The notes beneath the pieces are model-generated. The model was not told where the DNA came from. It saw only the letters and a program-made list of their open reading frames with translations, and made no database searches. The position numbers and the translations under genes are program-made. From Salsipaludibacter albus (GTDB lineage Bacteria > Actinomycetota > Nitriliruptoria > Nitriliruptorales > Nitriliruptoraceae), in assembly GCF_019798055.1 (NCBI RefSeq), contig NZ_JAHOPH010000008.1, forward strand, positions 62,001-126,000: a stretch of 64,000 bases of DNA, in the 5' to 3' direction. Shown one piece after another: positions 1-64,000 of this stretch. The first letter of the stretch is position 1. Each line of letters begins with the position of its first letter.

Positions 1-2487
1 GTCCGCGACGAGGTGCTGGGCCTGGTCGCGGCCCAGATCGTCAAGAACAGCATGATCGTCCCGACCGGTGCGAAGGGCGGGTTCGTCCTGCACGAGCCAC
101 CGTCGGACCCGGCCGACCGCGTCGCCGCCATCACCGACGCCTACACCGTGTACGTCAACGGGCTGCTGTCGGTCACCGACAACGTGGTGGACGGCGAGGT
201 CGTCACCCCGGACGGGGTCCGGCGTCGTGACGGCGACGACCCCTACCTGGTCGTCGCCGCCGACAAGGGCACCGCCCGGCTGTCCGACACCGCCAACGCC
301 ATCGCCGACGCACACGGGTTCTGGCTGGGGGACGCGTTCGCCAGTGGCGGCTCCAGCGGGTGGGACCACAAGGCCCTGGGCATCACCGCCAAGGGGGCCT
401 GGACCGCGATCGCCCGCCACTTCCGCGAGCTCGGCGTGGACATCCACACCGACGAGATCACCGTGGTCGGGATCGGGGACATGTCCGGCGACGTGTTCGG
501 CAACGGGCTGTTGACCTCCCGGACGCTGAAGCTGCTGGCCGCCTTCGACCACCGCGACGTCTTCATCGACCCTGATCCGGACCCGGCGGCCTCGTACGCC
601 GAACGCCGACGGCTCTTCGAGCTGTCCACGTCGTCGTGGCAGGACTACGACCCGGACGTGCGCTCGCGCGGTGCCGTGGTCGCCTCGCGCACCGCCAAGG
701 AGGTCGAGCTGACCCCGGAGGTCCGTGAGCTGCTCCGGACCGACGAGCGGTCGATGGCCCCGGACACGCTCGTGCGGGCGGTCCTGCGGTTGCAGGTCGA
801 CCTGCTCTACGCCGGTGGCATCGGCACGATGGTCAAGGCGTCGACCGAGGACGCCGTCGGGGACCGCGCCAACGCCGACATCCGGGTCGACGCCGACGAG
901 GTCAACGCCCGCGTGTTCGGCGAGGGGGCGAACCTGGCCATCACCCAGCGTGGCCGGATCGAGTACGCCCGGCGTGGTGGCCGCATCGACCAGGACGCGG
1001 TCCACAACGCTGCGGGCGTCGCGATCTCGGACCGCGAGGTCAACGCCAAGATCCTGTTCGCCCCCGCCATCCGGGCGGGGTCGCTGACCCGTGCCGACCG
1101 CGACGAGGTGCTGCACGCCGCCACCGACGACGTGGTCGCGGCGGTGTGCCGGGACGTCGACGCCCAGGTGTGGCTGCTGTCGCGGGAACAGGACCGGTCG
1201 GCCGAGGACATCGGGGCCTACGCCCGCCAGCTCGACCGGCTGGAGGCCAGCGGGGTGATCGACCGTGAGGTCGACCTGCTCCCGTCGCGTGAGCAGATGG
1301 ACGCACGTGCCGGAGCGGGCGGCGGGCTGACCCGGCCCGAGCTGGCCACCGTCATGGCCGCGACGAAGCGGTCGCTGGCCGCGGCGGTCGTCGACAGTGC
1401 GATGGTCGACGCCACGGCCTGCCGTCCCGCCCTGCACGACTACTTCGCCCCGGCGATCCACGACCACCCGGCCGCGGACGTCGACGGTCACCGGCTGGCG
1501 CCGGACATCACCGCACTGCGGGTGGCCTCGTCGCTGGTCGACCGGGTCGGTCCGACCCACGTCGACGAGGTCGCGATGCAGGCCGACGTGCACCCGACGG
1601 CCGTCGTGGCGGCGCTGTGGGCGGCCCAACAGGTGCTCGACGCCGACGACTGGTGGGCCCGGCTGCAGGACCAGGCCACCGTCGTGCCGGCGACGACCCT
1701 CGCCGACGTGGCCGCGACGCTGGTCACCCTGCAGCAGGACGTCGCACGGGCGCTGCTGCGCGACGGTGGCGTCGGGCCGGACACGATCGACGAGGTGGTG
1801 GCCCGTCATCGGCCGGTCGCCATGGCCCTGCGACGCCACCTCGAGGACACCTGCACCGGCGCCGTCCTGCGACGACGGGTCGAGCTGCTGGACGACCTGG
1901 TCCCCGACGAGCTCGCCGCACCCGCGGCGCTGGCCGGTGACCTCGCGCGGCTGGCCGACGTGACCGCGCTGGTGACCGGCGCGCCGGCCCGTCCGACCAC
2001 CGACTCGCAACGCCACGATGCCCGCGTCCCGGACCGGGGTGGCGACGACCGAGACGACGACCGGAAGGACGACCTGCCGGGCGGGACGGTGCTGGACCTC
2101 CGCGACGACGACGTGCCGGACGGACTGGCCGGCCGGGTCCGCGACGCACTCGCGGCGCTGCACGTGGTGACCGATCGGTTGCACCTGGCCGACCTCGACG
2201 ACGCCGTGACCCGCCACCTCGGCCGCAGCACGACCACCGACGCCGACTGGTCACGCCGCCATGGCGAGGCCCTGCGCCACGACCTCGCCGGCCTGCGTCG
2301 GCGCGCCGCGGCGGTCGTGCTGGCCGACGGCGCGCAGGTGCTGGGCTCGCGTGCTCCCCGGGTCGTGGACCTGCGCCCGCGGATCGCCGCCGCGCTGCGA
2401 GCCCTGCACGGCGACGACGTCCGTCCTTCTGACGTCCTCGGCGCCACCGTCGCCGCCGTCCGCGACGTCGTCGACACCCTGGCCTGA
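1..2487 (+). CDS. gdh: NAD-specific glutamate dehydrogenase, large bacterial type (3' part)
   Basis: The gene is open from the first base of the window, so its start lies upstream; 828 C-terminal residues are visible. It matches the large (about 1600-1700 residue) NAD-glutamate dehydrogenases of the Streptomyces L_180 type, which deaminate glutamate to 2-oxoglutarate in the cytoplasm. Diagnostic segments are VPTGAKGGFV (residues about 20-29, with the catalytic lysine), GSSGWDHKALGITAKGAW (about 117-134), the nucleotide-binding VGIGDMSGDVFGNGLL (about 156-171) and GEGANLAITQRGRIEY (about 307-322). Near residues 663-700 there is an Asp/Arg-rich stretch that looks like a flexible linker before the helical C-terminus. 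The gene is convergent with holA and only 22 bp separate the two stops. Family assignment is firm; physiological direction is inferred from the family. Confidence 0.95.
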   Translation, partial: VRDEVLGLVAAQIVKNSMIVPTGAKGGFVLHEPPSDPADRVAAITDAYTVYVNGLLSVTDNVVDGEVVTPDGVRRRDGDDPYLVVAADKGTARLSDTANAIADAHGFWLGDAFASGGSSGWDHKALGITAKGAWTAIARHFRELGVDIHTDEITVVGIGDMSGDVFGNGLLTSRTLKLLAAFDHRDVFIDPDPDPAASYAERRRLFELSTSSWQDYDPDVRSRGAVVASRTAKEVELTPEVRELLRTDERSMAPDTLVRAVLRLQVDLLYAGGIGTMVKASTEDAVGDRANADIRVDADEVNARVFGEGANLAITQRGRIEYARRGGRIDQDAVHNAAGVAISDREVNAKILFAPAIRAGSLTRADRDEVLHAATDDVVAAVCRDVDAQVWLLSREQDRSAEDIGAYARQLDRLEASGVIDREVDLLPSREQMDARAGAGGGLTRPELATVMAATKRSLAAAVVDSAMVDATACRPALHDYFAPAIHDHPAADVDGHRLAPDITALRVASSLVDRVGPTHVDEVAMQADVHPTAVVAALWAAQQVLDADDWWARLQDQATVVPATTLADVAATLVTLQQDVARALLRDGGVGPDTIDEVVARHRPVAMALRRHLEDTCTGAVLRRRVELLDDLVPDELAAPAALAGDLARLADVTALVTGAPARPTTDSQRHDARVPDRGGDDRDDDRKDDLPGGTVLDLRDDDVPDGLAGRVRDALAALHVVTDRLHLADLDDAVTRHLGRSTTTDADWSRRHGEALRHDLAGLRRRAAAVVLADGAQVLGSRAPRVVDLRPRIAAALRALHGDDVRPSDVLGATVAAVRDVVDTLA

Positions 2488-2488
2488 C

Positions 2489-2507
2489 GCGCGTCCGAAG
2501 GATGCGC
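2489..2507. terminator. Small hairpin between convergent gdh and holA
   Basis: gcgcgtcc and ggatgcgc can pair over 8 bp (one G-U) around a 3-base loop, in the 22-bp gap between the two stop codons. It could terminate either transcript, but there is no T-run on either side, so the call is tentative. Confidence 0.35.
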
Positions 2508-2509
2508 AG

Positions 2510-3478
2510 CTAGGCGGTGGGGTTGAAGGGGGCACCGACGTCGCGGGGGGTGGCGAGGTCGAGGACGGCCAGTTCGAGCACGAGTGGCGCGTCCAGGGCA
2601 CTGCCGCCCTTGAGGTCGACGTCCAGGCGGGCCAGTCGGTCCTGGCACCAGGCGAGCTCGCCGGGGCTGAAGTTGCGGTTGGCGAGGGGCTGGACACGCC
2701 GGAACTGCCCCGGCGACATCCCGGCGGCCCTGTGGTCGCCACCGGCCCGGATGGTCAGCAGCTGGCGGAACCGCCACACCAGGGCACCGGCGATCATCAC
2801 CGGCTCGTCGTCGGCCTCCAGCAGGCCGCGCAACGCCACCAGGGACGCCACCACGTCACGGTCCACGACCGCGTCGACCAGCGTGAAGGTCGACTCGGTC
2901 GCGTGGCCCCCGATGACGTCGTCGACGTGCTCGGCCGTCAGGGTCGCGTCCGGCTCCAGCGTGGCGACGACCTGGGCGACCTGGCTGGCGATGGCACTGG
3001 TGTCGGTGCCCGCGTGGCGACGCAGCGCGGCCACGACCGTCCGGTCGGCCCGGACGTCACGCCGGGCGAACTCGTCACGCACCAGCGCGTCCCACGCGTC
3101 GCCCTTCCAGTCGGCGGGACGCTTGTGCTCGTGGATCTCGCCGACCTTCTTGACCCGGTTGACGATCGCCCGGATCTTGTTGGTGCCACGCGCGACGAGC
3201 ACCAGCACGGCGTCGGGGTCCGGAGCCTCCACGTACTCGGTGATCTCGTCCTTGAGCTCGTCGTCGGCCTTGAGCCCCTCGAGGCCCCGCACCACGATGC
3301 CGGTGCGGTCACCGAACAACGAGGTGGTCCGCAACGAGGGCAGGTGCTCGAGGTCGGCGACGTCGTGGACGTCGAAGGACAGCTCGGGGTCCTCGGTCGT
3401 GAGCCGGTCGACGAGGTCGGTCGTCGCCCGGTGCAGGAGGAGGTCGTCGTCGCCGTGGACGAGGTGGACGGGAGGCAT
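2510..3478 (-). CDS. holA: DNA polymerase III subunit delta
   Basis: This 322-residue protein begins MPPVHLVHGDDDLLLHRA and has the size and layout of HolA, the clamp-loader delta subunit that opens the beta sliding clamp at the replication fork. The N-terminal nucleotide-binding-like fold runs from the start to about residue 130 (GDDDLLL, then VLVLVARGTNK) and a helical C-terminal domain follows (LLEADDEPVMIAGALVWRFRQLLTIRAGG at about 220-250, the usual HolA segment). The reading frame stays open upstream to 4183, but only the ATG at 3478 gives a normal HolA N-terminus and the upstream part is antisense to another gene. In Actinobacteria holA normally directly follows comEC; here a regulator and a peptidase lie between them. 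Confidence 0.9.
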   Translation of the reverse strand: MPPVHLVHGDDDLLLHRATTDLVDRLTTEDPELSFDVHDVADLEHLPSLRTTSLFGDRTGIVVRGLEGLKADDELKDEITEYVEAPDPDAVLVLVARGTNKIRAIVNRVKKVGEIHEHKRPADWKGDAWDALVRDEFARRDVRADRTVVAALRRHAGTDTSAIASQVAQVVATLEPDATLTAEHVDDVIGGHATESTFTLVDAVVDRDVVASLVALRGLLEADDEPVMIAGALVWRFRQLLTIRAGGDHRAAGMSPGQFRRVQPLANRNFSPGELAWCQDRLARLDVDLKGGSALDAPLVLELAVLDLATPRDVGAPFNPTA

Positions 3479-3596
3479 GCGCAGCAGGCTACAACGGGGC
3501 TGGGACCCGCCACGGCGCCGACGACGCAACGACCGGGACCTACGCTGGCCGAGCCCCCGGGACCCACCAGCAGCCCGCACCGTGTGGAGGTCGACC

Positions 3597-3716
3597 GTGA
3601 CGGCGCCCCGAACCCTGTCCCCTGCCGCCGCCGTGCCCGCGCCGACCCCGTCGGCCGCCCGAGGCGTGGCCGCGCCGCGACGTGCGTCCCGGTCGACCCG
3701 GGGCACCGGGCGATGA
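3597..3716 (+). CDS. Possible 39-residue upstream ORF coupled to the XRE regulator
   Basis: A GTG at 3597 sits 6 bases after a good GGAGG and opens a 39-codon frame rich in Ala, Pro and Arg. Its TGA (3714-3716) overlaps the ATG of the next gene as ATGA. The following regulator has only a weak ribosome site of its own, so translational coupling from this short ORF would make sense. The peptide resembles nothing I recognise and its composition could be chance in GC-rich DNA, so it is listed as a candidate only. Confidence 0.3.
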   Translation: MTAPRTLSPAAAVPAPTPSAARGVAAPRRASRSTRGTGR

Positions 3717-4345
3717 GCGAGACGGGTGAGCAGGCCGTCCGCCAGGTCGGGGCGTCGATCCACCGGCTCCGGGTCGACCACGACCTGTCGCTGCGCCAAC
3801 TGGCGGCCGCGTCCGGGCTGTCCGCCGGCTACCTGTCGCAGGTCGAGCGCGGACTGGCCGCGATCGCGATCACCACGCTGGGCAAGGTGGCGGACGCCCT
3901 GCAGGTCCCGCTGGCCACCTTCTTCGTCCCGGGGGACGACGGCCTGCCCGACGACCGGCCGCCCGACGACCGGCCGCCCGACGACCGGCCGCCCGACGGC
4001 CCCCTCCCCCACATGACCCGGGCCGGCGAGGGAGCGGTGGTCGACCTCGGATCCGCGGACCGGACCTTCTGCCTCCTGTCGGTCCCGTCGCCGGGCAAGG
4101 TCCTCGAGCCGCTCCGGGTGACCGTCCGGCCGAGCGACCGTGACGACACCGCCTACACGCATCCGGGCGAGGAGTTCTGTCACCTCCTGTCAGGAACGCT
4201 GGTCTACGTCGTGGACGGCGTCGAGCACCGGCTGGGCCCGGGCGACTCGATCCACGTGACCTCGACCGTGCCCCACGCGATCCGCAACGACGGGGACGTC
4301 GACGCCGAGGCGATCTGGGTGCTGACACCGGTCCTGGTGGAGTGA
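3713..4345 (+). CDS. XRE-family transcriptional regulator with C-terminal cupin
   Basis: The 210-residue protein has an N-terminal helix-turn-helix of the XRE/Cro type (about residues 10-66; RQLAAASGLSAGYLSQVERG is the recognition region) and a C-terminal cupin_2 barrel (about 140-205; HPGEEFCHLLSGTLVYVVDG, then GPGDSIHVTSTVPHAIRN). Regulators of this design bind a small ligand in the cupin and often repress a neighbouring transport or catabolic gene. The two domains are joined by an acidic linker made of perfect DDRPP repeats. It is divergent from holA and in the same direction as the M64 peptidase gene, whose promoter carries an inverted repeat that could be its operator. The start was chosen because the HTH begins soon after it. 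Ligand unknown. Confidence 0.88.
   Translation: MSETGEQAVRQVGASIHRLRVDHDLSLRQLAAASGLSAGYLSQVERGLAAIAITTLGKVADALQVPLATFFVPGDDGLPDDRPPDDRPPDDRPPDGPLPHMTRAGEGAVVDLGSADRTFCLLSVPSPGKVLEPLRVTVRPSDRDDTAYTHPGEEFCHLLSGTLVYVVDGVEHRLGPGDSIHVTSTVPHAIRNDGDVDAEAIWVLTPVLVE
3946..4001 (+). repeat. 15-bp in-frame tandem repeat
   Basis: The unit gcccgacgaccggcc occurs three times in perfect tandem (3946-3990), followed by a partial fourth. It encodes the DDRPP repeats of the linker between the HTH and cupin domains. Unit length is a multiple of three, so copy-number changes would lengthen or shorten the linker without a frameshift. Confidence 0.9.
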
Positions 4346-4431
4346 GGGCCACGGACGACCGCCGACGACCAGGACCGGGTCACCTGGCGCGGCGACCCAT
4401 GTCGGCCCCAGCGCACACGCACGACCCGGGT

Positions 4432-4463
4432 GTTTGACGAGATCAAACGCCGATGCCTAGGGT
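4432..4463 (+). promoter_or_regulatory. Promoter with overlapping inverted repeat upstream of M64 peptidase
   Basis: TTGACG (4434-4439) and TAGGGT (4458-4463) are 18 bp apart, a plausible sigma-70-type promoter. The -35 element lies inside the inverted repeat GTTTGA-N5-TCAAAC (4432-4448), one of the few AT-rich words in this region. The position suits an operator, and the XRE regulator encoded just upstream is the obvious candidate protein. Confidence 0.5.
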
Positions 4464-4502
4464 GGCCGCCACCTCGCCCCCTGTCCCCCCGGAGGTCCCC
4501 CC

Positions 4503-6806
4503 ATGCTGCGACGCCTGCTGCTCCGATCCGCCGTGGCGCTCGCCGTCGTGGCCGCCCCGATGACCGTCCCGATGGCGGCGGTCGCCCAGGAGGCGCCCCA
4601 CGCCACGGTGGTCCCGATCCAGGTCACCGGTCCCCCGGCGGCCCGGTTCAACCTGGTCATCCTCGGCGACGGCTACACCGCCGAGGACATGCCACGGTTC
4701 CGTGCCCAGGTCGACGAGCACCTCAACGTGCTGTGGAGCATCGAGCCGTTCAAGTCCTATCGCGAGTACGTCAACGTCTACGCGATCGAGATCGAGTCGC
4801 CCGACAGTGGTGTCGACTGCGACCCGGACCTGGACTCGCCCGAGTTCGACACCCCGTTGGACATGGGCTTCTGGGGGGGCTGCAACCCCAACAGCGTCCA
4901 GCGGCTCCTGACCGTCGACCGTCGTGCCGCGATCGACTACGCCAACCTGGTCGAGGGCGTCGGGTCGAGCAACCGCCAACTGCTCGCCATCGCCAACAGC
5001 GACACCTACGGCGGGGCGGGTGGCTCGTACGCGACCGCGTCGGGTGGCAACGCCCTGTCGGCACTCATCACCCCGCACGAGCTCGGCCACTCACTGGGCG
5101 GACTGCAGGACGAGTACGACTACTACGGCCGCGGCGAGGAGGGTGCGCCCTACACCGGGGGCGAGCCCTCGTCGATCCACCACACGCTGCGGACCGAGCA
5201 GCAGATGCTCGACCAGCAGGCGAAGTGGTGGCGCTGGCTGGGCGAGGAGAGCGAGTCCGGTGGCGTCATCGGTCGCTACGAGGGTGGCATGTACGCAGGG
5301 TCCGGGATCTGGCGTCCCAGCCAGCACTCGATGATGAAGTCGCTGGGCTACTACTTCGACCAGGTGTCGCGCGAGCGGATGACCCAGCGGATCTCGTCGC
5401 GCACGTCGCTGGTGCAGTCCTCGACGCCGACGTCCGACCCGATCGGGGCGGACCGGGTCGTGTGGCTCGAGACCCAGCACCCGGTCAGCCACGAGCTGGA
5501 CGTGACCTGGAGGGTCGACGGGCAGGTGTTGGCCGACACGGCCAACGCCCGCAGCCTCGACCTCCGCGCGCTCGACCTCGACGGACAGCACACCGTGACG
5601 GCCACCGTCGTGGACCCGACCGCCTTCGTCCGGGACCCTGCCGTGCGCAGCTCCAACGCCCTCACGGCCACGCGCACTTGGACCGTCGACGCGAGCCTGG
5701 TCACCGAGGTCAGCGACGTCGAGCCCGCCATCACCGGGTCGACCAGCACCGCCGAGCCGGTCGGCGCCACCGACGTCGTGTACGTGGACACCACGCACCC
5801 GGTCGACCAGCGCTGGGAGGTGGACTGGTCCCTGGACGGGTCCGAGGTGTCCAACCCCGGCAACGACCGTGACCTCGCACTGGAGCCGTTCGGGCTGACC
5901 GGCACCCACACGCTGCAGGCCGACCTGGTCGATCCGGCCAGCGGGGCGGTCGTCGACAGCCGCCAGTGGCAGGTCGACGCCACCGACCCGCAGGTCAGCT
6001 ACGAGCTGTCCGAGCCACTGCTGGAGATCACCACGCCGGACGGCCCCGAGTACGTCTTCAACGGGCCGTTCACCATGGGCCTGGAGGCGACCGACGACAC
6101 CGACGGCTACGTGGTCCCGGAGTTCCGCCAGAACGGCGACGGCTGGTTCAACTACTTCGGCTGGCCGACCGACGCCGACGCGCCGTTCCTGTTCACCGCG
6201 GAGGGCACCGAGATCGAGTCGCTGGTCTACGGCAAGCTCGGCGAGAGCCGGGTGGTGCCGTGGGACGAGGCCGCACCGGGCTACGGCCGTCACCTCATCG
6301 AGTACCGCGCCATCGACCCGGCCGGCAACATCGGCGCCGCAGAGGGCTTCGTCGCCACGCTGCTGCCCGAGCCGCCTGCCTGCACCGACACGATCAGCGC
6401 GCCCCGTTCGGGCAGGCTGGTCGTCGCGTCCGGCGTCACCTGCATCGACGGCACCACGGTCAGCGGCCAGGTCGTCGTGGCCGCGGGCGCGAGCCTGGTC
6501 GCCACCGACGCCACGATCGCCGGACCCGTCCGGGCGTCCTCGGCGGCCACCGTGCAGTTGCTGACCACGACGGTCGAGGGACCGGTGTCGCTGACCGGCA
6601 CCACCCACGACGTCACGGTGGTCGGGAGCACGGTCGAGGGACCGTTGACCCTGGTGGACTCGACCACCGACCGCGACCCCGTGGTGGCCGGCACGACCGT
6701 CGAGGGACCGCTGCGCTGCTCCGGCAACGACCCGGCACCGGTCGACCTGCAGGCACCCAACGAGGTGCACGGGCCCGCGACCGGTCAGTGCGCCGACCTC
6801 GGCTGA
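4503..6806 (+). CDS. Secreted M64-family metallopeptidase with C-terminal repeat domain
   Basis: This 767-residue protein starts with a clear Sec signal peptide (residues 1 to about 29, ending AVAQEA). The catalytic zinc motif HELGHSLGGLQDEY is at residues 192-205, inside a segment typical of the M64 (IgA peptidase-like) family: FNLVILGDGYTAEDM near residue 50 and SMMKSLGYYFDQVSRE near 280. Two beta-sandwich-like repeats follow (about 300-500), and the C-terminal 130 residues carry short VEGP-type repeats that resemble a beta-helix. It should act outside the cell on proteins, but the substrate is not predictable. A GGAGG precedes the ATG by 7 bases. The 3' end overlaps the opposite-strand comEC by 194 bp. 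Confidence 0.85.
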   Translation: MLRRLLLRSAVALAVVAAPMTVPMAAVAQEAPHATVVPIQVTGPPAARFNLVILGDGYTAEDMPRFRAQVDEHLNVLWSIEPFKSYREYVNVYAIEIESPDSGVDCDPDLDSPEFDTPLDMGFWGGCNPNSVQRLLTVDRRAAIDYANLVEGVGSSNRQLLAIANSDTYGGAGGSYATASGGNALSALITPHELGHSLGGLQDEYDYYGRGEEGAPYTGGEPSSIHHTLRTEQQMLDQQAKWWRWLGEESESGGVIGRYEGGMYAGSGIWRPSQHSMMKSLGYYFDQVSRERMTQRISSRTSLVQSSTPTSDPIGADRVVWLETQHPVSHELDVTWRVDGQVLADTANARSLDLRALDLDGQHTVTATVVDPTAFVRDPAVRSSNALTATRTWTVDASLVTEVSDVEPAITGSTSTAEPVGATDVVYVDTTHPVDQRWEVDWSLDGSEVSNPGNDRDLALEPFGLTGTHTLQADLVDPASGAVVDSRQWQVDATDPQVSYELSEPLLEITTPDGPEYVFNGPFTMGLEATDDTDGYVVPEFRQNGDGWFNYFGWPTDADAPFLFTAEGTEIESLVYGKLGESRVVPWDEAAPGYGRHLIEYRAIDPAGNIGAAEGFVATLLPEPPACTDTISAPRSGRLVVASGVTCIDGTTVSGQVVVAAGASLVATDATIAGPVRASSAATVQLLTTTVEGPVSLTGTTHDVTVVGSTVEGPLTLVDSTTDRDPVVAGTTVEGPLRCSGNDPAPVDLQAPNEVHGPATGQCADLG

Positions 6807-9330
6807 GGTCCCGGGGTGCCCGGGGGCGGTGACCGTCCCCGGGCATCGCCGCGGGCTCGGGCATCGCCGCGGGCTCGGGTGGCTCCATGGAGCCGGCCCC
6901 GACGACCGGGCGAGGCGGCGGGACGGGGAGCGTGACCGTGCCGTCGCGATCGGTGCGGTGGACCACCACGTCGAGGTCGTCGAGCCACCCCAGCAGGCGT
7001 GGGTGGGGATGGCCGTAGTCGTTGTCCCGACCGACCGACACCAGCCCGACCCGGGGCGCGACCGCGTGGAGGAAGGCCGGTTCGGTGGTGGCGGCGCCGT
7101 GGTGCGGGACCTTCAGCAGGCCCGCCCGGAGGTCGTCGACGTGGTCGAGCAGCCAGCGCTGGGCCGTCACCTCGGCATCGCCCACCAGCAGGGCGACCCG
7201 GTCGTCCTCGACGACCCGGAGCACCACCGAGCGATCGTTGGCCGCGCCCTCGGTCGCAGCCAGGACCGGGCCGGTCGGAGGTCCCAGCACCTCCACGGTG
7301 GCGGAGCCGAGACGCAGCGCCGACCCTGCCCGCACGACGCCGACGGTCGTGGTGTCGGGCCACCCCACGGGCCGGGACCCGCCGATGGTCGCCACCCGGT
7401 CGAGGGTCGGGGCGGACCCGTCCGGGTCGGCCGCCACCCAGGCACGGTCGACGTCCACGCGCGCGACCACGTCCGGCAGTCCCCCGACGTGGTCGGCGTG
7501 CGGATGGGTCACCACGACGAGGTCGAGTCGGCCGACCCCGTGTCGACGCAGCCACGTCGCCGCGGCGTCGTCACCACCGGCGTCGACCAGCATCCGGTGC
7601 CCCGACGAGGTCGTGACCAGGATCGCGTCGCCCTGGCCGACATCGATCGCCGTCACCGACAGCACGTCCGGAACGCCCCAGCCCAGATGCGCACCGACCC
7701 ACGTCGCCGGAGGCCCGAGCGCGACACCCGCGAGCACGACCGCCACCACGGCGACCCGCCGGAGTCGGCCACCCGGTCGAGCCAGCAGGGCCACCGCCAC
7801 CACGCCCGCGGCGACGGCCAGCACGGGACGGTCGGGCGTGATGGCCGGTCCCCGGAGGTTGGCAGCCACGGCCAGCACCACCCGCAACGGCAGGTCGGCC
7901 AGGCCGAACACGACCGCGGCCACGCCCGGGAGCACCGGCGCCGTCACCGCGGCGACGGTGGCGACCACGGCGGCCACCGCCGCGGCCGGGACCGCGACGA
8001 GGTTCGCGGGGATCGATACCAGCGGCACCTCGCCGACGGTGGCCAGCAGGACCGGCGCGACCGCCACCTGGGCGCCGAGGGTCGCTGCCAGGAGCAGGCG
8101 GACCGCCCGCGGCAGCCATCGTGGCAGCCGTCGGGCGAGGGCGGGCGCGGCCACCAGCACGCCGGCCGTCGCCAGTGCGGACAGCACGAGACCCAGGGAA
8201 CCGGCGGACGCCGGGTCCACCAGGACCAGCACGAGGACCGTGCCGGCCAGCGCGTGCACCGCATCGGGAGCCACGCCGCGCAGGTCCCCGGCCAGGACGA
8301 CACCGGCCATCGTCGCCGCGCGCAGGACCGACGGCTCGACCCGGGTCGTGAGGGTGAACGCGACCAGCGCCGTCACCAGGGCCGCACGTCGCAGCCGACG
8401 CGGCCACCGACCCGCCACGGCGGCGACCACGCCCAGCACCAGTGCCACGTTCGAGCCCGAGACCGCGACCAGGTGGGTCAGCCCGGTGGCGCGCATGCCG
8501 TCGTCGGCGTCCGCAGACAACCCACGGACATCGCCCGTGACCAGGCCGGTGGCCAGGGCAGCCCGGTCCCCCGACAGGCCGGCGCGCGCGGCGGTGCGCA
8601 CGTCGGTCCGCAGGGCGTCGATCGCGCCCAGCACCCCGCCGGCAGATGGGACCGGCGCCCACGTGTCCGCGTCCAGCGCCACGCCGACGTGGCGGCGACG
8701 CAGGGAACCCTCGAACCCGTCGTTGTCCAGCGGACGGGCCGTGGCCGTGGCGCGCAGGCGATCGCCCACCGTCGGCGGGTCGCGCAGGCCCGCGACCAGG
8801 GCCCGCCAGCGGCCGTGGTGGTGGCCCACCCGCGTGACCGTGACCAGCACCCACGAGGTGCCGTCGTCGCGCAGTGCCGGCTCGGAGGCGACCGTGGCGA
8901 GCACCGAGGCCCCGCCGCCCTGCTGTGCCAGTCGTGCGAGCGGACCTCGCTCCAGGGCGGTCGCCCGTGCCTGGGCCGCACCGGCGGCGACCGCCGCGAC
9001 CAGCACCAGTCCGACCAGCGTGTGCACCAGCCGCCGGCGATCCGCGCGGCGACCACCCCGCGGTCGTTTCCCCGCGCCATCCCGGCCCGACCCGACCGCG
9101 CCCCGGTGACGACCGACCATCGCCACGACCGCCAGCGCGACCACCAGGCCGGCGATGGCAGCCCCGGCCACCACCAGGGTCCGGGTCGCCCCGGGCGCTG
9201 CGACCGCCCACCCCGCAAGCGCACCGATCCACGCGCCCGCGGCCCAGGCCACCAGCGGCGTCGGCCCCTCCACCAGTGGCGGTCCCCCGGGCGGCCCCTC
9301 GTGGCGACGCGAGTCCGAACCCGCCGTCAC
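6613..9330 (-). CDS. comEC: ComEC/Rec2 family DNA-uptake membrane protein
   Basis: This 905-residue integral membrane protein has an N-terminal set of hydrophobic segments, a ComEC core (HLVAVSGSNVALVLGVVAAV around residue 290) and a C-terminal metallo-beta-lactamase-like domain with HPHADHVGG near residue 607. ComEC forms the channel for single-stranded DNA in natural transformation, and the MBL domain is thought to be a nuclease. The GTG at 9330 overlaps the comEA stop as GTGA, so the two are coupled. The last ~100 residues lie beyond the conserved domain, include a PEPAAM duplication from an 18-bp tandem repeat, and are antisense to the M64 gene. This tail may be a read-through extension rather than functional protein. 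Confidence 0.9.
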   Translation of the reverse strand: MTAGSDSRRHEGPPGGPPLVEGPTPLVAWAAGAWIGALAGWAVAAPGATRTLVVAGAAIAGLVVALAVVAMVGRHRGAVGSGRDGAGKRPRGGRRADRRRLVHTLVGLVLVAAVAAGAAQARATALERGPLARLAQQGGGASVLATVASEPALRDDGTSWVLVTVTRVGHHHGRWRALVAGLRDPPTVGDRLRATATARPLDNDGFEGSLRRRHVGVALDADTWAPVPSAGGVLGAIDALRTDVRTAARAGLSGDRAALATGLVTGDVRGLSADADDGMRATGLTHLVAVSGSNVALVLGVVAAVAGRWPRRLRRAALVTALVAFTLTTRVEPSVLRAATMAGVVLAGDLRGVAPDAVHALAGTVLVLVLVDPASAGSLGLVLSALATAGVLVAAPALARRLPRWLPRAVRLLLAATLGAQVAVAPVLLATVGEVPLVSIPANLVAVPAAAVAAVVATVAAVTAPVLPGVAAVVFGLADLPLRVVLAVAANLRGPAITPDRPVLAVAAGVVAVALLARPGGRLRRVAVVAVVLAGVALGPPATWVGAHLGWGVPDVLSVTAIDVGQGDAILVTTSSGHRMLVDAGGDDAAATWLRRHGVGRLDLVVVTHPHADHVGGLPDVVARVDVDRAWVAADPDGSAPTLDRVATIGGSRPVGWPDTTTVGVVRAGSALRLGSATVEVLGPPTGPVLAATEGAANDRSVVLRVVEDDRVALLVGDAEVTAQRWLLDHVDDLRAGLLKVPHHGAATTEPAFLHAVAPRVGLVSVGRDNDYGHPHPRLLGWLDDLDVVVHRTDRDGTVTLPVPPPRPVVGAGSMEPPEPAAMPEPAAMPGDGHRPRAPRDLSRGRRTDRSRARAPRWVPAGRPVPGRCRSSAAVPRRSCRPPRGRGRWSSPPGSTVPRPCSRPP
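6841..6876 (+). repeat. 18-bp tandem duplication at the comEC 3' end
   Basis: gggcatcgccgcgggctc is repeated perfectly twice. On the minus strand it encodes the duplicated PEPAAM in the non-conserved comEC tail; on the plus strand it follows the M64 stop. Confidence 0.85.
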
Positions 9331-10196
9331 GACACCACCACCAGTGGCGCCAGGGACTGGAACGTCTTCTCGCCGATGCCGGACACGTCGCGCAGCTGCC
9401 CGACCGACGTGAAGGCGCCGTGCTCCTCCCGCCAAGCCACGATCCGCCCCGCCAGGACCGGCCCCACGCCGGGAAGGGCCTCGAGCTCGGTCGTGCCGGC
9501 CCGGTTGAGGTCCACGGGAGCCGTTGGCCCGCCACCACCGTCGACCTGGCCATCGACCGGCCCGGGCTCCTCCGAGCCGTCCTCGTTCGTCCCGCTGCCC
9601 GAGCCGTCCCCCTCCGCCGCGGCCGCCTCGACCGTCGTCGGCACGTGCAGTCGCTGCCCGTCGCGCAGCTCGGCGGCGAGGTTGAGGACGTCGGTGGCGG
9701 CCTCGGCCGTCGTGCCACCCGCGGCGTCCACCGCGTCGACCAGCCGTGCGCCGGCGGGCAGTTCGAGCACCCCCGGTGCGACGACCGCACCGGTCACGTG
9801 CACCACCACGACGCCGACAGGAGCAGCCCCCGGGGTGGGACCGACGCCGGGATCCGACCCCCCGGTCCCACCCGCCACGTCGTCGGATCCGGCCCCGACA
9901 GCAGGGCCTGCCGACGGGTCCTGCGACGCCACGTCCACGGTCGAGCTCCCCGACGGCCCCTCGGCCACGCCGGTCTCGTCACCGACACCGAAGACCCCCT
10001 CGGCAGCCTCCCCGCCACCGGCCGCACCCTCGACCCGGCCCACGACGAGCACGGTCAGGACCACGCCACCCACGACCAGCAGCGCCAGCCCGAGCAACTC
10101 GGCCCGCGTGGCGGCCAGGTCGTGGGCCAGACGGTCGAACCAGTCGGCATCCACGGCCAGAGCATGCGCGACCGCCGGGTTCCCGCGGGGTCCCAC
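9327..10196 (-). CDS. comEA: ComEA-like DNA-binding competence protein
   Basis: This 289-residue protein has a cytoplasmic N-terminus, one membrane segment (about residues 33-53, LLGLALLVVGGVVLTVLVVG), a long Gly/Ser/Pro-rich spacer, an SLBB-like domain (VVVVHVTGAVVAPGVLELPAG at about 127-147) and a C-terminal double helix-hairpin-helix (LNRAGTTELEALPGVGPVLAGRIVAWRE, then VGQLRDVSGIGEKTF). This is the ComEA layout: a membrane-anchored receptor that binds incoming double-stranded DNA outside the membrane. It lies upstream of comEC with a 4-bp overlap. The start is uncertain: the GTG at 10196 is used, but a GTG 14 codons further in would also keep the whole membrane segment. Confidence 0.88.
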   Translation of the reverse strand: MGPRGNPAVAHALAVDADWFDRLAHDLAATRAELLGLALLVVGGVVLTVLVVGRVEGAAGGGEAAEGVFGVGDETGVAEGPSGSSTVDVASQDPSAGPAVGAGSDDVAGGTGGSDPGVGPTPGAAPVGVVVVHVTGAVVAPGVLELPAGARLVDAVDAAGGTTAEAATDVLNLAAELRDGQRLHVPTTVEAAAAEGDGSGSGTNEDGSEEPGPVDGQVDGGGGPTAPVDLNRAGTTELEALPGVGPVLAGRIVAWREEHGAFTSVGQLRDVSGIGEKTFQSLAPLVVVS

Positions 10197-10217
10197 CGGT
10201 CCGTCTGTGGACGACGC

Positions 10218-11099
10218 TCAGTCCGGGGCCTCTGTCGGACTGCCGACCAGGCTCGCCGGTGCCGCGGCCAGGGCGACGGCGCCGGGGCCCGTGTGGGTCC
10301 CCAGCACCGGTCCGAACACGCTGGTCAACGACGCGGCGACGTCCAGGCGCTCGCGGGCGATCTCCAGTGCCAGATCGGCCGCCTCCGGCGCCACCGCGTG
10401 GGTGACCACCAGCGACAGCGGAACGTCCCCGTGCCGGTCGTGGATCGTCTGGACGATGCGCTCGATCCCGGAGCGCATCGTGCGTGCGCGTCCGACCGAC
10501 TCGATCCGGCCGTCGTCGACCCCCAGGATGGGCCGGACCCGCAACGCACGGCCGATGGTCGCCGCGGCCCCGGTCACCCGACCACCGCGCCGCAGGTAGT
10601 CCATCGTGTCGACGACCATCATGTTGACCACCGCGTCGCGGACCGCCGTCGCCGCCGCGACCACCTCGTCGGGCCGCGCATCCTGCTCAGCTGCCCGCAG
10701 CGCGGCGAGGACCATCAACGCCAGCCCGCCCGCGACCTGGCGAGAATCCTCGACCGTGACCGGCACGGCCGCGTCGGGGGCCAGCCGTTGCGCCTGCGAC
10801 ACGGTGCCGGACAGCTCGCGCGACACGTGCAGCGACACGATCGCCGAGCACCCGTCGTCGGCGGCGTCCTGCCACCCCTCGATGAACCAGTGGGGGTTGG
10901 GCTGGGCGGTGGTCGGCAGGGACGTGGCGACGTCCAGCCGCTCGTAGAACTGCTCGTCGGAGATGGTGACCCGCGAGATCTCCGTGGTGGTCCCGAACGT
11001 CACCGACATCGGCACCACGCGCAGTCCCCACTCCTCGGCGACCTCGTTGGGGAGGTCGGCCGTGGAGTCGGTGACGACCGCGACACGTCCGTCGGGCAC
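10218..11099 (-). CDS. DegV family fatty-acid-binding protein
   Basis: The 293-residue protein opens VPDGRVAVVTDSTADLPNEVAE, the DegV signature, and contains SREFSGT-like SRELSGTVSQAQ (about residue 95) and RRGGRVTGAAATIG (about 170), both typical of the family. DegV/FakB proteins hold a fatty acid in the cytoplasm and, in Firmicutes, present it to the fatty acid kinase FakA; no FakA-like gene is in this window. The GTG at 11099 was chosen because the conserved N-terminus starts four residues later. In many Actinobacteria a degV gene lies between the nadD/rsfS/phosphatase group and comEA, which fits its place directly upstream of comEA here. Confidence 0.88.
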   Translation of the reverse strand: MPDGRVAVVTDSTADLPNEVAEEWGLRVVPMSVTFGTTTEISRVTISDEQFYERLDVATSLPTTAQPNPHWFIEGWQDAADDGCSAIVSLHVSRELSGTVSQAQRLAPDAAVPVTVEDSRQVAGGLALMVLAALRAAEQDARPDEVVAAATAVRDAVVNMMVVDTMDYLRRGGRVTGAAATIGRALRVRPILGVDDGRIESVGRARTMRSGIERIVQTIHDRHGDVPLSLVVTHAVAPEAADLALEIARERLDVAASLTSVFGPVLGTHTGPGAVALAAAPASLVGSPTEAPD

Positions 11100-11230
11100 C
11101 TGGGACCGGTCCTTGGGTCGGCTCGTCGGGCCCACGGTAGCGCTGGGCGCACCCGCACCCCCACGCCTATCGTGGCGCCAGCGCGTCGTCCCGGGGGCCC
11201 GCGCCACGACCGACCACGGAGGAGCCGCGC

Positions 11231-12598
11231 ATGGCGGACCACGGCCTGACCAAGATCCTGCTCGACGAGTCGGAGCTGCCGACCCACTGGTACAACATCG
11301 TCGCCGACCTCCCCGAGCCGCCACCGCCGCCGCTGCACCCGGGCACCCACGAGCCGATCGGGCCCGAGGCGCTCGCCCCGCTGTTCCCGATGGCGCTGAT
11401 CGAGCAGGAGGTCACCACCGAGCGGTATGTGGAGATCCCCGAGGAGGTCCGGGAGGTCTACCGGTTGTGGCGGCCGTCGCCGCTGTACCGGGCGCGACGC
11501 CTCGAGCGGGCGCTGGACACGCCGGCGCGGATCTACTTCAAGTACGAGGGCGTGTCCCCGGCGGGCAGCCACAAGCCCAACACCGCCGTGCCCCAGGCGT
11601 ACTACAACGCCATGGAGGGCACGAAGAAGATCACGACCGAGACCGGTGCGGGCCAGTGGGGCTCCGCCCTGGCGTTCGCGACCGCACAGTTCGGCATCGA
11701 GTGCGAGGTGTGGATGGTTGCCGCGTCGTTCCTTGGCAAGCCCTACCGCGCGTCGATGATCCGGACCTGGGGCGCCGACATCCACTCCTCGCCGTCCGAG
11801 CTGACCGAAGCGGGCCGTGCCGTGCTGGCCCAGGACCCGGACTCGCCCGGCTCGCTGGGCATCGCCATCTCCGAGGCGGTGGAGATGGCCGCGCAGGACC
11901 CCGACACGAAGTACGCGCTGGGCTCGGTCCTCAACCACGTGCTGCTGCACCAGACCGTGATCGGCCAGGAGGCGCTGGCCCAGCTCGCCAAGGTCGACGA
12001 GACCCCCGACCTCATCGTCGGGTGCGCCGGCGGCGGCTCCAACCTCGCCGGGCTGATCTTCCCGTTCCTGCGGGAGAAGATGGCCGGCACGATGTCGCCG
12101 CGACTGTTGGCGGTCGAGCCGGATGCCTGCCCGTCGATGACCCGTGGCGAGTACCGCTACGACTTCGGCGACGTCGCCGGGATGACGCCCCTGCTGAAGA
12201 TGCACACCCTCGGCCACGACTTCGTCCCCGACCCGATCCACGCCGGTGGCCTGCGCTACCACGGGATGAGCCCACTGCTGAGCCACGTCAAGGAACTGGG
12301 GCTGATGGAGGCCACGTCGATCGGACAGACCGCCTGCTTCGAGGCCGCGATCCAGTTCGCCCGCACCGAGGGCATCGTGCCGGCGCCCGAGCCGACCCAT
12401 GCGCTGGCGATGGCGATCCAGGAGGCCGAGCGCGCGAAGGAGACCGGCGAGGAGACGGTCATCCTGACCGCCCTGTGCGGACACGGCCACTTCGACATGG
12501 CCGCCTACGACGCCTACCTGTCGGGCGAGCTCGAGGACCGGCCCTACCCGACCGAGAAGGTCGCCGACGCCATGACCCGCGTCCCCGTCATCGCCTGA
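11231..12598 (+). CDS. TrpB-like pyridoxal-phosphate enzyme (TrpB2 type)
   Basis: The 455-residue protein belongs to the TrpB2 branch of tryptophan synthase beta subunits, longer at the N-terminus than the canonical TrpB1. The PLP lysine is K115 in GSHKPNTA, the phosphate loop is CAGGGSN at about residue 265, and [18 protein letters not shown] closes the active site. TrpB2 proteins join indole (or related acceptors) to serine, usually without a TrpA partner. No trpA or other trp gene is nearby, so the role may be indole salvage rather than de novo synthesis. The start follows a GGAGGAGCC ribosome site. It is divergent from degV and followed by an intergenic inverted repeat. Confidence 0.9.
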
Positions 12599-12646
12599 CG
12601 CGCGTCCTCGCTGCGCTCGGACGCCGTGGAGCGGCACACCACTGTT

Positions 12647-12698
12647 CGTCGAGTGTGCGCATCCCGGCCACGGGCGGCCGCGGGGAGCACACTCGACG
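12647..12698. repeat. Intergenic inverted repeat, copy 1
   Basis: Perfect 12-bp arms cgtcgagtgtgc and gcacactcgacg flank a 28-bp GC-rich interior containing atcccggccac and gcggccgc. It begins 49 bp after the TrpB2 stop; a shorter hairpin (gcgtcc/ggacgc, 12602-12624) lies between. The same arms occur at 38035-38094 and 60756-60807, so this is a dispersed element rather than a chance hairpin. There is no U-tract, so it is not a classic intrinsic terminator. Confidence 0.85.
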
Positions 12699-12849
12699 GG
12701 GGGTCGGAGCCGGAGGCGCACGGACTGGGGTTGGTCGATCGGCCCCCGGTGGCCTGCACCCGGGGCGCGCATCCGACACGATGGTGGTCGATGATCGTGC
12801 GCCCGACGTGGCCGTCGGCACCAGCGGGCGCCGCGCTGAGGAGCAGACC

Positions 12850-14904
12850 ATGACGCCCCCGCCCGGCAGCTCGCCCGGCACCGACCAGTCCGTCGCGGAT
12901 CCCGGGTTGGAGGACGGCCCGGGCGACCCCGGGATGGACGCGTCGGACGAGCCCGACCACGACCGGGTGCCGACGACCGACGCGCGGTCCGACGCACCAC
13001 CGGTCGCCACCCGGGACCGCTCCGGTCTCGGCGGATTCCTCGACGGCGACCAGGCCGCCACCCGTGCACGGGCCCGGAACTTCCTGGTGGAGCACGACGT
13101 CACCGCACGCTTCGGGCTCGACACGACCACGCACCGAGCGCAGGTGTGGGACTGGCTGCAAGCCCTGGCCGACGACGGGGTGTTCGCCGTCGGGCTGCCG
13201 GCCGAGTACGGCGGCGAGTCCGACCTGGTGGGCGCGACCGCGACCTTCGAGGAACTCGCCCATGGCGACCTGTCGCTGCTGATCAAGGCCGGGGTGCAGT
13301 TCGGCCTGTTCGGCGGGGCGATCCTGCACCTGGGGACCGAGGAGCACCACGAGCGCTGGCTCGCCGACATCATCAGCGGGGACCTGCCGGGCGGCTTCGC
13401 GATGACCGAGCGGGGCCACGGCTCCGACGTCGCGGACCTCGGCACCACCGCGACCTTCGACCCCGACACCGACGAGTTCGTCGTCCACACCCCCGACCCC
13501 GACGTGGACTTCAAGGAGTGGATCGGCAACGCCGCCGACGACGGCCGGATGGCGGCCGTGTTCGCCCAGCTGGTCGTGGACGGCGAGCGCCACGGCGTGC
13601 ACTGCCTGGCGGTGCCCCTGCGGGACGACGACGGCACCGTCCTGGACGGCATCACGATCACCGACTGCGGGCACAAGATGGGGCTCAACGGGGTCGACAA
13701 CGGGCGGATCTGGTTCGACCACGTCCGCGTGCCCCGCACCAACCTGCTCGACCGGTTCGGCCACGTCGATGCCGACGGCGGCTACGACTCGCCGATCGAC
13801 AACCCGAACCGGCGGTTCTTCACGATGCTCGGGACCCTGGTCCAGGGGCGGGTCTCGATCGCCGGTGCCGCGGTCGGTGCCAGCAAGTCCGCACTGACCA
13901 TCGCCGTCCGCCACGCGCTGCGACGGACCCAGTTCAGTCGCCCCGACGGGCGCGGTGTCCGGCTGATGGACTACCCGACGCACCGCCGGGAGCTGTTGCC
14001 GCGACTCGCCCGGACCTACGCCCTCCACACCGCACAGCAACGACTCGCCCACGAACTCGCGGACGTGTTCGCCGACGACGACGTCGAGCGACGTCGCCCG
14101 CTCGAGGCGCACGCCGCGGGCATGAAGGCGATGACCACCGCCCACGCCACCGACACGATCCAGGCCGCCCGCCAGGCCTGTGGTGGACTGGGCTACCTGT
14201 CGGAGAACCGGCTGGGCCAGCTCAAGGCGGACACCGACGTCTTCACGACCTTCGAGGGCGACAACACCGTGCTGCTCCTGCAGGTGGCGAAGGCGCTGCT
14301 GTCGGGGTTCGCCGACGACTTCGGGTCGCTGGACCTGCGCGGGATGGTCGGCTTCCTGACCTCCCGGGTCATCGACACCATCGTCGAGCGGACGTCGGTG
14401 CGCACGGCGTGGGAACGGGTCCGCGACCTGGTCGACCGGGACCAGTCGGGTCCGGAGACGGGCCTGCGCAACCGGGACTGGCAGCTGGCCATGCTGGCCT
14501 GGCGCGAGGAGCACGTGCTCGGCTCGCTGGCCCGACGGATGGAGCGGGCCACCGACGACGACGCGGACGAGTTCGCGGTCTACCTGGCCTGCCAGGACCA
14601 CATGCTGGCCGCTGCCCGGGCCCACGTCGAGCGGCGGGTGATGGAGGCCTTCGCCACCGCCGTCGACGAGGCCGAGGGCGACCTGGGCGCCGTGCTCAAC
14701 ACCGTCTGCGACCTGCACGCCCTCGCCACGATCGAGGCCGACCGTGGGTGGTTCCAGGAGCACCAGCGGCTGTCCGCCGAACGCTCGAAGGCCATCACCC
14801 GCACGATCGACGACCTGTGCGCCGAACTGGCACCGGTCGCGGGCGACCTGGTCGATGCCTTCCGGATCCCCGACGCCGTCCTGGCCGCGCCGATCGCGAC
14901 CTGA
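12850..14904 (+). CDS. Acyl-CoA oxidase/dehydrogenase family flavoprotein
   Basis: This 684-residue protein has an Asp/Pro-rich, probably disordered N-terminus of about 60 residues, then the acyl-CoA dehydrogenase fold: an N-terminal helical domain (WDWLQALADDGVFAVGLPAEYGG), the FAD-binding middle domain (GGFAMTERGHGSDV at about 180-193) and the C-terminal helical domain with QACGGLGYLSENRLGQLKADTDVFTTFEGDN. The glutamate in TFEGDN is at the position of the acyl-CoA oxidase catalytic base. A further ~200-residue C-terminal domain and the overall length match peroxisomal-type acyl-CoA oxidases more than the ~380-residue dehydrogenases. Likely reaction: alpha,beta-oxidation of an acyl-CoA in beta-oxidation. 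The start follows a GAGGAG 8 bases upstream. Substrate unknown. Confidence 0.85.
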   Translation: MTPPPGSSPGTDQSVADPGLEDGPGDPGMDASDEPDHDRVPTTDARSDAPPVATRDRSGLGGFLDGDQAATRARARNFLVEHDVTARFGLDTTTHRAQVWDWLQALADDGVFAVGLPAEYGGESDLVGATATFEELAHGDLSLLIKAGVQFGLFGGAILHLGTEEHHERWLADIISGDLPGGFAMTERGHGSDVADLGTTATFDPDTDEFVVHTPDPDVDFKEWIGNAADDGRMAAVFAQLVVDGERHGVHCLAVPLRDDDGTVLDGITITDCGHKMGLNGVDNGRIWFDHVRVPRTNLLDRFGHVDADGGYDSPIDNPNRRFFTMLGTLVQGRVSIAGAAVGASKSALTIAVRHALRRTQFSRPDGRGVRLMDYPTHRRELLPRLARTYALHTAQQRLAHELADVFADDDVERRRPLEAHAAGMKAMTTAHATDTIQAARQACGGLGYLSENRLGQLKADTDVFTTFEGDNTVLLLQVAKALLSGFADDFGSLDLRGMVGFLTSRVIDTIVERTSVRTAWERVRDLVDRDQSGPETGLRNRDWQLAMLAWREEHVLGSLARRMERATDDDADEFAVYLACQDHMLAAARAHVERRVMEAFATAVDEAEGDLGAVLNTVCDLHALATIEADRGWFQEHQRLSAERSKAITRTIDDLCAELAPVAGDLVDAFRIPDAVLAAPIAT

Positions 14905-15009
14905 CGCACGACGGGCCGAGACCGCTCGGTCGATCCGGGCGGCTGAACCGCACCCGGTCCTCGCTACCGTGCGCGCCGGCCCCGAACGTCCGACGGGAGG
15001 TGGTGGAGC

Positions 15010-15723
15010 GTGGCCACTCCCCCGGCCCTGCGCCTGGACGCCGTCGGACGTGAGTTCGGAGGTGTCGTCGCCCTCGAACGCCTCGACATGGTCGTCCCAC
15101 GCGGATCCTGCGCGATGGTCGTCGGCCGCAACGGGTCGGGCAAGACGACGACCCTGCGGCTGGCGGCGGGCAGGCTCGACCCGACCAGCGGGATCGTCGA
15201 GGTCGCCGGACGCCGGACCACGACCGAGGGCGGTCGGCGCCACGTGCGCCGATCGGTGGCCTTCGCACTGGACGCGCCACTGTTCTACCCCGACCTCACC
15301 GTCGAGGACCACCTCGGGTTCGTCGCCACGGCCCACGGACTGGGCGACGAGGGCGTCGTGCGGACCGACGACCTGCTCGATCGCTTCGACCTGTCCCGCC
15401 GCCGCGGCTTCCTGCCGGACCAGCTCTCGAGCGGGATGCGTCAGAAGCTCCAGCTGGCCTGCCTGTTCCTCCGGCCGTCGGACCTGGTGCTGCTGGACGA
15501 GCCCACCCGCGCCCTGGACCCGCACACGCGGGGCGTGCTGTGGGAGACGCTGCAGGCCCGTCGTGACGCGGGGACAGCCGTCGTCTTCAGCACCCACCAG
15601 CTCGACTTCCCGGCCGACCTGGTCGACCAGGTCGTCGTGCTGCACGACGGCGTGGTCGCCGACCACGGTGGCTTCGCGGAGGTCATGGACGGCGCGGCCG
15701 TCACGGAGCTGGGGCTGACGTGA
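15010..15723 (+). CDS. ABC transporter ATP-binding protein
   Basis: The 237-residue protein has Walker A GRNGSGKTTT (residues about 40-49), a signature variant LSSGMRQKLQLA (about 139-150) and Walker B DLVLLDEPTRALD (about 158-170). The LSSGM signature in place of LSGGQ is common in CcmA/NatA-type ATPases that drive export or multi-TM permeases. The GTG start follows GGGAGGTGG. Its TGA overlaps the GTG of the next gene (GTGA), so it is coupled to the permease. Cargo unknown. Confidence 0.9.
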   Translation: MATPPALRLDAVGREFGGVVALERLDMVVPRGSCAMVVGRNGSGKTTTLRLAAGRLDPTSGIVEVAGRRTTTEGGRRHVRRSVAFALDAPLFYPDLTVEDHLGFVATAHGLGDEGVVRTDDLLDRFDLSRRRGFLPDQLSSGMRQKLQLACLFLRPSDLVLLDEPTRALDPHTRGVLWETLQARRDAGTAVVFSTHQLDFPADLVDQVVVLHDGVVADHGGFAEVMDGAAVTELGLT

Positions 15724-17333
15724 GCGGTGCCACCGGCAACGACCGGGACCGGGTCCGCGCCGTCCGGGCGTTCGTCCGACAGCGATCCTCCGGGCCGACC
15801 GGTCGTGACATCCTCCGGCGGTTCGCCTACCAGGTCTACGTGGTGGCGGTCGTGAGCGGCCTGTGGGTCGCCGCCGTCGCCCGCACGATCGACGGCCCCC
15901 GGCTGGAGGCCCCACCGGTGTCGGGCGACGTGCTGGCGGACCTGCCGGCCGCCGTCGTCGCGTTGGCCCTGGTGCTGACGGTCGTCGGCATGCGACTGGG
16001 GACCTGGACCGGACCGGTGCTGGTGTCCCGTCCCGAGGCCGCGTGGCTGCTGCCCGCACCACTGGACCGCCGGGTGCTGCTGGGACGCCGGCTGGTGGCC
16101 GGCCTGGGACTGTTCGCCCTGGTCGGGGGTGTCGTCGGGCTGGCGGTCGGCACGGTCGTGGCGTTCGAGGTCCGCACCGGGGCCACGACCACCGTGGCCA
16201 CCACCACCCTGGGCTTCGGCGCGCTCGGGATGCTCGTGGGCACCCTCGCGCTGGCCGTGGAGTCCTCCCACCGCCTCGCACGCACGGTGTTGCGCACGAC
16301 GCCGGTGGCCCTGCTCGTGGTCGCCGCCCTGTCCTGGCTCGCCGCGGTGCGTCCGGACCTGGCGACGTGGACCACCCCGTGGGGCTGGGCCGCCGCACCC
16401 GTGGCGACCGCCGTGTCGGTCGGTGGCCCCTCGCCGTGGCTGGCGACCGGACTGTTGGTCGCCACCGCGACGGTGGCCACCCGGCTGGCCCTGCACCGGC
16501 TCGGCGGGATCGCGGACGAGGAGCTGGTCCGGCGGGCAGGGGCGGCCTCGGCGGTCTCCGCCTCGGCGGCGCTGTTCGACGCCCGGGCCATCGCCCAGCT
16601 GCGGCGCGCGGGCCAGCGCTGGCTGGTCGGCGTCCGGGACGTGCCCCTGCCACGCAGCCATCGTCGCTGGACGCTGGTGGCGCGACGCGACCTCGCCTCG
16701 TTGCTGCGTCGTCCCGGCGCCGTGGAGCGCACGGTGGTCGTCGTGGTCGCCGCCGCGGGCCTGGTGGCCGTGTTCGGCGGTGCGATCCCGGCGCTGGTCG
16801 TGGCCGTCGTCGCGGTCTCCGGGGTGGCAGGACAACTGGTGGAGCCACTGCGGATCGAGCTGGAGGAACCGGTGCTGGAGGAGCTCACCCCGCTGCGACC
16901 GGTGGACGTCACGCCCGAGCACCTCGCTGTCCCGGCCGTGACCATGGCCACGGCCGGGGTGGTGGCCGTCGCGGTGGGTGCGTTGTCCGGGGTCCTGGAC
17001 GGCGCCGCCGTGCCGGCCGCCCTGCTGGCCGCGATCGCGGTGGGCGTGCTCCTGGCGGCCGCCGCCGGGCTGACCGCCACCCGGGAGTCGCCGCCATTGC
17101 AGTGGCTGCTCCACGCCGAGCCCGGCGTGTTCCTGCTGGTCGGCTGGGTGGTGGCCGGACCACTGCTGGCACTGGCCCTGGTGCTGCCGCTGGCCCTGGC
17201 GGTGAACACGGCACTGGCCGCCGGGGCCACCCCCCTGGACGCCGTCGCCGGTCCGGCGCTGGTCGCCCTGCTGGTGGCCGGTGGGCTTGCCTGGCTGACC
17301 ACGTGGAGGGTCGGGCGCCGCGCGGACGACTGA
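15720..17333 (+). CDS. Multi-spanning ABC permease-like membrane protein (DUF6297-like)
   Basis: A 537-residue, very hydrophobic protein with around ten or more predicted membrane segments in two halves separated by a hydrophilic loop (about residues 265-335, with SHRRWTLVARRDLASLLRRPG). It overlaps the upstream ATPase gene by 4 bp, so it is the permease of that system. The layout resembles the actinobacterial DUF6297 family found beside CcmA-type ATPases; I give this name from memory and with moderate confidence. The substrate is not predictable. Transcription should end at the strong hairpin 20 bp downstream. Confidence 0.7.
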   Translation: MSGATGNDRDRVRAVRAFVRQRSSGPTGRDILRRFAYQVYVVAVVSGLWVAAVARTIDGPRLEAPPVSGDVLADLPAAVVALALVLTVVGMRLGTWTGPVLVSRPEAAWLLPAPLDRRVLLGRRLVAGLGLFALVGGVVGLAVGTVVAFEVRTGATTTVATTTLGFGALGMLVGTLALAVESSHRLARTVLRTTPVALLVVAALSWLAAVRPDLATWTTPWGWAAAPVATAVSVGGPSPWLATGLLVATATVATRLALHRLGGIADEELVRRAGAASAVSASAALFDARAIAQLRRAGQRWLVGVRDVPLPRSHRRWTLVARRDLASLLRRPGAVERTVVVVVAAAGLVAVFGGAIPALVVAVVAVSGVAGQLVEPLRIELEEPVLEELTPLRPVDVTPEHLAVPAVTMATAGVVAVAVGALSGVLDGAAVPAALLAAIAVGVLLAAAAGLTATRESPPLQWLLHAEPGVFLLVGWVVAGPLLALALVLPLALAVNTALAAGATPLDAVAGPALVALLVAGGLAWLTTWRVGRRADD

Positions 17334-17353
17334 GGCGACGACGCCCCGCACGG

Positions 17354-17390
17354 ACGAGCGCCCCCGCGGGAGGTCCGCGGGGGCGCTCGT
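17354..17390. terminator. Strong bidirectional terminator hairpin
   Basis: Sixteen perfectly paired bases (acgagcgcccccgcgg with ccgcgggggcgctcgt) around a 5-base loop, between the stops of two convergent genes (17333 and 17412). A similar sequence follows the second ThuA gene, showing that this terminator was part of the duplicated unit. Confidence 0.8.
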
Positions 17391-17411
17391 GGGCCGTATG
17401 AGCCCGTCAGG

Positions 17412-18545
17412 TCACGGCGTTCCGGCAGTGGCGGCCGTGGCTGCCTCCTGCCAGGTCCACAGGTCGGCCAGCGCGTGTGCCAGGTCGGTGTCCACCGCGT
17501 GGGCCATGCCCTGCGCGGACTCCAGGAACTCGGCGGACGTCGCGTGGTCGAGCGCGAGCTCGGCCGCGTGCGCCGCGTCCAGGCGTGCCTGGATCTTCGG
17601 GACCAGGACCTGTGCCGGCCGCGAGCCGGCGTCGACCGACGCCAGCATGGCGTCGACCTCGTTGAAGGTGCGGCAGTCACCGGCGTCGCCGACGACACCG
17701 GCGGTCCACTCGATGCCTCCGAGCATGTGGGCCAGGTACGTCGGGTCGACGTACGCCGCCTCGACGTGGCCGGCGGCCTCGTACCACGAGCGCCCGCCCT
17801 CGAAGTTGTGGCACCACGCCAACGGGTGGTCGGCGCCCATCGCCCCGAAGCCCGGGTTGTAGGTGGACTCGTCCAGCGTGATCAGGACGTGGACGTCCTC
17901 ACGCGGGTTGGTCGTGAAGTTGTACCACTCGTCGAAGCGCTCCCAGGCCAGCGGCAGCATCTCGGTCGACGGGTGCGTCGGGTCCTCGACGCGCATGGTC
18001 GCGGTCTGCTGGGCCGGGTGGTTGCGGAACCGTGCCCCGCCACCGGTCAGCTCGCTGTACCACGGATAGGTGTGCATGGCATCGGTTGCGGCGTGCAGCC
18101 CGACGAAGCCCCCACCGGCACGGATGTAGCCCTGGAGCGCGGCTGCCTCGTCGTCGTTGAGGAGTCGCGGACGAGTGGGGTTGTTGAGGTTGTTGGTGCC
18201 GTCGACCGGCGACACGAAGACGATGGTGGCGTACTTGGCCAGGTCCTCGGCGCTGGTGAACGGCGTGGTGGCGAGGGTCAGCGCGGGCTGGCGGTTGTCC
18301 CAGACGTCGACGGTGAACCCGTGCTCCTCGCCCAGGGCGATGATCGCGTTGGTCGTCTCGTCGATGTGGGAGTGGCGGAAGCCCAGGGTCTTGCCCACCA
18401 CCAGGACCTCGTAGTCCTCGGCCTGGGCCTGGGCGGGCGGTGGGGCCACGGCGAACACCGTGGCGAGGAGCGTGGCGGCGACGACCGCGATCAGCAGTCG
18501 TCGCATCACCAGGGGGATCGGATGACGCAGGGTCGCATCGTTCAT
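17412..18545 (-). CDS. Secreted ThuA-domain protein, copy A
   Basis: This protein (377 residues from the ATG at 18545) has a signal peptide ending at PPPAQAQA and a ThuA-like domain (EDYEVLVVGKTLGFRHSHIDETTNAI, IVFVSPVDGTNNL, GGGFVGLHAATDAMHTYPWYSELTGG, EWYNFTTNP). ThuA-like domains have a glutamine-amidotransferase-like fold and occur in sugar-related secreted proteins and glycosidases; the catalytic role is unclear. A ~90-residue helical C-terminal region follows (DAGDCRTFNEVDAML to the end). It is closely related to the neighbouring copy B over its whole length. ATG codons at 18557, 18545 and 18506 are possible; 18545 has a GGGA 6 bases upstream and keeps the entire signal peptide. Confidence 0.83.
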   Translation of the reverse strand: MNDATLRHPIPLVMRRLLIAVVAATLLATVFAVAPPPAQAQAEDYEVLVVGKTLGFRHSHIDETTNAIIALGEEHGFTVDVWDNRQPALTLATTPFTSAEDLAKYATIVFVSPVDGTNNLNNPTRPRLLNDDEAAALQGYIRAGGGFVGLHAATDAMHTYPWYSELTGGGARFRNHPAQQTATMRVEDPTHPSTEMLPLAWERFDEWYNFTTNPREDVHVLITLDESTYNPGFGAMGADHPLAWCHNFEGGRSWYEAAGHVEAAYVDPTYLAHMLGGIEWTAGVVGDAGDCRTFNEVDAMLASVDAGSRPAQVLVPKIQARLDAAHAAELALDHATSAEFLESAQGMAHAVDTDLAHALADLWTWQEAATAATAGTP

Positions 18546-18634
18546 TGGCAGTCCCATCAGGGTGGTCCGAACCTGGTTGCCGGACCGGGATGTCGCCGAG
18601 CAACCCCTGCACGATCAATTCGGGCGACCGACCA

Positions 18635-18663
18635 AACTTATCCCTCCCACCGAACGACGTCAA
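18635..18663 (-). promoter_or_regulatory. Promoter of ThuA copy A
   Basis: On the minus strand TTGACG (18663-18658) is 17 bp from TAAGTT (18640-18635). The words CGTTCGGT in the spacer and ATAAGTTTGGT at the -10 are also present in the promoter of copy B, although the rest of the intergenic DNA has diverged. This conservation suggests a shared regulator or simply the core promoter. Confidence 0.65.
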
Positions 18664-18711
18664 CGGCTATTTCTTGCTCATCGACACACTTCGGCCTCGA
18701 CACAGGACGAA

Positions 18712-18765
18712 CGCCCCCGGGAGATCCCGGGGGCGCTCGTGTGGGTGCCGGCTGTGCCCGGCACC
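18712..18765 (-). terminator. Tandem terminator hairpins after ThuA copy B
   Basis: cgcccccggga and tcccgggggcg (18712-18735) form an 11-bp perfect stem, and on the minus strand it is followed by TTCGTCC. A second hairpin (ggtgccgg/ccggcacc, 18744-18765) lies nearer the stop codon. The first hairpin is clearly related to that at 17354-17390. Confidence 0.7.
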
Positions 18766-18774
18766 GTGATCAGG

Positions 18775-19929
18775 TCACGAGGTGGCGTCGGCCGCGGCCT
18801 CCTGCCACTCCCACAGGTCAGCCAGGCTGTCCGACAGGTCGCGGTCCACGGCGTTGGCCATGCCCTGTGCGCCCTCGAGCAGCTCGGCCGCGGTCTCGTG
18901 GTCACCCTCGAGCTCGGCCGCGTGCGCCGCGTCCAGGCGGTCCTGGATCTTGGGCAGCAGGACCTCCACGCGACGGTGGTCGGAGTCGACCGACGACAGC
19001 ATGTCGTCGACCTCGCCGAAGGTGCGGCAGTCACCGGCGTCACCGGCGACACCGGCAGCCCACTCGATGCCACCCAGCAGGTGCTCGAGGAACAGCGTGT
19101 CGGTCTCGAACGATTCGTCGGTGTGGCCGGCGCCCTCGTACCACGAGCGGCCGCCCTCGAAGTTCTGGCACCAGCTCAACGGGTGGTCGTCACCCATCGC
19201 GGAGCGCCCCGGGTCGTAGGTCGACTCGTCCAGCGTGATCAGGGTGTGGACGTCCGCACGCGGGTTGGCGGTGAAGTTGTACCACTCGTCCCAGCGCTCC
19301 CACGCCAGTGGCAGCATCTCGGTCGACGGGTGGGTCGGGTCCTCGACGCGCATGGTCGCGGTCTGCTGCTGGGGGTGGCCGGCGAAGCGCGCGCCGCCGC
19401 CGGTCATCTCGCTGTACCACGGCACCGTGTGCATGGTGTCGGTCGCGGCGTGGATGCCCACGAAGCCACCACCATCGCGCATGTAGCCCTGGAAGGCGGC
19501 GAGCTCGTCGTCATCGAGCAGGCGTGGCTTCTCCGGGTCCATGTTGTTGGTGTTGTCGACGGGCGACACGAAGACGATCGTGGCGTACTTCGCCAGGTCC
19601 TCGGCGCTCGTGAAGGGCGTGCTGTCCAGGGTCAGCTCGGGCTGGCCCGGCGAGCCCGGACCCCACCAGCCACCGGAGTCGTTCGGCGGGTCCCACACGT
19701 CGACGGTGAAGCCGTTGTCCTCACCGAGGTCGATGATCGCGTGGGTGGCGTTGTCGATGCTGCCGTGGCGGAAGCCGAGCGTCTTGCCCACGACCAGGAC
19801 CTCGTAGTCCTCGTCGGCCTGGGCCTGGGCGGGCGACGGCGCCAGGCCGAACGCGGCCACCAGCATGGCGGCGGCGACGACGGCGACCATCAGCCTTCGT
19901 GCAGGGGCGTATTGTCGAGCAACTCTCAT
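18775..19929 (-). CDS. Secreted ThuA-domain protein, copy B
   Basis: The 384-residue protein has a signal peptide (MRVARQYAPARRLMVAV through APSPAQAQA) and the same ThuA-like domain and helical tail as copy A, with long identical stretches (EDYEVLVVGKTLGFRH; TSAEDLAKYATIVFVSPVD; MRVEDPTHPSTEMLPLAWER). It has a short extra loop near residues 75-95 (WDPPNDSGGWWGPGSPGQP) that copy A lacks. The ATG at 19929 follows GGGAGAG by 2-3 bases. The gene has its own promoter (20060-20031) and terminator. It probably acts outside the cell on or near carbohydrates, by analogy only. The two genes form a tandem duplication. Confidence 0.85.
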   Translation of the reverse strand: MRVARQYAPARRLMVAVVAAAMLVAAFGLAPSPAQAQADEDYEVLVVGKTLGFRHGSIDNATHAIIDLGEDNGFTVDVWDPPNDSGGWWGPGSPGQPELTLDSTPFTSAEDLAKYATIVFVSPVDNTNNMDPEKPRLLDDDELAAFQGYMRDGGGFVGIHAATDTMHTVPWYSEMTGGGARFAGHPQQQTATMRVEDPTHPSTEMLPLAWERWDEWYNFTANPRADVHTLITLDESTYDPGRSAMGDDHPLSWCQNFEGGRSWYEGAGHTDESFETDTLFLEHLLGGIEWAAGVAGDAGDCRTFGEVDDMLSSVDSDHRRVEVLLPKIQDRLDAAHAAELEGDHETAAELLEGAQGMANAVDRDLSDSLADLWEWQEAAADATS

Positions 19930-20030
19930 GACTCTCCCATTCGGGGGACGACGGCGCGGGGGCGCCGGTGCGGTCGGATGCCGACGCGGTGCGGATCCCT
20001 GCACGACCCACGCAATTCGTCGACCCACCA

Positions 20031-20060
20031 AACTTATGGAGTGGGACCGAACGGAGTCAA
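20031..20060 (-). promoter_or_regulatory. Promoter of ThuA copy B
   Basis: TTGACT (20060-20055) lies 18 bp from TAAGTT (20036-20031) on the minus strand. The CGTTCGGT word in the spacer, ATAAGTTTGGT at the -10 and CAATTCG-like DNA further downstream match the promoter of copy A. Confidence 0.65.
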
Positions 20061-20119
20061 TGGCCATCTGCCGGGTGGAGGCCGCGAGATGTGTCGCCTG
20101 ACGACCAGAAGTCGTCGGG

Positions 20120-20728
20120 TCAGGTGAGGTCACCGGGCACTGCCAGCACGGCCCGGCCGAGCAGGGGCACGAGGGTGTCCGCCGCGACCGCGTGAGGCAT
20201 GCCCATGGTCCCGACCATCGTCCGGTACCCCGAGATGCACGCCCAGACGAACCCGGCGAGCGCACGGGGGTCGAGGTCGACGAACTCGCCGTCGGTGACC
20301 CCGCGGCTGACCGTCTGCTGGAGGTGCTCCCGGATGGGACCCAACAGCTCGGACAGGCGCGCCGCCTGCGCGTCGTCGAGGTGACTGGCCAGGTCCATGC
20401 CGGCCAGGGGGTCCTCGGCGAAGACCTGCAGCGAGTTGCGGACCAGGTCCTCGAGCAGCTCCCAGGCCGAGGCCCCGGCCGCCGCGCGCTCCTGCAGGGG
20501 GCCGAGCCACGACGCCATGGTGTGCTCGGCGTGCAGCAGGGCCAGGTCGTGGAGGTGGTCGACGTGGTTGTAGACGGCCGACCTGGCCAGCTCGGCCCGC
20601 TCGGCCACCGCCGCGACGGTCAGGCCCTCGACGCCCTGCTCGGCGACCAGGGACACGTAGGCGTCCACGAGTCGCTCGAGCACCAGTGCACGGTGCTCGT
20701 CCAGCGAGTCGGCCCACAGTTTCGGCAT
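20120..20728 (-). CDS. TetR-family transcriptional repressor
   Basis: The 202-residue protein has an N-terminal TetR helix-turn-helix (VDAYVSLVAEQGVEGLTVAAVAERAELARSAVYNHVDHLHDL, residues about 21-62) and a helical C-terminal ligand-binding domain. It is divergent from an FtsX-type ABC transporter operon with a 65-bp gap that contains a perfect 18-bp palindrome. That arrangement strongly suggests it represses the transporter and probably itself, with an unknown effector releasing it. Confidence 0.9.
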   Translation of the reverse strand: MPKLWADSLDEHRALVLERLVDAYVSLVAEQGVEGLTVAAVAERAELARSAVYNHVDHLHDLALLHAEHTMASWLGPLQERAAAGASAWELLEDLVRNSLQVFAEDPLAGMDLASHLDDAQAARLSELLGPIREHLQQTVSRGVTDGEFVDLDPRALAGFVWACISGYRTMVGTMGMPHAVAADTLVPLLGRAVLAVPGDLT

Positions 20729-20757
20729 GTCCGGCAGTGTAGGCCGCGATCGCTATT

Positions 20758-20784
20758 TTGCGACACGACGTCGTGTCGTATAGA
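20758..20784 (+). promoter_or_regulatory. TetR operator palindrome within the ABC operon promoter
   Basis: CGACACGACGTCGTGTCG (20761-20778) is a perfect 18-bp palindrome. It lies exactly between a -35-like TTGCGA/TTTGCG (about 20757-20763) and TATAGA (20779-20784). A repressor bound here would block RNA polymerase. Transcription would start around 20791, leaving two or three bases before the ATG at 20794, and no ribosome site is present, so the permease mRNA is probably leaderless. Confidence 0.75.
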
Positions 20785-20793
20785 GTTGACGCC

Positions 20794-21891
20794 ATGTTCC
20801 TCGCCTTCGCCGAACTGCGACGCTCGCTGGGCCGCTTCACCCTCCTGGGTGGTGCGGTCGGCCTCCTCGTGCTCCTCCTGCTGTTCTTCCAGGCGGTGGC
20901 CGGCGCACTGACCGGGGGCCTGACCGGCGCGTACGAGGCCGGCGACACCGACGTGTGGGTCTACGACGACGCCGCGCGGCGCAATCCCCAGGCATCGGTC
21001 GTGGACGACGGGGTGGCCGACGCGGTGGCCGGCGTCGACGGCGTGGCCGTCGCCAGTCCGGTGACGTTCACGGTGTTCGACGTCGGCGACGAGCCCACCG
21101 CCGTGATCGCCGTGGAGCCGGACTCCCCCGCGCTCCCGGCCGAGCTGTCCAGCGGCAGCGCCATCGCCGACTCCGGCGACGCGATCCTGGCGGTCAGCGG
21201 GTTCGTCGCCGCACCGCCCACCGACGGCCTGGAGCTGGCGGGCGTGCCGGTCGACGTGGTCGGCGAGGCCGAGGGCGCCACGTTCAACGTCCTGCCGACC
21301 CTGTTCACGACCCGCGACGTCGTTGCCGAGGCCACCGAGGCGCGGGCCGGCGCACCGGTCCCCCTGCCGACCTCCGCGATCGCGGTGACCGTGGCGGACG
21401 GGGTCGACCCGGTCACGCTGGCCGCCGACATCACCGGTGCCGTCGACGGGGTCGAGGCGGTCGACGCCGCCACCGCCGTGACCAGCCTGCCGGGTGCGGG
21501 CACGATCACCCGGTCGTTCTCGATCCTGTACGTCCTGCTCTACCTGGTGGTCGCGATCGTCACGGCCGTGTTCTTCCAGATCCTGACCGTGCAGAAACGC
21601 GATGCGCTGGTTCTGCTGCGAGCCGTCGGCGCCCGGCGACGCGACGTCGTGGTGCCCGTCCTGGTCCAGGTCGTCATGGTCGTCGGCGTGGCCGTGCTGG
21701 TGGGTGCCGGGATCGCGACCGGGCTGCTGACCGCGCTCCAGGACGTGTTCGGGGCCGGACTCGACCCGACCACGGTCGTGACGTCCTCGGTGGCGATCCT
21801 GGTCCTCGGGCTGCTGGCCGGGCTGCTCTCCGTGCGCAGGATCCTCCGGATCGAGCCGGTCGAGGCCGTGCGGGGCGGAGGGTTGGCATGA
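20794..21891 (+). CDS. FtsX-type ABC transporter permease, first subunit
   Basis: The 365-residue protein has an N-terminal membrane segment (about residues 14-38), a ~200-residue extracytoplasmic domain, and three C-terminal membrane segments (YVLLYLVVAIVTAVFFQILTV, VLVQVVMVVGVAVLVGAGIA, VAILVLGLLAGLLSVRRI), the MacB/FtsX layout. Such permeases work in mechanotransmission or lipid and peptide export rather than classical uptake. No ribosome site precedes the ATG. Its stop overlaps the start of the second permease (ATGA). Confidence 0.88.
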   Translation: MFLAFAELRRSLGRFTLLGGAVGLLVLLLLFFQAVAGALTGGLTGAYEAGDTDVWVYDDAARRNPQASVVDDGVADAVAGVDGVAVASPVTFTVFDVGDEPTAVIAVEPDSPALPAELSSGSAIADSGDAILAVSGFVAAPPTDGLELAGVPVDVVGEAEGATFNVLPTLFTTRDVVAEATEARAGAPVPLPTSAIAVTVADGVDPVTLAADITGAVDGVEAVDAATAVTSLPGAGTITRSFSILYVLLYLVVAIVTAVFFQILTVQKRDALVLLRAVGARRRDVVVPVLVQVVMVVGVAVLVGAGIATGLLTALQDVFGAGLDPTTVVTSSVAILVLGLLAGLLSVRRILRIEPVEAVRGGGLA

Positions 21892-22949
21892 GCATCGCGA
21901 TCCGCGAGCTGCGCCGTCGGTTCGGACAGTTCCTGCCGGTCCTGGTCGCCATGACCCTGCTGGTCGTCCTCCTGGTCGTCCTCGGCGCCTTCCTCGACGG
22001 CCTGTCCCGCTCCCAGACCGGTGTCCTGCGGGCCCAGGGCGACCGTGTCCTGGTGCTGTCCGACGACGCCGACCTCGCACCCTCACGATCGCGCCTGCCC
22101 GACGGCACGGTCGAGGCCCTCGCGCAGGTCGACGGGGTCGAGGAGGTCGGACGCCTGTCGACCGTCGCCACGACGGCATCCGTGGACGGCGACGTCCAGG
22201 ACGTCGTCCTGGTCGGCTACGACCTCGCGACCGACACCCTGCCCGAGCCGCCGACCAGCGGCGAGGCCGTCGTGGACGCCAAGCTCGCCGACCTGGTGGA
22301 CGTCGAGGAGGGAGACACGTTGGCGGTCGGACCCGACGCGCGCGAGCTCACGGTGACGACCTTCGTGGGGGACGTCTCGGCCGGCTCGCCGACGATCTGG
22401 GTGGCCGCCGACGACTGGCTCGAACTCGCCGACACCGTCAACCCGACCGAGCGGGCCACGACCCAGGCGGCCGTCGTGTCCGGCGACGCCACCCCCGACG
22501 AGCTCGCCGGCACCGGTGACGGGCTGGCGGCCGCGACGGTCGACGACGTGATCGCGGCCGACGACGTCGTGACCCAGCAGTCCTCGACCTTCCAGGGGAT
22601 CATCGGCGTGACCTTCGTCGTCACCCTGCTGGTGGTCGCGCTCTTCTTCGTCCTGTTGACCATCGAGCGCGTGCGGCTCTACGCCGTCCTGAAGGCCATC
22701 GGCGCCCGGACCCGAGACCTCGTCGCCGGCCTGGCCGCCCAGGCCGTCGCCGTCGCGGCGCTCGCGGTGGTCCTGGGCATCGGGCTCGGGATCGGCCTCA
22801 CCCTGCTCGTGCCCCCCGACCTGCCCCTGGTGATCGTGCCGGCGCGCCTGGCCGTCCTGGCCGTGGCCACCGTCGTGGTCGCCGTGCTCGGCGCCCTCGG
22901 CACCCTGCGCCGCATCCTGCGCATCGACCCCGCCGACGCGATCGGCTGA
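21888..22949 (+). CDS. FtsX-type ABC transporter permease, second subunit
   Basis: The 353-residue protein is a paralogue of the preceding permease, with the same one-plus-three membrane layout around a ~200-residue external domain and a closely similar C-terminus (LGTLRRILRIDPADAIG versus LLSVRRILRIEPVEAV). The two subunits probably form a heterodimer driven by the ATPase that follows 13 bp downstream. The ATG overlaps the upstream stop. Confidence 0.88.
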   Translation: MSIAIRELRRRFGQFLPVLVAMTLLVVLLVVLGAFLDGLSRSQTGVLRAQGDRVLVLSDDADLAPSRSRLPDGTVEALAQVDGVEEVGRLSTVATTASVDGDVQDVVLVGYDLATDTLPEPPTSGEAVVDAKLADLVDVEEGDTLAVGPDARELTVTTFVGDVSAGSPTIWVAADDWLELADTVNPTERATTQAAVVSGDATPDELAGTGDGLAAATVDDVIAADDVVTQQSSTFQGIIGVTFVVTLLVVALFFVLLTIERVRLYAVLKAIGARTRDLVAGLAAQAVAVAALAVVLGIGLGIGLTLLVPPDLPLVIVPARLAVLAVATVVVAVLGALGTLRRILRIDPADAIG

Positions 22950-22962
22950 GGAGGCTGTTGCC

Positions 22963-23640
22963 ATGCCCGCACTGACCATCGACAAGGCTCGCAAGGAGTT
23001 CCCCTCCGGCGAGCAGACCATCGTGGCCGTCGACGACGTCGACCTGTCCGTGGACGACGGCGAGTTCCTCGTCCTCGAGGGACCGTCCGGCTCCGGCAAG
23101 ACCACGCTGCTCACGCTGGCCGGCGCCCTGGCGACCCCGACGTCGGGCTCGATCCGCCTCGGCGACGTCGAGCTGGGTGACCTGGAGGGCAACGAGCGCT
23201 CGGCGGTCCGACGGGACCGGATCGGGTTCGTCTTCCAGTCGGTCAACCTGATCCCGTTCCTGTCGGCCACCGAGAACCTCCTGGCCGTGCGCCAGCTGGG
23301 AGGCGGCCGGGTCGACCGTGACGCCCGCGACCGTGCCGAGCAACTGCTGGAGGAGCTCGGCCTGGGCGGGCGGGGCGACAACGTCCCCGACGAGCTGTCC
23401 GGCGGTCAGCGCCAGCGGGTCGCCATCGGGCGCGCACTGATGAACGACCCGGACCTGCTGCTGGTGGACGAACCCACCTCCGCCCTGGACTCCGAGCTGG
23501 GCCGCCAGGTGGTCGAGCTGCTGCGCGACGAGGTCGACCGCCGCGGCGTCGCCGCGATCATGGTGACCCACGACGAACGCGTGACCGACCTCGGCGACCG
23601 GATCGTCAAGATGGTCGACGGCGCCCTCGTCGAGAGCTGA
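22963..23640 (+). CDS. LolD/MacB-type ABC transporter ATP-binding protein
   Basis: The 225-residue protein has Walker A GPSGSGKTTLL (about residues 43-53), the Q-loop FQSVNLIPFLS, the signature LSGGQRQRVAIGRAL (about 145-159) and Walker B LLLVDEPTSALDSE. These features and the small size fit the ATPase of an FtsX-type transporter. An AGGAGG sequence precedes the ATG. It completes the tetR-regulated operon. The operon is convergent with leuS, 12 bp away. Confidence 0.92.
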   Translation: MPALTIDKARKEFPSGEQTIVAVDDVDLSVDDGEFLVLEGPSGSGKTTLLTLAGALATPTSGSIRLGDVELGDLEGNERSAVRRDRIGFVFQSVNLIPFLSATENLLAVRQLGGGRVDRDARDRAEQLLEELGLGGRGDNVPDELSGGQRQRVAIGRALMNDPDLLLVDEPTSALDSELGRQVVELLRDEVDRRGVAAIMVTHDERVTDLGDRIVKMVDGALVES

Positions 23641-23652
23641 GCCCTCCGCCCG

Positions 23653-26166
23653 TCAGGCCACGACGAAGTTGACCAGGCGGTCGGGGACGTGGATCACCTT
23701 GCGGACCTCGCCCTCGGCCAGGAACCTCGCGGCGTTGTCGTCCGCCATCGCCGCGGCCTCCACGACCGACTCGTCGGCCCCGCTGGCCACCGCGACCTTG
23801 CCACGGACCTTGCCGTTGACCTGCACGATCACGTCGACGGTGTCGACCTCCAGCAGGGACTCGTCGGCGCGTGGCCATGCCTGGTCGTGCACCGACGCAC
23901 CGTGGCGACGCTGCCACAGCTCCTCGGTGATGAAGGGACAGATCGGCGCCAGCATCAGCAGGACCGCGTCCAGTGCCTCGCGGACCGCGCCGCCGGCCAC
24001 GCCGGCCCGCTCGGCGTCCATCGTGGCGTTGGTGATCTCCATCAGCTTGGCGATGGCGGTGTTGTACTTGAACTGGTCGTAGTCGTCGGAGACCGCCAGG
24101 ATCCGCTGGTGCACGGCGCGACGCAGCTCGGCGACGTCGACGTCGGCCCCCCCGTCGGCCACCTCGGCGTCACCAAGTTCGAGGTTGAGACGCCAGACCC
24201 GAGCGAGCCACTTGTTCATCCCGGACGGCGAGACATCGGCCCAGTCGATGTCGTCCTCGGGCGCCGAGGCGAACAGGATCGTGCCCCGCAGCGTGTCGGC
24301 GCCGTACTCCTCCGAGACGTCGCCCGGCCGCACCAGGTTGCCCCGCGACTTCGACATCCGGGAGCCGTCGAGGATCACCTGGCCCTGGTTGAGCAGGGCC
24401 TGGAAGGGCTCGTCGGCGGCGACGTGGCCACGGTCGCGCAGGGCCTTGACGAAGAACCGGGCGTAGAGCAGGTGGAGGATGGCGTGCTCGACGCCGCCGG
24501 TGTACTGGTCGACCGGCAGCCAGGCGCCGGCCTTCTCCCGTGGCCACGCCCTCGTGTCGTCGGTCGGAGACAGGTAGCGCAGGAAGTACCACGACGAGTC
24601 CACGAAGGTGTCCATCGTGTCGGTGTCACGGCGGGCCGGACCGCCGCAGTCCGGACAGGTCGTCTCGGCGAACGTCGGGTGGGCCGCCAGCGGCGAACCC
24701 GACACGGTCCAGTCGAGGTCGTCGGGCAACTCGACCGGCAACTGGTCGGCCGGCACCGGCCGCGGCCCGCACGACGCGCAGTGGACCATCGGGATGGGCG
24801 CACCCCACGACCGCTGGCGCGAGATCAGCCAGTCGCGCAGGCGGAAGTTGACCGTGCCACGACCCCAGCCCTTGTCGGCGACGTCGTCGATGATCGCCGC
24901 CTTGGCCTCCTGCCACGGCATCCCGTCGTACTCGCCGGAGCCGACCATCGTCCCGGGACCGACCCAGGCCTCCTCCATGGTGTCCGGATCGAGCGGGTCC
25001 AGGTGGTTGCCCTCGTCGTCGGTCGGGTGGATGATCACCCGGACCTCGAGGTCGTTGGCCCGCGCGAACTCGAAGTCACGCTGGTCGCCGACCGGGACGG
25101 CCATGATGGCGCCGGTCCCGTAGTCCATCAGGACGTAGTCCGCCGCGAAGGCGGGGATGGTCTCGCCGGTGAACGGGTTGACCATGTCGAAGTCGAGCCG
25201 GTGGCCGCGCTTGTCGCGACGGTCCTCCCCGAGGGTCGCCTGGCGCTCGATGTCGGACCGGCGTGACACCTCCTCGAGGTAGTCCGCATAGCCGGGGTCG
25301 TCGGCCATCCGGGCGAGCACCAGTGGGTGCTCGGGCGCGAACACGAAGTAGGTCGCCCCGAAGATCGTGTCCGGCCGCGTCGTGTAGACGACGACCTCGT
25401 CGTCGGAGTCGTCGGCGACCTCGAAGGTGATCTCGGCGCCCTCGGACCGGCCGATCCAGTTCCGCTGCATCGACTTGACCCGGTCCGGCCAGTCGATCGT
25501 GTCCAGGTCGTCGAGCAGTTCCTCGGCGTAGTCGGTGATCCGGAAGTACCACTGGGTCAGGGGCCGACGCTGCACCAGGTCGTCGGAGCGCTCGCACCGC
25601 CCGTCGACCACCTGCTCGTTGGCCAGCACCGTCTCGCACCCCGGGCACCAGTTGACCAGCCCCTCCTTGCGATCCACCAGCCCCGCGTGGAACAGCTCGA
25701 GGAAGATCCACTGGGTCCAGCGGTAGTACTCCGGGTCGCACGTGTGCAGCCGGGTCGACCAGTCGAAGCTGAATCCGAGCCGGCGGATCGACGCTGCCTG
25801 CTCCTCGATGTTCGCACGAGTCCACTCATCAGGGTTCTCGCCCCGCTTGCGGGCGGCGTTCTCGGCCGGGAGCCCGAAGGCGTCCCATCCGATCGGGTTG
25901 AGGACCGCATGGCCGGTCATGCGCAGGTGGCGGACCAGGGCGTCGTGGATCGAGAAGATCTCGGCGTGGCCCATGTGGAGGTCGCCGGACGGGTACGGGA
26001 ACATCGTCAGGGCGTAGAACCGCTCGTCGTCACCGGCACAGTCGAGCTCGTAGGTGCCCTCGTCGACCCAGCGCGACGCGATCGGTGGCTCGATCGCGAG
26101 CGGGTCGTAGCGCGCGACGGACGCGTCGGGTCCGGTCGTGGCGTCGGCGTGCGCGTCTGGGCTCAT
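23653..26166 (-). CDS. leuS: Leucine--tRNA ligase
   Basis: The 837-residue protein is a class I leucyl-tRNA synthetase that charges tRNA-Leu in the cytoplasm. The HIGH-box equivalent is PYPSGDLHMGH (residues 57-67), the CP1 editing region includes VVVYTTRPDTIFGATYFVFAPEHPLV (about 245-270), zinc-ribbon-like cysteine pairs are present (NWCPGCE; CASCGP; CPDCGG), and the KMSKS loop appears as RMSKS near residue 603. The C-terminal anticodon-binding and VNGKVRGKV domains are complete. The frame is open further upstream to 26235, but the ATG at 26166 gives a normal N-terminus. In other Actinobacteria leuS often lies near comEA; here about 13 kb separates them. Confidence 0.95.
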   Translation of the reverse strand: MSPDAHADATTGPDASVARYDPLAIEPPIASRWVDEGTYELDCAGDDERFYALTMFPYPSGDLHMGHAEIFSIHDALVRHLRMTGHAVLNPIGWDAFGLPAENAARKRGENPDEWTRANIEEQAASIRRLGFSFDWSTRLHTCDPEYYRWTQWIFLELFHAGLVDRKEGLVNWCPGCETVLANEQVVDGRCERSDDLVQRRPLTQWYFRITDYAEELLDDLDTIDWPDRVKSMQRNWIGRSEGAEITFEVADDSDDEVVVYTTRPDTIFGATYFVFAPEHPLVLARMADDPGYADYLEEVSRRSDIERQATLGEDRRDKRGHRLDFDMVNPFTGETIPAFAADYVLMDYGTGAIMAVPVGDQRDFEFARANDLEVRVIIHPTDDEGNHLDPLDPDTMEEAWVGPGTMVGSGEYDGMPWQEAKAAIIDDVADKGWGRGTVNFRLRDWLISRQRSWGAPIPMVHCASCGPRPVPADQLPVELPDDLDWTVSGSPLAAHPTFAETTCPDCGGPARRDTDTMDTFVDSSWYFLRYLSPTDDTRAWPREKAGAWLPVDQYTGGVEHAILHLLYARFFVKALRDRGHVAADEPFQALLNQGQVILDGSRMSKSRGNLVRPGDVSEEYGADTLRGTILFASAPEDDIDWADVSPSGMNKWLARVWRLNLELGDAEVADGGADVDVAELRRAVHQRILAVSDDYDQFKYNTAIAKLMEITNATMDAERAGVAGGAVREALDAVLLMLAPICPFITEELWQRRHGASVHDQAWPRADESLLEVDTVDVIVQVNGKVRGKVAVASGADESVVEAAAMADDNAARFLAEGEVRKVIHVPDRLVNFVVA

Positions 26167-26310
26167 CGGGATCAACACTTCCGGCGACGGTGGGAGGGGC
26201 ACAGGTGCGGCCTGCAAGGCTATCGCGGCAACCACGGGATCCTGCGGCCGTTCTCGGGGTCACGCGAGCCGGTGCGGAGGCCGCGGACACGACCCCCGGT
26301 GCGGCCGCGT

Positions 26311-26892
26311 TCAGTCCTCGTCCCGGTCACGGCCCAGCAGTCCCTCGAGGACCTTGCGGGCCGGCTCCAGGGTGGACTTGGCGACTGCCCCCGTGACCTC
26401 CACGGCCTTGCCACCGAGGCTCATCGCGGTGTCCACCGCCCGGTCGGCGACCGACTTGGCGACGAACTTGGTGCCCTCGACCGCCTCGACCGCCTTGTCG
26501 ACCGTCTCGTCGGACTTCGCATGGATGCGGTAGACACCGGTCCGCGCCGTGATCTCGGCGTCGCCGACGACCTCGCGCGCCGTGCCGGAGGTCCGACCGA
26601 TCGTGCCGCCGGCCACCTTGCCGGCCGTGTCGATCACCTTGTCGGCGGTCGCCGCGGTCCTGGCGTTGGCGTCCTTGGCCATCCGCCCCGGATCGTCCAC
26701 CCGGGCCCGGGCCTGCATGGCTGCCTGCAGGATGCGACCGGACATCACCTGGCCGACGCCCCGGATGGCCTCGAGGTCTGCGGGGTCGGCCCCGGCGAGC
26801 TCGGCGACCGAGTCGAAGCGGGCCGCGACCCGACGGGCGGCGTCCTCCCGGAGGCCGTCCACGGAGGCGAGGACGTCGGTGAGCGCGGACAT
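26311..26892 (-). CDS. Helix-hairpin-helix domain protein of unknown function
   Basis: The 193-residue protein starts MSALTDVLASVDGLREDAARR after an AAGGA site. Its N-terminal ~65 residues resemble a DNA-binding helix-hairpin-helix (FDSVAELAGADPADLEAIRGVGQVMSGRILQAAMQ). The remainder is Ala/Val/Lys-rich, with repeated short helical-looking segments (TADKVIDTAGKVAGGTIG, SVADRAVDTAMSLGGKAVEV) and no recognisable catalytic motif. It could be a small nucleoid-associated protein, but nothing beyond the HhH supports this. Confidence 0.7.
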   Translation of the reverse strand: MSALTDVLASVDGLREDAARRVAARFDSVAELAGADPADLEAIRGVGQVMSGRILQAAMQARARVDDPGRMAKDANARTAATADKVIDTAGKVAGGTIGRTSGTAREVVGDAEITARTGVYRIHAKSDETVDKAVEAVEGTKFVAKSVADRAVDTAMSLGGKAVEVTGAVAKSTLEPARKVLEGLLGRDRDED

Positions 26893-27122
26893 GGGGGTTC
26901 CTTGGTGCGATCGGCGACTGCACGGGACGGTGCGGTGGGCAGGAGGGTCGGCGTGCGGCCGGTGCCCCGCCGGGTCCGTGACGCTGCTCCCCGCAGTGTC
27001 GACGAGCCTAGGCGCAACGTCGCCGAACCGGGAGAATTCGTCCGCCTGGGTCGTGGGTGACGTCGGTGCTGTCGGGTTCGCGTGCCCACGGCCCCGGTGG
27101 TATCGTGGCCGGCCGCACCCAC

Positions 27123-27196
27123 GGGCCTGTGGCGCAGTTCGGTAGCGCACCTCCATGGCATGGAGGGGGTCAGGGGTTCAAATCCCCTCAGGTCCA
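27123..27196 (+). tRNA. tRNA-Ala (anticodon GGC)
   Basis: A complete cloverleaf of 74 bases: the acceptor stem gggcctg pairs with caggtcc, the anticodon stem cctcc/ggagg encloses loop atggcat with anticodon GGC, and the T arm aggggttcaaatcccct is standard. The 3' CCA is not encoded. A promoter-like TTCGCG/GTATCG pair lies just upstream. Confidence 0.93.
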
Positions 27197-27435
27197 CGTG
27201 CACCCGTACGTGACACGCCGCTCCGGCGAGTCTTCGTCCGGGTGCATTGCAGTGTGCTCGGGCAAGCCCTCGCAACTGCAGCGCAGCTCTCTGCTGCGAA
27301 CCACGCTTTCAGGCGGGCCCCCCTTTGCGGCCTGGCTCCCGTTCGGGTGGGGGTGTCGGCAGGGGGTGGCGGGGTCGGGCATCCTGTGGGTCCGTGGACA
27401 TCCTGTTCGTCCTCCATCCCCCGCGAGGCCACTCC

Positions 27436-28497
27436 GTGACTCTGCTCGCCCAAGTGCCCTACCACACCTTCCCCGACTTCCAGCTCGGGCCGCTGACGAT
27501 CCGGACCTTCGGGTTGATGGTCGCGCTGGGCATCATCCTCGGCGTCGTGGTCGCCGCTCGCTACGTGGCCAACCGGGGCATCGACCCGGACGAGTACACC
27601 AGCCTCGCCACGAAGGTCGCGATCGTCGGGCTGATCGGTGCCCGGGTGACCTGGGTGCTGTCGCACCTCGAGGAGATCCAGTCCCCCATCGACGTGATCG
27701 CCGTGTGGGAAGGCGGGATGCAGTTCTCCGGCGCGCTGATCTTCGGCGCGATCGCGACCTGGTGGTGGTCACGGGGGAACTACGACGACGACGCCGACCG
27801 CTGGGCCGTGCTCGACGGGACCGCCCTGGGCGTGGCGATCGGGTTGTGCGTCGGGCGCATCGGGTGCATGGCCGTCGGTGAGCACTTCGGGGGGCCGACC
27901 GACTTCTTCCTGGGCATGACCTACCGCGGCGGCGGCACGGTCGAGCCGGAGCCCGCCATCGGCGAGACGATCCACAACACCGCCTTCTACGAGTTCCTCC
28001 ACCTGCTCGTCCTGCTCGCGGTCATCGCCGTGCTGCTGCGACGAGCCGGCGACCGCAACCATCCACTGGTCCCGGGCACCATCATGGGCCTGTTCCTGAC
28101 CTGGTACGGGATCGGGCGGTTCCTGACCGACTTCGCCCGCACCAACGACGCCACGGTGGCGGGCCTGACCGGTGCCCAGTGGGGGTCGATCGTCATCGCC
28201 CTGCTGGGAACCTGGATCCTCGCCACCGGATCACGCCGGGCCGACCGCTTCGCCGCCCAGGCGATGCCTCCCAGCGCGACCCAGCCACAGACCTCCAACG
28301 TGCGCGTCCTGCCGGAGGACGCCGCGGACGACGAACCGGGCGAGCGGGACGCCGAGGCCAGCGCGACGGACGACCGCCCGGACGGCCCCACCGCACTCGA
28401 CGACGAGCCGCATGACGCCACCCCGGACGTCGAGGACCCGGACGACGACACGGATGCCTCCTCGACCACCAGCCCGGGGAACCACCCGGGTGCCTGA
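27436..28497 (+). CDS. lgt: Prolipoprotein diacylglyceryl transferase
   Basis: The 353-residue protein has about seven membrane segments and the Lgt signature as GRIGCMAVGEHFGGPTD (about residues 140-156), with the essential Arg and Glu. Lgt moves diacylglycerol from phosphatidylglycerol to the lipobox cysteine of prolipoproteins in the cytoplasmic membrane. After the last membrane segment there is a ~95-residue hydrophilic tail rich in Asp, Glu, Pro and Thr, as in many actinobacterial Lgt proteins. Two GTG starts are in frame (27394 and 27436); the second follows GAGG and gives the normal N-terminus. The stop region overlaps the next gene. Confidence 0.9.
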   Translation: MTLLAQVPYHTFPDFQLGPLTIRTFGLMVALGIILGVVVAARYVANRGIDPDEYTSLATKVAIVGLIGARVTWVLSHLEEIQSPIDVIAVWEGGMQFSGALIFGAIATWWWSRGNYDDDADRWAVLDGTALGVAIGLCVGRIGCMAVGEHFGGPTDFFLGMTYRGGGTVEPEPAIGETIHNTAFYEFLHLLVLLAVIAVLLRRAGDRNHPLVPGTIMGLFLTWYGIGRFLTDFARTNDATVAGLTGAQWGSIVIALLGTWILATGSRRADRFAAQAMPPSATQPQTSNVRVLPEDAADDEPGERDAEASATDDRPDGPTALDDEPHDATPDVEDPDDDTDASSTTSPGNHPGA

Positions 28498-29464
28498 GGC
28501 CATGCCGGCAGTCCCGGCCTGGTTCGCGAGCTCCCGGACCGACCTCGACGCCTGGCTCGCGACGACGCTCGGCCGCGACGACTGGCAGGTCCGCCAAGCC
28601 CGGCCGTGGTCCGTGGTCGGGCGGATGGGCGACGACGGACCGTGGGTGAAGGCCATGCCGCCGGCGAGTCGCCACGAGGTCGCCGTCCTCGTCCTGCTGG
28701 CCGGCCTCGCCCCCGACGCCGTTCCCGGCATCCGGGCAGCCGACGCCGACCGGGGCTGGATCGTGCTCGACGACGGCGGCCCGGTCCTGCGCACGCTCGA
28801 GGGTGGCCAGGACGCCGCGCCCGCCTGGCGTGCCGCACTGCGCACCTACGCCCGGCTGCAGCGCCACACCGAGGACCACGTCGAGGCGTTGCGGACGGCC
28901 GGCGTGCCGGACGCGCGGGGCCACGAACTGCTCGCACGGCTCGACGACCTGCTGGCCGACGCCACGCTCGTCGGGCGTGGTCGACCGTGGGGCCTGACGA
29001 TCACGGACGAGCGACGGCTCGCCGCACACCGGCCGCGGCTCGAGGCGGCGGTCGACGAACTCGTGACGTCGCCGGTCGCCGACGCGATCCAGCACGACGA
29101 CCTCCACGGCAACAACGTCCTCGTCGGCGGGCCCCGCATCGTGGACTGGGGCGACGCGGCGCTCGGCCACCCGTTCGCGAGCATGACGACGACGCTGCGC
29201 AGCATCCCCCACCACACGCCGTCCCTGGCGGACGACCTGGGTCCGCTCGTCGCGGCCTACCTCGAGACCTGGACGGACGTCGCCCCACCCGGACGGCTGC
29301 GCCGCGACCTGCGGATGGCGCGCCACCTGGGCGCCGTCATGCGCGCGATGTCGTGGGCCCGGGCCGTCCAGAACGAGCCGATGGACCACCCGGATCGCGC
29401 GGCCGTCCCACGCTGGCTCCTGGCACTGCTCGAGCCACTCCCCGCCGACGTCGGCCCGGCCTGA
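28490..29464 (+). CDS. Aminoglycoside phosphotransferase-like protein
   Basis: The protein (324 residues from GTG 28490; an ATG at 28502 is also possible) has the APH kinase fold. The catalytic loop is QHDDLHGNNVLV (about residues 201-212) and the metal-binding motif is IVDWGDAALGHP just after. The N-terminal lobe is weakly conserved, with no clear P-loop and a lysine in WVKAMPPASRHEV. Such proteins phosphorylate small hydroxylated substrates, and many are not antibiotic-resistance enzymes. The gene overlaps lgt by 8 bp, so the two are co-transcribed. Substrate unknown. Confidence 0.78.
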   Translation: MPEAMPAVPAWFASSRTDLDAWLATTLGRDDWQVRQARPWSVVGRMGDDGPWVKAMPPASRHEVAVLVLLAGLAPDAVPGIRAADADRGWIVLDDGGPVLRTLEGGQDAAPAWRAALRTYARLQRHTEDHVEALRTAGVPDARGHELLARLDDLLADATLVGRGRPWGLTITDERRLAAHRPRLEAAVDELVTSPVADAIQHDDLHGNNVLVGGPRIVDWGDAALGHPFASMTTTLRSIPHHTPSLADDLGPLVAAYLETWTDVAPPGRLRRDLRMARHLGAVMRAMSWARAVQNEPMDHPDRAAVPRWLLALLEPLPADVGPA

Positions 29465-29470
29465 AGGTCG

Positions 29471-30706
29471 TCAGCCGTCGGCCCAGGTGCGGCGGCGCCG
29501 ACGCAGGTGGTCGCGCTCCGGTCGGCTGGTGGCCAGGTCGAGCGCCCGGTCCACGGCCGCCAGCGCCGTGTCGAGGTCGTCGTCGCGGGCGGCGAGCTCG
29601 GCCCGGGTGGCCCAGAACGGGCCGTAGCCCCCGAGCTGGTCCGCCAGGTCGTCGACCACGTCCCGCGCCGGGCCGACACCCTCGACCTCGGCGACGGCGA
29701 CGGCACGGTTGAGTGCCACGACCGGGGTGGGCAGCACGACCATCAGCTGGTCGTAGAGCGCCAGCACCTGGCCCCAGTCGGTCTCCTCCGCGGTGGCCGC
29801 ATCGGTGTGGACGGCCTGGATCGCGGCCTGGAGCTGGTAGGGGCCGGGCGCGTTGCGTCGCAGGCAGGCACGCACGAGCGCGTGGCCCTCCGCCACCATC
29901 GCGGCGTCCCAGCGGGACCGGTCCTGGTCGGCCAACAGGACGGCCACCCCCCCGGCGGTCCGCGCTCGCCGCCGCGCGGCGACCAGCAGGAACAGCGCCA
30001 GCTGGCCGGCCACCTCGGGCTCGTCGGGCATCAGCGTCGCCAGTTCCCGCGCCAGCCTGATCGCCTCGTCGCACAGGTCGGTGCGCACGAGCTCGGTCCC
30101 GGTCGTGGCCCGGTGACCCTCGGTGAAGACCAGCGACAGCACGGCCAGGACGGCCGCGAGCCGGTCGGGCAACTCGGCGTCACCCGGGACCCGGTAGGGA
30201 ATGGCGGCGGCACGGATCTTGCGTTTCGCGCGGACCAGGCGCTGGGCCATCGTGGGCTCCGGGACCAGGAAGGCACGGGCGATCTCGCCCGTGTCCAGGC
30301 CACCCAGCAGGCGCAGGGTCAGCGCGACCTGGACGTCCGGCGCCAGGGCGGGGTGGCAACAGGTGAACAGCAGTCGGAGCTGGTCATCGGGCACCATCTC
30401 GACCTCCTCGGGCACCGTCACGTGGTCGGCGGCGTGGACCCCGGTCGCCAGGACGTGTCGCTCGTGTCGCCCGGACTCGCGTCGGAGGTCGTCGATCGCG
30501 GCGTTGCGTGCGGTGGTGACGATCCAGCCGGCCGGGTTGTCGGGGATCCCGGCGGTGGGCCAGCGGTCCAGGGCCCGGGCGAAGGCCTCCTGGACGGCCT
30601 CCTCGGCCCGGTCGACGTCACCCAGCACGCGTACGAGCGTGGCGACCGCGCGCCCCGACTCCCGTCGGAACACGCGGTCGACCTCGTCCCGGGCCGTCGG
30701 GCTCAC
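29471..30706 (-). CDS. ECF42-type RNA polymerase sigma factor with C-terminal TPR-like extension
   Basis: The 411-residue protein has sigma2 ([38 protein letters not shown], residues about 35-72) and sigma4 ([35 protein letters not shown], about 132-166), then a ~240-residue helical C-terminal region. That extension (DUF6596/TPR-like) plus an adjacent DGPF/YCII gene defines the ECF42 group, which has no classical anti-sigma factor. The GTG at 30706 overlaps the partner gene stop as GTGA, so they form one transcript. A promoter matching my recollection of the ECF42 consensus lies upstream of the pair, suggesting autoregulation. The signal is unknown. Confidence 0.88.
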
Positions 30707-31053
30707 TCGCCCTGGAACGGGCGCACCTCGACCGGCGCCTCGCACGCGGTGCTGGCATCTGCGGCCAGCGCCATGGCCTCGTCGAGGTCGGCCGCCTCGA
30801 TGACCCAGAAGCCGCCCATGTACTCCTTGGCCTCGGCGAACGGCCCGTCGGTGCTGACCACCTCCCCGGCCCGGGACTCGACCACCGTGGCGGTCGACGG
30901 CGGCTCGAGACCACCGGCGAACACCCATCGGCCGGACGCCTGCAGGTCGGTGTTGAAGGTGTCGACCTGGGCGAACTGGCGCTGCAGGTCCTCGTCGGCC
31001 ACTTCCGGGAAGTCGAGGCCCTCGTGGTGGACGCTGAGCAGGTACTGGGTCAT
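30703..31053 (-). CDS. DGPF/YCII-related protein, partner of the ECF42 sigma factor
   Basis: The 116-residue protein begins [12 protein letters not shown] and contains [30 protein letters not shown], the DGPF motif of the YCII-related superfamily. Genes of this type accompany ECF41/ECF42 sigma factors and are often part of their regulon. Their biochemical role is not settled. A GAGGAAG ribosome site precedes the ATG at 31053. Its stop overlaps the sigma factor start. Confidence 0.88.
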
Positions 31054-31101
31054 CGGTCTTCCTCGTGTCGGGAACGGCCCGTTGCCGTCCTCATCCATGC
31101 C

Positions 31102-31128
31102 GACGAACACCGGATGGCGCCATCGACA
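31102..31128 (-). promoter_or_regulatory. Candidate ECF42-dependent promoter
   Basis: On the minus strand TGTCGA (31128-31123) is followed after 17 bp by CGTC (31105-31102), about 50 bp before the DGPF start codon. From memory, ECF42 factors recognise TGTCGA at -35 and CGA/TC at -10; both elements and the spacing match. Confidence 0.6.
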
Positions 31129-31180
31129 CCTCGTGCCAAGTCGTGCGCCCAACGCACATGGAGACCGGACGCGATGCTGC

Positions 31181-31588
31181 TCACCGGTCGTGATCGCCGC
31201 GGTCGGCGCGCCATCGGGCCAGCACGCGCTCGAGGTCCAGCGGCCACACGTCGGACGGCGGTCCGGACACGATCGTGGCGTTGGCGGTGCGGATCCGGGT
31301 GTTGATCGTGTCGACGATGGCGGTCACCTCCGCCTCGCTGTCGGCTGCCGCGATCTGCTCACGCGCGCGGTCGACGTCGCGTCGCAACGCCAGCGCCGGC
31401 GGCACGTTGGTGACGCGCTCCTCGCGCAGCTTGCGGTTGATCCACCATGACTCCCCGGCGCGCCGGTCGAGGTCGGGGATCGGGCGGCCGGCGCCGGACA
31501 GGCCGTCGAACTCGCCCCGCGCCTGTGCCTCGCGGATCTGCTTGTCCACGAAGGACTCCCACGTCTGACCCGGCGGCTTGCGTGCCAT
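31181..31588 (-). CDS. DUF1992 (DnaJ-homologue C28-type) protein
   Basis: The 135-residue protein has the conserved DUF1992 pattern from the N-terminus: WESFVDKQIREAQARGEFDGLSGAGRPIPDL (about residues 11-41), then WWINRKLREERVTNVPPALALRRDVD. Family members occur alone in bacteria and as a domain of eukaryotic DNAJC28; function unknown. The ATG at 31588 follows GGAAGGG. It sits downstream of the DGPF promoter region in the same orientation as the sigma factor genes but is not obviously part of that operon. Confidence 0.82.
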   Translation of the reverse strand: MARKPPGQTWESFVDKQIREAQARGEFDGLSGAGRPIPDLDRRAGESWWINRKLREERVTNVPPALALRRDVDRAREQIAAADSEAEVTAIVDTINTRIRTANATIVSGPPSDVWPLDLERVLARWRADRGDHDR

Positions 31589-31723
31589 GACCGACCCTTC
31601 CGTCGGCCCCGAGTGAACCCGCCCACCTCGCCTCGACGCCAACCCGGCGTCGGCCATGCGTCCCCGTCCGGTCGACGGCCCGGCGGGTGCCGGGGCGGAG
31701 CCGAGGCCCCGCCCCCGCAGGCC

Positions 31724-32890
31724 TCAGTTCACCTGGACGTCGATCCAGACCAGCCGGTGGTCCGAGCTCGGGAAGGGGAACACGCCGACCTCGTCGAAGT
31801 CGGGGTCGTCGGTGGTCGGCCAGTCGACGCCAGCGTCGAGCATCCTGAGCTGGCGTGACGGCAGGACGTAGTCGACCCGGAGGTTGCCAGGCCCGTCGAA
31901 CTCGGCCTCCCCGAAGTCCGCGGTGTCGTACTGGGCGGTCGCCAGCACGTTGTTGCTGTCCTGCAGGATGGTCTGCTCGACCGCGCCCTCGCTGGTCGGC
32001 GTCAGCTTGGTGTTGACCTGTGGCGTGTCGAGCAGCTGGTTGATGGCCCCGGGCAGCGAGTCCCCGTCGGCCGGGTCCGAGTTGAGGTCACCGGCGACCA
32101 CGAACCGACTGCCCGGCGCCAGCCCACCCGACACCCCGTCGTCGTCGCTGATCCAGTCCCCGGACTGCGGCTGGACGTAGTCGACCCAGAACCGGATCTC
32201 GTCGGAGTTGCGACGTCCGTTGCGGTCCTCGGCACCGTCGAACACCGGCGGCGTGGGGTGCGAGACCAGGAAGTGGACGTCCTGGCGGCCCGGCACGTCG
32301 ACGGTCACGTCCCAGTGCGACTTCGACGACAGGCGCACGACCTCGAGCTCTGAGTCGGTGAACCACGGCTGGCCGTCCAGCTCGGGCAGCAACGCCCCGG
32401 GCATGTCGGCCCAGAGCAGCTCCTGGAAGGTCCGTGCCTCGGGCAGTGGATACCGGGACAGCACGAGCATCCCGTACTGGCCGGGGAAGAACCCGAACCC
32501 GAACGCGTCGTCGGGGCCACCGACGCTGCCGTCGTTGTTGAGGTCGAAGCCCGACGGGATCCCGGTGTTGGACGGTGCGGTGAAGTGGTGGGGGTAGCCG
32601 GTGAGGTCGGCGAACAGGTCCGCCGCGGCCGGGTCGAAGTCGAACTCGTTGACCAGCAGGACGTCGGCGTCGTTGCGGGCGATGATCTCGAGCACGGCCT
32701 CCACCTGGGGCACGCTGCCCCCGCCGGCCACGGTCTGCAGGTCGGCCAGCAGCAGGCCCTGCGAGAAGCGGTTCAGGCTCGCGTTGAAGGTGGCGAAGCG
32801 GACGGGCTCGTCCGGCCCGGCGCTGGCGGGGAGCCCGGCCAGCAAGAGGGCCAGGCCCAGCAGCCGGGTGGTCAGGGTTCTCGATCGCAT
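31724..32890 (-). CDS. Secreted endonuclease/exonuclease/phosphatase-family protein
   Basis: The 388-residue protein has a signal peptide (about residues 1-24, LLGLALLLAGLPASAGP) and the EEP fold: FATFNASLN near the start, VNEFDFDP, VVAGDLNSDP (about 280-289) and a C-terminal SSDHRLVW that supplies the catalytic Asp-His. Members hydrolyse phosphodiesters in nucleic acids, lipids or nucleotides. A calcium-loop-like DLNNDGSVGGPDD lies at about 115-127. It is close in type to secreted endonuclease/phosphatase proteins of other Actinobacteria, but the substrate is unknown. The ATG at 32890 follows AGGAG. Confidence 0.82.
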   Translation of the reverse strand: MRSRTLTTRLLGLALLLAGLPASAGPDEPVRFATFNASLNRFSQGLLLADLQTVAGGGSVPQVEAVLEIIARNDADVLLVNEFDFDPAAADLFADLTGYPHHFTAPSNTGIPSGFDLNNDGSVGGPDDAFGFGFFPGQYGMLVLSRYPLPEARTFQELLWADMPGALLPELDGQPWFTDSELEVVRLSSKSHWDVTVDVPGRQDVHFLVSHPTPPVFDGAEDRNGRRNSDEIRFWVDYVQPQSGDWISDDDGVSGGLAPGSRFVVAGDLNSDPADGDSLPGAINQLLDTPQVNTKLTPTSEGAVEQTILQDSNNVLATAQYDTADFGEAEFDGPGNLRVDYVLPSRQLRMLDAGVDWPTTDDPDFDEVGVFPFPSSDHRLVWIDVQVN

Positions 32891-33084
32891 CGGTGCACTC
32901 CTGGTCGCATCGGTCGGTCCGGACAGGTCGCGAGGCGGTGCGCGAACACGGACCGTGGCACACCGGGCGACCCCCCGGGTCCCTGCAGGCAAGCACGCCG
33001 GGTCGGGGTCAGGAGGTCGAGCGACTCAGTCGAGCCGTCGCACGCGCGGTCACCGCCCGTCGCAGGCCCCTCGGCCCCCACGGC

Positions 33085-33106
33085 TAGGGTCGCCAGCCAG
33101 GGCGAC
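33085..33106 (+). promoter_or_regulatory. -10-like element and inverted repeat upstream of the D-2-hydroxyacid dehydrogenase gene
   Basis: TAGGGT (33085-33090) could be a -10 and is followed by GTCGCC-N6-GGCGAC (33089-33106), close to the expected transcription start. The repeat may be an operator, but no convincing -35 is visible and the two elements are common words in GC-rich DNA. Confidence 0.3.
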
Positions 33107-33117
33107 GAAGGACCGGG

Positions 33118-34143
33118 ATGACGCCGAACGAGCCACGCGACGACGCACGACGCATGGTCGTGTTCTCGGCCCAGCGCTACGACCGGGAGGGCTTCGGCGC
33201 GGTCGAGCACCACGGCATCGAGGTGGTCTTCCTCGACACCCGGCTCACGGCCCGGACCGCCGAGCTCGCCCGTGGCGCACCGGTCGTGTGCGCCTTCGTC
33301 AACGACGACCTGTCGGCCGACGTGCTGGAGGTGCTGGCCGAGGGCGGAACCCAGGGCGTCGCGCTGCGTTGCGCCGGGTTCAACAACGTCGACCTGGCGG
33401 CCGCCGAGCGCCTCGGGCTGCGGGTGCTGCGTGTCCCGGCCTACTCCCCCAACGCCGTCGCCGAGCACACCCTGGCACTCATCCTCGCGCTCAACCGCAA
33501 GATCCACCGGGCCTACAACCGGGTCCGCGACGGCAACTTCGCCCTGGACGGCCTCGTCGGCTTCGACCTTGCCGGCACCACCGTCGCCGTGGTGGGCACG
33601 GGCCAGATCGGCGCCATCGTCGCCCGCCTGCTGTGGCACCTGCGGTGCCGGGTCCTGTGCGTCGACCCCTACCGCCACGACCACCTGCTGGAACTCGGCG
33701 CGGAGTACGTGTCGTGGGAGCAGGCCTGTGCGCAGGCCGACATCATCACCCTGAACTGCCCGCTCACCGACGACACCCACCACCTCGTGGACGCGGCCGC
33801 GGTGGACACGATGCGTGACGGCGTCATGCTGGTCAACACCGGTCGTGGACCGCTGGTGGACACCGACGCCGTGATCGAAGGGCTCAAGTCCGGTCGGATC
33901 GGCTCGCTGGCACTGGACGTCTACGAGGAGGAGGCGGACCTGTTCTTCACCGATCGCAGCGACGAGATCATCGACGACGACCGGTTCGCACGGCTGCTGA
34001 CGTTCCCCAACGTGCTGATCACCGCCCACCAGGCGTTCCTGACCCGCGAGGCACTCGACGCCATCGCCCGCACCACGCTGGCCAACGCCGTCGCCATCGT
34101 CACCGGGGAGCCGGCCGACACCGAGGTGTCGAGCACGACCTGA
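33118..34143 (+). CDS. D-2-hydroxyacid dehydrogenase, D-lactate dehydrogenase-like
   Basis: The 341-residue protein has the NAD-binding VVGTGQIGAIVARLL (about residues 158-172) and the catalytic set of the family: Arg in NTGRGPLVD (about 242), Glu in DVYEEEADLFF (about 270) and His in ITAHQAFLT (about 304). The sequence VFSAQRYDREGF at the start and DVYEEEADLFF place it with fermentative D-lactate dehydrogenases (LdhA) rather than phosphoglycerate dehydrogenases. It would interconvert pyruvate and D-lactate with NAD(H). A GAAGGA ribosome site lies just upstream. It is divergent from the EEP-family gene. Confidence 0.88.
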   Translation: MTPNEPRDDARRMVVFSAQRYDREGFGAVEHHGIEVVFLDTRLTARTAELARGAPVVCAFVNDDLSADVLEVLAEGGTQGVALRCAGFNNVDLAAAERLGLRVLRVPAYSPNAVAEHTLALILALNRKIHRAYNRVRDGNFALDGLVGFDLAGTTVAVVGTGQIGAIVARLLWHLRCRVLCVDPYRHDHLLELGAEYVSWEQACAQADIITLNCPLTDDTHHLVDAAAVDTMRDGVMLVNTGRGPLVDTDAVIEGLKSGRIGSLALDVYEEEADLFFTDRSDEIIDDDRFARLLTFPNVLITAHQAFLTREALDAIARTTLANAVAIVTGEPADTEVSSTT

Positions 34144-34188
34144 GCGCGTGGCACGACGACGGCCAGCGCACGTCCCGGCAGGCGCCCC

Positions 34189-34217
34189 TTGACATCCGGG
34201 GGTCGCTCGGGCATGGT
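34189..34217 (+). promoter_or_regulatory. Promoter of the leader/ABC exporter transcript
   Basis: TTGACA (34189-34194) is a perfect -35 hexamer and CATGGT (34212-34217) lies 17 bp downstream as a -10. It starts a ~220-base leader that contains a short ORF and a terminator before the ABC genes. Confidence 0.65.
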
Positions 34218-34271
34218 CACCGGACCGCGATCTGCCTGGTCGCGGGAAGGACCACGACCACGGAGGGCTCC

Positions 34272-34334
34272 ATGAAGACGCGCCGCCCGATCGCCGCGCC
34301 CGTCTTCGGGGCCCGTCCGCGTGCCGTCGTGTAG
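34272..34334 (+). CDS. Leader peptide of the ABC exporter operon
   Basis: An ATG preceded by GGAGG (spacing 5-6) opens a 20-codon ORF, MKTRRPIAAPVFGARPRAVV, ending in TAG 21 bases before a terminator hairpin. Its codons for Gly-Ala-Arg (ggcccg, 34310-34315) can pair with the 5' arm of that hairpin (cgggcc, 34355-34360). Its own ribosome site (acggagg, 34260-34266) can pair with cctccgt at 34344-34350. These are the elements expected for ribosome-mediated attenuation: a ribosome slowed early in the leader would let the antiterminator form. The ORF is too short to identify by homology. Confidence 0.6.
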   Translation: MKTRRPIAAPVFGARPRAVV

Positions 34335-34355
34335 CCACGACCACCTCCGTCACGC

Positions 34356-34385
34356 GGGCCGCCCCATCGGGGTGGCCCTTCTTCG
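34356..34385 (+). terminator. Intrinsic terminator/attenuator before the ABC exporter
   Basis: gggccgcccc (34356-34365) pairs with ggggtggccc (34369-34378) over 10 bp with one G-U, loop atc, followed by TTCTTCGT. It is 60 bp upstream of the ABC gene start and downstream of the leader ORF, so it would stop transcription before the exporter unless an alternative structure forms. It is one of the few sites in this window with a T-rich tail. Confidence 0.72.
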
Positions 34386-34444
34386 TGTCCCCCTTCCCGC
34401 ACCATCCTCGCCCACCACGGGCGACCGACCACCAGGCGACCACC

Positions 34445-36217
34445 ATGATCCCGGTCCGGGCGTACCTCGCCCTCCTGACGACCCACCTGCGCGAGCATCG
34501 TGCCCGCATGGCGCTGCTCGCCGTGCTCGTGCTCGGCGACATCGCGGTGCAACTCGCGATCCCGCAGGTCGTGCGCACGATCATCGACGACGCGCTGGCC
34601 GGCACGGCCACCGACCGCCTGGTCTGGCTGGCCGGCATGGTCGTGCTCGCCGCGCTCGCCCACATGGGCCTGGCCGTGGCAGCGACCCGGGTGGCAGAGG
34701 AGGTCGGCTGGCGGGCGACCAACGACCTGCGCGCGGACCTCGCCGACCACGTCCTCCACCTCGACCTCGGCTTCCACAAGCAGCACCCCCCGGGTGAGCT
34801 GCTCGAGCGGGTCGACGGCGACGTCACCGCCCTGTCGAACTTCTTCTCGGCGATGGTCGTCAAGGTCGTGGGCAACGGCGTGCTGATCGCGGGCATCGTC
34901 GTGTTGCTCCTGCGCGAGTCCTGGCTCGTCGGGGTGACCCTCGGCGTCCTGGTCGGCCTCGGCATCCTCGCGATGGGCCGGCTGCACGCCATCGCCGTGC
35001 CCTGGTGGCGACGCCAGCGCGCGGTCGCGGCCGAGACCTTCGGCCAGCTCGGGGAGCAGGTCGACGGCACCGAGGACATCGCCGGCAACGGCGGCGGCCG
35101 CTACATGCAGGAGCGGTTCGCCGACCAACTGCGCACCTGGATGCCCCTGCACGTCCGTGGCTGGATGGGCTGGGCACTGATGTGGGGCACCAGCGAGGTG
35201 CTCCAGGTGCTCCTGCTGGTCGCGGTGTTCGTGCTGGGCGCCTGGCAGCTCGACGTCGGGACGATGACCGTGGGCACGGTCTACCTCGTCCTGAACTACG
35301 CCGAGATGGTCGGCCACCCGCTGCACGAGATCCGTGAGCAGATGCAGGACCTGCAGAAGGCCGGGGCCTCGATCGCCCGGGTCGAGGACCTGCTGGCGAC
35401 TCCGACCGCCCTGCCACCTGCCGGGACCACCCCCCTGCCCACCGGGCCGCTGGGCCTGTCGCTGACCGGTGTGGGCTTCGCCTACCACGACGCCCGTCCG
35501 GACGATGGGACGGAGCCGAAGGGCGACGCCCCGCGGGTGCTCCACGACATCGACCTGGAGGTGCCGGCCGGACGGGTGCTGGGCATCGTCGGCCGGACCG
35601 GGTCGGGCAAGTCGACGCTCGCCCGGCTCGTGACCCGGCTGTACGACCCCGACACCGGCCACGTCCGCGTCGGCGGGGTCGAGACGGCCGAGGCCGCGGA
35701 CCTGCGCGACCGGGTGGCCATGGTCACCCAGGACGTGCAACTGTTCCGGGCGACGGTCCGCGACAACCTGACCTTCTTCGACCCCTCGATCGACGACGCC
35801 CGGCTCGTCGAGGCCGTCGCCACCCTCGGTCTGGACGACTGGCTGGCGACCCTGCCCGACGGGCTCGACACCCGGCTGGGCGGCGACGGCGTGGGCGTGT
35901 CCGCGGGCCAGGCCCAGCTGCTGGCCTTCACCCGGGTGTTCCTGCGCGACCCGGGGCTGGTCGTGCTCGACGAAGCCTCGTCGCGACTCGACCCGGCCAC
36001 CGAGGCGTGGCTGGAACGGGCCGTCGACGGGCTGTTGCGCGACCGCACCGGTGTCATCATCGCCCACCGGCTGGGAACGCTCGAACGGGTCGACGACGTG
36101 CTGGTGATGGCCGACGGCCGCGTGGTCGAGCACGGTCCCCGCGAGCGGCTGCGTGCCGACCGTGACAGCCGCTACGCCCACCTGCTGGCAACCGGCCTCG
36201 AGGAGGTGCTGACATGA
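34445..36217 (+). CDS. ABC exporter half-transporter, subunit A
   Basis: The 590-residue protein has an N-terminal six-helix ABC exporter domain (about residues 1-315) and a C-terminal ATPase domain: Walker A GRTGSGKST (about 387), signature VSAGQAQLLAF (about 485), Walker B LVVLDEASSRLD (about 505) with the catalytic glutamate, and H-loop IIAHRLGTL. The signature is non-canonical (VSAGQ instead of LSGGQ), which matches the degenerate Walker B of subunit B. Drug and lipid exporters are commonly of this heterodimeric type. The leader ORF and terminator upstream suggest antibiotic-responsive expression. Its stop overlaps the next start (ATGA). Confidence 0.9.
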   Translation: MIPVRAYLALLTTHLREHRARMALLAVLVLGDIAVQLAIPQVVRTIIDDALAGTATDRLVWLAGMVVLAALAHMGLAVAATRVAEEVGWRATNDLRADLADHVLHLDLGFHKQHPPGELLERVDGDVTALSNFFSAMVVKVVGNGVLIAGIVVLLLRESWLVGVTLGVLVGLGILAMGRLHAIAVPWWRRQRAVAAETFGQLGEQVDGTEDIAGNGGGRYMQERFADQLRTWMPLHVRGWMGWALMWGTSEVLQVLLLVAVFVLGAWQLDVGTMTVGTVYLVLNYAEMVGHPLHEIREQMQDLQKAGASIARVEDLLATPTALPPAGTTPLPTGPLGLSLTGVGFAYHDARPDDGTEPKGDAPRVLHDIDLEVPAGRVLGIVGRTGSGKSTLARLVTRLYDPDTGHVRVGGVETAEAADLRDRVAMVTQDVQLFRATVRDNLTFFDPSIDDARLVEAVATLGLDDWLATLPDGLDTRLGGDGVGVSAGQAQLLAFTRVFLRDPGLVVLDEASSRLDPATEAWLERAVDGLLRDRTGVIIAHRLGTLERVDDVLVMADGRVVEHGPRERLRADRDSRYAHLLATGLEEVLT

Positions 36218-38028
36218 CCACGACCACCCATGCACGCGGACCCGATGCCACCACGACCGCTGGCGGGCTACGCCCCTTGCTGCGCCTGATGGCGAACCAG
36301 CCCGTGCGCTACCCGATCAGCCTGGCCGTGTGGACCCTGAACTGGACCTGGCCGGTGATGATCGGGGTGATCGCCCAGCAGTACTTCGACGGGCTCGACG
36401 GCACCAGCGCCGACCAGGCGGGCTGGACCCTGGTGACCGTGGTGATCGCGCTGGGCGCGTACCTGCTGGTACGGCTGGCGGGGATCTTCTTCGGCATGTG
36501 GTGGCACGCCCGGCTGCTGTTCCGGGCCGGTGCCGGCATGCAGCGCTCCATGCTGCGCCGCATCTTCGCCCTGCCCGGGGCCCGCCCGGTGCGGGAGTCC
36601 CCCGGCGAGGTCGTCAGCCGGTTCCGCGACGACGTCGAACACACCACCGAGGCGCTCGACCTGTCCGTGGACTTCACCGGGTCGATCGTGTCGGCCACGG
36701 TGTCGTTCGTGCTGCTCGCGCGGATCGATCCGGTACTGGCGATGGTGGCCTTCGCACCGATGGTCGTGGTGCTGCTGGTCGTGTGGACGTTGGCCAACCG
36801 GATCCGGCGGTACCGCGAGTCGGCTCGCGAGACCACCGAGGCCGTCGCGGGATTCCTGGGCGAGACCCTGTCGGCCACGCAGTCGATCAAGGTCAACGGC
36901 GCCGAGCGCCCGGTGCTGGACCGGTTCGCCCGGCTCAACGACCGGCGTCGCGTGATGATGGTGCGGGACCGCACGCTGACCGCGGCGACCGACGCCATGG
37001 GCCAGACCACCGGCACGGTGGGCACGGGCCTGGTGCTGCTGTTGGCAGCCGGTTCCCTGGCCCGGGGTGGCGCGGCCGGGCTGAGCGTGGGCGACTTCGC
37101 CCTGTTCGGCATCCTGCTGGCGCACACCTCGTTCGCGGCGTTCTTCATCGGGACCTTCCTCGCCCGGATCCGCCAGGCCGGGGTCTCCTTCGACCGCATG
37201 GTGGACCTGATGGACGGGTCGACCTGGCGGGACCTGACCGTGCACTCCGAGCTGGAGGAGTCCCTGCCCGTCCCGACCGCGCCAGCCACGCGGGTCGGCG
37301 TCGTCGACCGGGTCGACGCGCCGCTGCTGGCGGTCCGAGGCCTGACCCACGTCCATCCCGATGCCGCCGGCGGCATCCACGACGTGGACCTGCAGGTCGA
37401 GCGCGGGCAACTGGTCGTGGTGACCGGTCGGGTCGGCGCCGGCAAGACCACGCTGCTGCAGACCGTGCTGGGGCTCCTGCCGGCCGAGCGTGGCACGATC
37501 GCCTGGCACGGTCGCACGGTCGACGACCCGGCCCGGTTCATGGTGCCGCCGGTGGCGGCGTACACCCCACAGGTCCCCCGGTTGTTCTCGATGGCACTGC
37601 GCGACAACCTCCTGATGGGGACCGACGGCGACGACGAGCGACTGTGGGCGGCCATGGACACCGCCACGATGACCCGGGACCTGGCCACGATGCCCGACGG
37701 GCTGGACACCATGGTGGGGCCCCGCGGCATGCGCCTGTCGGGCGGCCAGGTCCAGCGGTCGGCCGCGGCCCGCATGCTCGTGCGGGGCGCGGAACTGGTC
37801 GTCTTCGACGACCTGTCGTCGGCGCTGGACGTCGAGACCGAGGCCGCGCTGTGGGCGCGGCTGTTCGACGTGGACGAGCCGGCAACGGCCCTGGTGGTGT
37901 CGCACCGGCGTCCCGCACTGGCCCGGGCCGACCACGTGGTCGTGCTGGAGGCCGGCCGGGTCGTCGCACGTGGCACCGCGGCCGAGCTGCGCCGGACCTC
38001 CGCGGCCTTCCGCGAACTCTGGGGCTGA
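36214..38028 (+). CDS. ABC exporter half-transporter, subunit B
   Basis: The 604-residue protein has an exporter membrane domain followed by an ATPase domain with Walker A GRVGAGKTT (about residue 406), canonical signature LSGGQVQRSAA (about 508) and Walker B LVVFDDLSSALD in which Asp replaces the catalytic Glu. So one composite ATP site (Walker B of subunit A with the signature of subunit B) is complete and the other is degenerate, as in known heterodimeric multidrug exporters. It overlaps subunit A by 4 bp. An inverted-repeat element starts 7 bp after its stop. The cargo is unknown. Confidence 0.9.
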   Translation: MTTTTHARGPDATTTAGGLRPLLRLMANQPVRYPISLAVWTLNWTWPVMIGVIAQQYFDGLDGTSADQAGWTLVTVVIALGAYLLVRLAGIFFGMWWHARLLFRAGAGMQRSMLRRIFALPGARPVRESPGEVVSRFRDDVEHTTEALDLSVDFTGSIVSATVSFVLLARIDPVLAMVAFAPMVVVLLVVWTLANRIRRYRESARETTEAVAGFLGETLSATQSIKVNGAERPVLDRFARLNDRRRVMMVRDRTLTAATDAMGQTTGTVGTGLVLLLAAGSLARGGAAGLSVGDFALFGILLAHTSFAAFFIGTFLARIRQAGVSFDRMVDLMDGSTWRDLTVHSELEESLPVPTAPATRVGVVDRVDAPLLAVRGLTHVHPDAAGGIHDVDLQVERGQLVVVTGRVGAGKTTLLQTVLGLLPAERGTIAWHGRTVDDPARFMVPPVAAYTPQVPRLFSMALRDNLLMGTDGDDERLWAAMDTATMTRDLATMPDGLDTMVGPRGMRLSGGQVQRSAAARMLVRGAELVVFDDLSSALDVETEAALWARLFDVDEPATALVVSHRRPALARADHVVVLEAGRVVARGTAAELRRTSAAFRELWG

Positions 38029-38034
38029 CCCCGA

Positions 38035-38094
38035 GGGACGTCGAGTGTGCTCCTGCCGGCCGCATCAGGCCGCGGGCCGCACACTCGACGTCCC
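38035..38094. repeat. Intergenic inverted repeat, copy 2
   Basis: Arms gggacgtcgagtgtgc (38035-38050) and gcacactcgacgtccc (38079-38094) are perfectly complementary over 16 bp around a 28-bp interior with ccggccgca and ggccgcggg. It starts 7 bp after the subunit B stop. The 12-bp core of the arms is identical to the copies at 12647 and 60756. Confidence 0.88.
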
Positions 38095-38234
38095 CCTTCG
38101 CATGGTGTCGGGGGATGGATCGGCCCCGGTGCCGCGTTGGCGGCGGCGGCGCCGGACCGACCGGGCCGGGTCACCAGCACGGTCGGCACCGGCCTCGTCG
38201 TCCCACCAGCCGCCCGCTCCCCACGAGTCCGCCC

Positions 38235-39437
38235 ATGAACTCCCGCGCGACCTCGCCGGTCCGCCCGACCGTCATCGCCGTCCTGCAGACCACGCTCGGC
38301 ATGCTCGCACCGTTCCTGCTGGGTGCGCTGGCCACGTCGATGCGGGGCGACGTCGGGATGTCGCCGGCCGACCTCGGACTGGCGGCCAGCGGCTTCTTCG
38401 GGGTGTCCGCACTGGTCTACGCGTTCGCCAACCGCCGGATCGAGTCGCTGGGCGTCCAGACCTCGACCTGGTTGGGCGTGGGGTTCGCGGTCGCCTCGCT
38501 GGTGTTGGTCGGCGTGGCCGAGAGCACGCCCGCGATCGTCGTCGCCATGGTGCTGGGTGGTCCGGGCAACGCGATCTCGCAGCTGTCGGCCAACATGCGT
38601 CTCGCCCAGGCGGTCGAGCCGACCCACCTCGGCACGGCCGTCGGCGTGAAGCAGGGCGCCGTCCCGCTGGGGACCATGCTGGCAGGGTTCGCCGTGCCCG
38701 CCATCGCCCTGACGGTCGGCTGGCGGTTCGCCTTCCTTGCGGCCCCCGTGCTGGGCCTGCCGCTGGTCGTCGCCTCCCTGTCCCGGCGTGGCCGCTCGTC
38801 GGCCCGGGCGACCGCCCGGCCACCCCGCGGTGTGCTGGCGAGCCGTCGTGGCTCGCTGTGGCTGCTGGCCGCAGCCGCCGGACTGGCGACCGCGGCGGGC
38901 CAGTCGTCGTCGGTGTTCTACGTCGACGCCGTCGTCACCGCCGGCAGCCTCGAGGGCACCGCCGGGCTGCTGCTGGCACTGGGATCGGCCGTCGGTGCCG
39001 TGGCACGGATCGTGGTGGGCATCGCGGCCGACCGCCTGCCGTTCGGCCACCTGCGGGCAGTCGCCGGCGCGATGCTGCTGGCCGTGGTCGGGTTCGTCGC
39101 CCTGTCCACCCAGCCACAGGGCGCGATGCTGGCGCTGGTCACGATCCTCGCGTTCGCCGCCTCGTGGGGCTGGAACGGCCTGCTGACCTACGCCGTGATG
39201 CGGCTCAACCCCGACGCGCCGGCACAGGCGACCGGGATCACCCAGACGGGCCTGAGCGTGGGTGCCGCCCTGGGTCCGCTGGTCGCGGGACAGGTGGCGT
39301 CGCAGGCGTCCTACGACCTCGTCTGGCTGTTGTCGGCCGGGGCGCTGGCCATCGCGGGTGGGCTCACGCTGCTCGCGCGCCACGGACTCGTCCTCGACCA
39401 CGCGACGGAGCGTCCCACGGCCACCTCACCTCGCTGA
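38235..39437 (+). CDS. MFS transporter
   Basis: The 400-residue protein has about twelve hydrophobic segments in two halves, with the MFS inter-helix motif GIAADRLPFGHLR between the halves (about residues 258-270). An earlier variant (AFANRRIESLGVQ) appears after the second helix. No substrate-specific motif is evident; the general form is of small-molecule exporters or nitrate/cyanate-like permeases. The start has no strong ribosome site, but the ATG at 38235 immediately precedes the first helix. Between this gene and the ABC operon lies the inverted repeat. Confidence 0.85.
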   Translation: MNSRATSPVRPTVIAVLQTTLGMLAPFLLGALATSMRGDVGMSPADLGLAASGFFGVSALVYAFANRRIESLGVQTSTWLGVGFAVASLVLVGVAESTPAIVVAMVLGGPGNAISQLSANMRLAQAVEPTHLGTAVGVKQGAVPLGTMLAGFAVPAIALTVGWRFAFLAAPVLGLPLVVASLSRRGRSSARATARPPRGVLASRRGSLWLLAAAAGLATAAGQSSSVFYVDAVVTAGSLEGTAGLLLALGSAVGAVARIVVGIAADRLPFGHLRAVAGAMLLAVVGFVALSTQPQGAMLALVTILAFAASWGWNGLLTYAVMRLNPDAPAQATGITQTGLSVGAALGPLVAGQVASQASYDLVWLLSAGALAIAGGLTLLARHGLVLDHATERPTATSPR

Positions 39438-39594
39438 CGCGAGCGGAAACCGGCCGCGATGGTGGCCGGGCGACCACGCCGGACGACGCCGCGACGCCCG
39501 TCGTCGGTCACCGTGGGTGGTCGCGCCCGACCCCCGGCCGTCCTCGCGACACCGCTCCCCGGGCAGCACACCGACCCCGACCAACCTCGAGCCG

Positions 39595-40164
39595 ATGACC
39601 GACCTGCTGTCCCCCGATCTCGCTGACGCCGTGGCGTCCGCCTGGACGATCGTGCTCCCGGCCCTGCTGGTCGCGTCGCTGCGGGTCGTCGACGTCACGC
39701 TGAACGTCTTCCGCACGGTCTTCACGGTCAACGGGCGCAAGTGGCTGGCCGCGGTGTTCCACGCACTCGAGGGCGGGACCTGGTTGGCCGCGGCCGGGAT
39801 CGTGCTGGCGGACGTCACCGTCGCCAAGGCGATCGGCTACGTCGCCGGGATCATGCTCGGCACGCTGCTCGGCACCACGATCGTCGAGCGGCTCCGCCTG
39901 GGCATGGTGACCGTGCGGATCTACGCCGACGCCCGCCACGACGGCGCGACGGGTGCCGCCATCGCCACCGCGATCCGCGAGGCCGGCTACGGCGCCACCG
40001 TCTTCACCGGCGCAGGGATGCGTGGACCGGTCGAGATGATCCTGTCGACCGTGCCCCGCCGGCGGGCCTCGGCGGTCATCGCGGCGGCGGGCGCGGTGTC
40101 CGACGACACGATCGTCGCGGTGGACAACGACCTGCAACCCCTGGCCACTGCCGCGCGGGCCTGA
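39595..40164 (+). CDS. UPF0316 (DUF5698/DUF2179) membrane protein
   Basis: The 189-residue protein has three hydrophobic segments (about residues 14-32, 48-66 and 75-95) followed by a cytoplasmic DUF2179-like domain (VTVRIYADARHDGATGAAIATAIREAGYGATVFTGAGMRG). VVDVTLNVFRTVFTVNGRKW in the first loop is typical of UPF0316. Proteins of this type are of unknown function; the C-terminal domain is related to nucleotide-sensing modules in YitT-like proteins. Confidence 0.8.
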   Translation: MTDLLSPDLADAVASAWTIVLPALLVASLRVVDVTLNVFRTVFTVNGRKWLAAVFHALEGGTWLAAAGIVLADVTVAKAIGYVAGIMLGTLLGTTIVERLRLGMVTVRIYADARHDGATGAAIATAIREAGYGATVFTGAGMRGPVEMILSTVPRRRASAVIAAAGAVSDDTIVAVDNDLQPLATAARA

Positions 40165-40267
40165 CGGCGATCCCGCCCTGGAGGGCAGGACGGGACCCGG
40201 GTCCCTTGACAGCCGCGACCCCCTCGTCGAGCATCCTGCCCACGGAGACACCCCGGGGGGATGCAAC

Positions 40268-43012
40268 GTGCCATCGACTGCCGCCATGTCCGTGCCGACA
40301 CGACCGCACGTCCGCCTCGTCCTGGCCCTCGCCGCACTCGCCGGCCTGCTGGTCGGCCTGCTGCCCGCGCCGGCTGCGCACGCCGCGGTCACGTGGCGCG
40401 TCGGACCCCCGGGCACGTCCGCCCAGGTCGACTTCGCCCTGGTGCAGGACGCGATCGACGCGGCCGCGGACGGTGACGTGGTCGAGGTCCTGCCCGGCGA
40501 GTACGCCGAGCTGCTCGACTTCGGTGGCAAGGCCATCACGGTCCGGTCCACCAACGGCCCGGAGGCGACCGTCCTCAACGGGTACCGCGACGGCACGGTG
40601 GTCACCTTCGACGACGACGAGGGCCCGGCCAGCGTCCTGGCCGGCTTCACGATCCGCGGGGGCCTCGGGTCGGTGTCGCTGGGCAGCGGGGAGGGGGGCG
40701 GCGTCAGGATCGACCGTGCGTCGCCCACGGTCCGCGACAACGTGGTCGTCGACAACGCGGCCTGCTCCGGGGCCGGCATCGCGGTCGCGTTCGGGTCGCC
40801 GATCATTGCCGACAACACGATCCGCGACAACTTCCGACAGGGCTGCAGTGGCGGGTCCGGGGGCGGCGGCATCCGCGTCCGTGGCGACGGGGGTGGGACG
40901 ACGACCATCACCGGCAACGTGATCGCCGACAACCATCTCAACGGGGGCGGCCCCGGAGGCGGGATCGACCTGTTCGCGGCGGGGGCGGTCGAGATCATCG
41001 GCAACCACATCACCGGCAACACGGTGTCCTACGGACGCGGGGGTGGGATCAGCATCGTCAACGGCACGTCCCCGCGGATCGTGCAGAACGAGATCTCCGG
41101 CAACCATGCCCACTTCGAGGGTGGCGGCATCTGGTGGCTCGCACCCAGCAGCACGCCGTCCGGGGTGCTGGTGGGCAACACGCTGGCCGGCAACACGGTC
41201 GGGTCCACGTCCGACGACGGCGGTGCGGCACTGCTGCTGGACGGCTGGACGTCCGCCATCGACGTGGTCGACAACGTGTTCACGGGTGACGATCCCGAGA
41301 CCGTCGTCTGTGGTGCGTCCTACGGCCACGAGACGCCGACGCTGCAGCACAACCTGTTCTGGTCCGGCACGGGTGCGGCCTTCACCGGGGCGTGCACGGC
41401 GCCGTCGTCCGACGACGGCAACGTCGAGGCGGCCCCGGGCTTCGTCCCCGGCACCTTCGTGCCGGCCCCGGGATCGCCCCTGGTGGACGCCGGGGTGTTC
41501 CGACCCGAACTGCCGACGGGCGACCTCGCCGGCAACGCGCGCGTCCGGGACGGGGACGGCGACGGCACGGCCACGGTCGACATCGGGGCCTGGGAGGCCG
41601 ACGCAGGTGAATGGGGCGTCCCGGCCGCCCCGATCGGCGTGACCGCGACCCTCGCGGGGCCGGACCTGTGGATCGACTGGGCCCCGCCCGAGCCGACGGG
41701 TGCCCTGCCCCTGCTCGCCTACGAGGTGGAGGTCGGCGACGAGGTCTGGTCGGTCGAGCCGGACTCGACGTACCTCGACCTCGACGCCGACGACGTCCCC
41801 GACGACACCGAGGTCGCGGTCCGGGCCGTGAACGCGGCGGGTCCGGGGCCGTGGGCCAACGCGGACATCGAGCTCCTGGTCGTCGTCCCGGGCGAGCCCA
41901 CCGACCTGTCGGCCGTCCGCGACGGTGACGAGATCGGGGTCACGTGGGGCCCACCGGAGCACGACGGCGGGGGCACGATCGTCGGGTGGGTCGTCCGGTG
42001 GAGCTACGACGACGATCCCGACATGGCGGTCCGCGAGCTCACCGCCGACACCCGGAGCGTGTCCGTCCCGGCGGCACCCGACCAGCGGGTCTTCATCGAG
42101 GTCATGGCGGTCAACCAGGCGGGCTGGGGCAGCGAGGCGTTCGTCGAGGTGCCGCCGGTCGCGACCACGCCGGGCCCGGTCGTCGAACTCGTCGCCAACC
42201 TCTGGCAGGACGTGGTCACGGTGGCGTGGCAGCCACCCGCCGACGACGGCGGCAGCCCGGTCACGGGGTACCGCGTGGAGTACGCCGGCGGGGCCACCAC
42301 GGTCGATGCCGCGACCACCCTGGTCGAGCTGCCGTGGGTGCCCGCCGGCGACGCGGTCGTCGTGACCGCCAGCAACGCGCTCGGCAGGGGCGAGGAGGCG
42401 ACGGCCACCATCCGCGACTGGGCCGAGCCCCCCTCCGAGCCGACCGAGGTCACCGCAGTCGGTGGGGTCGGCCGCGTCATGGTCTCGTGGGAGCCACCCG
42501 AGTGGGACGGTGGTGCCACGATCGCCGACTACCTCCTGCAGGTGGGGGTCGGCGGCGGCACCACGGTTGCCGGCGACGTCCACGAGTACGTGGTCGAGGG
42601 CCTCGATCCCGGCGAGACCGTCACCGTCACGGTGCGGGCCCGCAACCGGGCGGGCACCAGCGACGGCGCCAGCGCCACCGCCACCACGGTGGACGTGCCG
42701 TCGGCACCCCGCAACCTGGCCGCGACGACCCAGAAGCGCGACGAGCTGGCGATCTCGTGGTCGCCACCGACCGACGACGGGGGCAACCAGCTCGCCGGCT
42801 ACCGCGTCACCGAGGTCCGCAGTGGCCAGACCCGCCAGGTGCCGGCCACGAGCACGACCCTGGTCCTGGCGGGGGTCGACAAGGGGTCGTGGGAGGTCGA
42901 GGTGGTGGCGGTCAACGACGCGGGGACCGGTCCGCCCGCGACGCTGGCCAGCGGCGGGGACGGTGGCGATGGGGGTGGCCCACCGAAGTGCCATCCCAAG
43001 CGGGGCTGCTGA
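40268..43012 (+). CDS. Secreted parallel beta-helix protein with five fibronectin type III domains
   Basis: The 914-residue protein has a signal peptide (about residues 14-39, ending PAAHAAV), a right-handed beta-helix region (about 55-385) with repeated VxDNxxxxNxxxGGGI units (PTVRDNVVVDN, PIIADNTIRDN, VEIIGNHITGN, PRIVQNEISGN), and five fibronectin type III domains to the end, each with a W-x-PPxxDGG motif. It ends in Cys-rich KCHPKRGC. Such proteins bind or degrade polysaccharides outside the cell; no lyase catalytic residues can be named. A TTGACA at 40206 may be part of its promoter, though the -10 is poor. Confidence 0.83.
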   Translation: MPSTAAMSVPTRPHVRLVLALAALAGLLVGLLPAPAAHAAVTWRVGPPGTSAQVDFALVQDAIDAAADGDVVEVLPGEYAELLDFGGKAITVRSTNGPEATVLNGYRDGTVVTFDDDEGPASVLAGFTIRGGLGSVSLGSGEGGGVRIDRASPTVRDNVVVDNAACSGAGIAVAFGSPIIADNTIRDNFRQGCSGGSGGGGIRVRGDGGGTTTITGNVIADNHLNGGGPGGGIDLFAAGAVEIIGNHITGNTVSYGRGGGISIVNGTSPRIVQNEISGNHAHFEGGGIWWLAPSSTPSGVLVGNTLAGNTVGSTSDDGGAALLLDGWTSAIDVVDNVFTGDDPETVVCGASYGHETPTLQHNLFWSGTGAAFTGACTAPSSDDGNVEAAPGFVPGTFVPAPGSPLVDAGVFRPELPTGDLAGNARVRDGDGDGTATVDIGAWEADAGEWGVPAAPIGVTATLAGPDLWIDWAPPEPTGALPLLAYEVEVGDEVWSVEPDSTYLDLDADDVPDDTEVAVRAVNAAGPGPWANADIELLVVVPGEPTDLSAVRDGDEIGVTWGPPEHDGGGTIVGWVVRWSYDDDPDMAVRELTADTRSVSVPAAPDQRVFIEVMAVNQAGWGSEAFVEVPPVATTPGPVVELVANLWQDVVTVAWQPPADDGGSPVTGYRVEYAGGATTVDAATTLVELPWVPAGDAVVVTASNALGRGEEATATIRDWAEPPSEPTEVTAVGGVGRVMVSWEPPEWDGGATIADYLLQVGVGGGTTVAGDVHEYVVEGLDPGETVTVTVRARNRAGTSDGASATATTVDVPSAPRNLAATTQKRDELAISWSPPTDDGGNQLAGYRVTEVRSGQTRQVPATSTTLVLAGVDKGSWEVEVVAVNDAGTGPPATLASGGDGGDGGGPPKCHPKRGC

Positions 43013-43041
43013 GCCCTCGCCTGCCCGAAGCTGCGGGCCGG

Positions 43042-43686
43042 TCAGGCGCGGCTGCGCAACTCGCGCGGAACCTGCACGGGGCCGTCGTCCGGCGGCAGGT
43101 GCGGCTGGGCGTTGTAGGACTGCAGCCAGGCATGCCCGTCGACCATCAGGACCTCGGACACCGCGGTGTTGCCGACCCCGCCCAGCGTGCGAGGTGGCAG
43201 GTCGAGCAGCGCATGCAGCCCATGCCAGATCGACCCCCCGTGGGTGACCAGCACGACCGCCTCCACCCCGTCGGCGTGACGCCGGATCGCCGGCACGACC
43301 CGCCCGGCCAGGTCCGGTCCGGACTCGCCCCCGACCTCCGTGGCGACGTCCTCGCCGTCGGCGAAACGCTGCCACAACGTGGAGTCCTCGGCCGTGAGGT
43401 CCTCGACCGAGCGCCCCTCCCAGTCACCGAACGACCGCTCGCGCAGGTCCGGATCGACCTGCAGGTCGGCGCCCAGCGCGGTGGCGACGACCTCACCGGT
43501 CTCGCGGGCCCGTGCGAGGTCGGACGAGACCACGGGCGCGGGCCCGATGGTGCCGGCGAGCCATCCCGCGAGCGCCTCGGCCTGGCGGCGGCCGGTCTCG
43601 CTCAACCCGACCCCGCCGTGGCCCTGCAGGCGTCGCTGGGTGTTCCACACCGACTCGGCGTGGCGCACCAGCAGCACGCGGGTCAC
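43042..43686 (-). CDS. Histidine phosphatase (phosphoglycerate mutase-like)
   Basis: The 214-residue protein has the N-terminal RHAESVWNTQRRLQG motif (catalytic histidine near residue 9) and the second active-site histidine in LVTHGGSIWHG (about 148). Other family residues, Arg in ARARETGEVVA and Glu in LRERSFGDWEG, are present. It is a phosphohydrolase or mutase on a small phosphate ester. Next to rsfS and nadD in Actinobacteria this gene is often a glucosyl-3-phosphoglycerate phosphatase-like or general phosphatase; specificity is not predictable. The GTG start overlaps the rsfS stop by 4 bp. Confidence 0.88.
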   Translation of the reverse strand: MTRVLLVRHAESVWNTQRRLQGHGGVGLSETGRRQAEALAGWLAGTIGPAPVVSSDLARARETGEVVATALGADLQVDPDLRERSFGDWEGRSVEDLTAEDSTLWQRFADGEDVATEVGGESGPDLAGRVVPAIRRHADGVEAVVLVTHGGSIWHGLHALLDLPPRTLGGVGNTAVSEVLMVDGHAWLQSYNAQPHLPPDDGPVQVPRELRSRA

Positions 43687-44198
43687 GACGCCCCCACCGC
43701 GTCCCCACCGTCGGCCCCGACCTCGGACACGTCGTCGGGCGCCTCGTCGTCGCGGGGCGGCCGGGCGCTCTCGATCGCGTCGGCGAGGTCCTCGGACGGG
43801 TCGTCGTCGTCCAGGCGGGTCGCCTCGCGGGTGACCGCGCCGGTCAGCGGCTCGAAGGACCGGACGTCGGAGAACAGGCGGTCGAGGTCGTAGAAGGACC
43901 GCTGGTCGGTCTGGAAGACGTGCGCGACCACGTCGCCGTAGTCCAGCAGCACCCAGCCGGACTCGGGCGTGCCCTCGCGACGCAGCGGCCGTCGATCCCC
44001 GGTCTCGCGCAGGCGCTCCTCGATGTTGTCCACCACGGCCCGGACCTGGCGGTCCGACGACGCGGACGCGATCGCGAACACGTCGACGACGGCCAGGACG
44101 TCGGCGACGTCGTACAGGGCGAGGTTGGACGCCAACTTGTCGTCGGCGGCCGTGGCGACCTCGACGGCCAGTTCGATGGCCTCGGATGTTGCGGGCAC
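43683..44198 (-). CDS. rsfS: Ribosomal silencing factor RsfS
   Basis: The 171-residue protein has the RsfS core VATAADDKLASNLALYDVADVLAVVDVFAIASASSDRQV (residues about 14-52) and GWVLLDYGDVVAHVFQTDQRSFYDLDRLFSD (about 85-115). RsfS binds ribosomal protein L14 and blocks 30S-50S joining in starvation. A ~55-residue acidic C-terminal extension (DDDDPSEDLADAIESARPPRDDEAPDD) goes beyond the usual ~120 residues. The GTG at 44198 follows AAAGGA. It lies downstream of nadD in the usual order, with a gap of 154 bp. Confidence 0.92.
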   Translation of the reverse strand: MPATSEAIELAVEVATAADDKLASNLALYDVADVLAVVDVFAIASASSDRQVRAVVDNIEERLRETGDRRPLRREGTPESGWVLLDYGDVVAHVFQTDQRSFYDLDRLFSDVRSFEPLTGAVTREATRLDDDDPSEDLADAIESARPPRDDEAPDDVSEVGADGGDAVGAS

Positions 44199-44352
44199 GG
44201 CGGTCCTTTGTGGTGGTTCACGGGTCCGGCCGACACCGGGATCCCGGGCGGCGCCTCCCCACGATCCAACCACACGACCCCCGGCGCTGCAGGTGTGCGA
44301 CCCGACCCCCGGCCACCACACCCGGCCCGTCGGGTGGGCAGGGTGGGGGGAC

Positions 44353-44931
44353 TCACCCCGGCAGGTACAGGCCGTGCTCCGCCACGTAGTCCCGGACCGG
44401 GTCCGGGACCCGGTAACGGACCGAGCGCCCGGACGCGACGTCGGCTCGCAGCCCGGTCGAGGAGATGTCGACCAGCGGCGCGTCCACCCACGTGACCCGG
44501 TCCATCAACTCGTGGATCGGGCGCTGGCTGCCGGGACGGCCGACGACCACGAAGGTCGCGAGCTCGAGCGCGTCGGTGATCCGGCGCCAGGCCGGCAGGT
44601 GGGCGGCGGCGTCCGCACCGAGCAGGAACACGAAACGCGTGCCGGGCTCCTCCTCGTGGAGCATCTCCAGCGTGTCGGCGGTGTAGGTCGGCCCGTCCCG
44701 GTGGGTCTCGCGGTCGTCGACCGACAGGCACGGGTCGTCGGCCACGGCCGCCCGGGCCATCGCCACCCGGTGGTGGGCGGCCGACTCGGAGTCCTTCATC
44801 CACGGGTCGCCGGCGACCAGCAGGCGCAGCTCGTCCAGGCCGAGCCGGTCGGCGACCACGTCGGCGACCACGAGGTGGCCGAGGTGCACCGGGTCGAAGG
44901 TGCCGCCCAGCAGGCCGACGTGGCGACTCAT
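44353..44931 (-). CDS. nadD: Nicotinate-nucleotide adenylyltransferase
   Basis: The 192-residue protein starts MSRHVGLLGGTFDPVHLGH, the nucleotidyltransferase (T/H)xGH motif, and has LVAGDPWMKDSE and the C-terminal ISSTGLRADVASGRSVRYRVPDPVRDY, the NadD signature with ISSTxLR. It makes nicotinate adenine dinucleotide from nicotinate mononucleotide and ATP in NAD synthesis. Its start overlaps the stop of the VWA gene (ATGA), so it is coupled to that module. Confidence 0.93.
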   Translation of the reverse strand: MSRHVGLLGGTFDPVHLGHLVVADVVADRLGLDELRLLVAGDPWMKDSESAAHHRVAMARAAVADDPCLSVDDRETHRDGPTYTADTLEMLHEEEPGTRFVFLLGADAAAHLPAWRRITDALELATFVVVGRPGSQRPIHELMDRVTWVDAPLVDISSTGLRADVASGRSVRYRVPDPVRDYVAEHGLYLPG

Positions 44932-46349
44932 GTCAGCTCCCGGACGAAATCGGCCAACTGGCGGAGGTTGCGCACCTCGACCATGTCCTCGACGTGGCGG
45001 GCGTAGTCGGCCGTGATCGAGTCCCCGGTCCCCCAGTAGGCGGCGGACTCGGGGTTGAGCCAGTAGACGCGACGGGCGCGGGTCGCGATCTCGGCCAGGA
45101 CCCACGACGACGACGCCCGGTAGTTGTTGCGGGCGTCGCCCAGCACCAGGACCGTGGACCGCGGGGTGATCTCGTCGACGAAGCGCTCGTGGAAGACCTC
45201 GAAGGCGTGCCCGTAGTCGCTGTGGCCGTCGAGCCACACCAGGTCGGCCTCGGAACTCATCCGCCGGATCGCCTCGTCGAAGTCGCGCCCCTCGAACAGC
45301 TCGGTGACCTCGTCGAGCGTGTCGATGAAGGCGAAGGACCGCACCCGGGAGAACTGTTCCTGGAGACTGTGGACCAGCATCAGGGTGAATCGCGCGAACG
45401 AGGCCACCGACCCGGACACGTCGGTGATCACGACCAGCTCGGGCTTGTGGGGCTTGCGGGGACGGAACACCGGGTCCATCGGCACGCCCCCCGTCGACAG
45501 GGACCGACGCACGGTGCGCCGCACGTCCAGGCGACCGTCCCGCCCACGCCGACGCTTGACCTGGGTCCGGGTCGCGAGCTTGCGGGCCAGCGGGGCGACC
45601 TGGGCGCGCAGCTCGGCCGCCTCGGCGGCGGTCATGCGGAAGAAGTCGACCTCGTCCAGGGCCGGCTTGACGACCCGGTCGGCCAGGTCGTCGAGGTCGG
45701 AGCGCTCGGCGGTCCGGCGGCGGATCTCGGCGTCGACCTCGCGTCGGAACTCGGCGAGTCGCTCCTCGAACTCGTCGCGGAGCAGGCGCTGGGCCCGCGC
45801 GTCGTCGTCGGTCGCACCACGGGCCTCGAGCAGGGAGTCGAGCAGCGTGTGGGGGTCGAGCGCGCGACGGACCCGGTAGGAGAAGAAGGCCGGCTGGCCG
45901 TCCCGTCCCTCCACCCGGCCGAAGGCGTCGACGGCCTCGCGGGCGAGGCGCCGCACCGCGTCGTCGTCACCGCCGAGCAACGCGTCGAGCAGGGCCGTGT
46001 CGAACGCGTCGCGGTCCACCTCCCCGTCCTCGCCGACGTGCTCGGCCGGCAGCGCCTCCCCGTCGGAGGGGACACGCCGGGCCGGGAAGTACAGCTCGAA
46101 CAGGTCGTCGAAGGTGCGACGGTCACCCCCGGAGGACACCGTGACGGTCGCCAGTGCCTCGCGGACGACCGGGCGACGCAGCAGGTCCACCTCCCCGAGT
46201 GCACGGACCGCGTCGATGGCCTCGGACTGGGTCGCCGTGACGCCGGCGCGCCGCAGGGCCCCCACGAAGGCCAGGGTGCGGTCGAACAGGCCGGAGTCAT
46301 CGGGCTCACCGAGCGCGTCGGACTGGTCGGGCGCGGGCCGGGCGGTCAT
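44928..46349 (-). CDS. VWA domain (CoxE-like) protein
   Basis: The 473-residue protein has a helical N-terminal region (about residues 1-290) and a C-terminal von Willebrand A domain with the MIDAS motif DVSGSVASF at about 308-316 and a VLVLGDARNNYR segment near 420. CoxE-like VWA proteins work with MoxR AAA ATPases to activate or mature a target enzyme or membrane complex; the MoxR partner is the next gene upstream. The ATG is 30 bp after the moxR stop. In most Actinobacteria nothing of this kind lies before nadD, so the module is an insertion. Confidence 0.85.
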   Translation of the reverse strand: MTARPAPDQSDALGEPDDSGLFDRTLAFVGALRRAGVTATQSEAIDAVRALGEVDLLRRPVVREALATVTVSSGGDRRTFDDLFELYFPARRVPSDGEALPAEHVGEDGEVDRDAFDTALLDALLGGDDDAVRRLAREAVDAFGRVEGRDGQPAFFSYRVRRALDPHTLLDSLLEARGATDDDARAQRLLRDEFEERLAEFRREVDAEIRRRTAERSDLDDLADRVVKPALDEVDFFRMTAAEAAELRAQVAPLARKLATRTQVKRRRGRDGRLDVRRTVRRSLSTGGVPMDPVFRPRKPHKPELVVITDVSGSVASFARFTLMLVHSLQEQFSRVRSFAFIDTLDEVTELFEGRDFDEAIRRMSSEADLVWLDGHSDYGHAFEVFHERFVDEITPRSTVLVLGDARNNYRASSSWVLAEIATRARRVYWLNPESAAYWGTGDSITADYARHVEDMVEVRNLRQLADFVRELT

Positions 46350-46379
46350 CGGGTCACCGGGACGGTCGGGCAGGACACC

Positions 46380-47258
46380 TCAGTTGAGCTCGGGCCGGGG
46401 CGAGACCTGCAGGTGGCTGGTGGCCCGGGTCACGTCCTGGTGGTACTTCAGGGCCACGTTCAGGGTCCGCGACAGCGCCTCGTCGTCGACCGACTCGTAG
46501 CCCAGCTCGACCAGGGTCGCAGCCCAGTCCAGTGTCTCGGACACGCTCGGCGCCTTCTTCAGCTCCAGTGCGCGCAGGCTGCGGACCACCCGCACGACCT
46601 GCTCGACCAGTGCCGCGGACGCCTCGGGGACGCGACGTCGGACGATCTCGGCCTCCCGTGCGGGGGTCGGGTAGTCGAGGTGGAGGTACAGCGCACGACG
46701 CTTGAGCGCCTCGGACAGCTCCCGGGTGTTGTTGGAGGTCAGTACGACGAACGGGCGGCGCGTGCCGGTCACGGTGCCCAGTTCGGGGATGGTGACCTGG
46801 AAGTCGGACAGGATCTCGAGCAGCAGCGCCTCGAACTCGAAGTCGACCTTGTCGACCTCGTCGATCAGCAGGACGGTGTCGCGCTCGGCCCGCAGTGCCC
46901 GCAGCAACGGCCGCTCCAGCAGGTAGTCCTGGCCGAAGATGTCGTCGTGGACGTCGTCGAAGTCCTCGCCGTCACGACCGGCCTGGATGCGCAGCAGCTG
47001 CTTCTTGTAGTTCCACTCGTACAGCGCCTTGGCCTCGTCGAGACCCTCGTAGCACTGCAGCCGGACCAGGTCGGCGCCACGGGCGGCCGCGACCGCCTTG
47101 GCCAGCTCGGTCTTGCCGGTGCCGGCCGGGCCCTCGACCAGGATCGGCTTGCCCAGCCGCTGGGCGAGCCACACGACGGTGTCGATGCGCTCGTCGGTCA
47201 GGTAGTCGACGTCGGCGAGGCGGTCGTGCACGTCGTCGTAGGAGGCGAACTCGGCCAC
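46380..47258 (-). CDS. MoxR-family AAA+ ATPase
   Basis: The 292-residue protein has Walker A EGPAGTGKTELAK (about residues 42-54), Walker B VLLIDEVDK (about 124-132), sensor 1 LTSNNTREL and the MoxR-typical LHLDYPTPAREAEIV. MoxR proteins act as chaperone ATPases, usually with a VWA protein such as the one encoded downstream. The GTG at 47258 follows CAGGAG. It is preceded by the DUF2207 gene in the same direction. Confidence 0.9.
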   Translation of the reverse strand: MAEFASYDDVHDRLADVDYLTDERIDTVVWLAQRLGKPILVEGPAGTGKTELAKAVAAARGADLVRLQCYEGLDEAKALYEWNYKKQLLRIQAGRDGEDFDDVHDDIFGQDYLLERPLLRALRAERDTVLLIDEVDKVDFEFEALLLEILSDFQVTIPELGTVTGTRRPFVVLTSNNTRELSEALKRRALYLHLDYPTPAREAEIVRRRVPEASAALVEQVVRVVRSLRALELKKAPSVSETLDWAATLVELGYESVDDEALSRTLNVALKYHQDVTRATSHLQVSPRPELN

Positions 47259-47296
47259 ACGGGCTCCTGGGGAATGGTTCCCCACAGGATACGGCG

Positions 47297-49183
47297 CTAC
47301 CAGGCCCCGCCGCCGCCACCACCGCCGCCGCCCCCGGAGAAGCTGCCCCCGCCGGAGAACCCGGACCCGCCCCCGGACGAGGACGGGGGCGCGGCCGCGA
47401 CGGCGTTGGACGACACCGACGAGAACGAGTTCACGCCGGCCGAGAACCGCGCGGCGTCGAACACGCCGACCCCGGTGTAGTAGCCACCGACGGCGTGCTG
47501 GATGTCCACGCCGACGTCGGCGAAGGCCTTGGCCCAGCGGTCGACCACGCCGAAGACCACGGCGTAGGGCAGGTAGGTCGCGAAGATCTGTTCCTTCTCG
47601 GCAAAGTCCATCCGGTCGGCCTCCGCCCGTTCCACGAACTCGCGGAACCCCATCGTCTCGACCAGCAGTCGGGACCCCGCCACGGTCCGGGACGGCGCGT
47701 TGCGGGCCACGGCCAGGGTGACCACGCCGACGATGCCCAGGGCCAGGGCGATCGCGGCGAGCCCGCGTGACCAGGTCACCACGGCCACGCCGACGGCCGC
47801 GACGAGCACGAGGACCCCGACGACGATGAAGGGCACGGCGGCGTGCTTCGGGTTGCGGCGGAACCACCCACGGGTGGTCACCACGTCGTAGAGCATCGTC
47901 GACACCGACTGGTAGGTGCCGGAGAAGGTGCCCTTCAGCTCCGAGACGTTCACCTCCGTGCGACCGTCGAACAGGCCGGTCAGCAGCTCGGCCTCGTAGG
48001 CCTGGAGCGCGGACACGTCGGCCCCGGGGGTCCGGGACAGTTCCCAGTCGTCCTTGGAGAACCAGCCACCGCGATCCACCTCGGCGATGGTGAGGTAGCC
48101 CCGTGCGGCCAGGTCGACGATCGTGGCCGACACGTCGACCGGGTCGACTCGATCGTCGACGACGACGCCGAGGATCCCGGGCGGCAGGTCGTCGGGCGGG
48201 CGGAACTGCACCGGGACGACGGGGTTGGCGAACAGCGCCAGTCGCTGCCCGTCCTCGTCGGTGCGCACGGCACCGCCGGCGGTCACCCCGCCGACCGCGA
48301 CCCGGTCACGACCCACGCGCCAGATCTGCCACGACGCCAGCGCGACGCCCAGGACCAGCACCAGCAGTGCGGCCGGGATGGCGTAGGGGCTGCCGAACAA
48401 CGCCCAGGCCAGGTCCGGCCGACGCACGAGGATGGGGTCGGTGACGTCCACGGCGGCCGGGTCGAGGCCGACGACGATCGTGGGGTACGCCCCGGGCAGG
48501 ACCTGCCCGAACGTGAAGGTCGCGCCCGCGTCGTCGGACGTCGCCGGACACGTCACGTCGCTGGTGCCGGCGCTGCCGGCGTAGCACGCCACCTGTTCGA
48601 TGCCGTCACCGTGGACCGCCACCTGCAGGTCGTCGATGGGGACGGGCCACGTGCCGATCGGGTCCCAGTACAGCTCGTCGTGGTCGGTGAACCCGTTCAT
48701 GGCGCCACGCACGCGATAGCTGATCACGTAGGACTGCGGTCCGGTCACGTAGACGTCCGGGTCACCAATCCTCGCGGTCAGCTCGTCGCCCGACGTCGAC
48801 AGGTCGACGTCGGTCGGTGCGCCGCTGGGCGACGAGACCGCCAGGTCGTCGATCTCGGTCGCGCGCTGGTAGTCGGCCGGGTCGCCGTCGAGCTCGATGG
48901 TCGAGTCGGGCGGCAGGGGGTTCGGCAGGGCCTCACGCACGTCCCAGTAGCGAAAGATCCCCCGCTGGTCACCCTCGAAGTCCACGTCGATGGCCTCGGT
49001 GACCTCGAGGGTGGAGTCGTCCAGGATGGTGATGTCGACGTCGTAGTCGGTGATGGTCCACGGTCCGGAGGTCTGGGCCGATGCGACCGTGACGGACCCG
49101 GCGAGGCCCAGGCCGGCGAGCAGGACGACGAGCAGTGCGGCCCCGAGGGCCCGGACGCGTGACGCGCGGGTGCTCGTGCTCAT
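47297..49183 (-). CDS. DUF2207 membrane protein with Gly-rich C-terminus
   Basis: The 628-residue protein has a signal peptide (about residues 10-36, ending VASAQT), a ~230-residue external beta-rich domain (ITDYDVDITILDDSTLEVTEAIDVDFEGDQRGIFRY, the DUF2207 start), a membrane segment (about 270-290), a cytoplasmic winged-helix-like part, a pair of membrane segments (about 435-480) and a Ser/Gly tail ending in ten or more glycines. This is the YciQ/DUF2207 layout. Genes of this family are commonly next to lemA; function unknown. The start overlaps the lemA stop (ATGA). The Gly tail is encoded by a ccgccgcca-type simple repeat near 47300-47345. Confidence 0.85.
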   Translation of the reverse strand: MSTSTRASRVRALGAALLVVLLAGLGLAGSVTVASAQTSGPWTITDYDVDITILDDSTLEVTEAIDVDFEGDQRGIFRYWDVREALPNPLPPDSTIELDGDPADYQRATEIDDLAVSSPSGAPTDVDLSTSGDELTARIGDPDVYVTGPQSYVISYRVRGAMNGFTDHDELYWDPIGTWPVPIDDLQVAVHGDGIEQVACYAGSAGTSDVTCPATSDDAGATFTFGQVLPGAYPTIVVGLDPAAVDVTDPILVRRPDLAWALFGSPYAIPAALLVLVLGVALASWQIWRVGRDRVAVGGVTAGGAVRTDEDGQRLALFANPVVPVQFRPPDDLPPGILGVVVDDRVDPVDVSATIVDLAARGYLTIAEVDRGGWFSKDDWELSRTPGADVSALQAYEAELLTGLFDGRTEVNVSELKGTFSGTYQSVSTMLYDVVTTRGWFRRNPKHAAVPFIVVGVLVLVAAVGVAVVTWSRGLAAIALALGIVGVVTLAVARNAPSRTVAGSRLLVETMGFREFVERAEADRMDFAEKEQIFATYLPYAVVFGVVDRWAKAFADVGVDIQHAVGGYYTGVGVFDAARFSAGVNSFSSVSSNAVAAAPPSSSGGGSGFSGGGSFSGGGGGGGGGGAW

Positions 49184-49812
49184 GCGGGGCTCGTCGGCCA
49201 CGACCCGCCACTCGCGCCGGGTTCCTCCGACGGTGGCGTGTCCCCGACCGGTCCGCCGTCGGACAGGTCGACGCGTGGCACGGAACGCTCGTCCTTCCCG
49301 GCCTCGAAGTAGGGCTTGCGGGCAAAGCCGAGCGGTCCGGCGACCAGCACGGACGGGAAGGTCTCGATCCGGGTGTTGAGGTCCTCGACGACGGCGTTGT
49401 GGTAGCGACGGGCGAAGGCGATGTCTTCTTCGAGCACGGCGAGCTGGCGCTGGAGGGCCAGGAAGTTCGCGGACGCCTGCAGCTCGGGGTAGTCCTCGGC
49501 CAGCAGGAACATGTTGCGCAGCGCGGCCACCAGCATCGAGTCGGCCTGCTCGGCCTCGGCCGGTCCGGTGGCAGCCACGACCGCCTGGCGGGCGCGGGTG
49601 ACCTCCTCGAAGGTCTCGCGTTCGTGGCCGGCGTAGCCCTTGACGGCCTCGACCAGGTTGGGCACGAGGTCGGCGCGCCGCTGCAACTGGACGTCGATGC
49701 CCGACCATGCCTCCTCGGCCTTGTTGCGCAGCCGGACCAGGGCGTTGTACGTCACCGCGACGAACACGGCCACGACCAGGAGCAGGCCAAGCCCCACCCA
49801 CATCCACACCAT
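49180..49812 (-). CDS. lemA: LemA family protein
   Basis: The 210-residue protein has one N-terminal membrane segment (about residues 4-24) and the LemA helical core (YNALVRLRNKAEEAWSGIDVQLQRRADLVPNLVEAVKGYAGHERETFEEVTRARQA, about 23-77; then NFLALQRQLAVLEEDIAFARRYHN). A hydrophilic ~45-residue tail is unusual. LemA proteins are membrane-anchored helical bundles of unclear function that are often paired with DUF2207 or TPM-domain proteins, as here. The ATG at 49812 follows GAGGGG. The gene is the first of the LemA-DUF2207-MoxR-VWA run. Confidence 0.9.
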   Translation of the reverse strand: MVWMWVGLGLLLVVAVFVAVTYNALVRLRNKAEEAWSGIDVQLQRRADLVPNLVEAVKGYAGHERETFEEVTRARQAVVAATGPAEAEQADSMLVAALRNMFLLAEDYPELQASANFLALQRQLAVLEEDIAFARRYHNAVVEDLNTRIETFPSVLVAGPLGFARKPYFEAGKDERSVPRVDLSDGGPVGDTPPSEEPGASGGSWPTSPA

Positions 49813-49872
49813 GTCGTTCCCCTCGTGACGTGGCCATGAGCGTAGGACCATCGAGACGCGACGGCGACAGGC

Positions 49873-51009
49873 TCAGGCGTCGCCCCGGGCAGCCCGGTGG
49901 TCGGGGAAGACGAAGAGCTGGTCGCGGTGCACGACCTCGCGGATGCGCCCGGCGCCCAGGGCCTCGCGTGCCTCGGTGGTCGAGCGACCGGCGATGAGCC
50001 GCAGGTCCTCGGCCGCCAGGGTCGTCAGCCCCCGGGCCACCGCCACGCCGTCGGGCCCGGTGATCTCGACACAGGATCCGGCCACGAAGTCGCCGTCCAC
50101 GTCGACCACGCCCACGGGCAGCAGCGAGGTCCCCCGACGGGTCAGGGCCTCGACGGCCCCGGCGTCGACGACGACCCGGCCGCGGATCCGCAGGGCGAAG
50201 CCGATCCACAGTCGACGGGCGTCGCTCGCGCGTGGCCGGGCCGGGAACAGGGTGCCCACCGACCGGCCGGCGACCGCGTCGACCACCACGTCCGGACGTG
50301 CGGCGTTGGCGATCACCACCGCGCCTCCCGAGGAGGTCACCACCTGGGCCGAGTCGACCTTGGTCCGCATGCCTCCGGACCCGACGTGGGACCCGGTGCC
50401 GCCGACCAGGACGTCGTCGAGCGTGGCGGGGTCGTCGATGCGCGGGATCACCCGGGCCCCCGGACGTCCGGGTGGCGCGTCGTGCACGCCGTCGACGTCC
50501 GACAGCACGACCAGCAGGTCGGCATGCAGCATCGAGGCCACCAGGGCGGCGAGGTGGTCGTTGTCGCCGTACGCCAGCTCGTCGAAGGCGATGGTGTCGT
50601 TCTCGTTGATGACCGGGATGGTCTCGAGCTCCAGCAACCGGCGCAGGGTGCGACGGGCCCCGAGGTAGCGCCCACGCCCGACGAAGTCGTCCTGGGTGAG
50701 CAGGACCTGGGCGGCGGACAGCCCGTGGTCGTCGAAGACGTGCTGATAGGCGTTGATCAGCTCGGCCTGGCCGACCGCGGCACAGGCCTGCAGCAGTTCG
50801 CGCTCCCGGGGGCGGTGGTGCAGCCCCAGCAGCCCCATGCCGGCCGAGACCGCACCCGAGGACACCAGCACGACCCGGGAGCCGTCGGCCCGGACCCGCG
50901 CGAGCTGGTGGCCGAGCCGGGCCACCACGGAGCGGTCCAGCAACCCGTCGGGGCCACGCAGGGACGACGACCCGACCTTGACGACGACCAGCCCGGGACG
51001 CTCGGCCAT
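49873..51009 (-). CDS. proB: Glutamate 5-kinase
   Basis: The 378-residue protein has the kinase domain (VVKVGSSSLRGP at the start; VSSGAVSAGMGLL; VINENDTIAFDELAYGDNDHLAALVA; GSGGMRTKVDSAQ) and a C-terminal PUA domain (RGRVVVDAGAVEALTRRGTSLLPVGVVDVDGDFVAGSCVEI). ProB phosphorylates glutamate as the first step of proline synthesis. It starts one base after the obgE stop, so the two are one transcript. The usual next gene proA (glutamate-5-semialdehyde dehydrogenase) is not found in this window. Confidence 0.95.
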   Translation of the reverse strand: MAERPGLVVVKVGSSSLRGPDGLLDRSVVARLGHQLARVRADGSRVVLVSSGAVSAGMGLLGLHHRPRERELLQACAAVGQAELINAYQHVFDDHGLSAAQVLLTQDDFVGRGRYLGARRTLRRLLELETIPVINENDTIAFDELAYGDNDHLAALVASMLHADLLVVLSDVDGVHDAPPGRPGARVIPRIDDPATLDDVLVGGTGSHVGSGGMRTKVDSAQVVTSSGGAVVIANAARPDVVVDAVAGRSVGTLFPARPRASDARRLWIGFALRIRGRVVVDAGAVEALTRRGTSLLPVGVVDVDGDFVAGSCVEITGPDGVAVARGLTTLAAEDLRLIAGRSTTEAREALGAGRIREVVHRDQLFVFPDHRAARGDA

Positions 51010-51010
51010 G

Positions 51011-52447
51011 TCAGCGACCCGCGTCGTCGACGGCGTCGACGACGATGTCTCCCTCGACCTCGTCGGGGTCGTCGTCGTCGAACTCGCCGGCAAGGATCTC
51101 GGCCCGCTCCTCGGCGGGCAGGTCGTCCAGCTCGGGTTGGAAGTCGAAGACCGCCTCGCCGATGACGACCTCGTCGCCGGAGCGCGCGCCGGCGTCGACC
51201 AGCGCCGACACCACGCCGGCACGACGCAGGCGACCCTGCAGGTACCGGGCCGCGTCGGGGTTGTCGATCGGCAGCATCTGGACCCAGCGCTCGATGCGTC
51301 GGCCCACGACCGCGTAGGCGCCGGACGGATCCCGTCCGATGCGGTAGTCCGGACCGGACTCGCGCAGGGTGATCACGACCGGTTCGTCGCCGTCGTCGGT
51401 CGCGGTCGGGTCGGTGTCCCGGGCCGCCGCGACCAGCTCGCCCAGCCGGTAGCGCAACGCGTCGAGTCCCTCCCCGGAGATCGCGGAGACCTCGAAGACC
51501 TCCCAGCCCTCGTCCTGAAGGCGAGGCCGGACCAGGTCGGCCATGGCACGCCCGTCGGGGAGGTCGACCTTGTTCAGCACCACCACCTCGACCCGCTCGG
51601 CCAGCTCGGGATCGTGGGCGACCAGTTCACGACGCAGCACGGCGAGGTCGACGAGCGGGTCACGGTCGGGATCGAACGGCGCGGTGTCGAGGACGTGCAG
51701 GAGGACCCGGCAGCGCTCCACGTGGCGCAGGAACCGGTGCCCCAGCCCCTTGCCGTCGCTGGCACCCTCGACCAGGCCGGGCACGTCGGCCAGGACGACG
51801 TCGATCGGGCTGCCGTCGGGACGGTTGCCGGCCCGCATCATGCCCAGGTGGGGGGTCAGGGTCGTGAACGGCCACGCCTCGATGCGCGGACGTGCCGCGC
51901 TCAGGCGGGACACCAGCGAGGACTTGCCGGCCGACGGGAAGCCGACCAGCCCGACGTCGGCGATCACCTTGAGGTCCAACTGCAGGCTGCGCTCCTCGAC
52001 CTCCTCGCCGTACTCGGCGAACCGCGGGACCCGGCGGTGGCGGTTGGCGAACGCGACGTTGCCACGACCGCCCCGGCCGCCCTCAGCCGCCACGAAGCGC
52101 TGGCCGTCGGTGGTCAGGTCGGCCAGCAGTCGGCCGTCACGGGTGCGCACGACCGTGCCGATCGGCACGGTCACGACCGCGTCCTCGCCCGCCGCACCGG
52201 ACTTGCGCTGCGACGAACCGTGCCCACCGTCGTCGCCACGGCGATGGGGATTGCGCTGGATGTCGAGCAGGGAGGCCTGGCCGCGCTTCGCGACCAGGAC
52301 CACGTCGCCGCCACGGCCCCCGTCACCACCGTCGGGACCGCCACGTGGCACGTGGGACTCGCGCCGCATCGAGGCAGCACCGTTGCCCCCGCGCCCACCC
52401 CGGACATGGATGGGCGTGGAGTCGATGAACTCGACGGCGTCGGACAC
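51011..52447 (-). CDS. obgE: GTPase Obg/CgtA
   Basis: The 478-residue protein has the Gly-rich Obg fold (FIDSTPIHVRGGRGGNGAASMRRE through VAAEGGRGGRGNVAF, residues about 8-130), the GTPase domain with G1 GFPSAGKSSL (about 167) and NKVD (about 300), and a C-terminal OCT domain. Obg works in late 50S ribosome assembly and stress signalling. The GTG at 52447 is preferred: it is the right distance from GAGGAA, whereas the GTG at 52453 touches it. A terminator-like hairpin lies between rpmA and this gene. Confidence 0.93.
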   Translation of the reverse strand: MSDAVEFIDSTPIHVRGGRGGNGAASMRRESHVPRGGPDGGDGGRGGDVVLVAKRGQASLLDIQRNPHRRGDDGGHGSSQRKSGAAGEDAVVTVPIGTVVRTRDGRLLADLTTDGQRFVAAEGGRGGRGNVAFANRHRRVPRFAEYGEEVEERSLQLDLKVIADVGLVGFPSAGKSSLVSRLSAARPRIEAWPFTTLTPHLGMMRAGNRPDGSPIDVVLADVPGLVEGASDGKGLGHRFLRHVERCRVLLHVLDTAPFDPDRDPLVDLAVLRRELVAHDPELAERVEVVVLNKVDLPDGRAMADLVRPRLQDEGWEVFEVSAISGEGLDALRYRLGELVAAARDTDPTATDDGDEPVVITLRESGPDYRIGRDPSGAYAVVGRRIERWVQMLPIDNPDAARYLQGRLRRAGVVSALVDAGARSGDEVVIGEAVFDFQPELDDLPAEERAEILAGEFDDDDPDEVEGDIVVDAVDDAGR

Positions 52448-52508
52448 GGGCACTTCCTCGTGGTCGGTGGTCGACGATAGGCCGGCTGCGGCGTTGCGGC
52501 CGGAACGC

Positions 52509-52543
52509 GAGACGGGGACCCCCCGATGGGGAGCCCCCGCCTC
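52509..52543 (-). terminator. Hairpin between rpmA and obgE
   Basis: On the minus strand GAGGCGGGG pairs with CCCCGTCTC (one G-U) and an inner CCCC/GGGG stem closes an ATC loop. It is in the 141-bp gap after rpmA and may reduce read-through into obgE. There is no long U-tract, so it may be an attenuator rather than a full stop. Confidence 0.45.
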
Positions 52544-52588
52544 AGCGAGTCCTCAGTGGTCGTGGTGGATCAGACCTTCAGCGGAGCG

Positions 52589-52852
52589 TTACGCGTCCGC
52601 CGGATGCGCGTCGACATTGGCGAAGGTGCGCTTGCCGGACTTGCGGAAGCGGACCGAGCCGTCCACCAGCGCGAACAGCGTGTCGTCACCACCGCGCCCG
52701 ACGTTCTCGCCGGGGTGGATCTTGGTGCCGCGCTGGCGCACGATGATGCCGCCTGCCCGGATCTCCTGGCCGCCGTAGCGCTTGACGCCCAGTCGCTTCG
52801 CCTTGGAATCGCGGCCGTTGTTGGACGAGCCGCCGCCCTTCTTGTGCGCCAT
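52589..52852 (-). CDS. rpmA: 50S ribosomal protein L27
   Basis: The 87-residue protein starts [20 protein letters not shown], the universal L27 N-terminus, and includes [22 protein letters not shown]27 sits near the peptidyl-transferase centre. It has no N-terminal extension needing cleavage. It follows rplU by 42 bp. Confidence 0.98.
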
Positions 52853-52894
52853 GGTGAGTCCTTCTCGATGCCGGTCCCGGGACCGGGAAGCTGG

Positions 52895-53194
52895 TCAGAT
52901 GCTGTCGATCTTGATGGTCGTGCGGTGCTGGCGGTGCCCCCGGCGCTTGTGCTGGCGCGACTTGTTCTTGTAGGTGAACACGCGGATCTTCTTGCCGCGG
53001 TCGTGGCCGGTGATGGTCGCGTCGACCGTGCGGTCGGCCACGTCGGCGCCGGTGGTGACCTCCGAGCCGTCACCGACCAGGACGACGGGCAGCGACACGG
53101 AGTCGCCGACATCACCGCCGAGCTTCTCGACGACGACCTCCTGGCCTTCTTCGACGCGGTACTGCTTGCCGCCGGTGGCGATGATCGCGTACAC
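52895..53194 (-). CDS. rplU: 50S ribosomal protein L21
   Basis: The 99-residue protein starts MYAIIATGGKQYRVEEGQ and contains KNKSRQHKRRGHRQHRT, the L21 signature. It is the first gene of the rplU-rpmA-obgE-proB transcript, with its own promoter and a 5' stem-loop upstream. Confidence 0.98.
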   Translation of the reverse strand: MYAIIATGGKQYRVEEGQEVVVEKLGGDVGDSVSLPVVLVGDGSEVTTGADVADRTVDATITGHDRGKKIRVFTYKNKSRQHKRRGHRQHRTTIKIDSI

Positions 53195-53293
53195 GGTGGA
53201 CTCCTGCGAGATGTGGTTGGGCAGGCGGGCGCACGGTGGCCCCGGTCAGGGGTGGCGCGGGGCGCTGCCGATGGTGGGAAACGACACGACTGG

Positions 53294-53314
53294 CGGCTCC
53301 GCACCGCGGAACCG
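53294..53314 (-). promoter_or_regulatory. 5' stem-loop in the rplU leader
   Basis: On the minus strand cggttccgc pairs with gcggagccg (one G-U) around a 3-base loop, close to the predicted transcription start and about 100 bases before the rplU start codon. It could be a regulatory leader structure for r-protein control, but the pairing alone does not prove this. Confidence 0.4.
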
Positions 53315-53325
53315 CAACGAACGAC

Positions 53326-53354
53326 AGGCTATCGCAGCCCCCGCGGGCGTGCCA
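53326..53354 (-). promoter_or_regulatory. Promoter of the rplU-rpmA-obgE-proB transcript
   Basis: TGGCAC (53354-53349) and TAGCCT (53331-53326) are 17 bp apart on the minus strand, about 130 bp before rplU. The opposite direction has a weaker GATACC in the same gap that may serve the sucrase-like gene. Confidence 0.55.
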
Positions 53355-53447
53355 GCCGGGGGTCGATACCGTTCGGACGGCCCCGACTCGTGGGTTCCGG
53401 AGCACCGTCGTCCGGCCCACCCCCCGCTCCGAAGGGAAGTGTGCCGC

Positions 53448-54341
53448 GTGTCCGACGTCCTCGACCCCGACCAACGCTGTGCCCTGGTGGCGCGGGACGA
53501 CGAGCCGCTGGCCGGCACCGCGCCGGAGGCCCCGTGGTGGGTCCTGGTCGAGGACCCCGGCCCGTGGGGCCGCGACGCCCTGGCCGATGGCGGGCTCCCC
53601 GAGCGCGTGGTCGCCCACCTGGTGCGCCAGACCGAGGCCCACGGCGTGCGCTACCAGGCCGTGCGCCGACCCGACCGGACGCGCAAGGCACGCCGAGCCG
53701 TGTACCTCGCCAACGTGCGGGCCGGCTGGCTGGCGCGCCTCGACCTGCCGGTCGAGCAGTTGGTCGACCTCGACCTGGCAGTGGTGACCGCGGACCGAGC
53801 CCCGGCAGGCGCCACCGAGGTCACCGACCCGCTGGTCGCGGTGTGCACGCACTCGCGTCGGGACGCCTGCTGTGCGCTGTGGGGGCGCCCGATGGTGGCG
53901 TCGCTGGCCCGACGGGCACCGGACGTGGTCTGGGAGACCTCGCACACCAGCGGTCACCGCTTCGCACCCAGCATCCTGGCCTTCCCCACGGGCGGTGTGT
54001 ACGGGTTCGTCGACGATCCCGAGGCACTGCTCGACGACCTGCTCGACGGCCGGCTGCACCTGGCGCACTACCGCGGCGACCCGGCCCTGTCACGACCAGC
54101 CCAGGCCGCCGAGGTCACGGTGCGTCGCGCCCACGACCTCACCGATCCCGCCGCCGTTCGGGTCGTGTCGAGCCGGCACGATGGCGCCACCGCGACCGTG
54201 GTCGTCACGTCGCCGGCCGGGCGCGAGGTCGTGGTGCTGGATCGCGTCGAGCTGCCACCCGCCATGACGTCGTGCGGCGGGGACCCCAAGCCGCGCGCGA
54301 CCTGGCGAGTCCGTTCGGTCGGAGGCGACACCCCCGGCTGA
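53448..54341 (+). CDS. Sucrase/ferredoxin-like protein (thioredoxin-like [2Fe-2S])
   Basis: The 297-residue protein belongs to the sucrase/ferredoxin-like family: CTHSRRDACCALWGRPM (about residues 132-148) and ETSHTSGHRFAPSILAFPTG (about 163-182) match its conserved cysteine and histidine blocks, which can hold a [2Fe-2S] cluster in a thioredoxin-like fold. The family name does not imply sucrase activity; an electron-transfer role is more likely. The GTG at 53448 follows GAAGGGAAG. It lies in an accessory block between rplU and RNase E/G. Confidence 0.83.
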   Translation: MSDVLDPDQRCALVARDDEPLAGTAPEAPWWVLVEDPGPWGRDALADGGLPERVVAHLVRQTEAHGVRYQAVRRPDRTRKARRAVYLANVRAGWLARLDLPVEQLVDLDLAVVTADRAPAGATEVTDPLVAVCTHSRRDACCALWGRPMVASLARRAPDVVWETSHTSGHRFAPSILAFPTGGVYGFVDDPEALLDDLLDGRLHLAHYRGDPALSRPAQAAEVTVRRAHDLTDPAAVRVVSSRHDGATATVVVTSPAGREVVVLDRVELPPAMTSCGGDPKPRATWRVRSVGGDTPG

Positions 54342-54356
54342 TCGACGACCGGCGGC

Positions 54357-56132
54357 TCAGCCCCGGGCGGCGGCCACGGCGAGGCGGGCCATGAGGCTGG
54401 TGCGTCCCGTGGCCTCGAACTCGGTCAACAGGCGCCCGACCTCGGCCGAGCGCGCATGGGTGTGCGAGGTGATCCTGCCCGGGGTCGGACGGAACGGGCT
54501 GCGCAGCACGGACTTCTCGACCAGGTCGTCGGGCAGCAGCCAGGTGTTGTGCACGAACCCCGTGCCGGACTGGATGTCGGTCCGGCTCCGTCCGGGCGCA
54601 CCTCCCCAGGGCAGCACGACGGTCCCGTAGGCGGTCCCGCCCCAGTCGTTGACGACGACGGTGCCGTACTCCAGCCGGTCGATGGCCCGCTCCACCGCGT
54701 CCCGGATCGCCGGGTCCCGCAGGCTCCGCGGATGCACCAGGATCGAGGCCGACAGGGTGCCCCACAGCACGTCGTTGGCGAAGTCCACGGCCTCCTCGAG
54801 GTAGTCCACCACCGACCGGGGGGCGTCCAGCCCGACCTCGCCGAACACCCCGCAGAACGCCTCGTGGGTGAAGGCGAGGTGACCAGTGTCGGACGGGTCC
54901 AGGTCGGCCAGGAGCGTGAAGGGGAGGCTGCCCGGGGCCGTCCCCCCGAACCCCTCGACCCGGTCGTGGGACGCGACGAGCTCCCGGTGGCGCTCCTCGG
55001 CGCCCGGGTACCAGGCCTGGCGGTCCTCCGCCTCGGCGAGCGACGCCCGGACGGCATCCAGCAGCCGCCCGCGTCGGTTCCAGTGGACGTGCGTGACCAC
55101 CACGCGCGCAGCCACGCAGTTGAAGCCGCCGTTGTTGACCAGCATCGAGGCGATGGTGTCGCCCTGGGCGGCCAGGTCGTCGTCGGTCCAGGGTCCGGGG
55201 ACCACGATCACGGGTGAGACGTTGCCGAGCTCGGCAGTGAAGGTCTTGGTCATCACCGGCTCGTCGGCCGCGCGGCGGCGAGCGCCCTCCTCGCCGGTCC
55301 CGAACACGATCGCGTCGTGGGTCCTGTCCGACCCGGTGACGTGGACCGCCGCGACGTCGTCGTGGCCGACCAGGTGGGCGCCCTCGTCGCGACCGCCGGA
55401 GACGATCCGCACCAGGTCGGCGTCCACGAACGCCCGCAGCGCCCGGCGCAGGTGCGGGGCGAGCCAGTCGTTGACCGGGCTCATCTTCAGCACGACCGTG
55501 CGGAGGTGCCCGTAGAGCTGGGCGAGGACGTCCATCGGGGGAATCGACGACACGTTGCCGGCGCCCAGCACGACCGCCACCTCGCCCTCGTGGGGCGGCT
55601 CGTGCCCGTCCCGGTGGACCTCGCCGATCCGGGACTCGACCTCCGCAACGGTGACCCCCTCCCGCATCACGACCTGGCCGGTCCTGCGCGGCAGCAGGAG
55701 GCGGTCCCGACCGTCCGCCGGCAGGACGTGGACGACGGTCCGCCCGTCGTCACGCTGCTCGATCCGTGGGGGCTGCGGCCGGCCCGTGGTCACCACGTCG
55801 GTCAGCGTCTGGTGCAGGAGGCGCAGGTTGCGGGCCACCAGTGCGGGACCGCCCAGCCACTCGTCGCCCATCGCCCGCTGGTCGCGCGAGATGCCCTTTG
55901 CCACCTGCGCGGCCAGGACCCAGTCCTCGGCCGCCGCGAGCGTGTCGCCCCGCGCCTGTTCCAGCAGGGCGAGTCGTCGGGGGAGGTCGGACGTGACCCA
56001 TCCGGGTGCTGCCCCGGCGACGACTGCCACGGCCCGGTCGAGTTCGTCGGGGGAGGTCGTGGGTTGCTCGGCGACCTGCGGGATGTCGGGGGTGCCGGCC
56101 TGCCGGTCGGTCGCCGCGTCGGTGCTCGTCAT
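54357..56132 (-). CDS. Aldehyde dehydrogenase superfamily protein, atypical
   Basis: The 591-residue protein has the ALDH fold with KMSPVNDWLAPHL (cofactor-pocket lysine), TAELGNVSPVIVV (general base Glu) and NNGGFNCVAARVV, which holds the catalytic cysteine. It is longer than the usual ~480-500 residues, and its NAD-binding and catalytic motifs are divergent, so the substrate is not clear and it may not act on simple aldehydes. It is convergent with the sucrase-like gene, 15 bp away. The ATG at 56132 was taken because it heads the whole frame; the first ~30 residues are not conserved and the start could be later. Confidence 0.75.
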   Translation of the reverse strand: MTSTDAATDRQAGTPDIPQVAEQPTTSPDELDRAVAVVAGAAPGWVTSDLPRRLALLEQARGDTLAAAEDWVLAAQVAKGISRDQRAMGDEWLGGPALVARNLRLLHQTLTDVVTTGRPQPPRIEQRDDGRTVVHVLPADGRDRLLLPRRTGQVVMREGVTVAEVESRIGEVHRDGHEPPHEGEVAVVLGAGNVSSIPPMDVLAQLYGHLRTVVLKMSPVNDWLAPHLRRALRAFVDADLVRIVSGGRDEGAHLVGHDDVAAVHVTGSDRTHDAIVFGTGEEGARRRAADEPVMTKTFTAELGNVSPVIVVPGPWTDDDLAAQGDTIASMLVNNGGFNCVAARVVVTHVHWNRRGRLLDAVRASLAEAEDRQAWYPGAEERHRELVASHDRVEGFGGTAPGSLPFTLLADLDPSDTGHLAFTHEAFCGVFGEVGLDAPRSVVDYLEEAVDFANDVLWGTLSASILVHPRSLRDPAIRDAVERAIDRLEYGTVVVNDWGGTAYGTVVLPWGGAPGRSRTDIQSGTGFVHNTWLLPDDLVEKSVLRSPFRPTPGRITSHTHARSAEVGRLLTEFEATGRTSLMARLAVAAARG

Positions 56133-56279
56133 GGCCTCACCCCGTGGGTGGTCGATGCCGACCGTGTGACGACTCGGGCGCCCGGGTCGGCTGGCGTCGG
56201 TGCGTGGTCGGCGACGGGACCACGCCCCGCCGGCGAGCAGGCTACTGGTGGCCGGATCGGCCGGGCACCGCCACCGAGA

Positions 56280-58124
56280 TCAGCCGGTGGGTGCCCGCCC
56301 CGCCGTGCCGGCCTCCCACGAGTCGTACAGGTCGGCGTACACGCCGCCCGCAGCCACCAGGTCGTCGTGGTGACCGTCCTCGACCAGCCGGCCGTGGTCG
56401 AACACCAGCACGCGTTGCGAGGACTGGGCCGTCGACAGCCGGTGGGCGATGGTCACCGTGGTCCGCCCCCGGGTCAGGCCGTCCAGCGCACGACGCAGGC
56501 GGACCTCGGTGGCGGGGTCGACCGCGGAGGTGGCCTCGTCCAGCACCAGCAGTCGTGGGTCGGCGACGTAGGCCCGGGCCAGCGCGACCAGTTGGCGCTC
56601 GCCGGCCGACAACGCGCCGCCCCGGTCCCCGACCGGCGTGTCGAGTCCGTCGGGCAGTGACGCCACCCAGTCGGCCAGGCCGAGGTCGTCGAGCGCGCTC
56701 CACAACTGGTCGGAGGTGGCGTCCGGCTCGCCCTGCAGGAGGTTGTCGCGCACGGTCCCGGCGAACAACGCGCCCTCCTGGGGCACCATCACGACGTGAC
56801 GGCGCAGCGATCCGAACGCGACCCGGTCGATCGGCCGGCCCTGGACCTCGACCGTGCCGGTGGACGGGTCCATCAGCCGGGTCAGGAGCTTGGCGAAGGT
56901 GGTCTTGCCCGATCCTGTCTCGCCGACGACGGCGACGTGCTGCTCGGGTGGGATGCTGACAGTGATGTCCTCCAGGACCGTGGGGCTGGACGCCTCGCGG
57001 GCGGTCTCGCCCGGCCGCGGGTAGCGGAACCCGACACTCGTGAAGGTCACGCCGACCGGTGCGTCGTCCAGCACCAGGCCGTCCTCGCCCGGGTCGGCCA
57101 CGTCCGGCGCGACGTCGAGCACGTCCAGGACCCGGCGCCAGCCGGCCACCGCGGTCTGGCCCTCGTTGACGGTCTCGGCCGCGATCTGGACCGGCTCGAC
57201 GAACAGCGAGATCAGGAACAGCATCGCGACGACCGTCCCCGGGGTCTCCGCGCCCAGGCCGACGAAGACGACGCCCGCGACGACGACCGCGGCGGTGGCG
57301 GCGCCGGAGAAGGACTCGCCGGTCCCGGAGAACAGCGCGGACAGCCGGCCGGCTCGCAGGGCGGCGTCGGTGTGGTCCTCGATCGCGTCGTCGAGCCGCT
57401 CCTGGATCGAGTGTTCGATCCCGTAGGCGCGGATCACCGGGGCGCCGACGACCACCTCGGCGAGCCTCCCGAGCAGGATCCCGAGGCGCTCGCGCACGTC
57501 GGTGTAGGCCACCGTGAGCCGGCCCTGGAACCACTTCGCGGCCAGCACGAACGGCACGAACAGGACCAGCACGACGATCGTCAGCCGCCAGGAGTAGACC
57601 AGCATCACCACCGCCGCGACGACCAGCTGGGCCGAGGCGGTCAGGAGGTTGAGGCCGCCGCGCTGCATGAACCTCGACACCTCGTCGACGTCGGAGGTCA
57701 CGCGGGCCACGAGGTTGCCACGATGCTCGCTCGCCTGGTGGAGCATGGAGAGGTCGTGGATGTGGCCGAAGGTGCGCACGCGCAGGTTGGCCAGCGCGGT
57801 CTCGACCGCCGTCGCCAACCGGATGTTCATCGCCCCGGTCGACAGGGCCGTGACCAGGACGGCCAGCGAGGCCCACAGGACCGCACGCACGACCAGTGGC
57901 AGGTCGACGGCCGTGGTGCCCGCACCGATGCCCAACCCGTTGTCGATGGTCTGCTGCACGGCGATCGGCACGACCACGCGGCCGGCCGTGGCGACCAGGG
58001 CGAGCAACACGGTCACGGTCAGCCCACGCCGGAGCTCCGGCGACAGGCGCAGCCCACGTCGGACGGTGTGCAGCGCGGAACCTGCGTCCAGGCGTTCCGT
58101 GTTCGGAGCGGTCGTGGTGCTCAT
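56280..58124 (-). CDS. ABC exporter half-transporter, second system, subunit B
   Basis: The 614-residue protein has an exporter membrane domain (about residues 30-330) and an ATPase domain with Walker A GETGSGKTT, signature LSAGERQLVAL (Gly to Ala, Gln to Glu) and Walker B LLVLDEATSAVD with the catalytic Glu. Its ATG overlaps the stop of the partner gene (ATGA). The altered signature is complemented by the degenerate Walker B of the partner, as in the 34.4-kb system, so one of the two ATP sites is expected to be inactive. Cargo unknown. Confidence 0.9.
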   Translation of the reverse strand: MSTTTAPNTERLDAGSALHTVRRGLRLSPELRRGLTVTVLLALVATAGRVVVPIAVQQTIDNGLGIGAGTTAVDLPLVVRAVLWASLAVLVTALSTGAMNIRLATAVETALANLRVRTFGHIHDLSMLHQASEHRGNLVARVTSDVDEVSRFMQRGGLNLLTASAQLVVAAVVMLVYSWRLTIVVLVLFVPFVLAAKWFQGRLTVAYTDVRERLGILLGRLAEVVVGAPVIRAYGIEHSIQERLDDAIEDHTDAALRAGRLSALFSGTGESFSGAATAAVVVAGVVFVGLGAETPGTVVAMLFLISLFVEPVQIAAETVNEGQTAVAGWRRVLDVLDVAPDVADPGEDGLVLDDAPVGVTFTSVGFRYPRPGETAREASSPTVLEDITVSIPPEQHVAVVGETGSGKTTFAKLLTRLMDPSTGTVEVQGRPIDRVAFGSLRRHVVMVPQEGALFAGTVRDNLLQGEPDATSDQLWSALDDLGLADWVASLPDGLDTPVGDRGGALSAGERQLVALARAYVADPRLLVLDEATSAVDPATEVRLRRALDGLTRGRTTVTIAHRLSTAQSSQRVLVFDHGRLVEDGHHDDLVAAGGVYADLYDSWEAGTAGRAPTG

Positions 58125-60055
58125 CGCCCCACCTCCACGCGGTCGTCGTCGCGGCCGCCGTGTCGCTCGGCCAGCTCGGACCGGTCGGTGTCGTAGGCCT
58201 CCACCAGTGCGGCGTAGTCGGGGTCGGTGGCGAGCAGCTCGTCGTGGGTGCCGCGACCGACCACCGCGCCGTCGGCGACGAAGGCGACCTCGTCGGCCAG
58301 CGCGATCGAGCCACTGCGGTAGGCCACGAGCACGACGGTCGTGTCCAGGTCGGCCGCGGCCAGCCCGGTCAGGATCGCCTGCTCGACCGTGGGGTCGACC
58401 GCGGACGTGGCGTCGTCGAGCACCAGCAGGCGGGGCCGACGCAGCAGGGCCCGGGCCAGGGCGACGCGCTGGCGCTGCCCGCCGGACAGGGATGCGCCCC
58501 GCTCCCCCACCACGGTGTCCAGCCCGTCCTCGAGCTCGTCGACGAACCGGTCGGCGGCGGCGAGCTGCACGGCCCAGTCCACCTCCTCGTCGGCGACGTC
58601 GGCACCGAGCGTGATGTTGTGGCGGATGGTGTCGTCGAACAGGAACGCGTCCTGGAAGACCAGCGTGGCGTCGGCGGCCAGGGCGTCGCGGTCCAGCGTG
58701 GTGGCGTCGACGCCGTCCAGGCGGATCGTGCCGCTGTCGGGATCGAACAGCCGCACCAGCAGCCACGTCAGGGTGGTCTTGCCACTGCCGGTCGCGCCGA
58801 CGACCGCGAGCGTGCGGCCGGGCTCGACGTGCAGGTCCAGGTCGGTCACGCCCCGTTCCGGGTCGCCGGTGTAGGCCGGCGCCACCCCGTCCTCGAGGCG
58901 GTCCGGGTCGGGAGCCGGTCGGGGGGCGCTCCCCGCGTCGTGGTCGAGGTCCTCGCGGGTGCTCGCCGGGTGCATGTAGGTGACGTCCTCGGCGTCGGCT
59001 GCGAGGGCGGCATCGGACGGCAGCCGCTCGCTGCCGTAGTGGACGCGCTCGTCGGCCTGCAGGACGTGCTGGATCCGGTCGTGGCCCACCACGGCCTGCG
59101 GGAGCTGGCCGAGCAGCCAGCCGAACGAGCGCATCGGCAGGGCGACCAGCCGGAACAGGTACGCGAAGGTGACCAGCTCGCCCGCCGTCAACACGCCCAG
59201 CTGCACCCGCCACGCGCCGACCGCGAGGACGGCCAGGATCGCGAGGTCGGGCAGCGCCTGGACCACCGGGTCGAACACGCCGCGCAGACGTCCGAGGCTG
59301 ATCAGGTGGTCGCGCAGGCGCCCGGTCTCGTCGTCGAACCGGGCGATCTCGGCGTGCTCACGACCGAGGGTCTTGACCACCAGGGCGGCGTCGAAGCTCT
59401 CGTGGGCGACCTCGGCGACATCCCCACGGGTGGACTGGGCACGTTTCGCGACGGCCCGCATGCTGCGCGAGAACCGGTGGTTGGCGATGGCAAGCAGCGG
59501 GCCCACGACGAAGCCGATGGCGGCGAGCCACGGGTCGGTGGTCACCAGCAGGACGGCCGTGATCAGCAGCATCAGGGCCGCGCCCAGCGCCATGGGGAGC
59601 GGGGCGGCCACGAAGGCGGCGGTCTCGATGTCCGAGGACGCGTTGGAGAGCAGGATCCCGGTGGGGTGGCGCCGGTGCCACGGCAACGACAGGGACAGGT
59701 AGCGCCGGGTGACGGCCCGGCGGTCGTCCCGCTGCAGTGCGTACTGGGCCACGTAGGCGCCGAGTCGCCGGCCGACGACGCCGACGGCCTTGAGCAGGGC
59801 GACCCCCAGCACGACGCCCGCACCGATCGCGATCGCCCGTGCGGTCGGGCTGGTGTCGGCGGCGGGGAGGATGAGGTCGTCGGTGATCCACCCGATCACC
59901 AGCGAGGACGCGACGGTCATCACCGCGTACAGGGCGGTCCCGATGGCCCCCCAGGCGAACCCGCGAGGTGCCTGTCGGAGCTGGAGGGCGATCAGCTGCA
60001 TGCCACGACGCAGCGACGCGGGATCGGCGTCGCGCTGCGGGGAGGATGGTGGCAC
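58121..60055 (-). CDS. ABC exporter half-transporter, second system, subunit A
   Basis: The 644-residue protein has six membrane segments (about residues 35-330), a hydrophilic linker and an ATPase domain with Walker A GATGSGKTT, canonical signature LSGGQRQRVAL and Walker B LLVLDDATSAVD, where Asp replaces the catalytic Glu. The GTG at 60055 follows GGAG by 7 bases. It is divergent from the DoxX-like gene, with a 234-bp gap. Together with the next gene it forms a second heterodimeric exporter. Confidence 0.9.
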   Translation of the reverse strand: MPPSSPQRDADPASLRRGMQLIALQLRQAPRGFAWGAIGTALYAVMTVASSLVIGWITDDLILPAADTSPTARAIAIGAGVVLGVALLKAVGVVGRRLGAYVAQYALQRDDRRAVTRRYLSLSLPWHRRHPTGILLSNASSDIETAAFVAAPLPMALGAALMLLITAVLLVTTDPWLAAIGFVVGPLLAIANHRFSRSMRAVAKRAQSTRGDVAEVAHESFDAALVVKTLGREHAEIARFDDETGRLRDHLISLGRLRGVFDPVVQALPDLAILAVLAVGAWRVQLGVLTAGELVTFAYLFRLVALPMRSFGWLLGQLPQAVVGHDRIQHVLQADERVHYGSERLPSDAALAADAEDVTYMHPASTREDLDHDAGSAPRPAPDPDRLEDGVAPAYTGDPERGVTDLDLHVEPGRTLAVVGATGSGKTTLTWLLVRLFDPDSGTIRLDGVDATTLDRDALAADATLVFQDAFLFDDTIRHNITLGADVADEEVDWAVQLAAADRFVDELEDGLDTVVGERGASLSGGQRQRVALARALLRRPRLLVLDDATSAVDPTVEQAILTGLAAADLDTTVVLVAYRSGSIALADEVAFVADGAVVGRGTHDELLATDPDYAALVEAYDTDRSELAERHGGRDDDRVEVGR

Positions 60056-60289
60056 GGTCGAGCTCCGAGGTCGGACGTCGGGTCTGGCGGATCTGGCGGA
60101 TCCCGGACCGGGGCCGAGTCGGGTCGACCGGGGCCCGGGTGCGGACGAGCCAACGCATCCCCGGCCCGTGACCTTCCCGTCGCGGCCACATCGGATCGGG
60201 GACCTGGGGTGGGACGGGCCGTGACGCCGGCCGGAGGCCGGCTCCTACACTCCGGCGAGACCACGCCAACCAGTCAGGAACGCACCACG

Positions 60290-60742
60290 ATGTCCTTCCT
60301 CTCCACGCTCGGCCGCATGACCCTGTCGACCATCTTCATCCAGACCGGGGTGAACGGCCTGCAGAACTCCGGCCACGTCGCCGAGGTCGCCGAGGCCAAC
60401 GACCTGCCCGAGCCCGAGCTGCTCGAGAAGATCCACCACACCACCAACGTCGCCGCCGGGCTGACCATGGCGCTGGGCATCTTCCCCCGCCTGTCCGCCA
60501 CCGCGCTGCTGGCCAACCTGGTCCCCGCGACCATCCTCGCGCACAACCCCAACGAGGCCGACGGCCAGCAGGAGCGCACCGCCCAGACGGTCCACGCGGC
60601 CAAGAACATCTCGCTGGTGGGGGCCCTGCTGATGGTCATGGGCTCGAAATCGGACCCCGACGAGGACGAGCTCCTGGCCGAGCTCCGCGCCGACCTCGAG
60701 GCCGAACTCGACGCCGACCCCGACCTCGACCCCGACGCCTGA
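60290..60742 (+). CDS. DoxX-family membrane protein
   Basis: The 150-residue protein has DoxX-like features: a short N-terminal helix (LGRMTLSTIFIQTGVNGLQNSGHV), two or three further hydrophobic segments (AAGLTMALGIFPRLSATALLANLVPATIL; ISLVGALLMVMG) and an acidic C-terminal tail (EDELLAELRADLEAELDADPDLDPDA). DoxX/DoxD proteins are small membrane proteins, some tied to redox or stress. The ATG at 60290 follows AGGAA. The inverted repeat copy 3 starts 14 bp after its stop. Confidence 0.78.
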   Translation: MSFLSTLGRMTLSTIFIQTGVNGLQNSGHVAEVAEANDLPEPELLEKIHHTTNVAAGLTMALGIFPRLSATALLANLVPATILAHNPNEADGQQERTAQTVHAAKNISLVGALLMVMGSKSDPDEDELLAELRADLEAELDADPDLDPDA

Positions 60743-60755
60743 GGACCCTCCCACA

Positions 60756-60807
60756 CGTCGAGTGTGCGGATCCCGGCCACCCGCGGCCGCAATCCGCACA
60801 CTCGACG
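60756..60807. repeat. Intergenic inverted repeat, copy 3
   Basis: Arms cgtcgagtgtgcggat (60756-60771) and atccgcacactcgacg (60792-60807) pair perfectly over 16 bp, with interior cccggccacccgcggccgca. It is between the convergent DoxX-like gene and RNase E/G. Arms and interior are closest to copy 1 (both have atcccggccac and gcggccgc). Confidence 0.88.
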
Positions 60808-60844
60808 GGCCTTCTCGGTCACCCGCCTCCAGCGGGTGCCCGAC

Positions 60845-62716
60845 CTAGTCGAACTCGGTGGTCCAGCCGGTGCCGTCGCAGGTCTCGCACCGGTGGCCGA
60901 ACGACTCGAGCAGGCCGTGGCTGACGTTCTTGCGGGTCATCTGCACCAGGCCCAGGCGGGAGACGTCGGACACGCGGGTCTTGGTGCGGTCCCGCAGGAG
61001 CTCGCGCTTGAGCGTGGCGACGACCTGGTCCTGGTTGGCCTTCTTGAGCATGTCGATGAAGTCGATGATGATGATGCCGCCCATGTCCCGCAGGCGGAGC
61101 TGGCGCACGATCTCCTCGGCGGCCTCGAGGTTGGTCTTGAACACGACCTCCTCGAGGTTGGAGCGCTTCCCACCGGTGTACTTCCCGGTGTTGACGTCGA
61201 TGACCTTCATCGCCTCGGTCACCTCGATGATGAGGTAGCCACCCGACGGCAGCCAGACCTTGCGCGACAGGGCCTTGCGGAGCTGCTCGGTGACGTTGTA
61301 GGCATCGAACAGGGGCGCGAACCGGGGCCGGTCCTCGTCGCTGTCGGCGGCTTCGGCGGCCTCGGGGTGCTCACGCTCCCACCGGGCCATGCCGTAGAGC
61401 TGGACCTTGTCGGCCTCGTCGCTGGTGACCTCGGACAGGTACTCGACGACCGCATCGTGGATCTCGGCGTCGTCGATGATCGCCTGTTCGTACTCGGCCC
61501 CGAAGCTGTCGCGGATCAGCTTGACGTGCAACGGCGGCTCTTCGTAGACCGGGGTGAGCGCCGCGGCGCTGGCGGCCTTCTCCTCGATGCCGGCCCAGAC
61601 GCGCAGGAGCCGGCCGAGGTCGGCCTCGAGCAGCTCCTCGGGCGCGTCCTCGGCGGCGGTGCGCACGATGACGCCGTGCTCGGCGGGCTTGACCTTCTTG
61701 ACGGCCGTGCGCAGCCGGTCGCGCTCCTTGTCGGTGAGCTTGCGGGAGATCCCGAAGACGTCGGACTTGGGCGCGAGCACCGTGTAGCGACCGGCCAGTG
61801 ACAGCTGCATGGTCAGGCGCGGACCCTTCGTGCCCATCGCGTCCTTGGTCACCTGGACGAGCACCTTCTGGCCGGGCTTGAGGGCGTCCTCGATGCGTGG
61901 TGTGGAGCCCTCCTCGACGTCGAGGTCGTCGTAGAGCACCTCCCCGGCGTAGAGCACCCCGTTGCGACCGGTGCCGATGTCGAGGAAGGCGGCCTCCATG
62001 CCCGGCAGGACGTTCTGCACCCGGGCCATGTAGATGTTGCCGACCAGGGTGCGGTCCTCCACGTTGGTGACGTGGTGCTCGACGAGGTTGCGCTCCTCGA
62101 GCACGGCGATCTGGGTGCGGGTGCCGTCGGCCGACACCAGCATGGTCTTGGGGGGACCGCTCCGCAGGGCGCGACGCAGGTCCTCGGAGACCCCCTGGAC
62201 GTGTCGACCGTTGGGCCGACGACCGCGCTTGGCGGCCATGCGCGTGCCCTCGCCCCGGTCGTCGGCGCCACCGGACTTCGACCCGTTGCCGCCCTTCGAC
62301 GACGACTTCCCCCCGGAGGACTTCGACGTGGACTTCGAGGACTTGGACGACTTCGAGGACCTGGAGGACTTCGAGGACCTGGAGGACGTGGCCTCGGCCG
62401 GTGCGGACCCGCCGTCACGCGAGCCCCGGCTGGACCCGCCCTTGCTGCGACGCGAGGAGCCCCCGCGACGCGAGCCGGACGAGGAGCGACTGCCGCCACG
62501 CCGGGACGTGTCGTCGGTCGTGTCCGCCTGGGTGGTCGCCTCAGCGGACGACTGGCCACGCCCACGGCCGCCGCGGCTGCCCCGGCGGCCGCGACGACGA
62601 CGTCGACGGCCTCCGGACTCGCTGTCGTCGCGGGTGTCGGGAGTTGGATCGGACGGTGCGTCAGCGGTCCCGGTGGCGCTCGTGGCGTCGGGATCGGCGT
62701 CGGAGTTGGTGGTCAC
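60845..62716 (-). CDS. rng: Ribonuclease E/G family endoribonuclease
   Basis: The 623-residue protein has a ~200-residue low-complexity N-terminal region (Arg/Gly-rich, then Ser/Lys repeats such as SSKSSRSSKSSKSSKS), an S1 domain (VGNIYMARVQNVLPGMEAAFLDIGTGRNGVLY, about residues 215-246) and the catalytic domain with metal-binding aspartates in IDVNTGKYTG (about 507) and IIDFIDM (about 550). It ends with CETCDGTG, the zinc-link-like motif. It cleaves single-stranded RNA in mRNA decay and rRNA maturation. The N-terminal tail is a common place for degradosome or RNA contacts in actinobacterial RNase E/G. Whether to call it rne or rng is a matter of definition. Confidence 0.92.
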   Translation of the reverse strand: MTTNSDADPDATSATGTADAPSDPTPDTRDDSESGGRRRRRRGRRGSRGGRGRGQSSAEATTQADTTDDTSRRGGSRSSSGSRRGGSSRRSKGGSSRGSRDGGSAPAEATSSRSSKSSRSSKSSKSSKSTSKSSGGKSSSKGGNGSKSGGADDRGEGTRMAAKRGRRPNGRHVQGVSEDLRRALRSGPPKTMLVSADGTRTQIAVLEERNLVEHHVTNVEDRTLVGNIYMARVQNVLPGMEAAFLDIGTGRNGVLYAGEVLYDDLDVEEGSTPRIEDALKPGQKVLVQVTKDAMGTKGPRLTMQLSLAGRYTVLAPKSDVFGISRKLTDKERDRLRTAVKKVKPAEHGVIVRTAAEDAPEELLEADLGRLLRVWAGIEEKAASAAALTPVYEEPPLHVKLIRDSFGAEYEQAIIDDAEIHDAVVEYLSEVTSDEADKVQLYGMARWEREHPEAAEAADSDEDRPRFAPLFDAYNVTEQLRKALSRKVWLPSGGYLIIEVTEAMKVIDVNTGKYTGGKRSNLEEVVFKTNLEAAEEIVRQLRLRDMGGIIIIDFIDMLKKANQDQVVATLKRELLRDRTKTRVSDVSRLGLVQMTRKNVSHGLLESFGHRCETCDGTGWTTEFD

Positions 62717-62732
62717 AGGCAGGCTCGCTTGG

Positions 62733-63479
62733 TCAAGCAGCCTCCGCGTGGCGACCCGGTGTCAGGGGTTCGACCTGCTGGGTCAGCGCCTCGACGACGC
62801 CGTCGTCGACCACCGCTCCCTGCGCCACGCGGGTGTACAGACGTGGATCGGGCAGGGGATGGTCGGCGAGGCCGTCGAGGGCGACCTTGAGGTCGGTCGG
62901 TCTGATGGTCGGACCGTCGTTGCGGAGGACCGCACGGAAGATGGCACGGGGTTCGGAGGGGTCGCCCGGGTCGACGGCGACGTCCACCAGCGGTGGTCGC
63001 ACGTCGAGGATGCGGTCGCCCTTGGGGCGGTGCCGCACCACCTCGACGGCGTCCGACGCCAGCAGGGCGTCGGCGCGGTGGCGGAGGTCGTCGACCAGGT
63101 CCGGCGTCGTGTCGACGTCCGGCTCCCAGGCGATGTCCCAGAGGGTGGCCTGCAGGTACTTCGCGAATCGGCGAGCACCGTCAGGCACGACCAGGTAGGT
63201 GGTGATGTCCATCCCGGTCGGCAGGGCGGCGGAGAGCCGCGCCAGGCCGGTGCCGGGATCGATGTCGGTTGCAAGGGTGAGTTCGGCGTACTCGCCGGTG
63301 GAGGCGTAGCCCACCGGGAGCGCGTCGGGGAAGGAGACCTTGGGGTGGGGCGTGAAGCCCTGGCTGTAGGCGATCGGGATCTCGGCGCGACGCAGTGCGC
63401 GCTCCCACACCGACGACAGGTCGCGTGCGGAGATGAACCGCACCCGTCCCTGCTTGGTGTAGCGGATCCGCAGCCTCAC
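62733..63479 (-). CDS. TIGR03936/DUF2344 family radical-SAM-associated protein
   Basis: The 248-residue protein starts VRLRIRYTKQGRVRFISARDLSSVWERALRRAEIPIAYSQGFTPHPKVSFPDALPVG, the conserved DUF2344 (TIGR03936) N-terminus. Genes of this family lie next to and work with a radical-SAM protein of the TIGR03960 type, perhaps in tRNA or RNA modification; the reaction is not known. The GTG at 63479 overlaps the upstream stop (GTGA), and RNase E/G follows 16 bp after its end, the usual actinobacterial order. Confidence 0.88.
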   Translation of the reverse strand: MRLRIRYTKQGRVRFISARDLSSVWERALRRAEIPIAYSQGFTPHPKVSFPDALPVGYASTGEYAELTLATDIDPGTGLARLSAALPTGMDITTYLVVPDGARRFAKYLQATLWDIAWEPDVDTTPDLVDDLRHRADALLASDAVEVVRHRPKGDRILDVRPPLVDVAVDPGDPSEPRAIFRAVLRNDGPTIRPTDLKVALDGLADHPLPDPRLYTRVAQGAVVDDGVVEALTQQVEPLTPGRHAEAA

Positions 63480-64000
63480 GGCGATTCCAGTCGCGCCGCC
63501 GAGGTGGGCAGGTCGGGGCTGCCGCCCAGCGGTGCGGGGGAGGCCGGCGTGGCCGGGCCGCTGGCCAGGATCGGCAGGCTGGGCCCACGCGTCTCGGGGT
63601 TGGTGTAGGCCGTGTCGTGCTGGATGTCGAGGCCGGGGCACACACCGCAGTCGTAGCAGGGGATCCAGCGACAGTCGTCCAGGGCCTTTTCGCTGATGGC
63701 GTCCTGCCAGTCGTCCCACAGCCACTGCTTGTCCAGCCCCGCGTCGAGGTGGTCCCACGGGAACGCCTCGTGCTCACCACGCTCGTGGTGGGAGGCCTCC
63801 TCCAGCGAGATGCCGACGTCGGCGAGGGCCTGGTGCCACTGGGGCAGGGTCTCGGACTCGTGCCAGCCGTCGAAGGTCGCGCCCAGGCGCCAGGCACGCT
63901 CGACCACCGGTGCCACCCGGCGGTCGCCGCGGGCGAGCAGGCCCTCGATGACGCCTTCCTCGGGGTCGTTGGTCCGCAGTCGCAGGCCACGGTGGGGCTT
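63476..64000 (-). CDS. TIGR03960 radical-SAM protein (C-terminal part)
   Basis: The reading frame is open to the window edge (KPHRGLRLRTNDPEEGVIEG), so the start and the radical-SAM CxxxCxxC motif lie outside; 174 residues are visible. The C-terminus has WDHLDAGLDKQWLWDDWQDAISEKALDDCRWIPCYDCGVCPGLDIQHD, with the CYDCGVC cysteines typical of this family. It is coupled to the DUF2344 gene by a GTGA overlap. Confidence 0.85.
   Translation of the reverse strand, partial: KPHRGLRLRTNDPEEGVIEGLLARGDRRVAPVVERAWRLGATFDGWHESETLPQWHQALADVGISLEEASHHERGEHEAFPWDHLDAGLDKQWLWDDWQDAISEKALDDCRWIPCYDCGVCPGLDIQHDTAYTNPETRGPSLPILASGPATPASPAPLGGSPDLPTSAARLESP

Follow-up and report, generated by a model that had tools for sequence, protein, structure and literature searches.

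A ribosome-mediated transcription attenuator, to which we assign a probability of about 0.72, appears to control the heterodimeric ABC exporter found in the window (the whole 64 kb stretch of DNA that was analysed). Computation reveals the parts of the switch, their conservation among related loci, and a choice between two structures that depends on the position of the ribosome on a short leader. The features, in order along the DNA, are the following:

34189-34217, plus strand: promoter, with the -35 box TTGACA (34189-34194), a 17 bp spacer and the -10 box CATGGT (34212-34217), by direct reading
34261-34317, plus strand: protector hairpin of the ribosome-free leader, in which the early leader pairs with about 34294-34317 and masks the 5' side of the antiterminator, by folding only
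34262-34266, plus strand: Shine-Dalgarno sequence GGAGG of the leader ORF, by direct reading
34272-34334, plus strand: leader ORF of 20 codons, MKTRRPIAAPVFGARPRAVV, from ATG at 34272 to the stop codon TAG at 34332-34334
34308-34323, plus strand: antiterminator 5' strand, leader codons 13-18, by folding
34326-34341, plus strand: small hairpin inside the antiterminator, with the leader stop codon in its loop, by folding
34351-34365, plus strand: antiterminator 3' strand, overlapping the terminator 5' arm, by folding
34356-34388, plus strand: intrinsic-terminator-like hairpin (34356-34378) and T-rich tail, by terminator scan
34445-36217, plus strand: ABC exporter half-transporter 1, with a canonical Walker B (LDE) and an atypical signature (SAGQ)
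36214-38028, plus strand: ABC exporter half-transporter 2, with a canonical signature (LSGGQ) and a degenerate Walker B (FDD), overlapping gene 1 by 4 bases

The promoter TTGACA-N17-CATGGT and the 20-codon ORF with its GGAGG lie where the preliminary description had placed them, and transcription is predicted to start at about 34224. The -10 box agrees with TATAAT at three of six bases, and for this reason a strict sigma-70 scan misses the promoter in the window; the shape TTGACA-N17/18-xAxxxT is also present in related loci, where a TTGAC box 30-125 nt before the leader recurs in 37 of 42 cases (2.5 in shuffled sequences). A WhiB7-type promoter is presumably not favoured, given the GC-rich sequence before the -35 box. 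Scanning of the whole 64 kb window located the combination of leader ORF, terminator and gene once, at this locus. A further leader, MIRRTQPNTTPAALARARFRF, is named here beside the window leader. Both the transcript and the leader peptide are presumably made.

The hairpin is composed of GGGCCGCCCC-ATC-GGGGTGGCCC (34356-34378) followed by the tail TTCTTCGTGT; it starts 21 nt 3' of the leader stop codon and the exporter ATG lies 66 nt 3' of its end. It is the sole terminator detected by the scan in 33000-35500 (0.2 in shuffled sequences), and Rfam models of riboswitches, T-boxes and other families gave no match. The T-rich tail ascribed to it earlier is there in modest form, with T at five of eight positions; the tail is weaker in the same-genus locus L044 (GTTCGCAT) and good in the more distant loci of group A (below). 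Termination at this hairpin is presumably efficient, termination strength in GC-rich actinobacteria being a quantity that is not reliably computable.

Both half-transporters carry the ABC_membrane and ABC_tran domains, and the pairing of LDE/SAGQ with FDD/LSGGQ is the motif set of a predicted heterodimeric exporter with one degenerate nucleotide site, so that motifs and domains agree with the assignment first made for the gene pair behind the hairpin. PADLOC matches of the exporter were generic ATPase matches and were set aside. An MFS-transporter-like gene follows the pair on the plus strand (about 38200-39437) and may belong to the operon. The window also holds a second ABC exporter gene pair on the minus strand (56242-60055), before which the scan for a leader plus terminator did not find the combination.

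Folding of the leader RNA brought out an antiterminator that uses leader codons and is mutually exclusive with the terminator. Its best register joins 34308-34312 to 34361-34365 and 34315-34323 to 34351-34359 around the small stop-codon hairpin, with an energy of -31.2 kcal/mol in the window and -30.0 kcal/mol in the same register of the same-genus relative; the value is matched by 1.4% (window) and 1.6% (relative) of shuffled sequences and exceeds that of the terminator hairpin (about -21 kcal/mol). The best leader partner of the terminator 5' arm is codons 12-20 or so in the window and the relative, and codons 11-17 in group A. Two shorter pairings had been proposed before. The complementarity of ggcccg (34310-34315) with cgggcc (34355-34360) is real and forms only part of the longer and better register 34308-34323:34351-34365. 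The leader ribosome site acggagg (34260-34266) is likewise complementary to cctccgt (34344-34350), but this pairing has no counterpart in the same-genus relative; it was rejected as a functional element and is probably incidental.

For the switch analysis, a ribosome was set on each leader codon in turn and the RNA beyond it was folded, under the assumptions of equilibrium folding and of a chosen ribosome edge. With no ribosome on the RNA, the terminator forms with a probability of 1.00 in the window and 0.95 in the relative. A ribosome within codons 1-8 lowers this probability to as little as 0.00 in the window, 0.06 in the relative and 0.01-0.03 in the group A loci L107 and L048, and a ribosome at codon 9 or beyond restores it to at least 0.94 in the window and the relative. 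The switch score was reached by 4 of 500 shuffled leaders for the window and 3 of 500 for the relative; with other assumed ribosome edges the switch is still seen and the best codon moves. That codon is 1-2 and 6-8 in the window versus 4-5 in L044. Before the terminator 3' arm is made, a ribosome at codons 1-8 of the window or relative leader allows the RNA to adopt a structure with an energy of -30 to -39 kcal/mol, in which the terminator 5' arm is in most cases paired already; a ribosome at codon 12 abolishes this structure. The folding, together with the comparative evidence, favours the earlier proposal, in which slow translation of the first half of the leader makes an antiterminator available.

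In the mechanism that we propose, RNA polymerase would start near 34224. If no ribosome is on the leader, the leader would fold on itself and the terminator at 34356 would form; if a ribosome translates freely, it would reach the stop codon, cover the antiterminator 5' strand and likewise permit termination. A ribosome stopped at about codons 1-8 would break the protector hairpin and expose codons 13-18, which would capture the terminator 5' arm in the long antiterminator before the 3' arm is made, and polymerase would then continue into the exporter genes. Mere loss of translation would not be enough: a leader with no ribosome pairs internally and lets the terminator form, so that stalling on the leader is the predicted trigger.

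The search for the same leader in related genomes, as suggested in the preliminary description, covered both close and more distant loci. The same-genus comparison consists of one other genome (loci L002/L044), whose exporter is 73% identical to that of the window. This relative keeps the promoter box, the Shine-Dalgarno sequence and the hairpin, with the terminator arm GGGCCGCCCC present in L002; its leader likewise has 20 codons but another sequence (MKTPFIVVAPSRAACLRAFR). Thirteen of the 14 main-helix antiterminator pairs are kept in L002, two of them with one-sided changes, and the small stop-codon hairpin exists in both species with different sequences.

The next orthologues are 51-60% identical and come mostly from Acidimicrobiia-type MAGs. 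A leader was counted where an ORF 7-25 codons long had a ribosome site matching at 5 or more bases and a stop codon 70-145 nt before the exporter. By this definition, 40 of the 51 orthologues with enough upstream sequence possess one, compared with 0.8 (maximum 3) in shuffled sequences and a rate of 2.5% in 319 control genes, a background taken from the same related loci; the compared loci share kinship, so these counts are not independent events, and nearly all the compared genomes, including every one examined closely, are MAGs. In the exporter tree, the window and its relative are neighbours of leader groups A, B and C (support 100), and the surrounding clade has a leader in nearly every assessable member (the leaderless members are few, and L045 and L060 among them end at a contig edge). 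No comparable leader was seen before the orthologues in Chloroflexota and Paenibacillaceae. A U-tailed terminator between leader and exporter was found for 10 of 54 leaders (0.6 in shuffled sequences). Nine of these ten belong to the window and the eight group A loci and come with an analysed antiterminator; the tenth (L058) is weak. The other 44 leader-bearing orthologues have no U-tailed terminator, hence many must use another output step.

Group A comprises eight Acidimicrobiia-type loci (L046-L049, L053, L107, L129 and L130) that share a common design with the window: in all nine, the U-tailed terminator is 21-25 nt after the leader stop codon, with a better U-tract in group A. The group A antiterminator pairs GGCGGC-CUCGC with GCGAG-NN-GCCGCC, and in the switch folding six of the eight loci score above 96% or more of 60 shuffled leaders, L046 and L049 being weak. 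Its pairs are nearly invariant, hence they offer no covariation signal to score. The group A covariance model (R1) gave strong matches only in its eight carrier genomes, always before this exporter, and missed both the window and its relative; therefore the link between the window and group A is drawn from layout and the exporter tree, not from sequence. A joint DNA alignment of the window with group A was misaligned and was left out of the evidence. Covariation was seen in other groups. A helix between the leader and downstream RNA in group F has both-sided changes in 4 cells, compared with 1.6 on average after shuffling, which supports the pairing, and two hairpins are kept in group E (L073, L078, L079, L081, L084 and L178), with 10 both-sided cells against 3.6. 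The group E leaders read xxRLLPxxAAxRVHxAA followed by the stop codon; the hairpin after them changes strongly in sequence, keeps its pairing and has no U-tail, and is a putative output different from the terminator type. In group D (L033-L035, L059, L064, L067, L071, L072, L080, L088 and L090) the leaders have 9-11 codons and end in Arg (e.g. MFRNPTTAR and stop), and a variable GC-rich hairpin lies directly before the exporter ribosome site. The leaders thus appear to be combined with several kinds of output structure.

In Bacillus subtilis, the heterodimeric multidrug ABC exporter of the bmrB-bmrCD system is under transcriptional attenuation mediated by the ribosome; this system is induced by lincomycin, erythromycin and chloramphenicol and was described as the first leader-peptide transcription attenuation of a multidrug ABC exporter (PMC4191407). 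The window resembles that system in having a short ORF between the promoter and two exporter genes, a predicted terminator, antiterminator and anti-antiterminator with a predicted response to slowed leader translation, and an ABC exporter whose two genes encode a heterodimer with one degenerate nucleotide site. It differs in lineage, which is distant, apparently in leader sequence, and in leader length and terminator position: BmrB has 53 codons versus 20 in the window leader, and the bmrB terminator lies inside the coding region of bmrB, whose end is 119 bp from bmrC, whereas the window hairpin begins 21 nt past the stop codon (PMC4191407). In addition, bmrCD regulation was established by experiment, and that of the window is predicted by computation. 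The streptococcal attenuators of mef(E)/mel (msrD) have an experimentally observed macrolide response and a short leader ORF with transcription attenuation before drug efflux/protection genes; the genes, lineage and leader are other than those of the window (PMC4335068, PMC10314930). The ABCF protein LmrC of Streptomyces lincolnensis offers another case of ribosome-mediated antibiotic sensing in an actinobacterium, but LmrC is an ABC-F ATPase and the window encodes an exporter (PMC8546547). As in trp-type attenuators, four segments form a 1:2 protector, a 2:3 antiterminator and a 3:4 terminator, but there is no regulatory codon run and no biosynthetic gene. The literature searched, a limited paper collection, contained no account of leaders of this kind from Acidimicrobiia or Nitriliruptoria. 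We consider the element a real and apparently undescribed attenuator of a known kind, new in leader sequence and lineage.

Alternative readings were weighed against this attenuator. The leader ribosome might act on translation, by altering access to the exporter start region, with the hairpin at 34356 not an efficient terminator. Translational attenuation has precedents in ermC-type systems, and the modest or absent U-tails of most orthologues and the covarying structures without U-tails of groups E and F would fit it; we judge it unlikely for the window, however, where the hairpin is followed by a T-rich tail, 66 nt separate its end from the start codon, the folded region stops short of the exporter ribosome site, and the analogous element of group A has a clear U-tailed terminator. 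Control by Rho, in which leader translation would shield a Rho-loading site that is exposed by a stall or by loss of translation, draws on the C-rich stretches after the leader in several groups and on the frequent lack of U-tails, but it leaves the mutually exclusive hairpins and the terminator of the window and group A unexplained and is regarded as highly improbable.

The early codons raise the question of amino-acid sensing, i.e., a ribosome stalled by uncharged tRNA at early Arg or Pro codons. Of the 54 leaders, 30 carry Arg at codon 3 (against 15% overall), mostly as AGG, and 19 carry Pro at codon 7; the window leader has R4, R5 and P6. Such an attenuator for arginine or proline is nevertheless very unlikely: unlike trp or his leaders, these have no run of one codon, the genes under control code for exporters and not for biosynthesis, and the motif is absent in about half of the leaders. 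Finally, a chance ORF might precede the ordinary terminator of the upstream dehydrogenase gene, which ends at 34143, and strong hairpins are common in GC-rich DNA. This coincidence is scarcely credible in the face of the enrichment of the TTGAC box, the U-tailed terminator and above all the leader ORF, which contradicts it, of the promoter sitting between the upstream gene and the hairpin, and of a block that is kept in the relative although the sequence upstream of it differs from that of the window.

Returning to the attenuator reading, the predicted stall region overlaps Arg codon 3 and Pro codon 7, and these codons are a lead to the signal, not evidence of it. AGG may be a rare codon in these genomes. 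Counts by codon position gave no clear purifying selection on the leader peptide in any group, so the argument rests on the conserved frame, length and layout and not on the peptide. By analogy with bmrB-bmrCD (PMC4191407), antibiotics would be the inducers, and the likely signal would be slowing of the ribosome by an inhibitor which the pump exports. More tentatively, the leaders might be arrest peptides of a new family, drug-dependent and acting very early, on which inhibitor-bound ribosomes would stop in the first two to eight codons (M-x-R in more than half), the same sensing front end being placed on different output hairpins in Acidimicrobiia and Nitriliruptoria; we hold this to be possible and rather doubtful.

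The same arrangement before this pump in dozens of uncultured Actinomycetota genomes probably marks a dedicated alarm for slowed protein synthesis. The bmrCD-type logic would then recur before one exporter clade, where leader sequences change fast and the layout stays constant. If this is true, it becomes testable which ribosome inhibitors these uncultured bacteria encounter and export, and the leaders form a natural series of variants that could relate individual early codons to the drugs under which they cause stalling.

Other exporters of the window's class show several upstream arrangements. Four distant ones (L003, L004, L005 and L031; 46-48% identity), which belong to another family of that class on a separate tree branch, are likewise preceded by a short ORF and a promoter-like box, and others (L006-L013) start close after a promoter-like box, apparently with no leader. 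Among the genomes searched, the exporter subfamily of the window occurs in only one genus of its class, and in the exporter tree the window exporter nests among Acidimicrobiia-type sequences; taken together, the two observations suggest horizontal transfer of the exporter with its leader.
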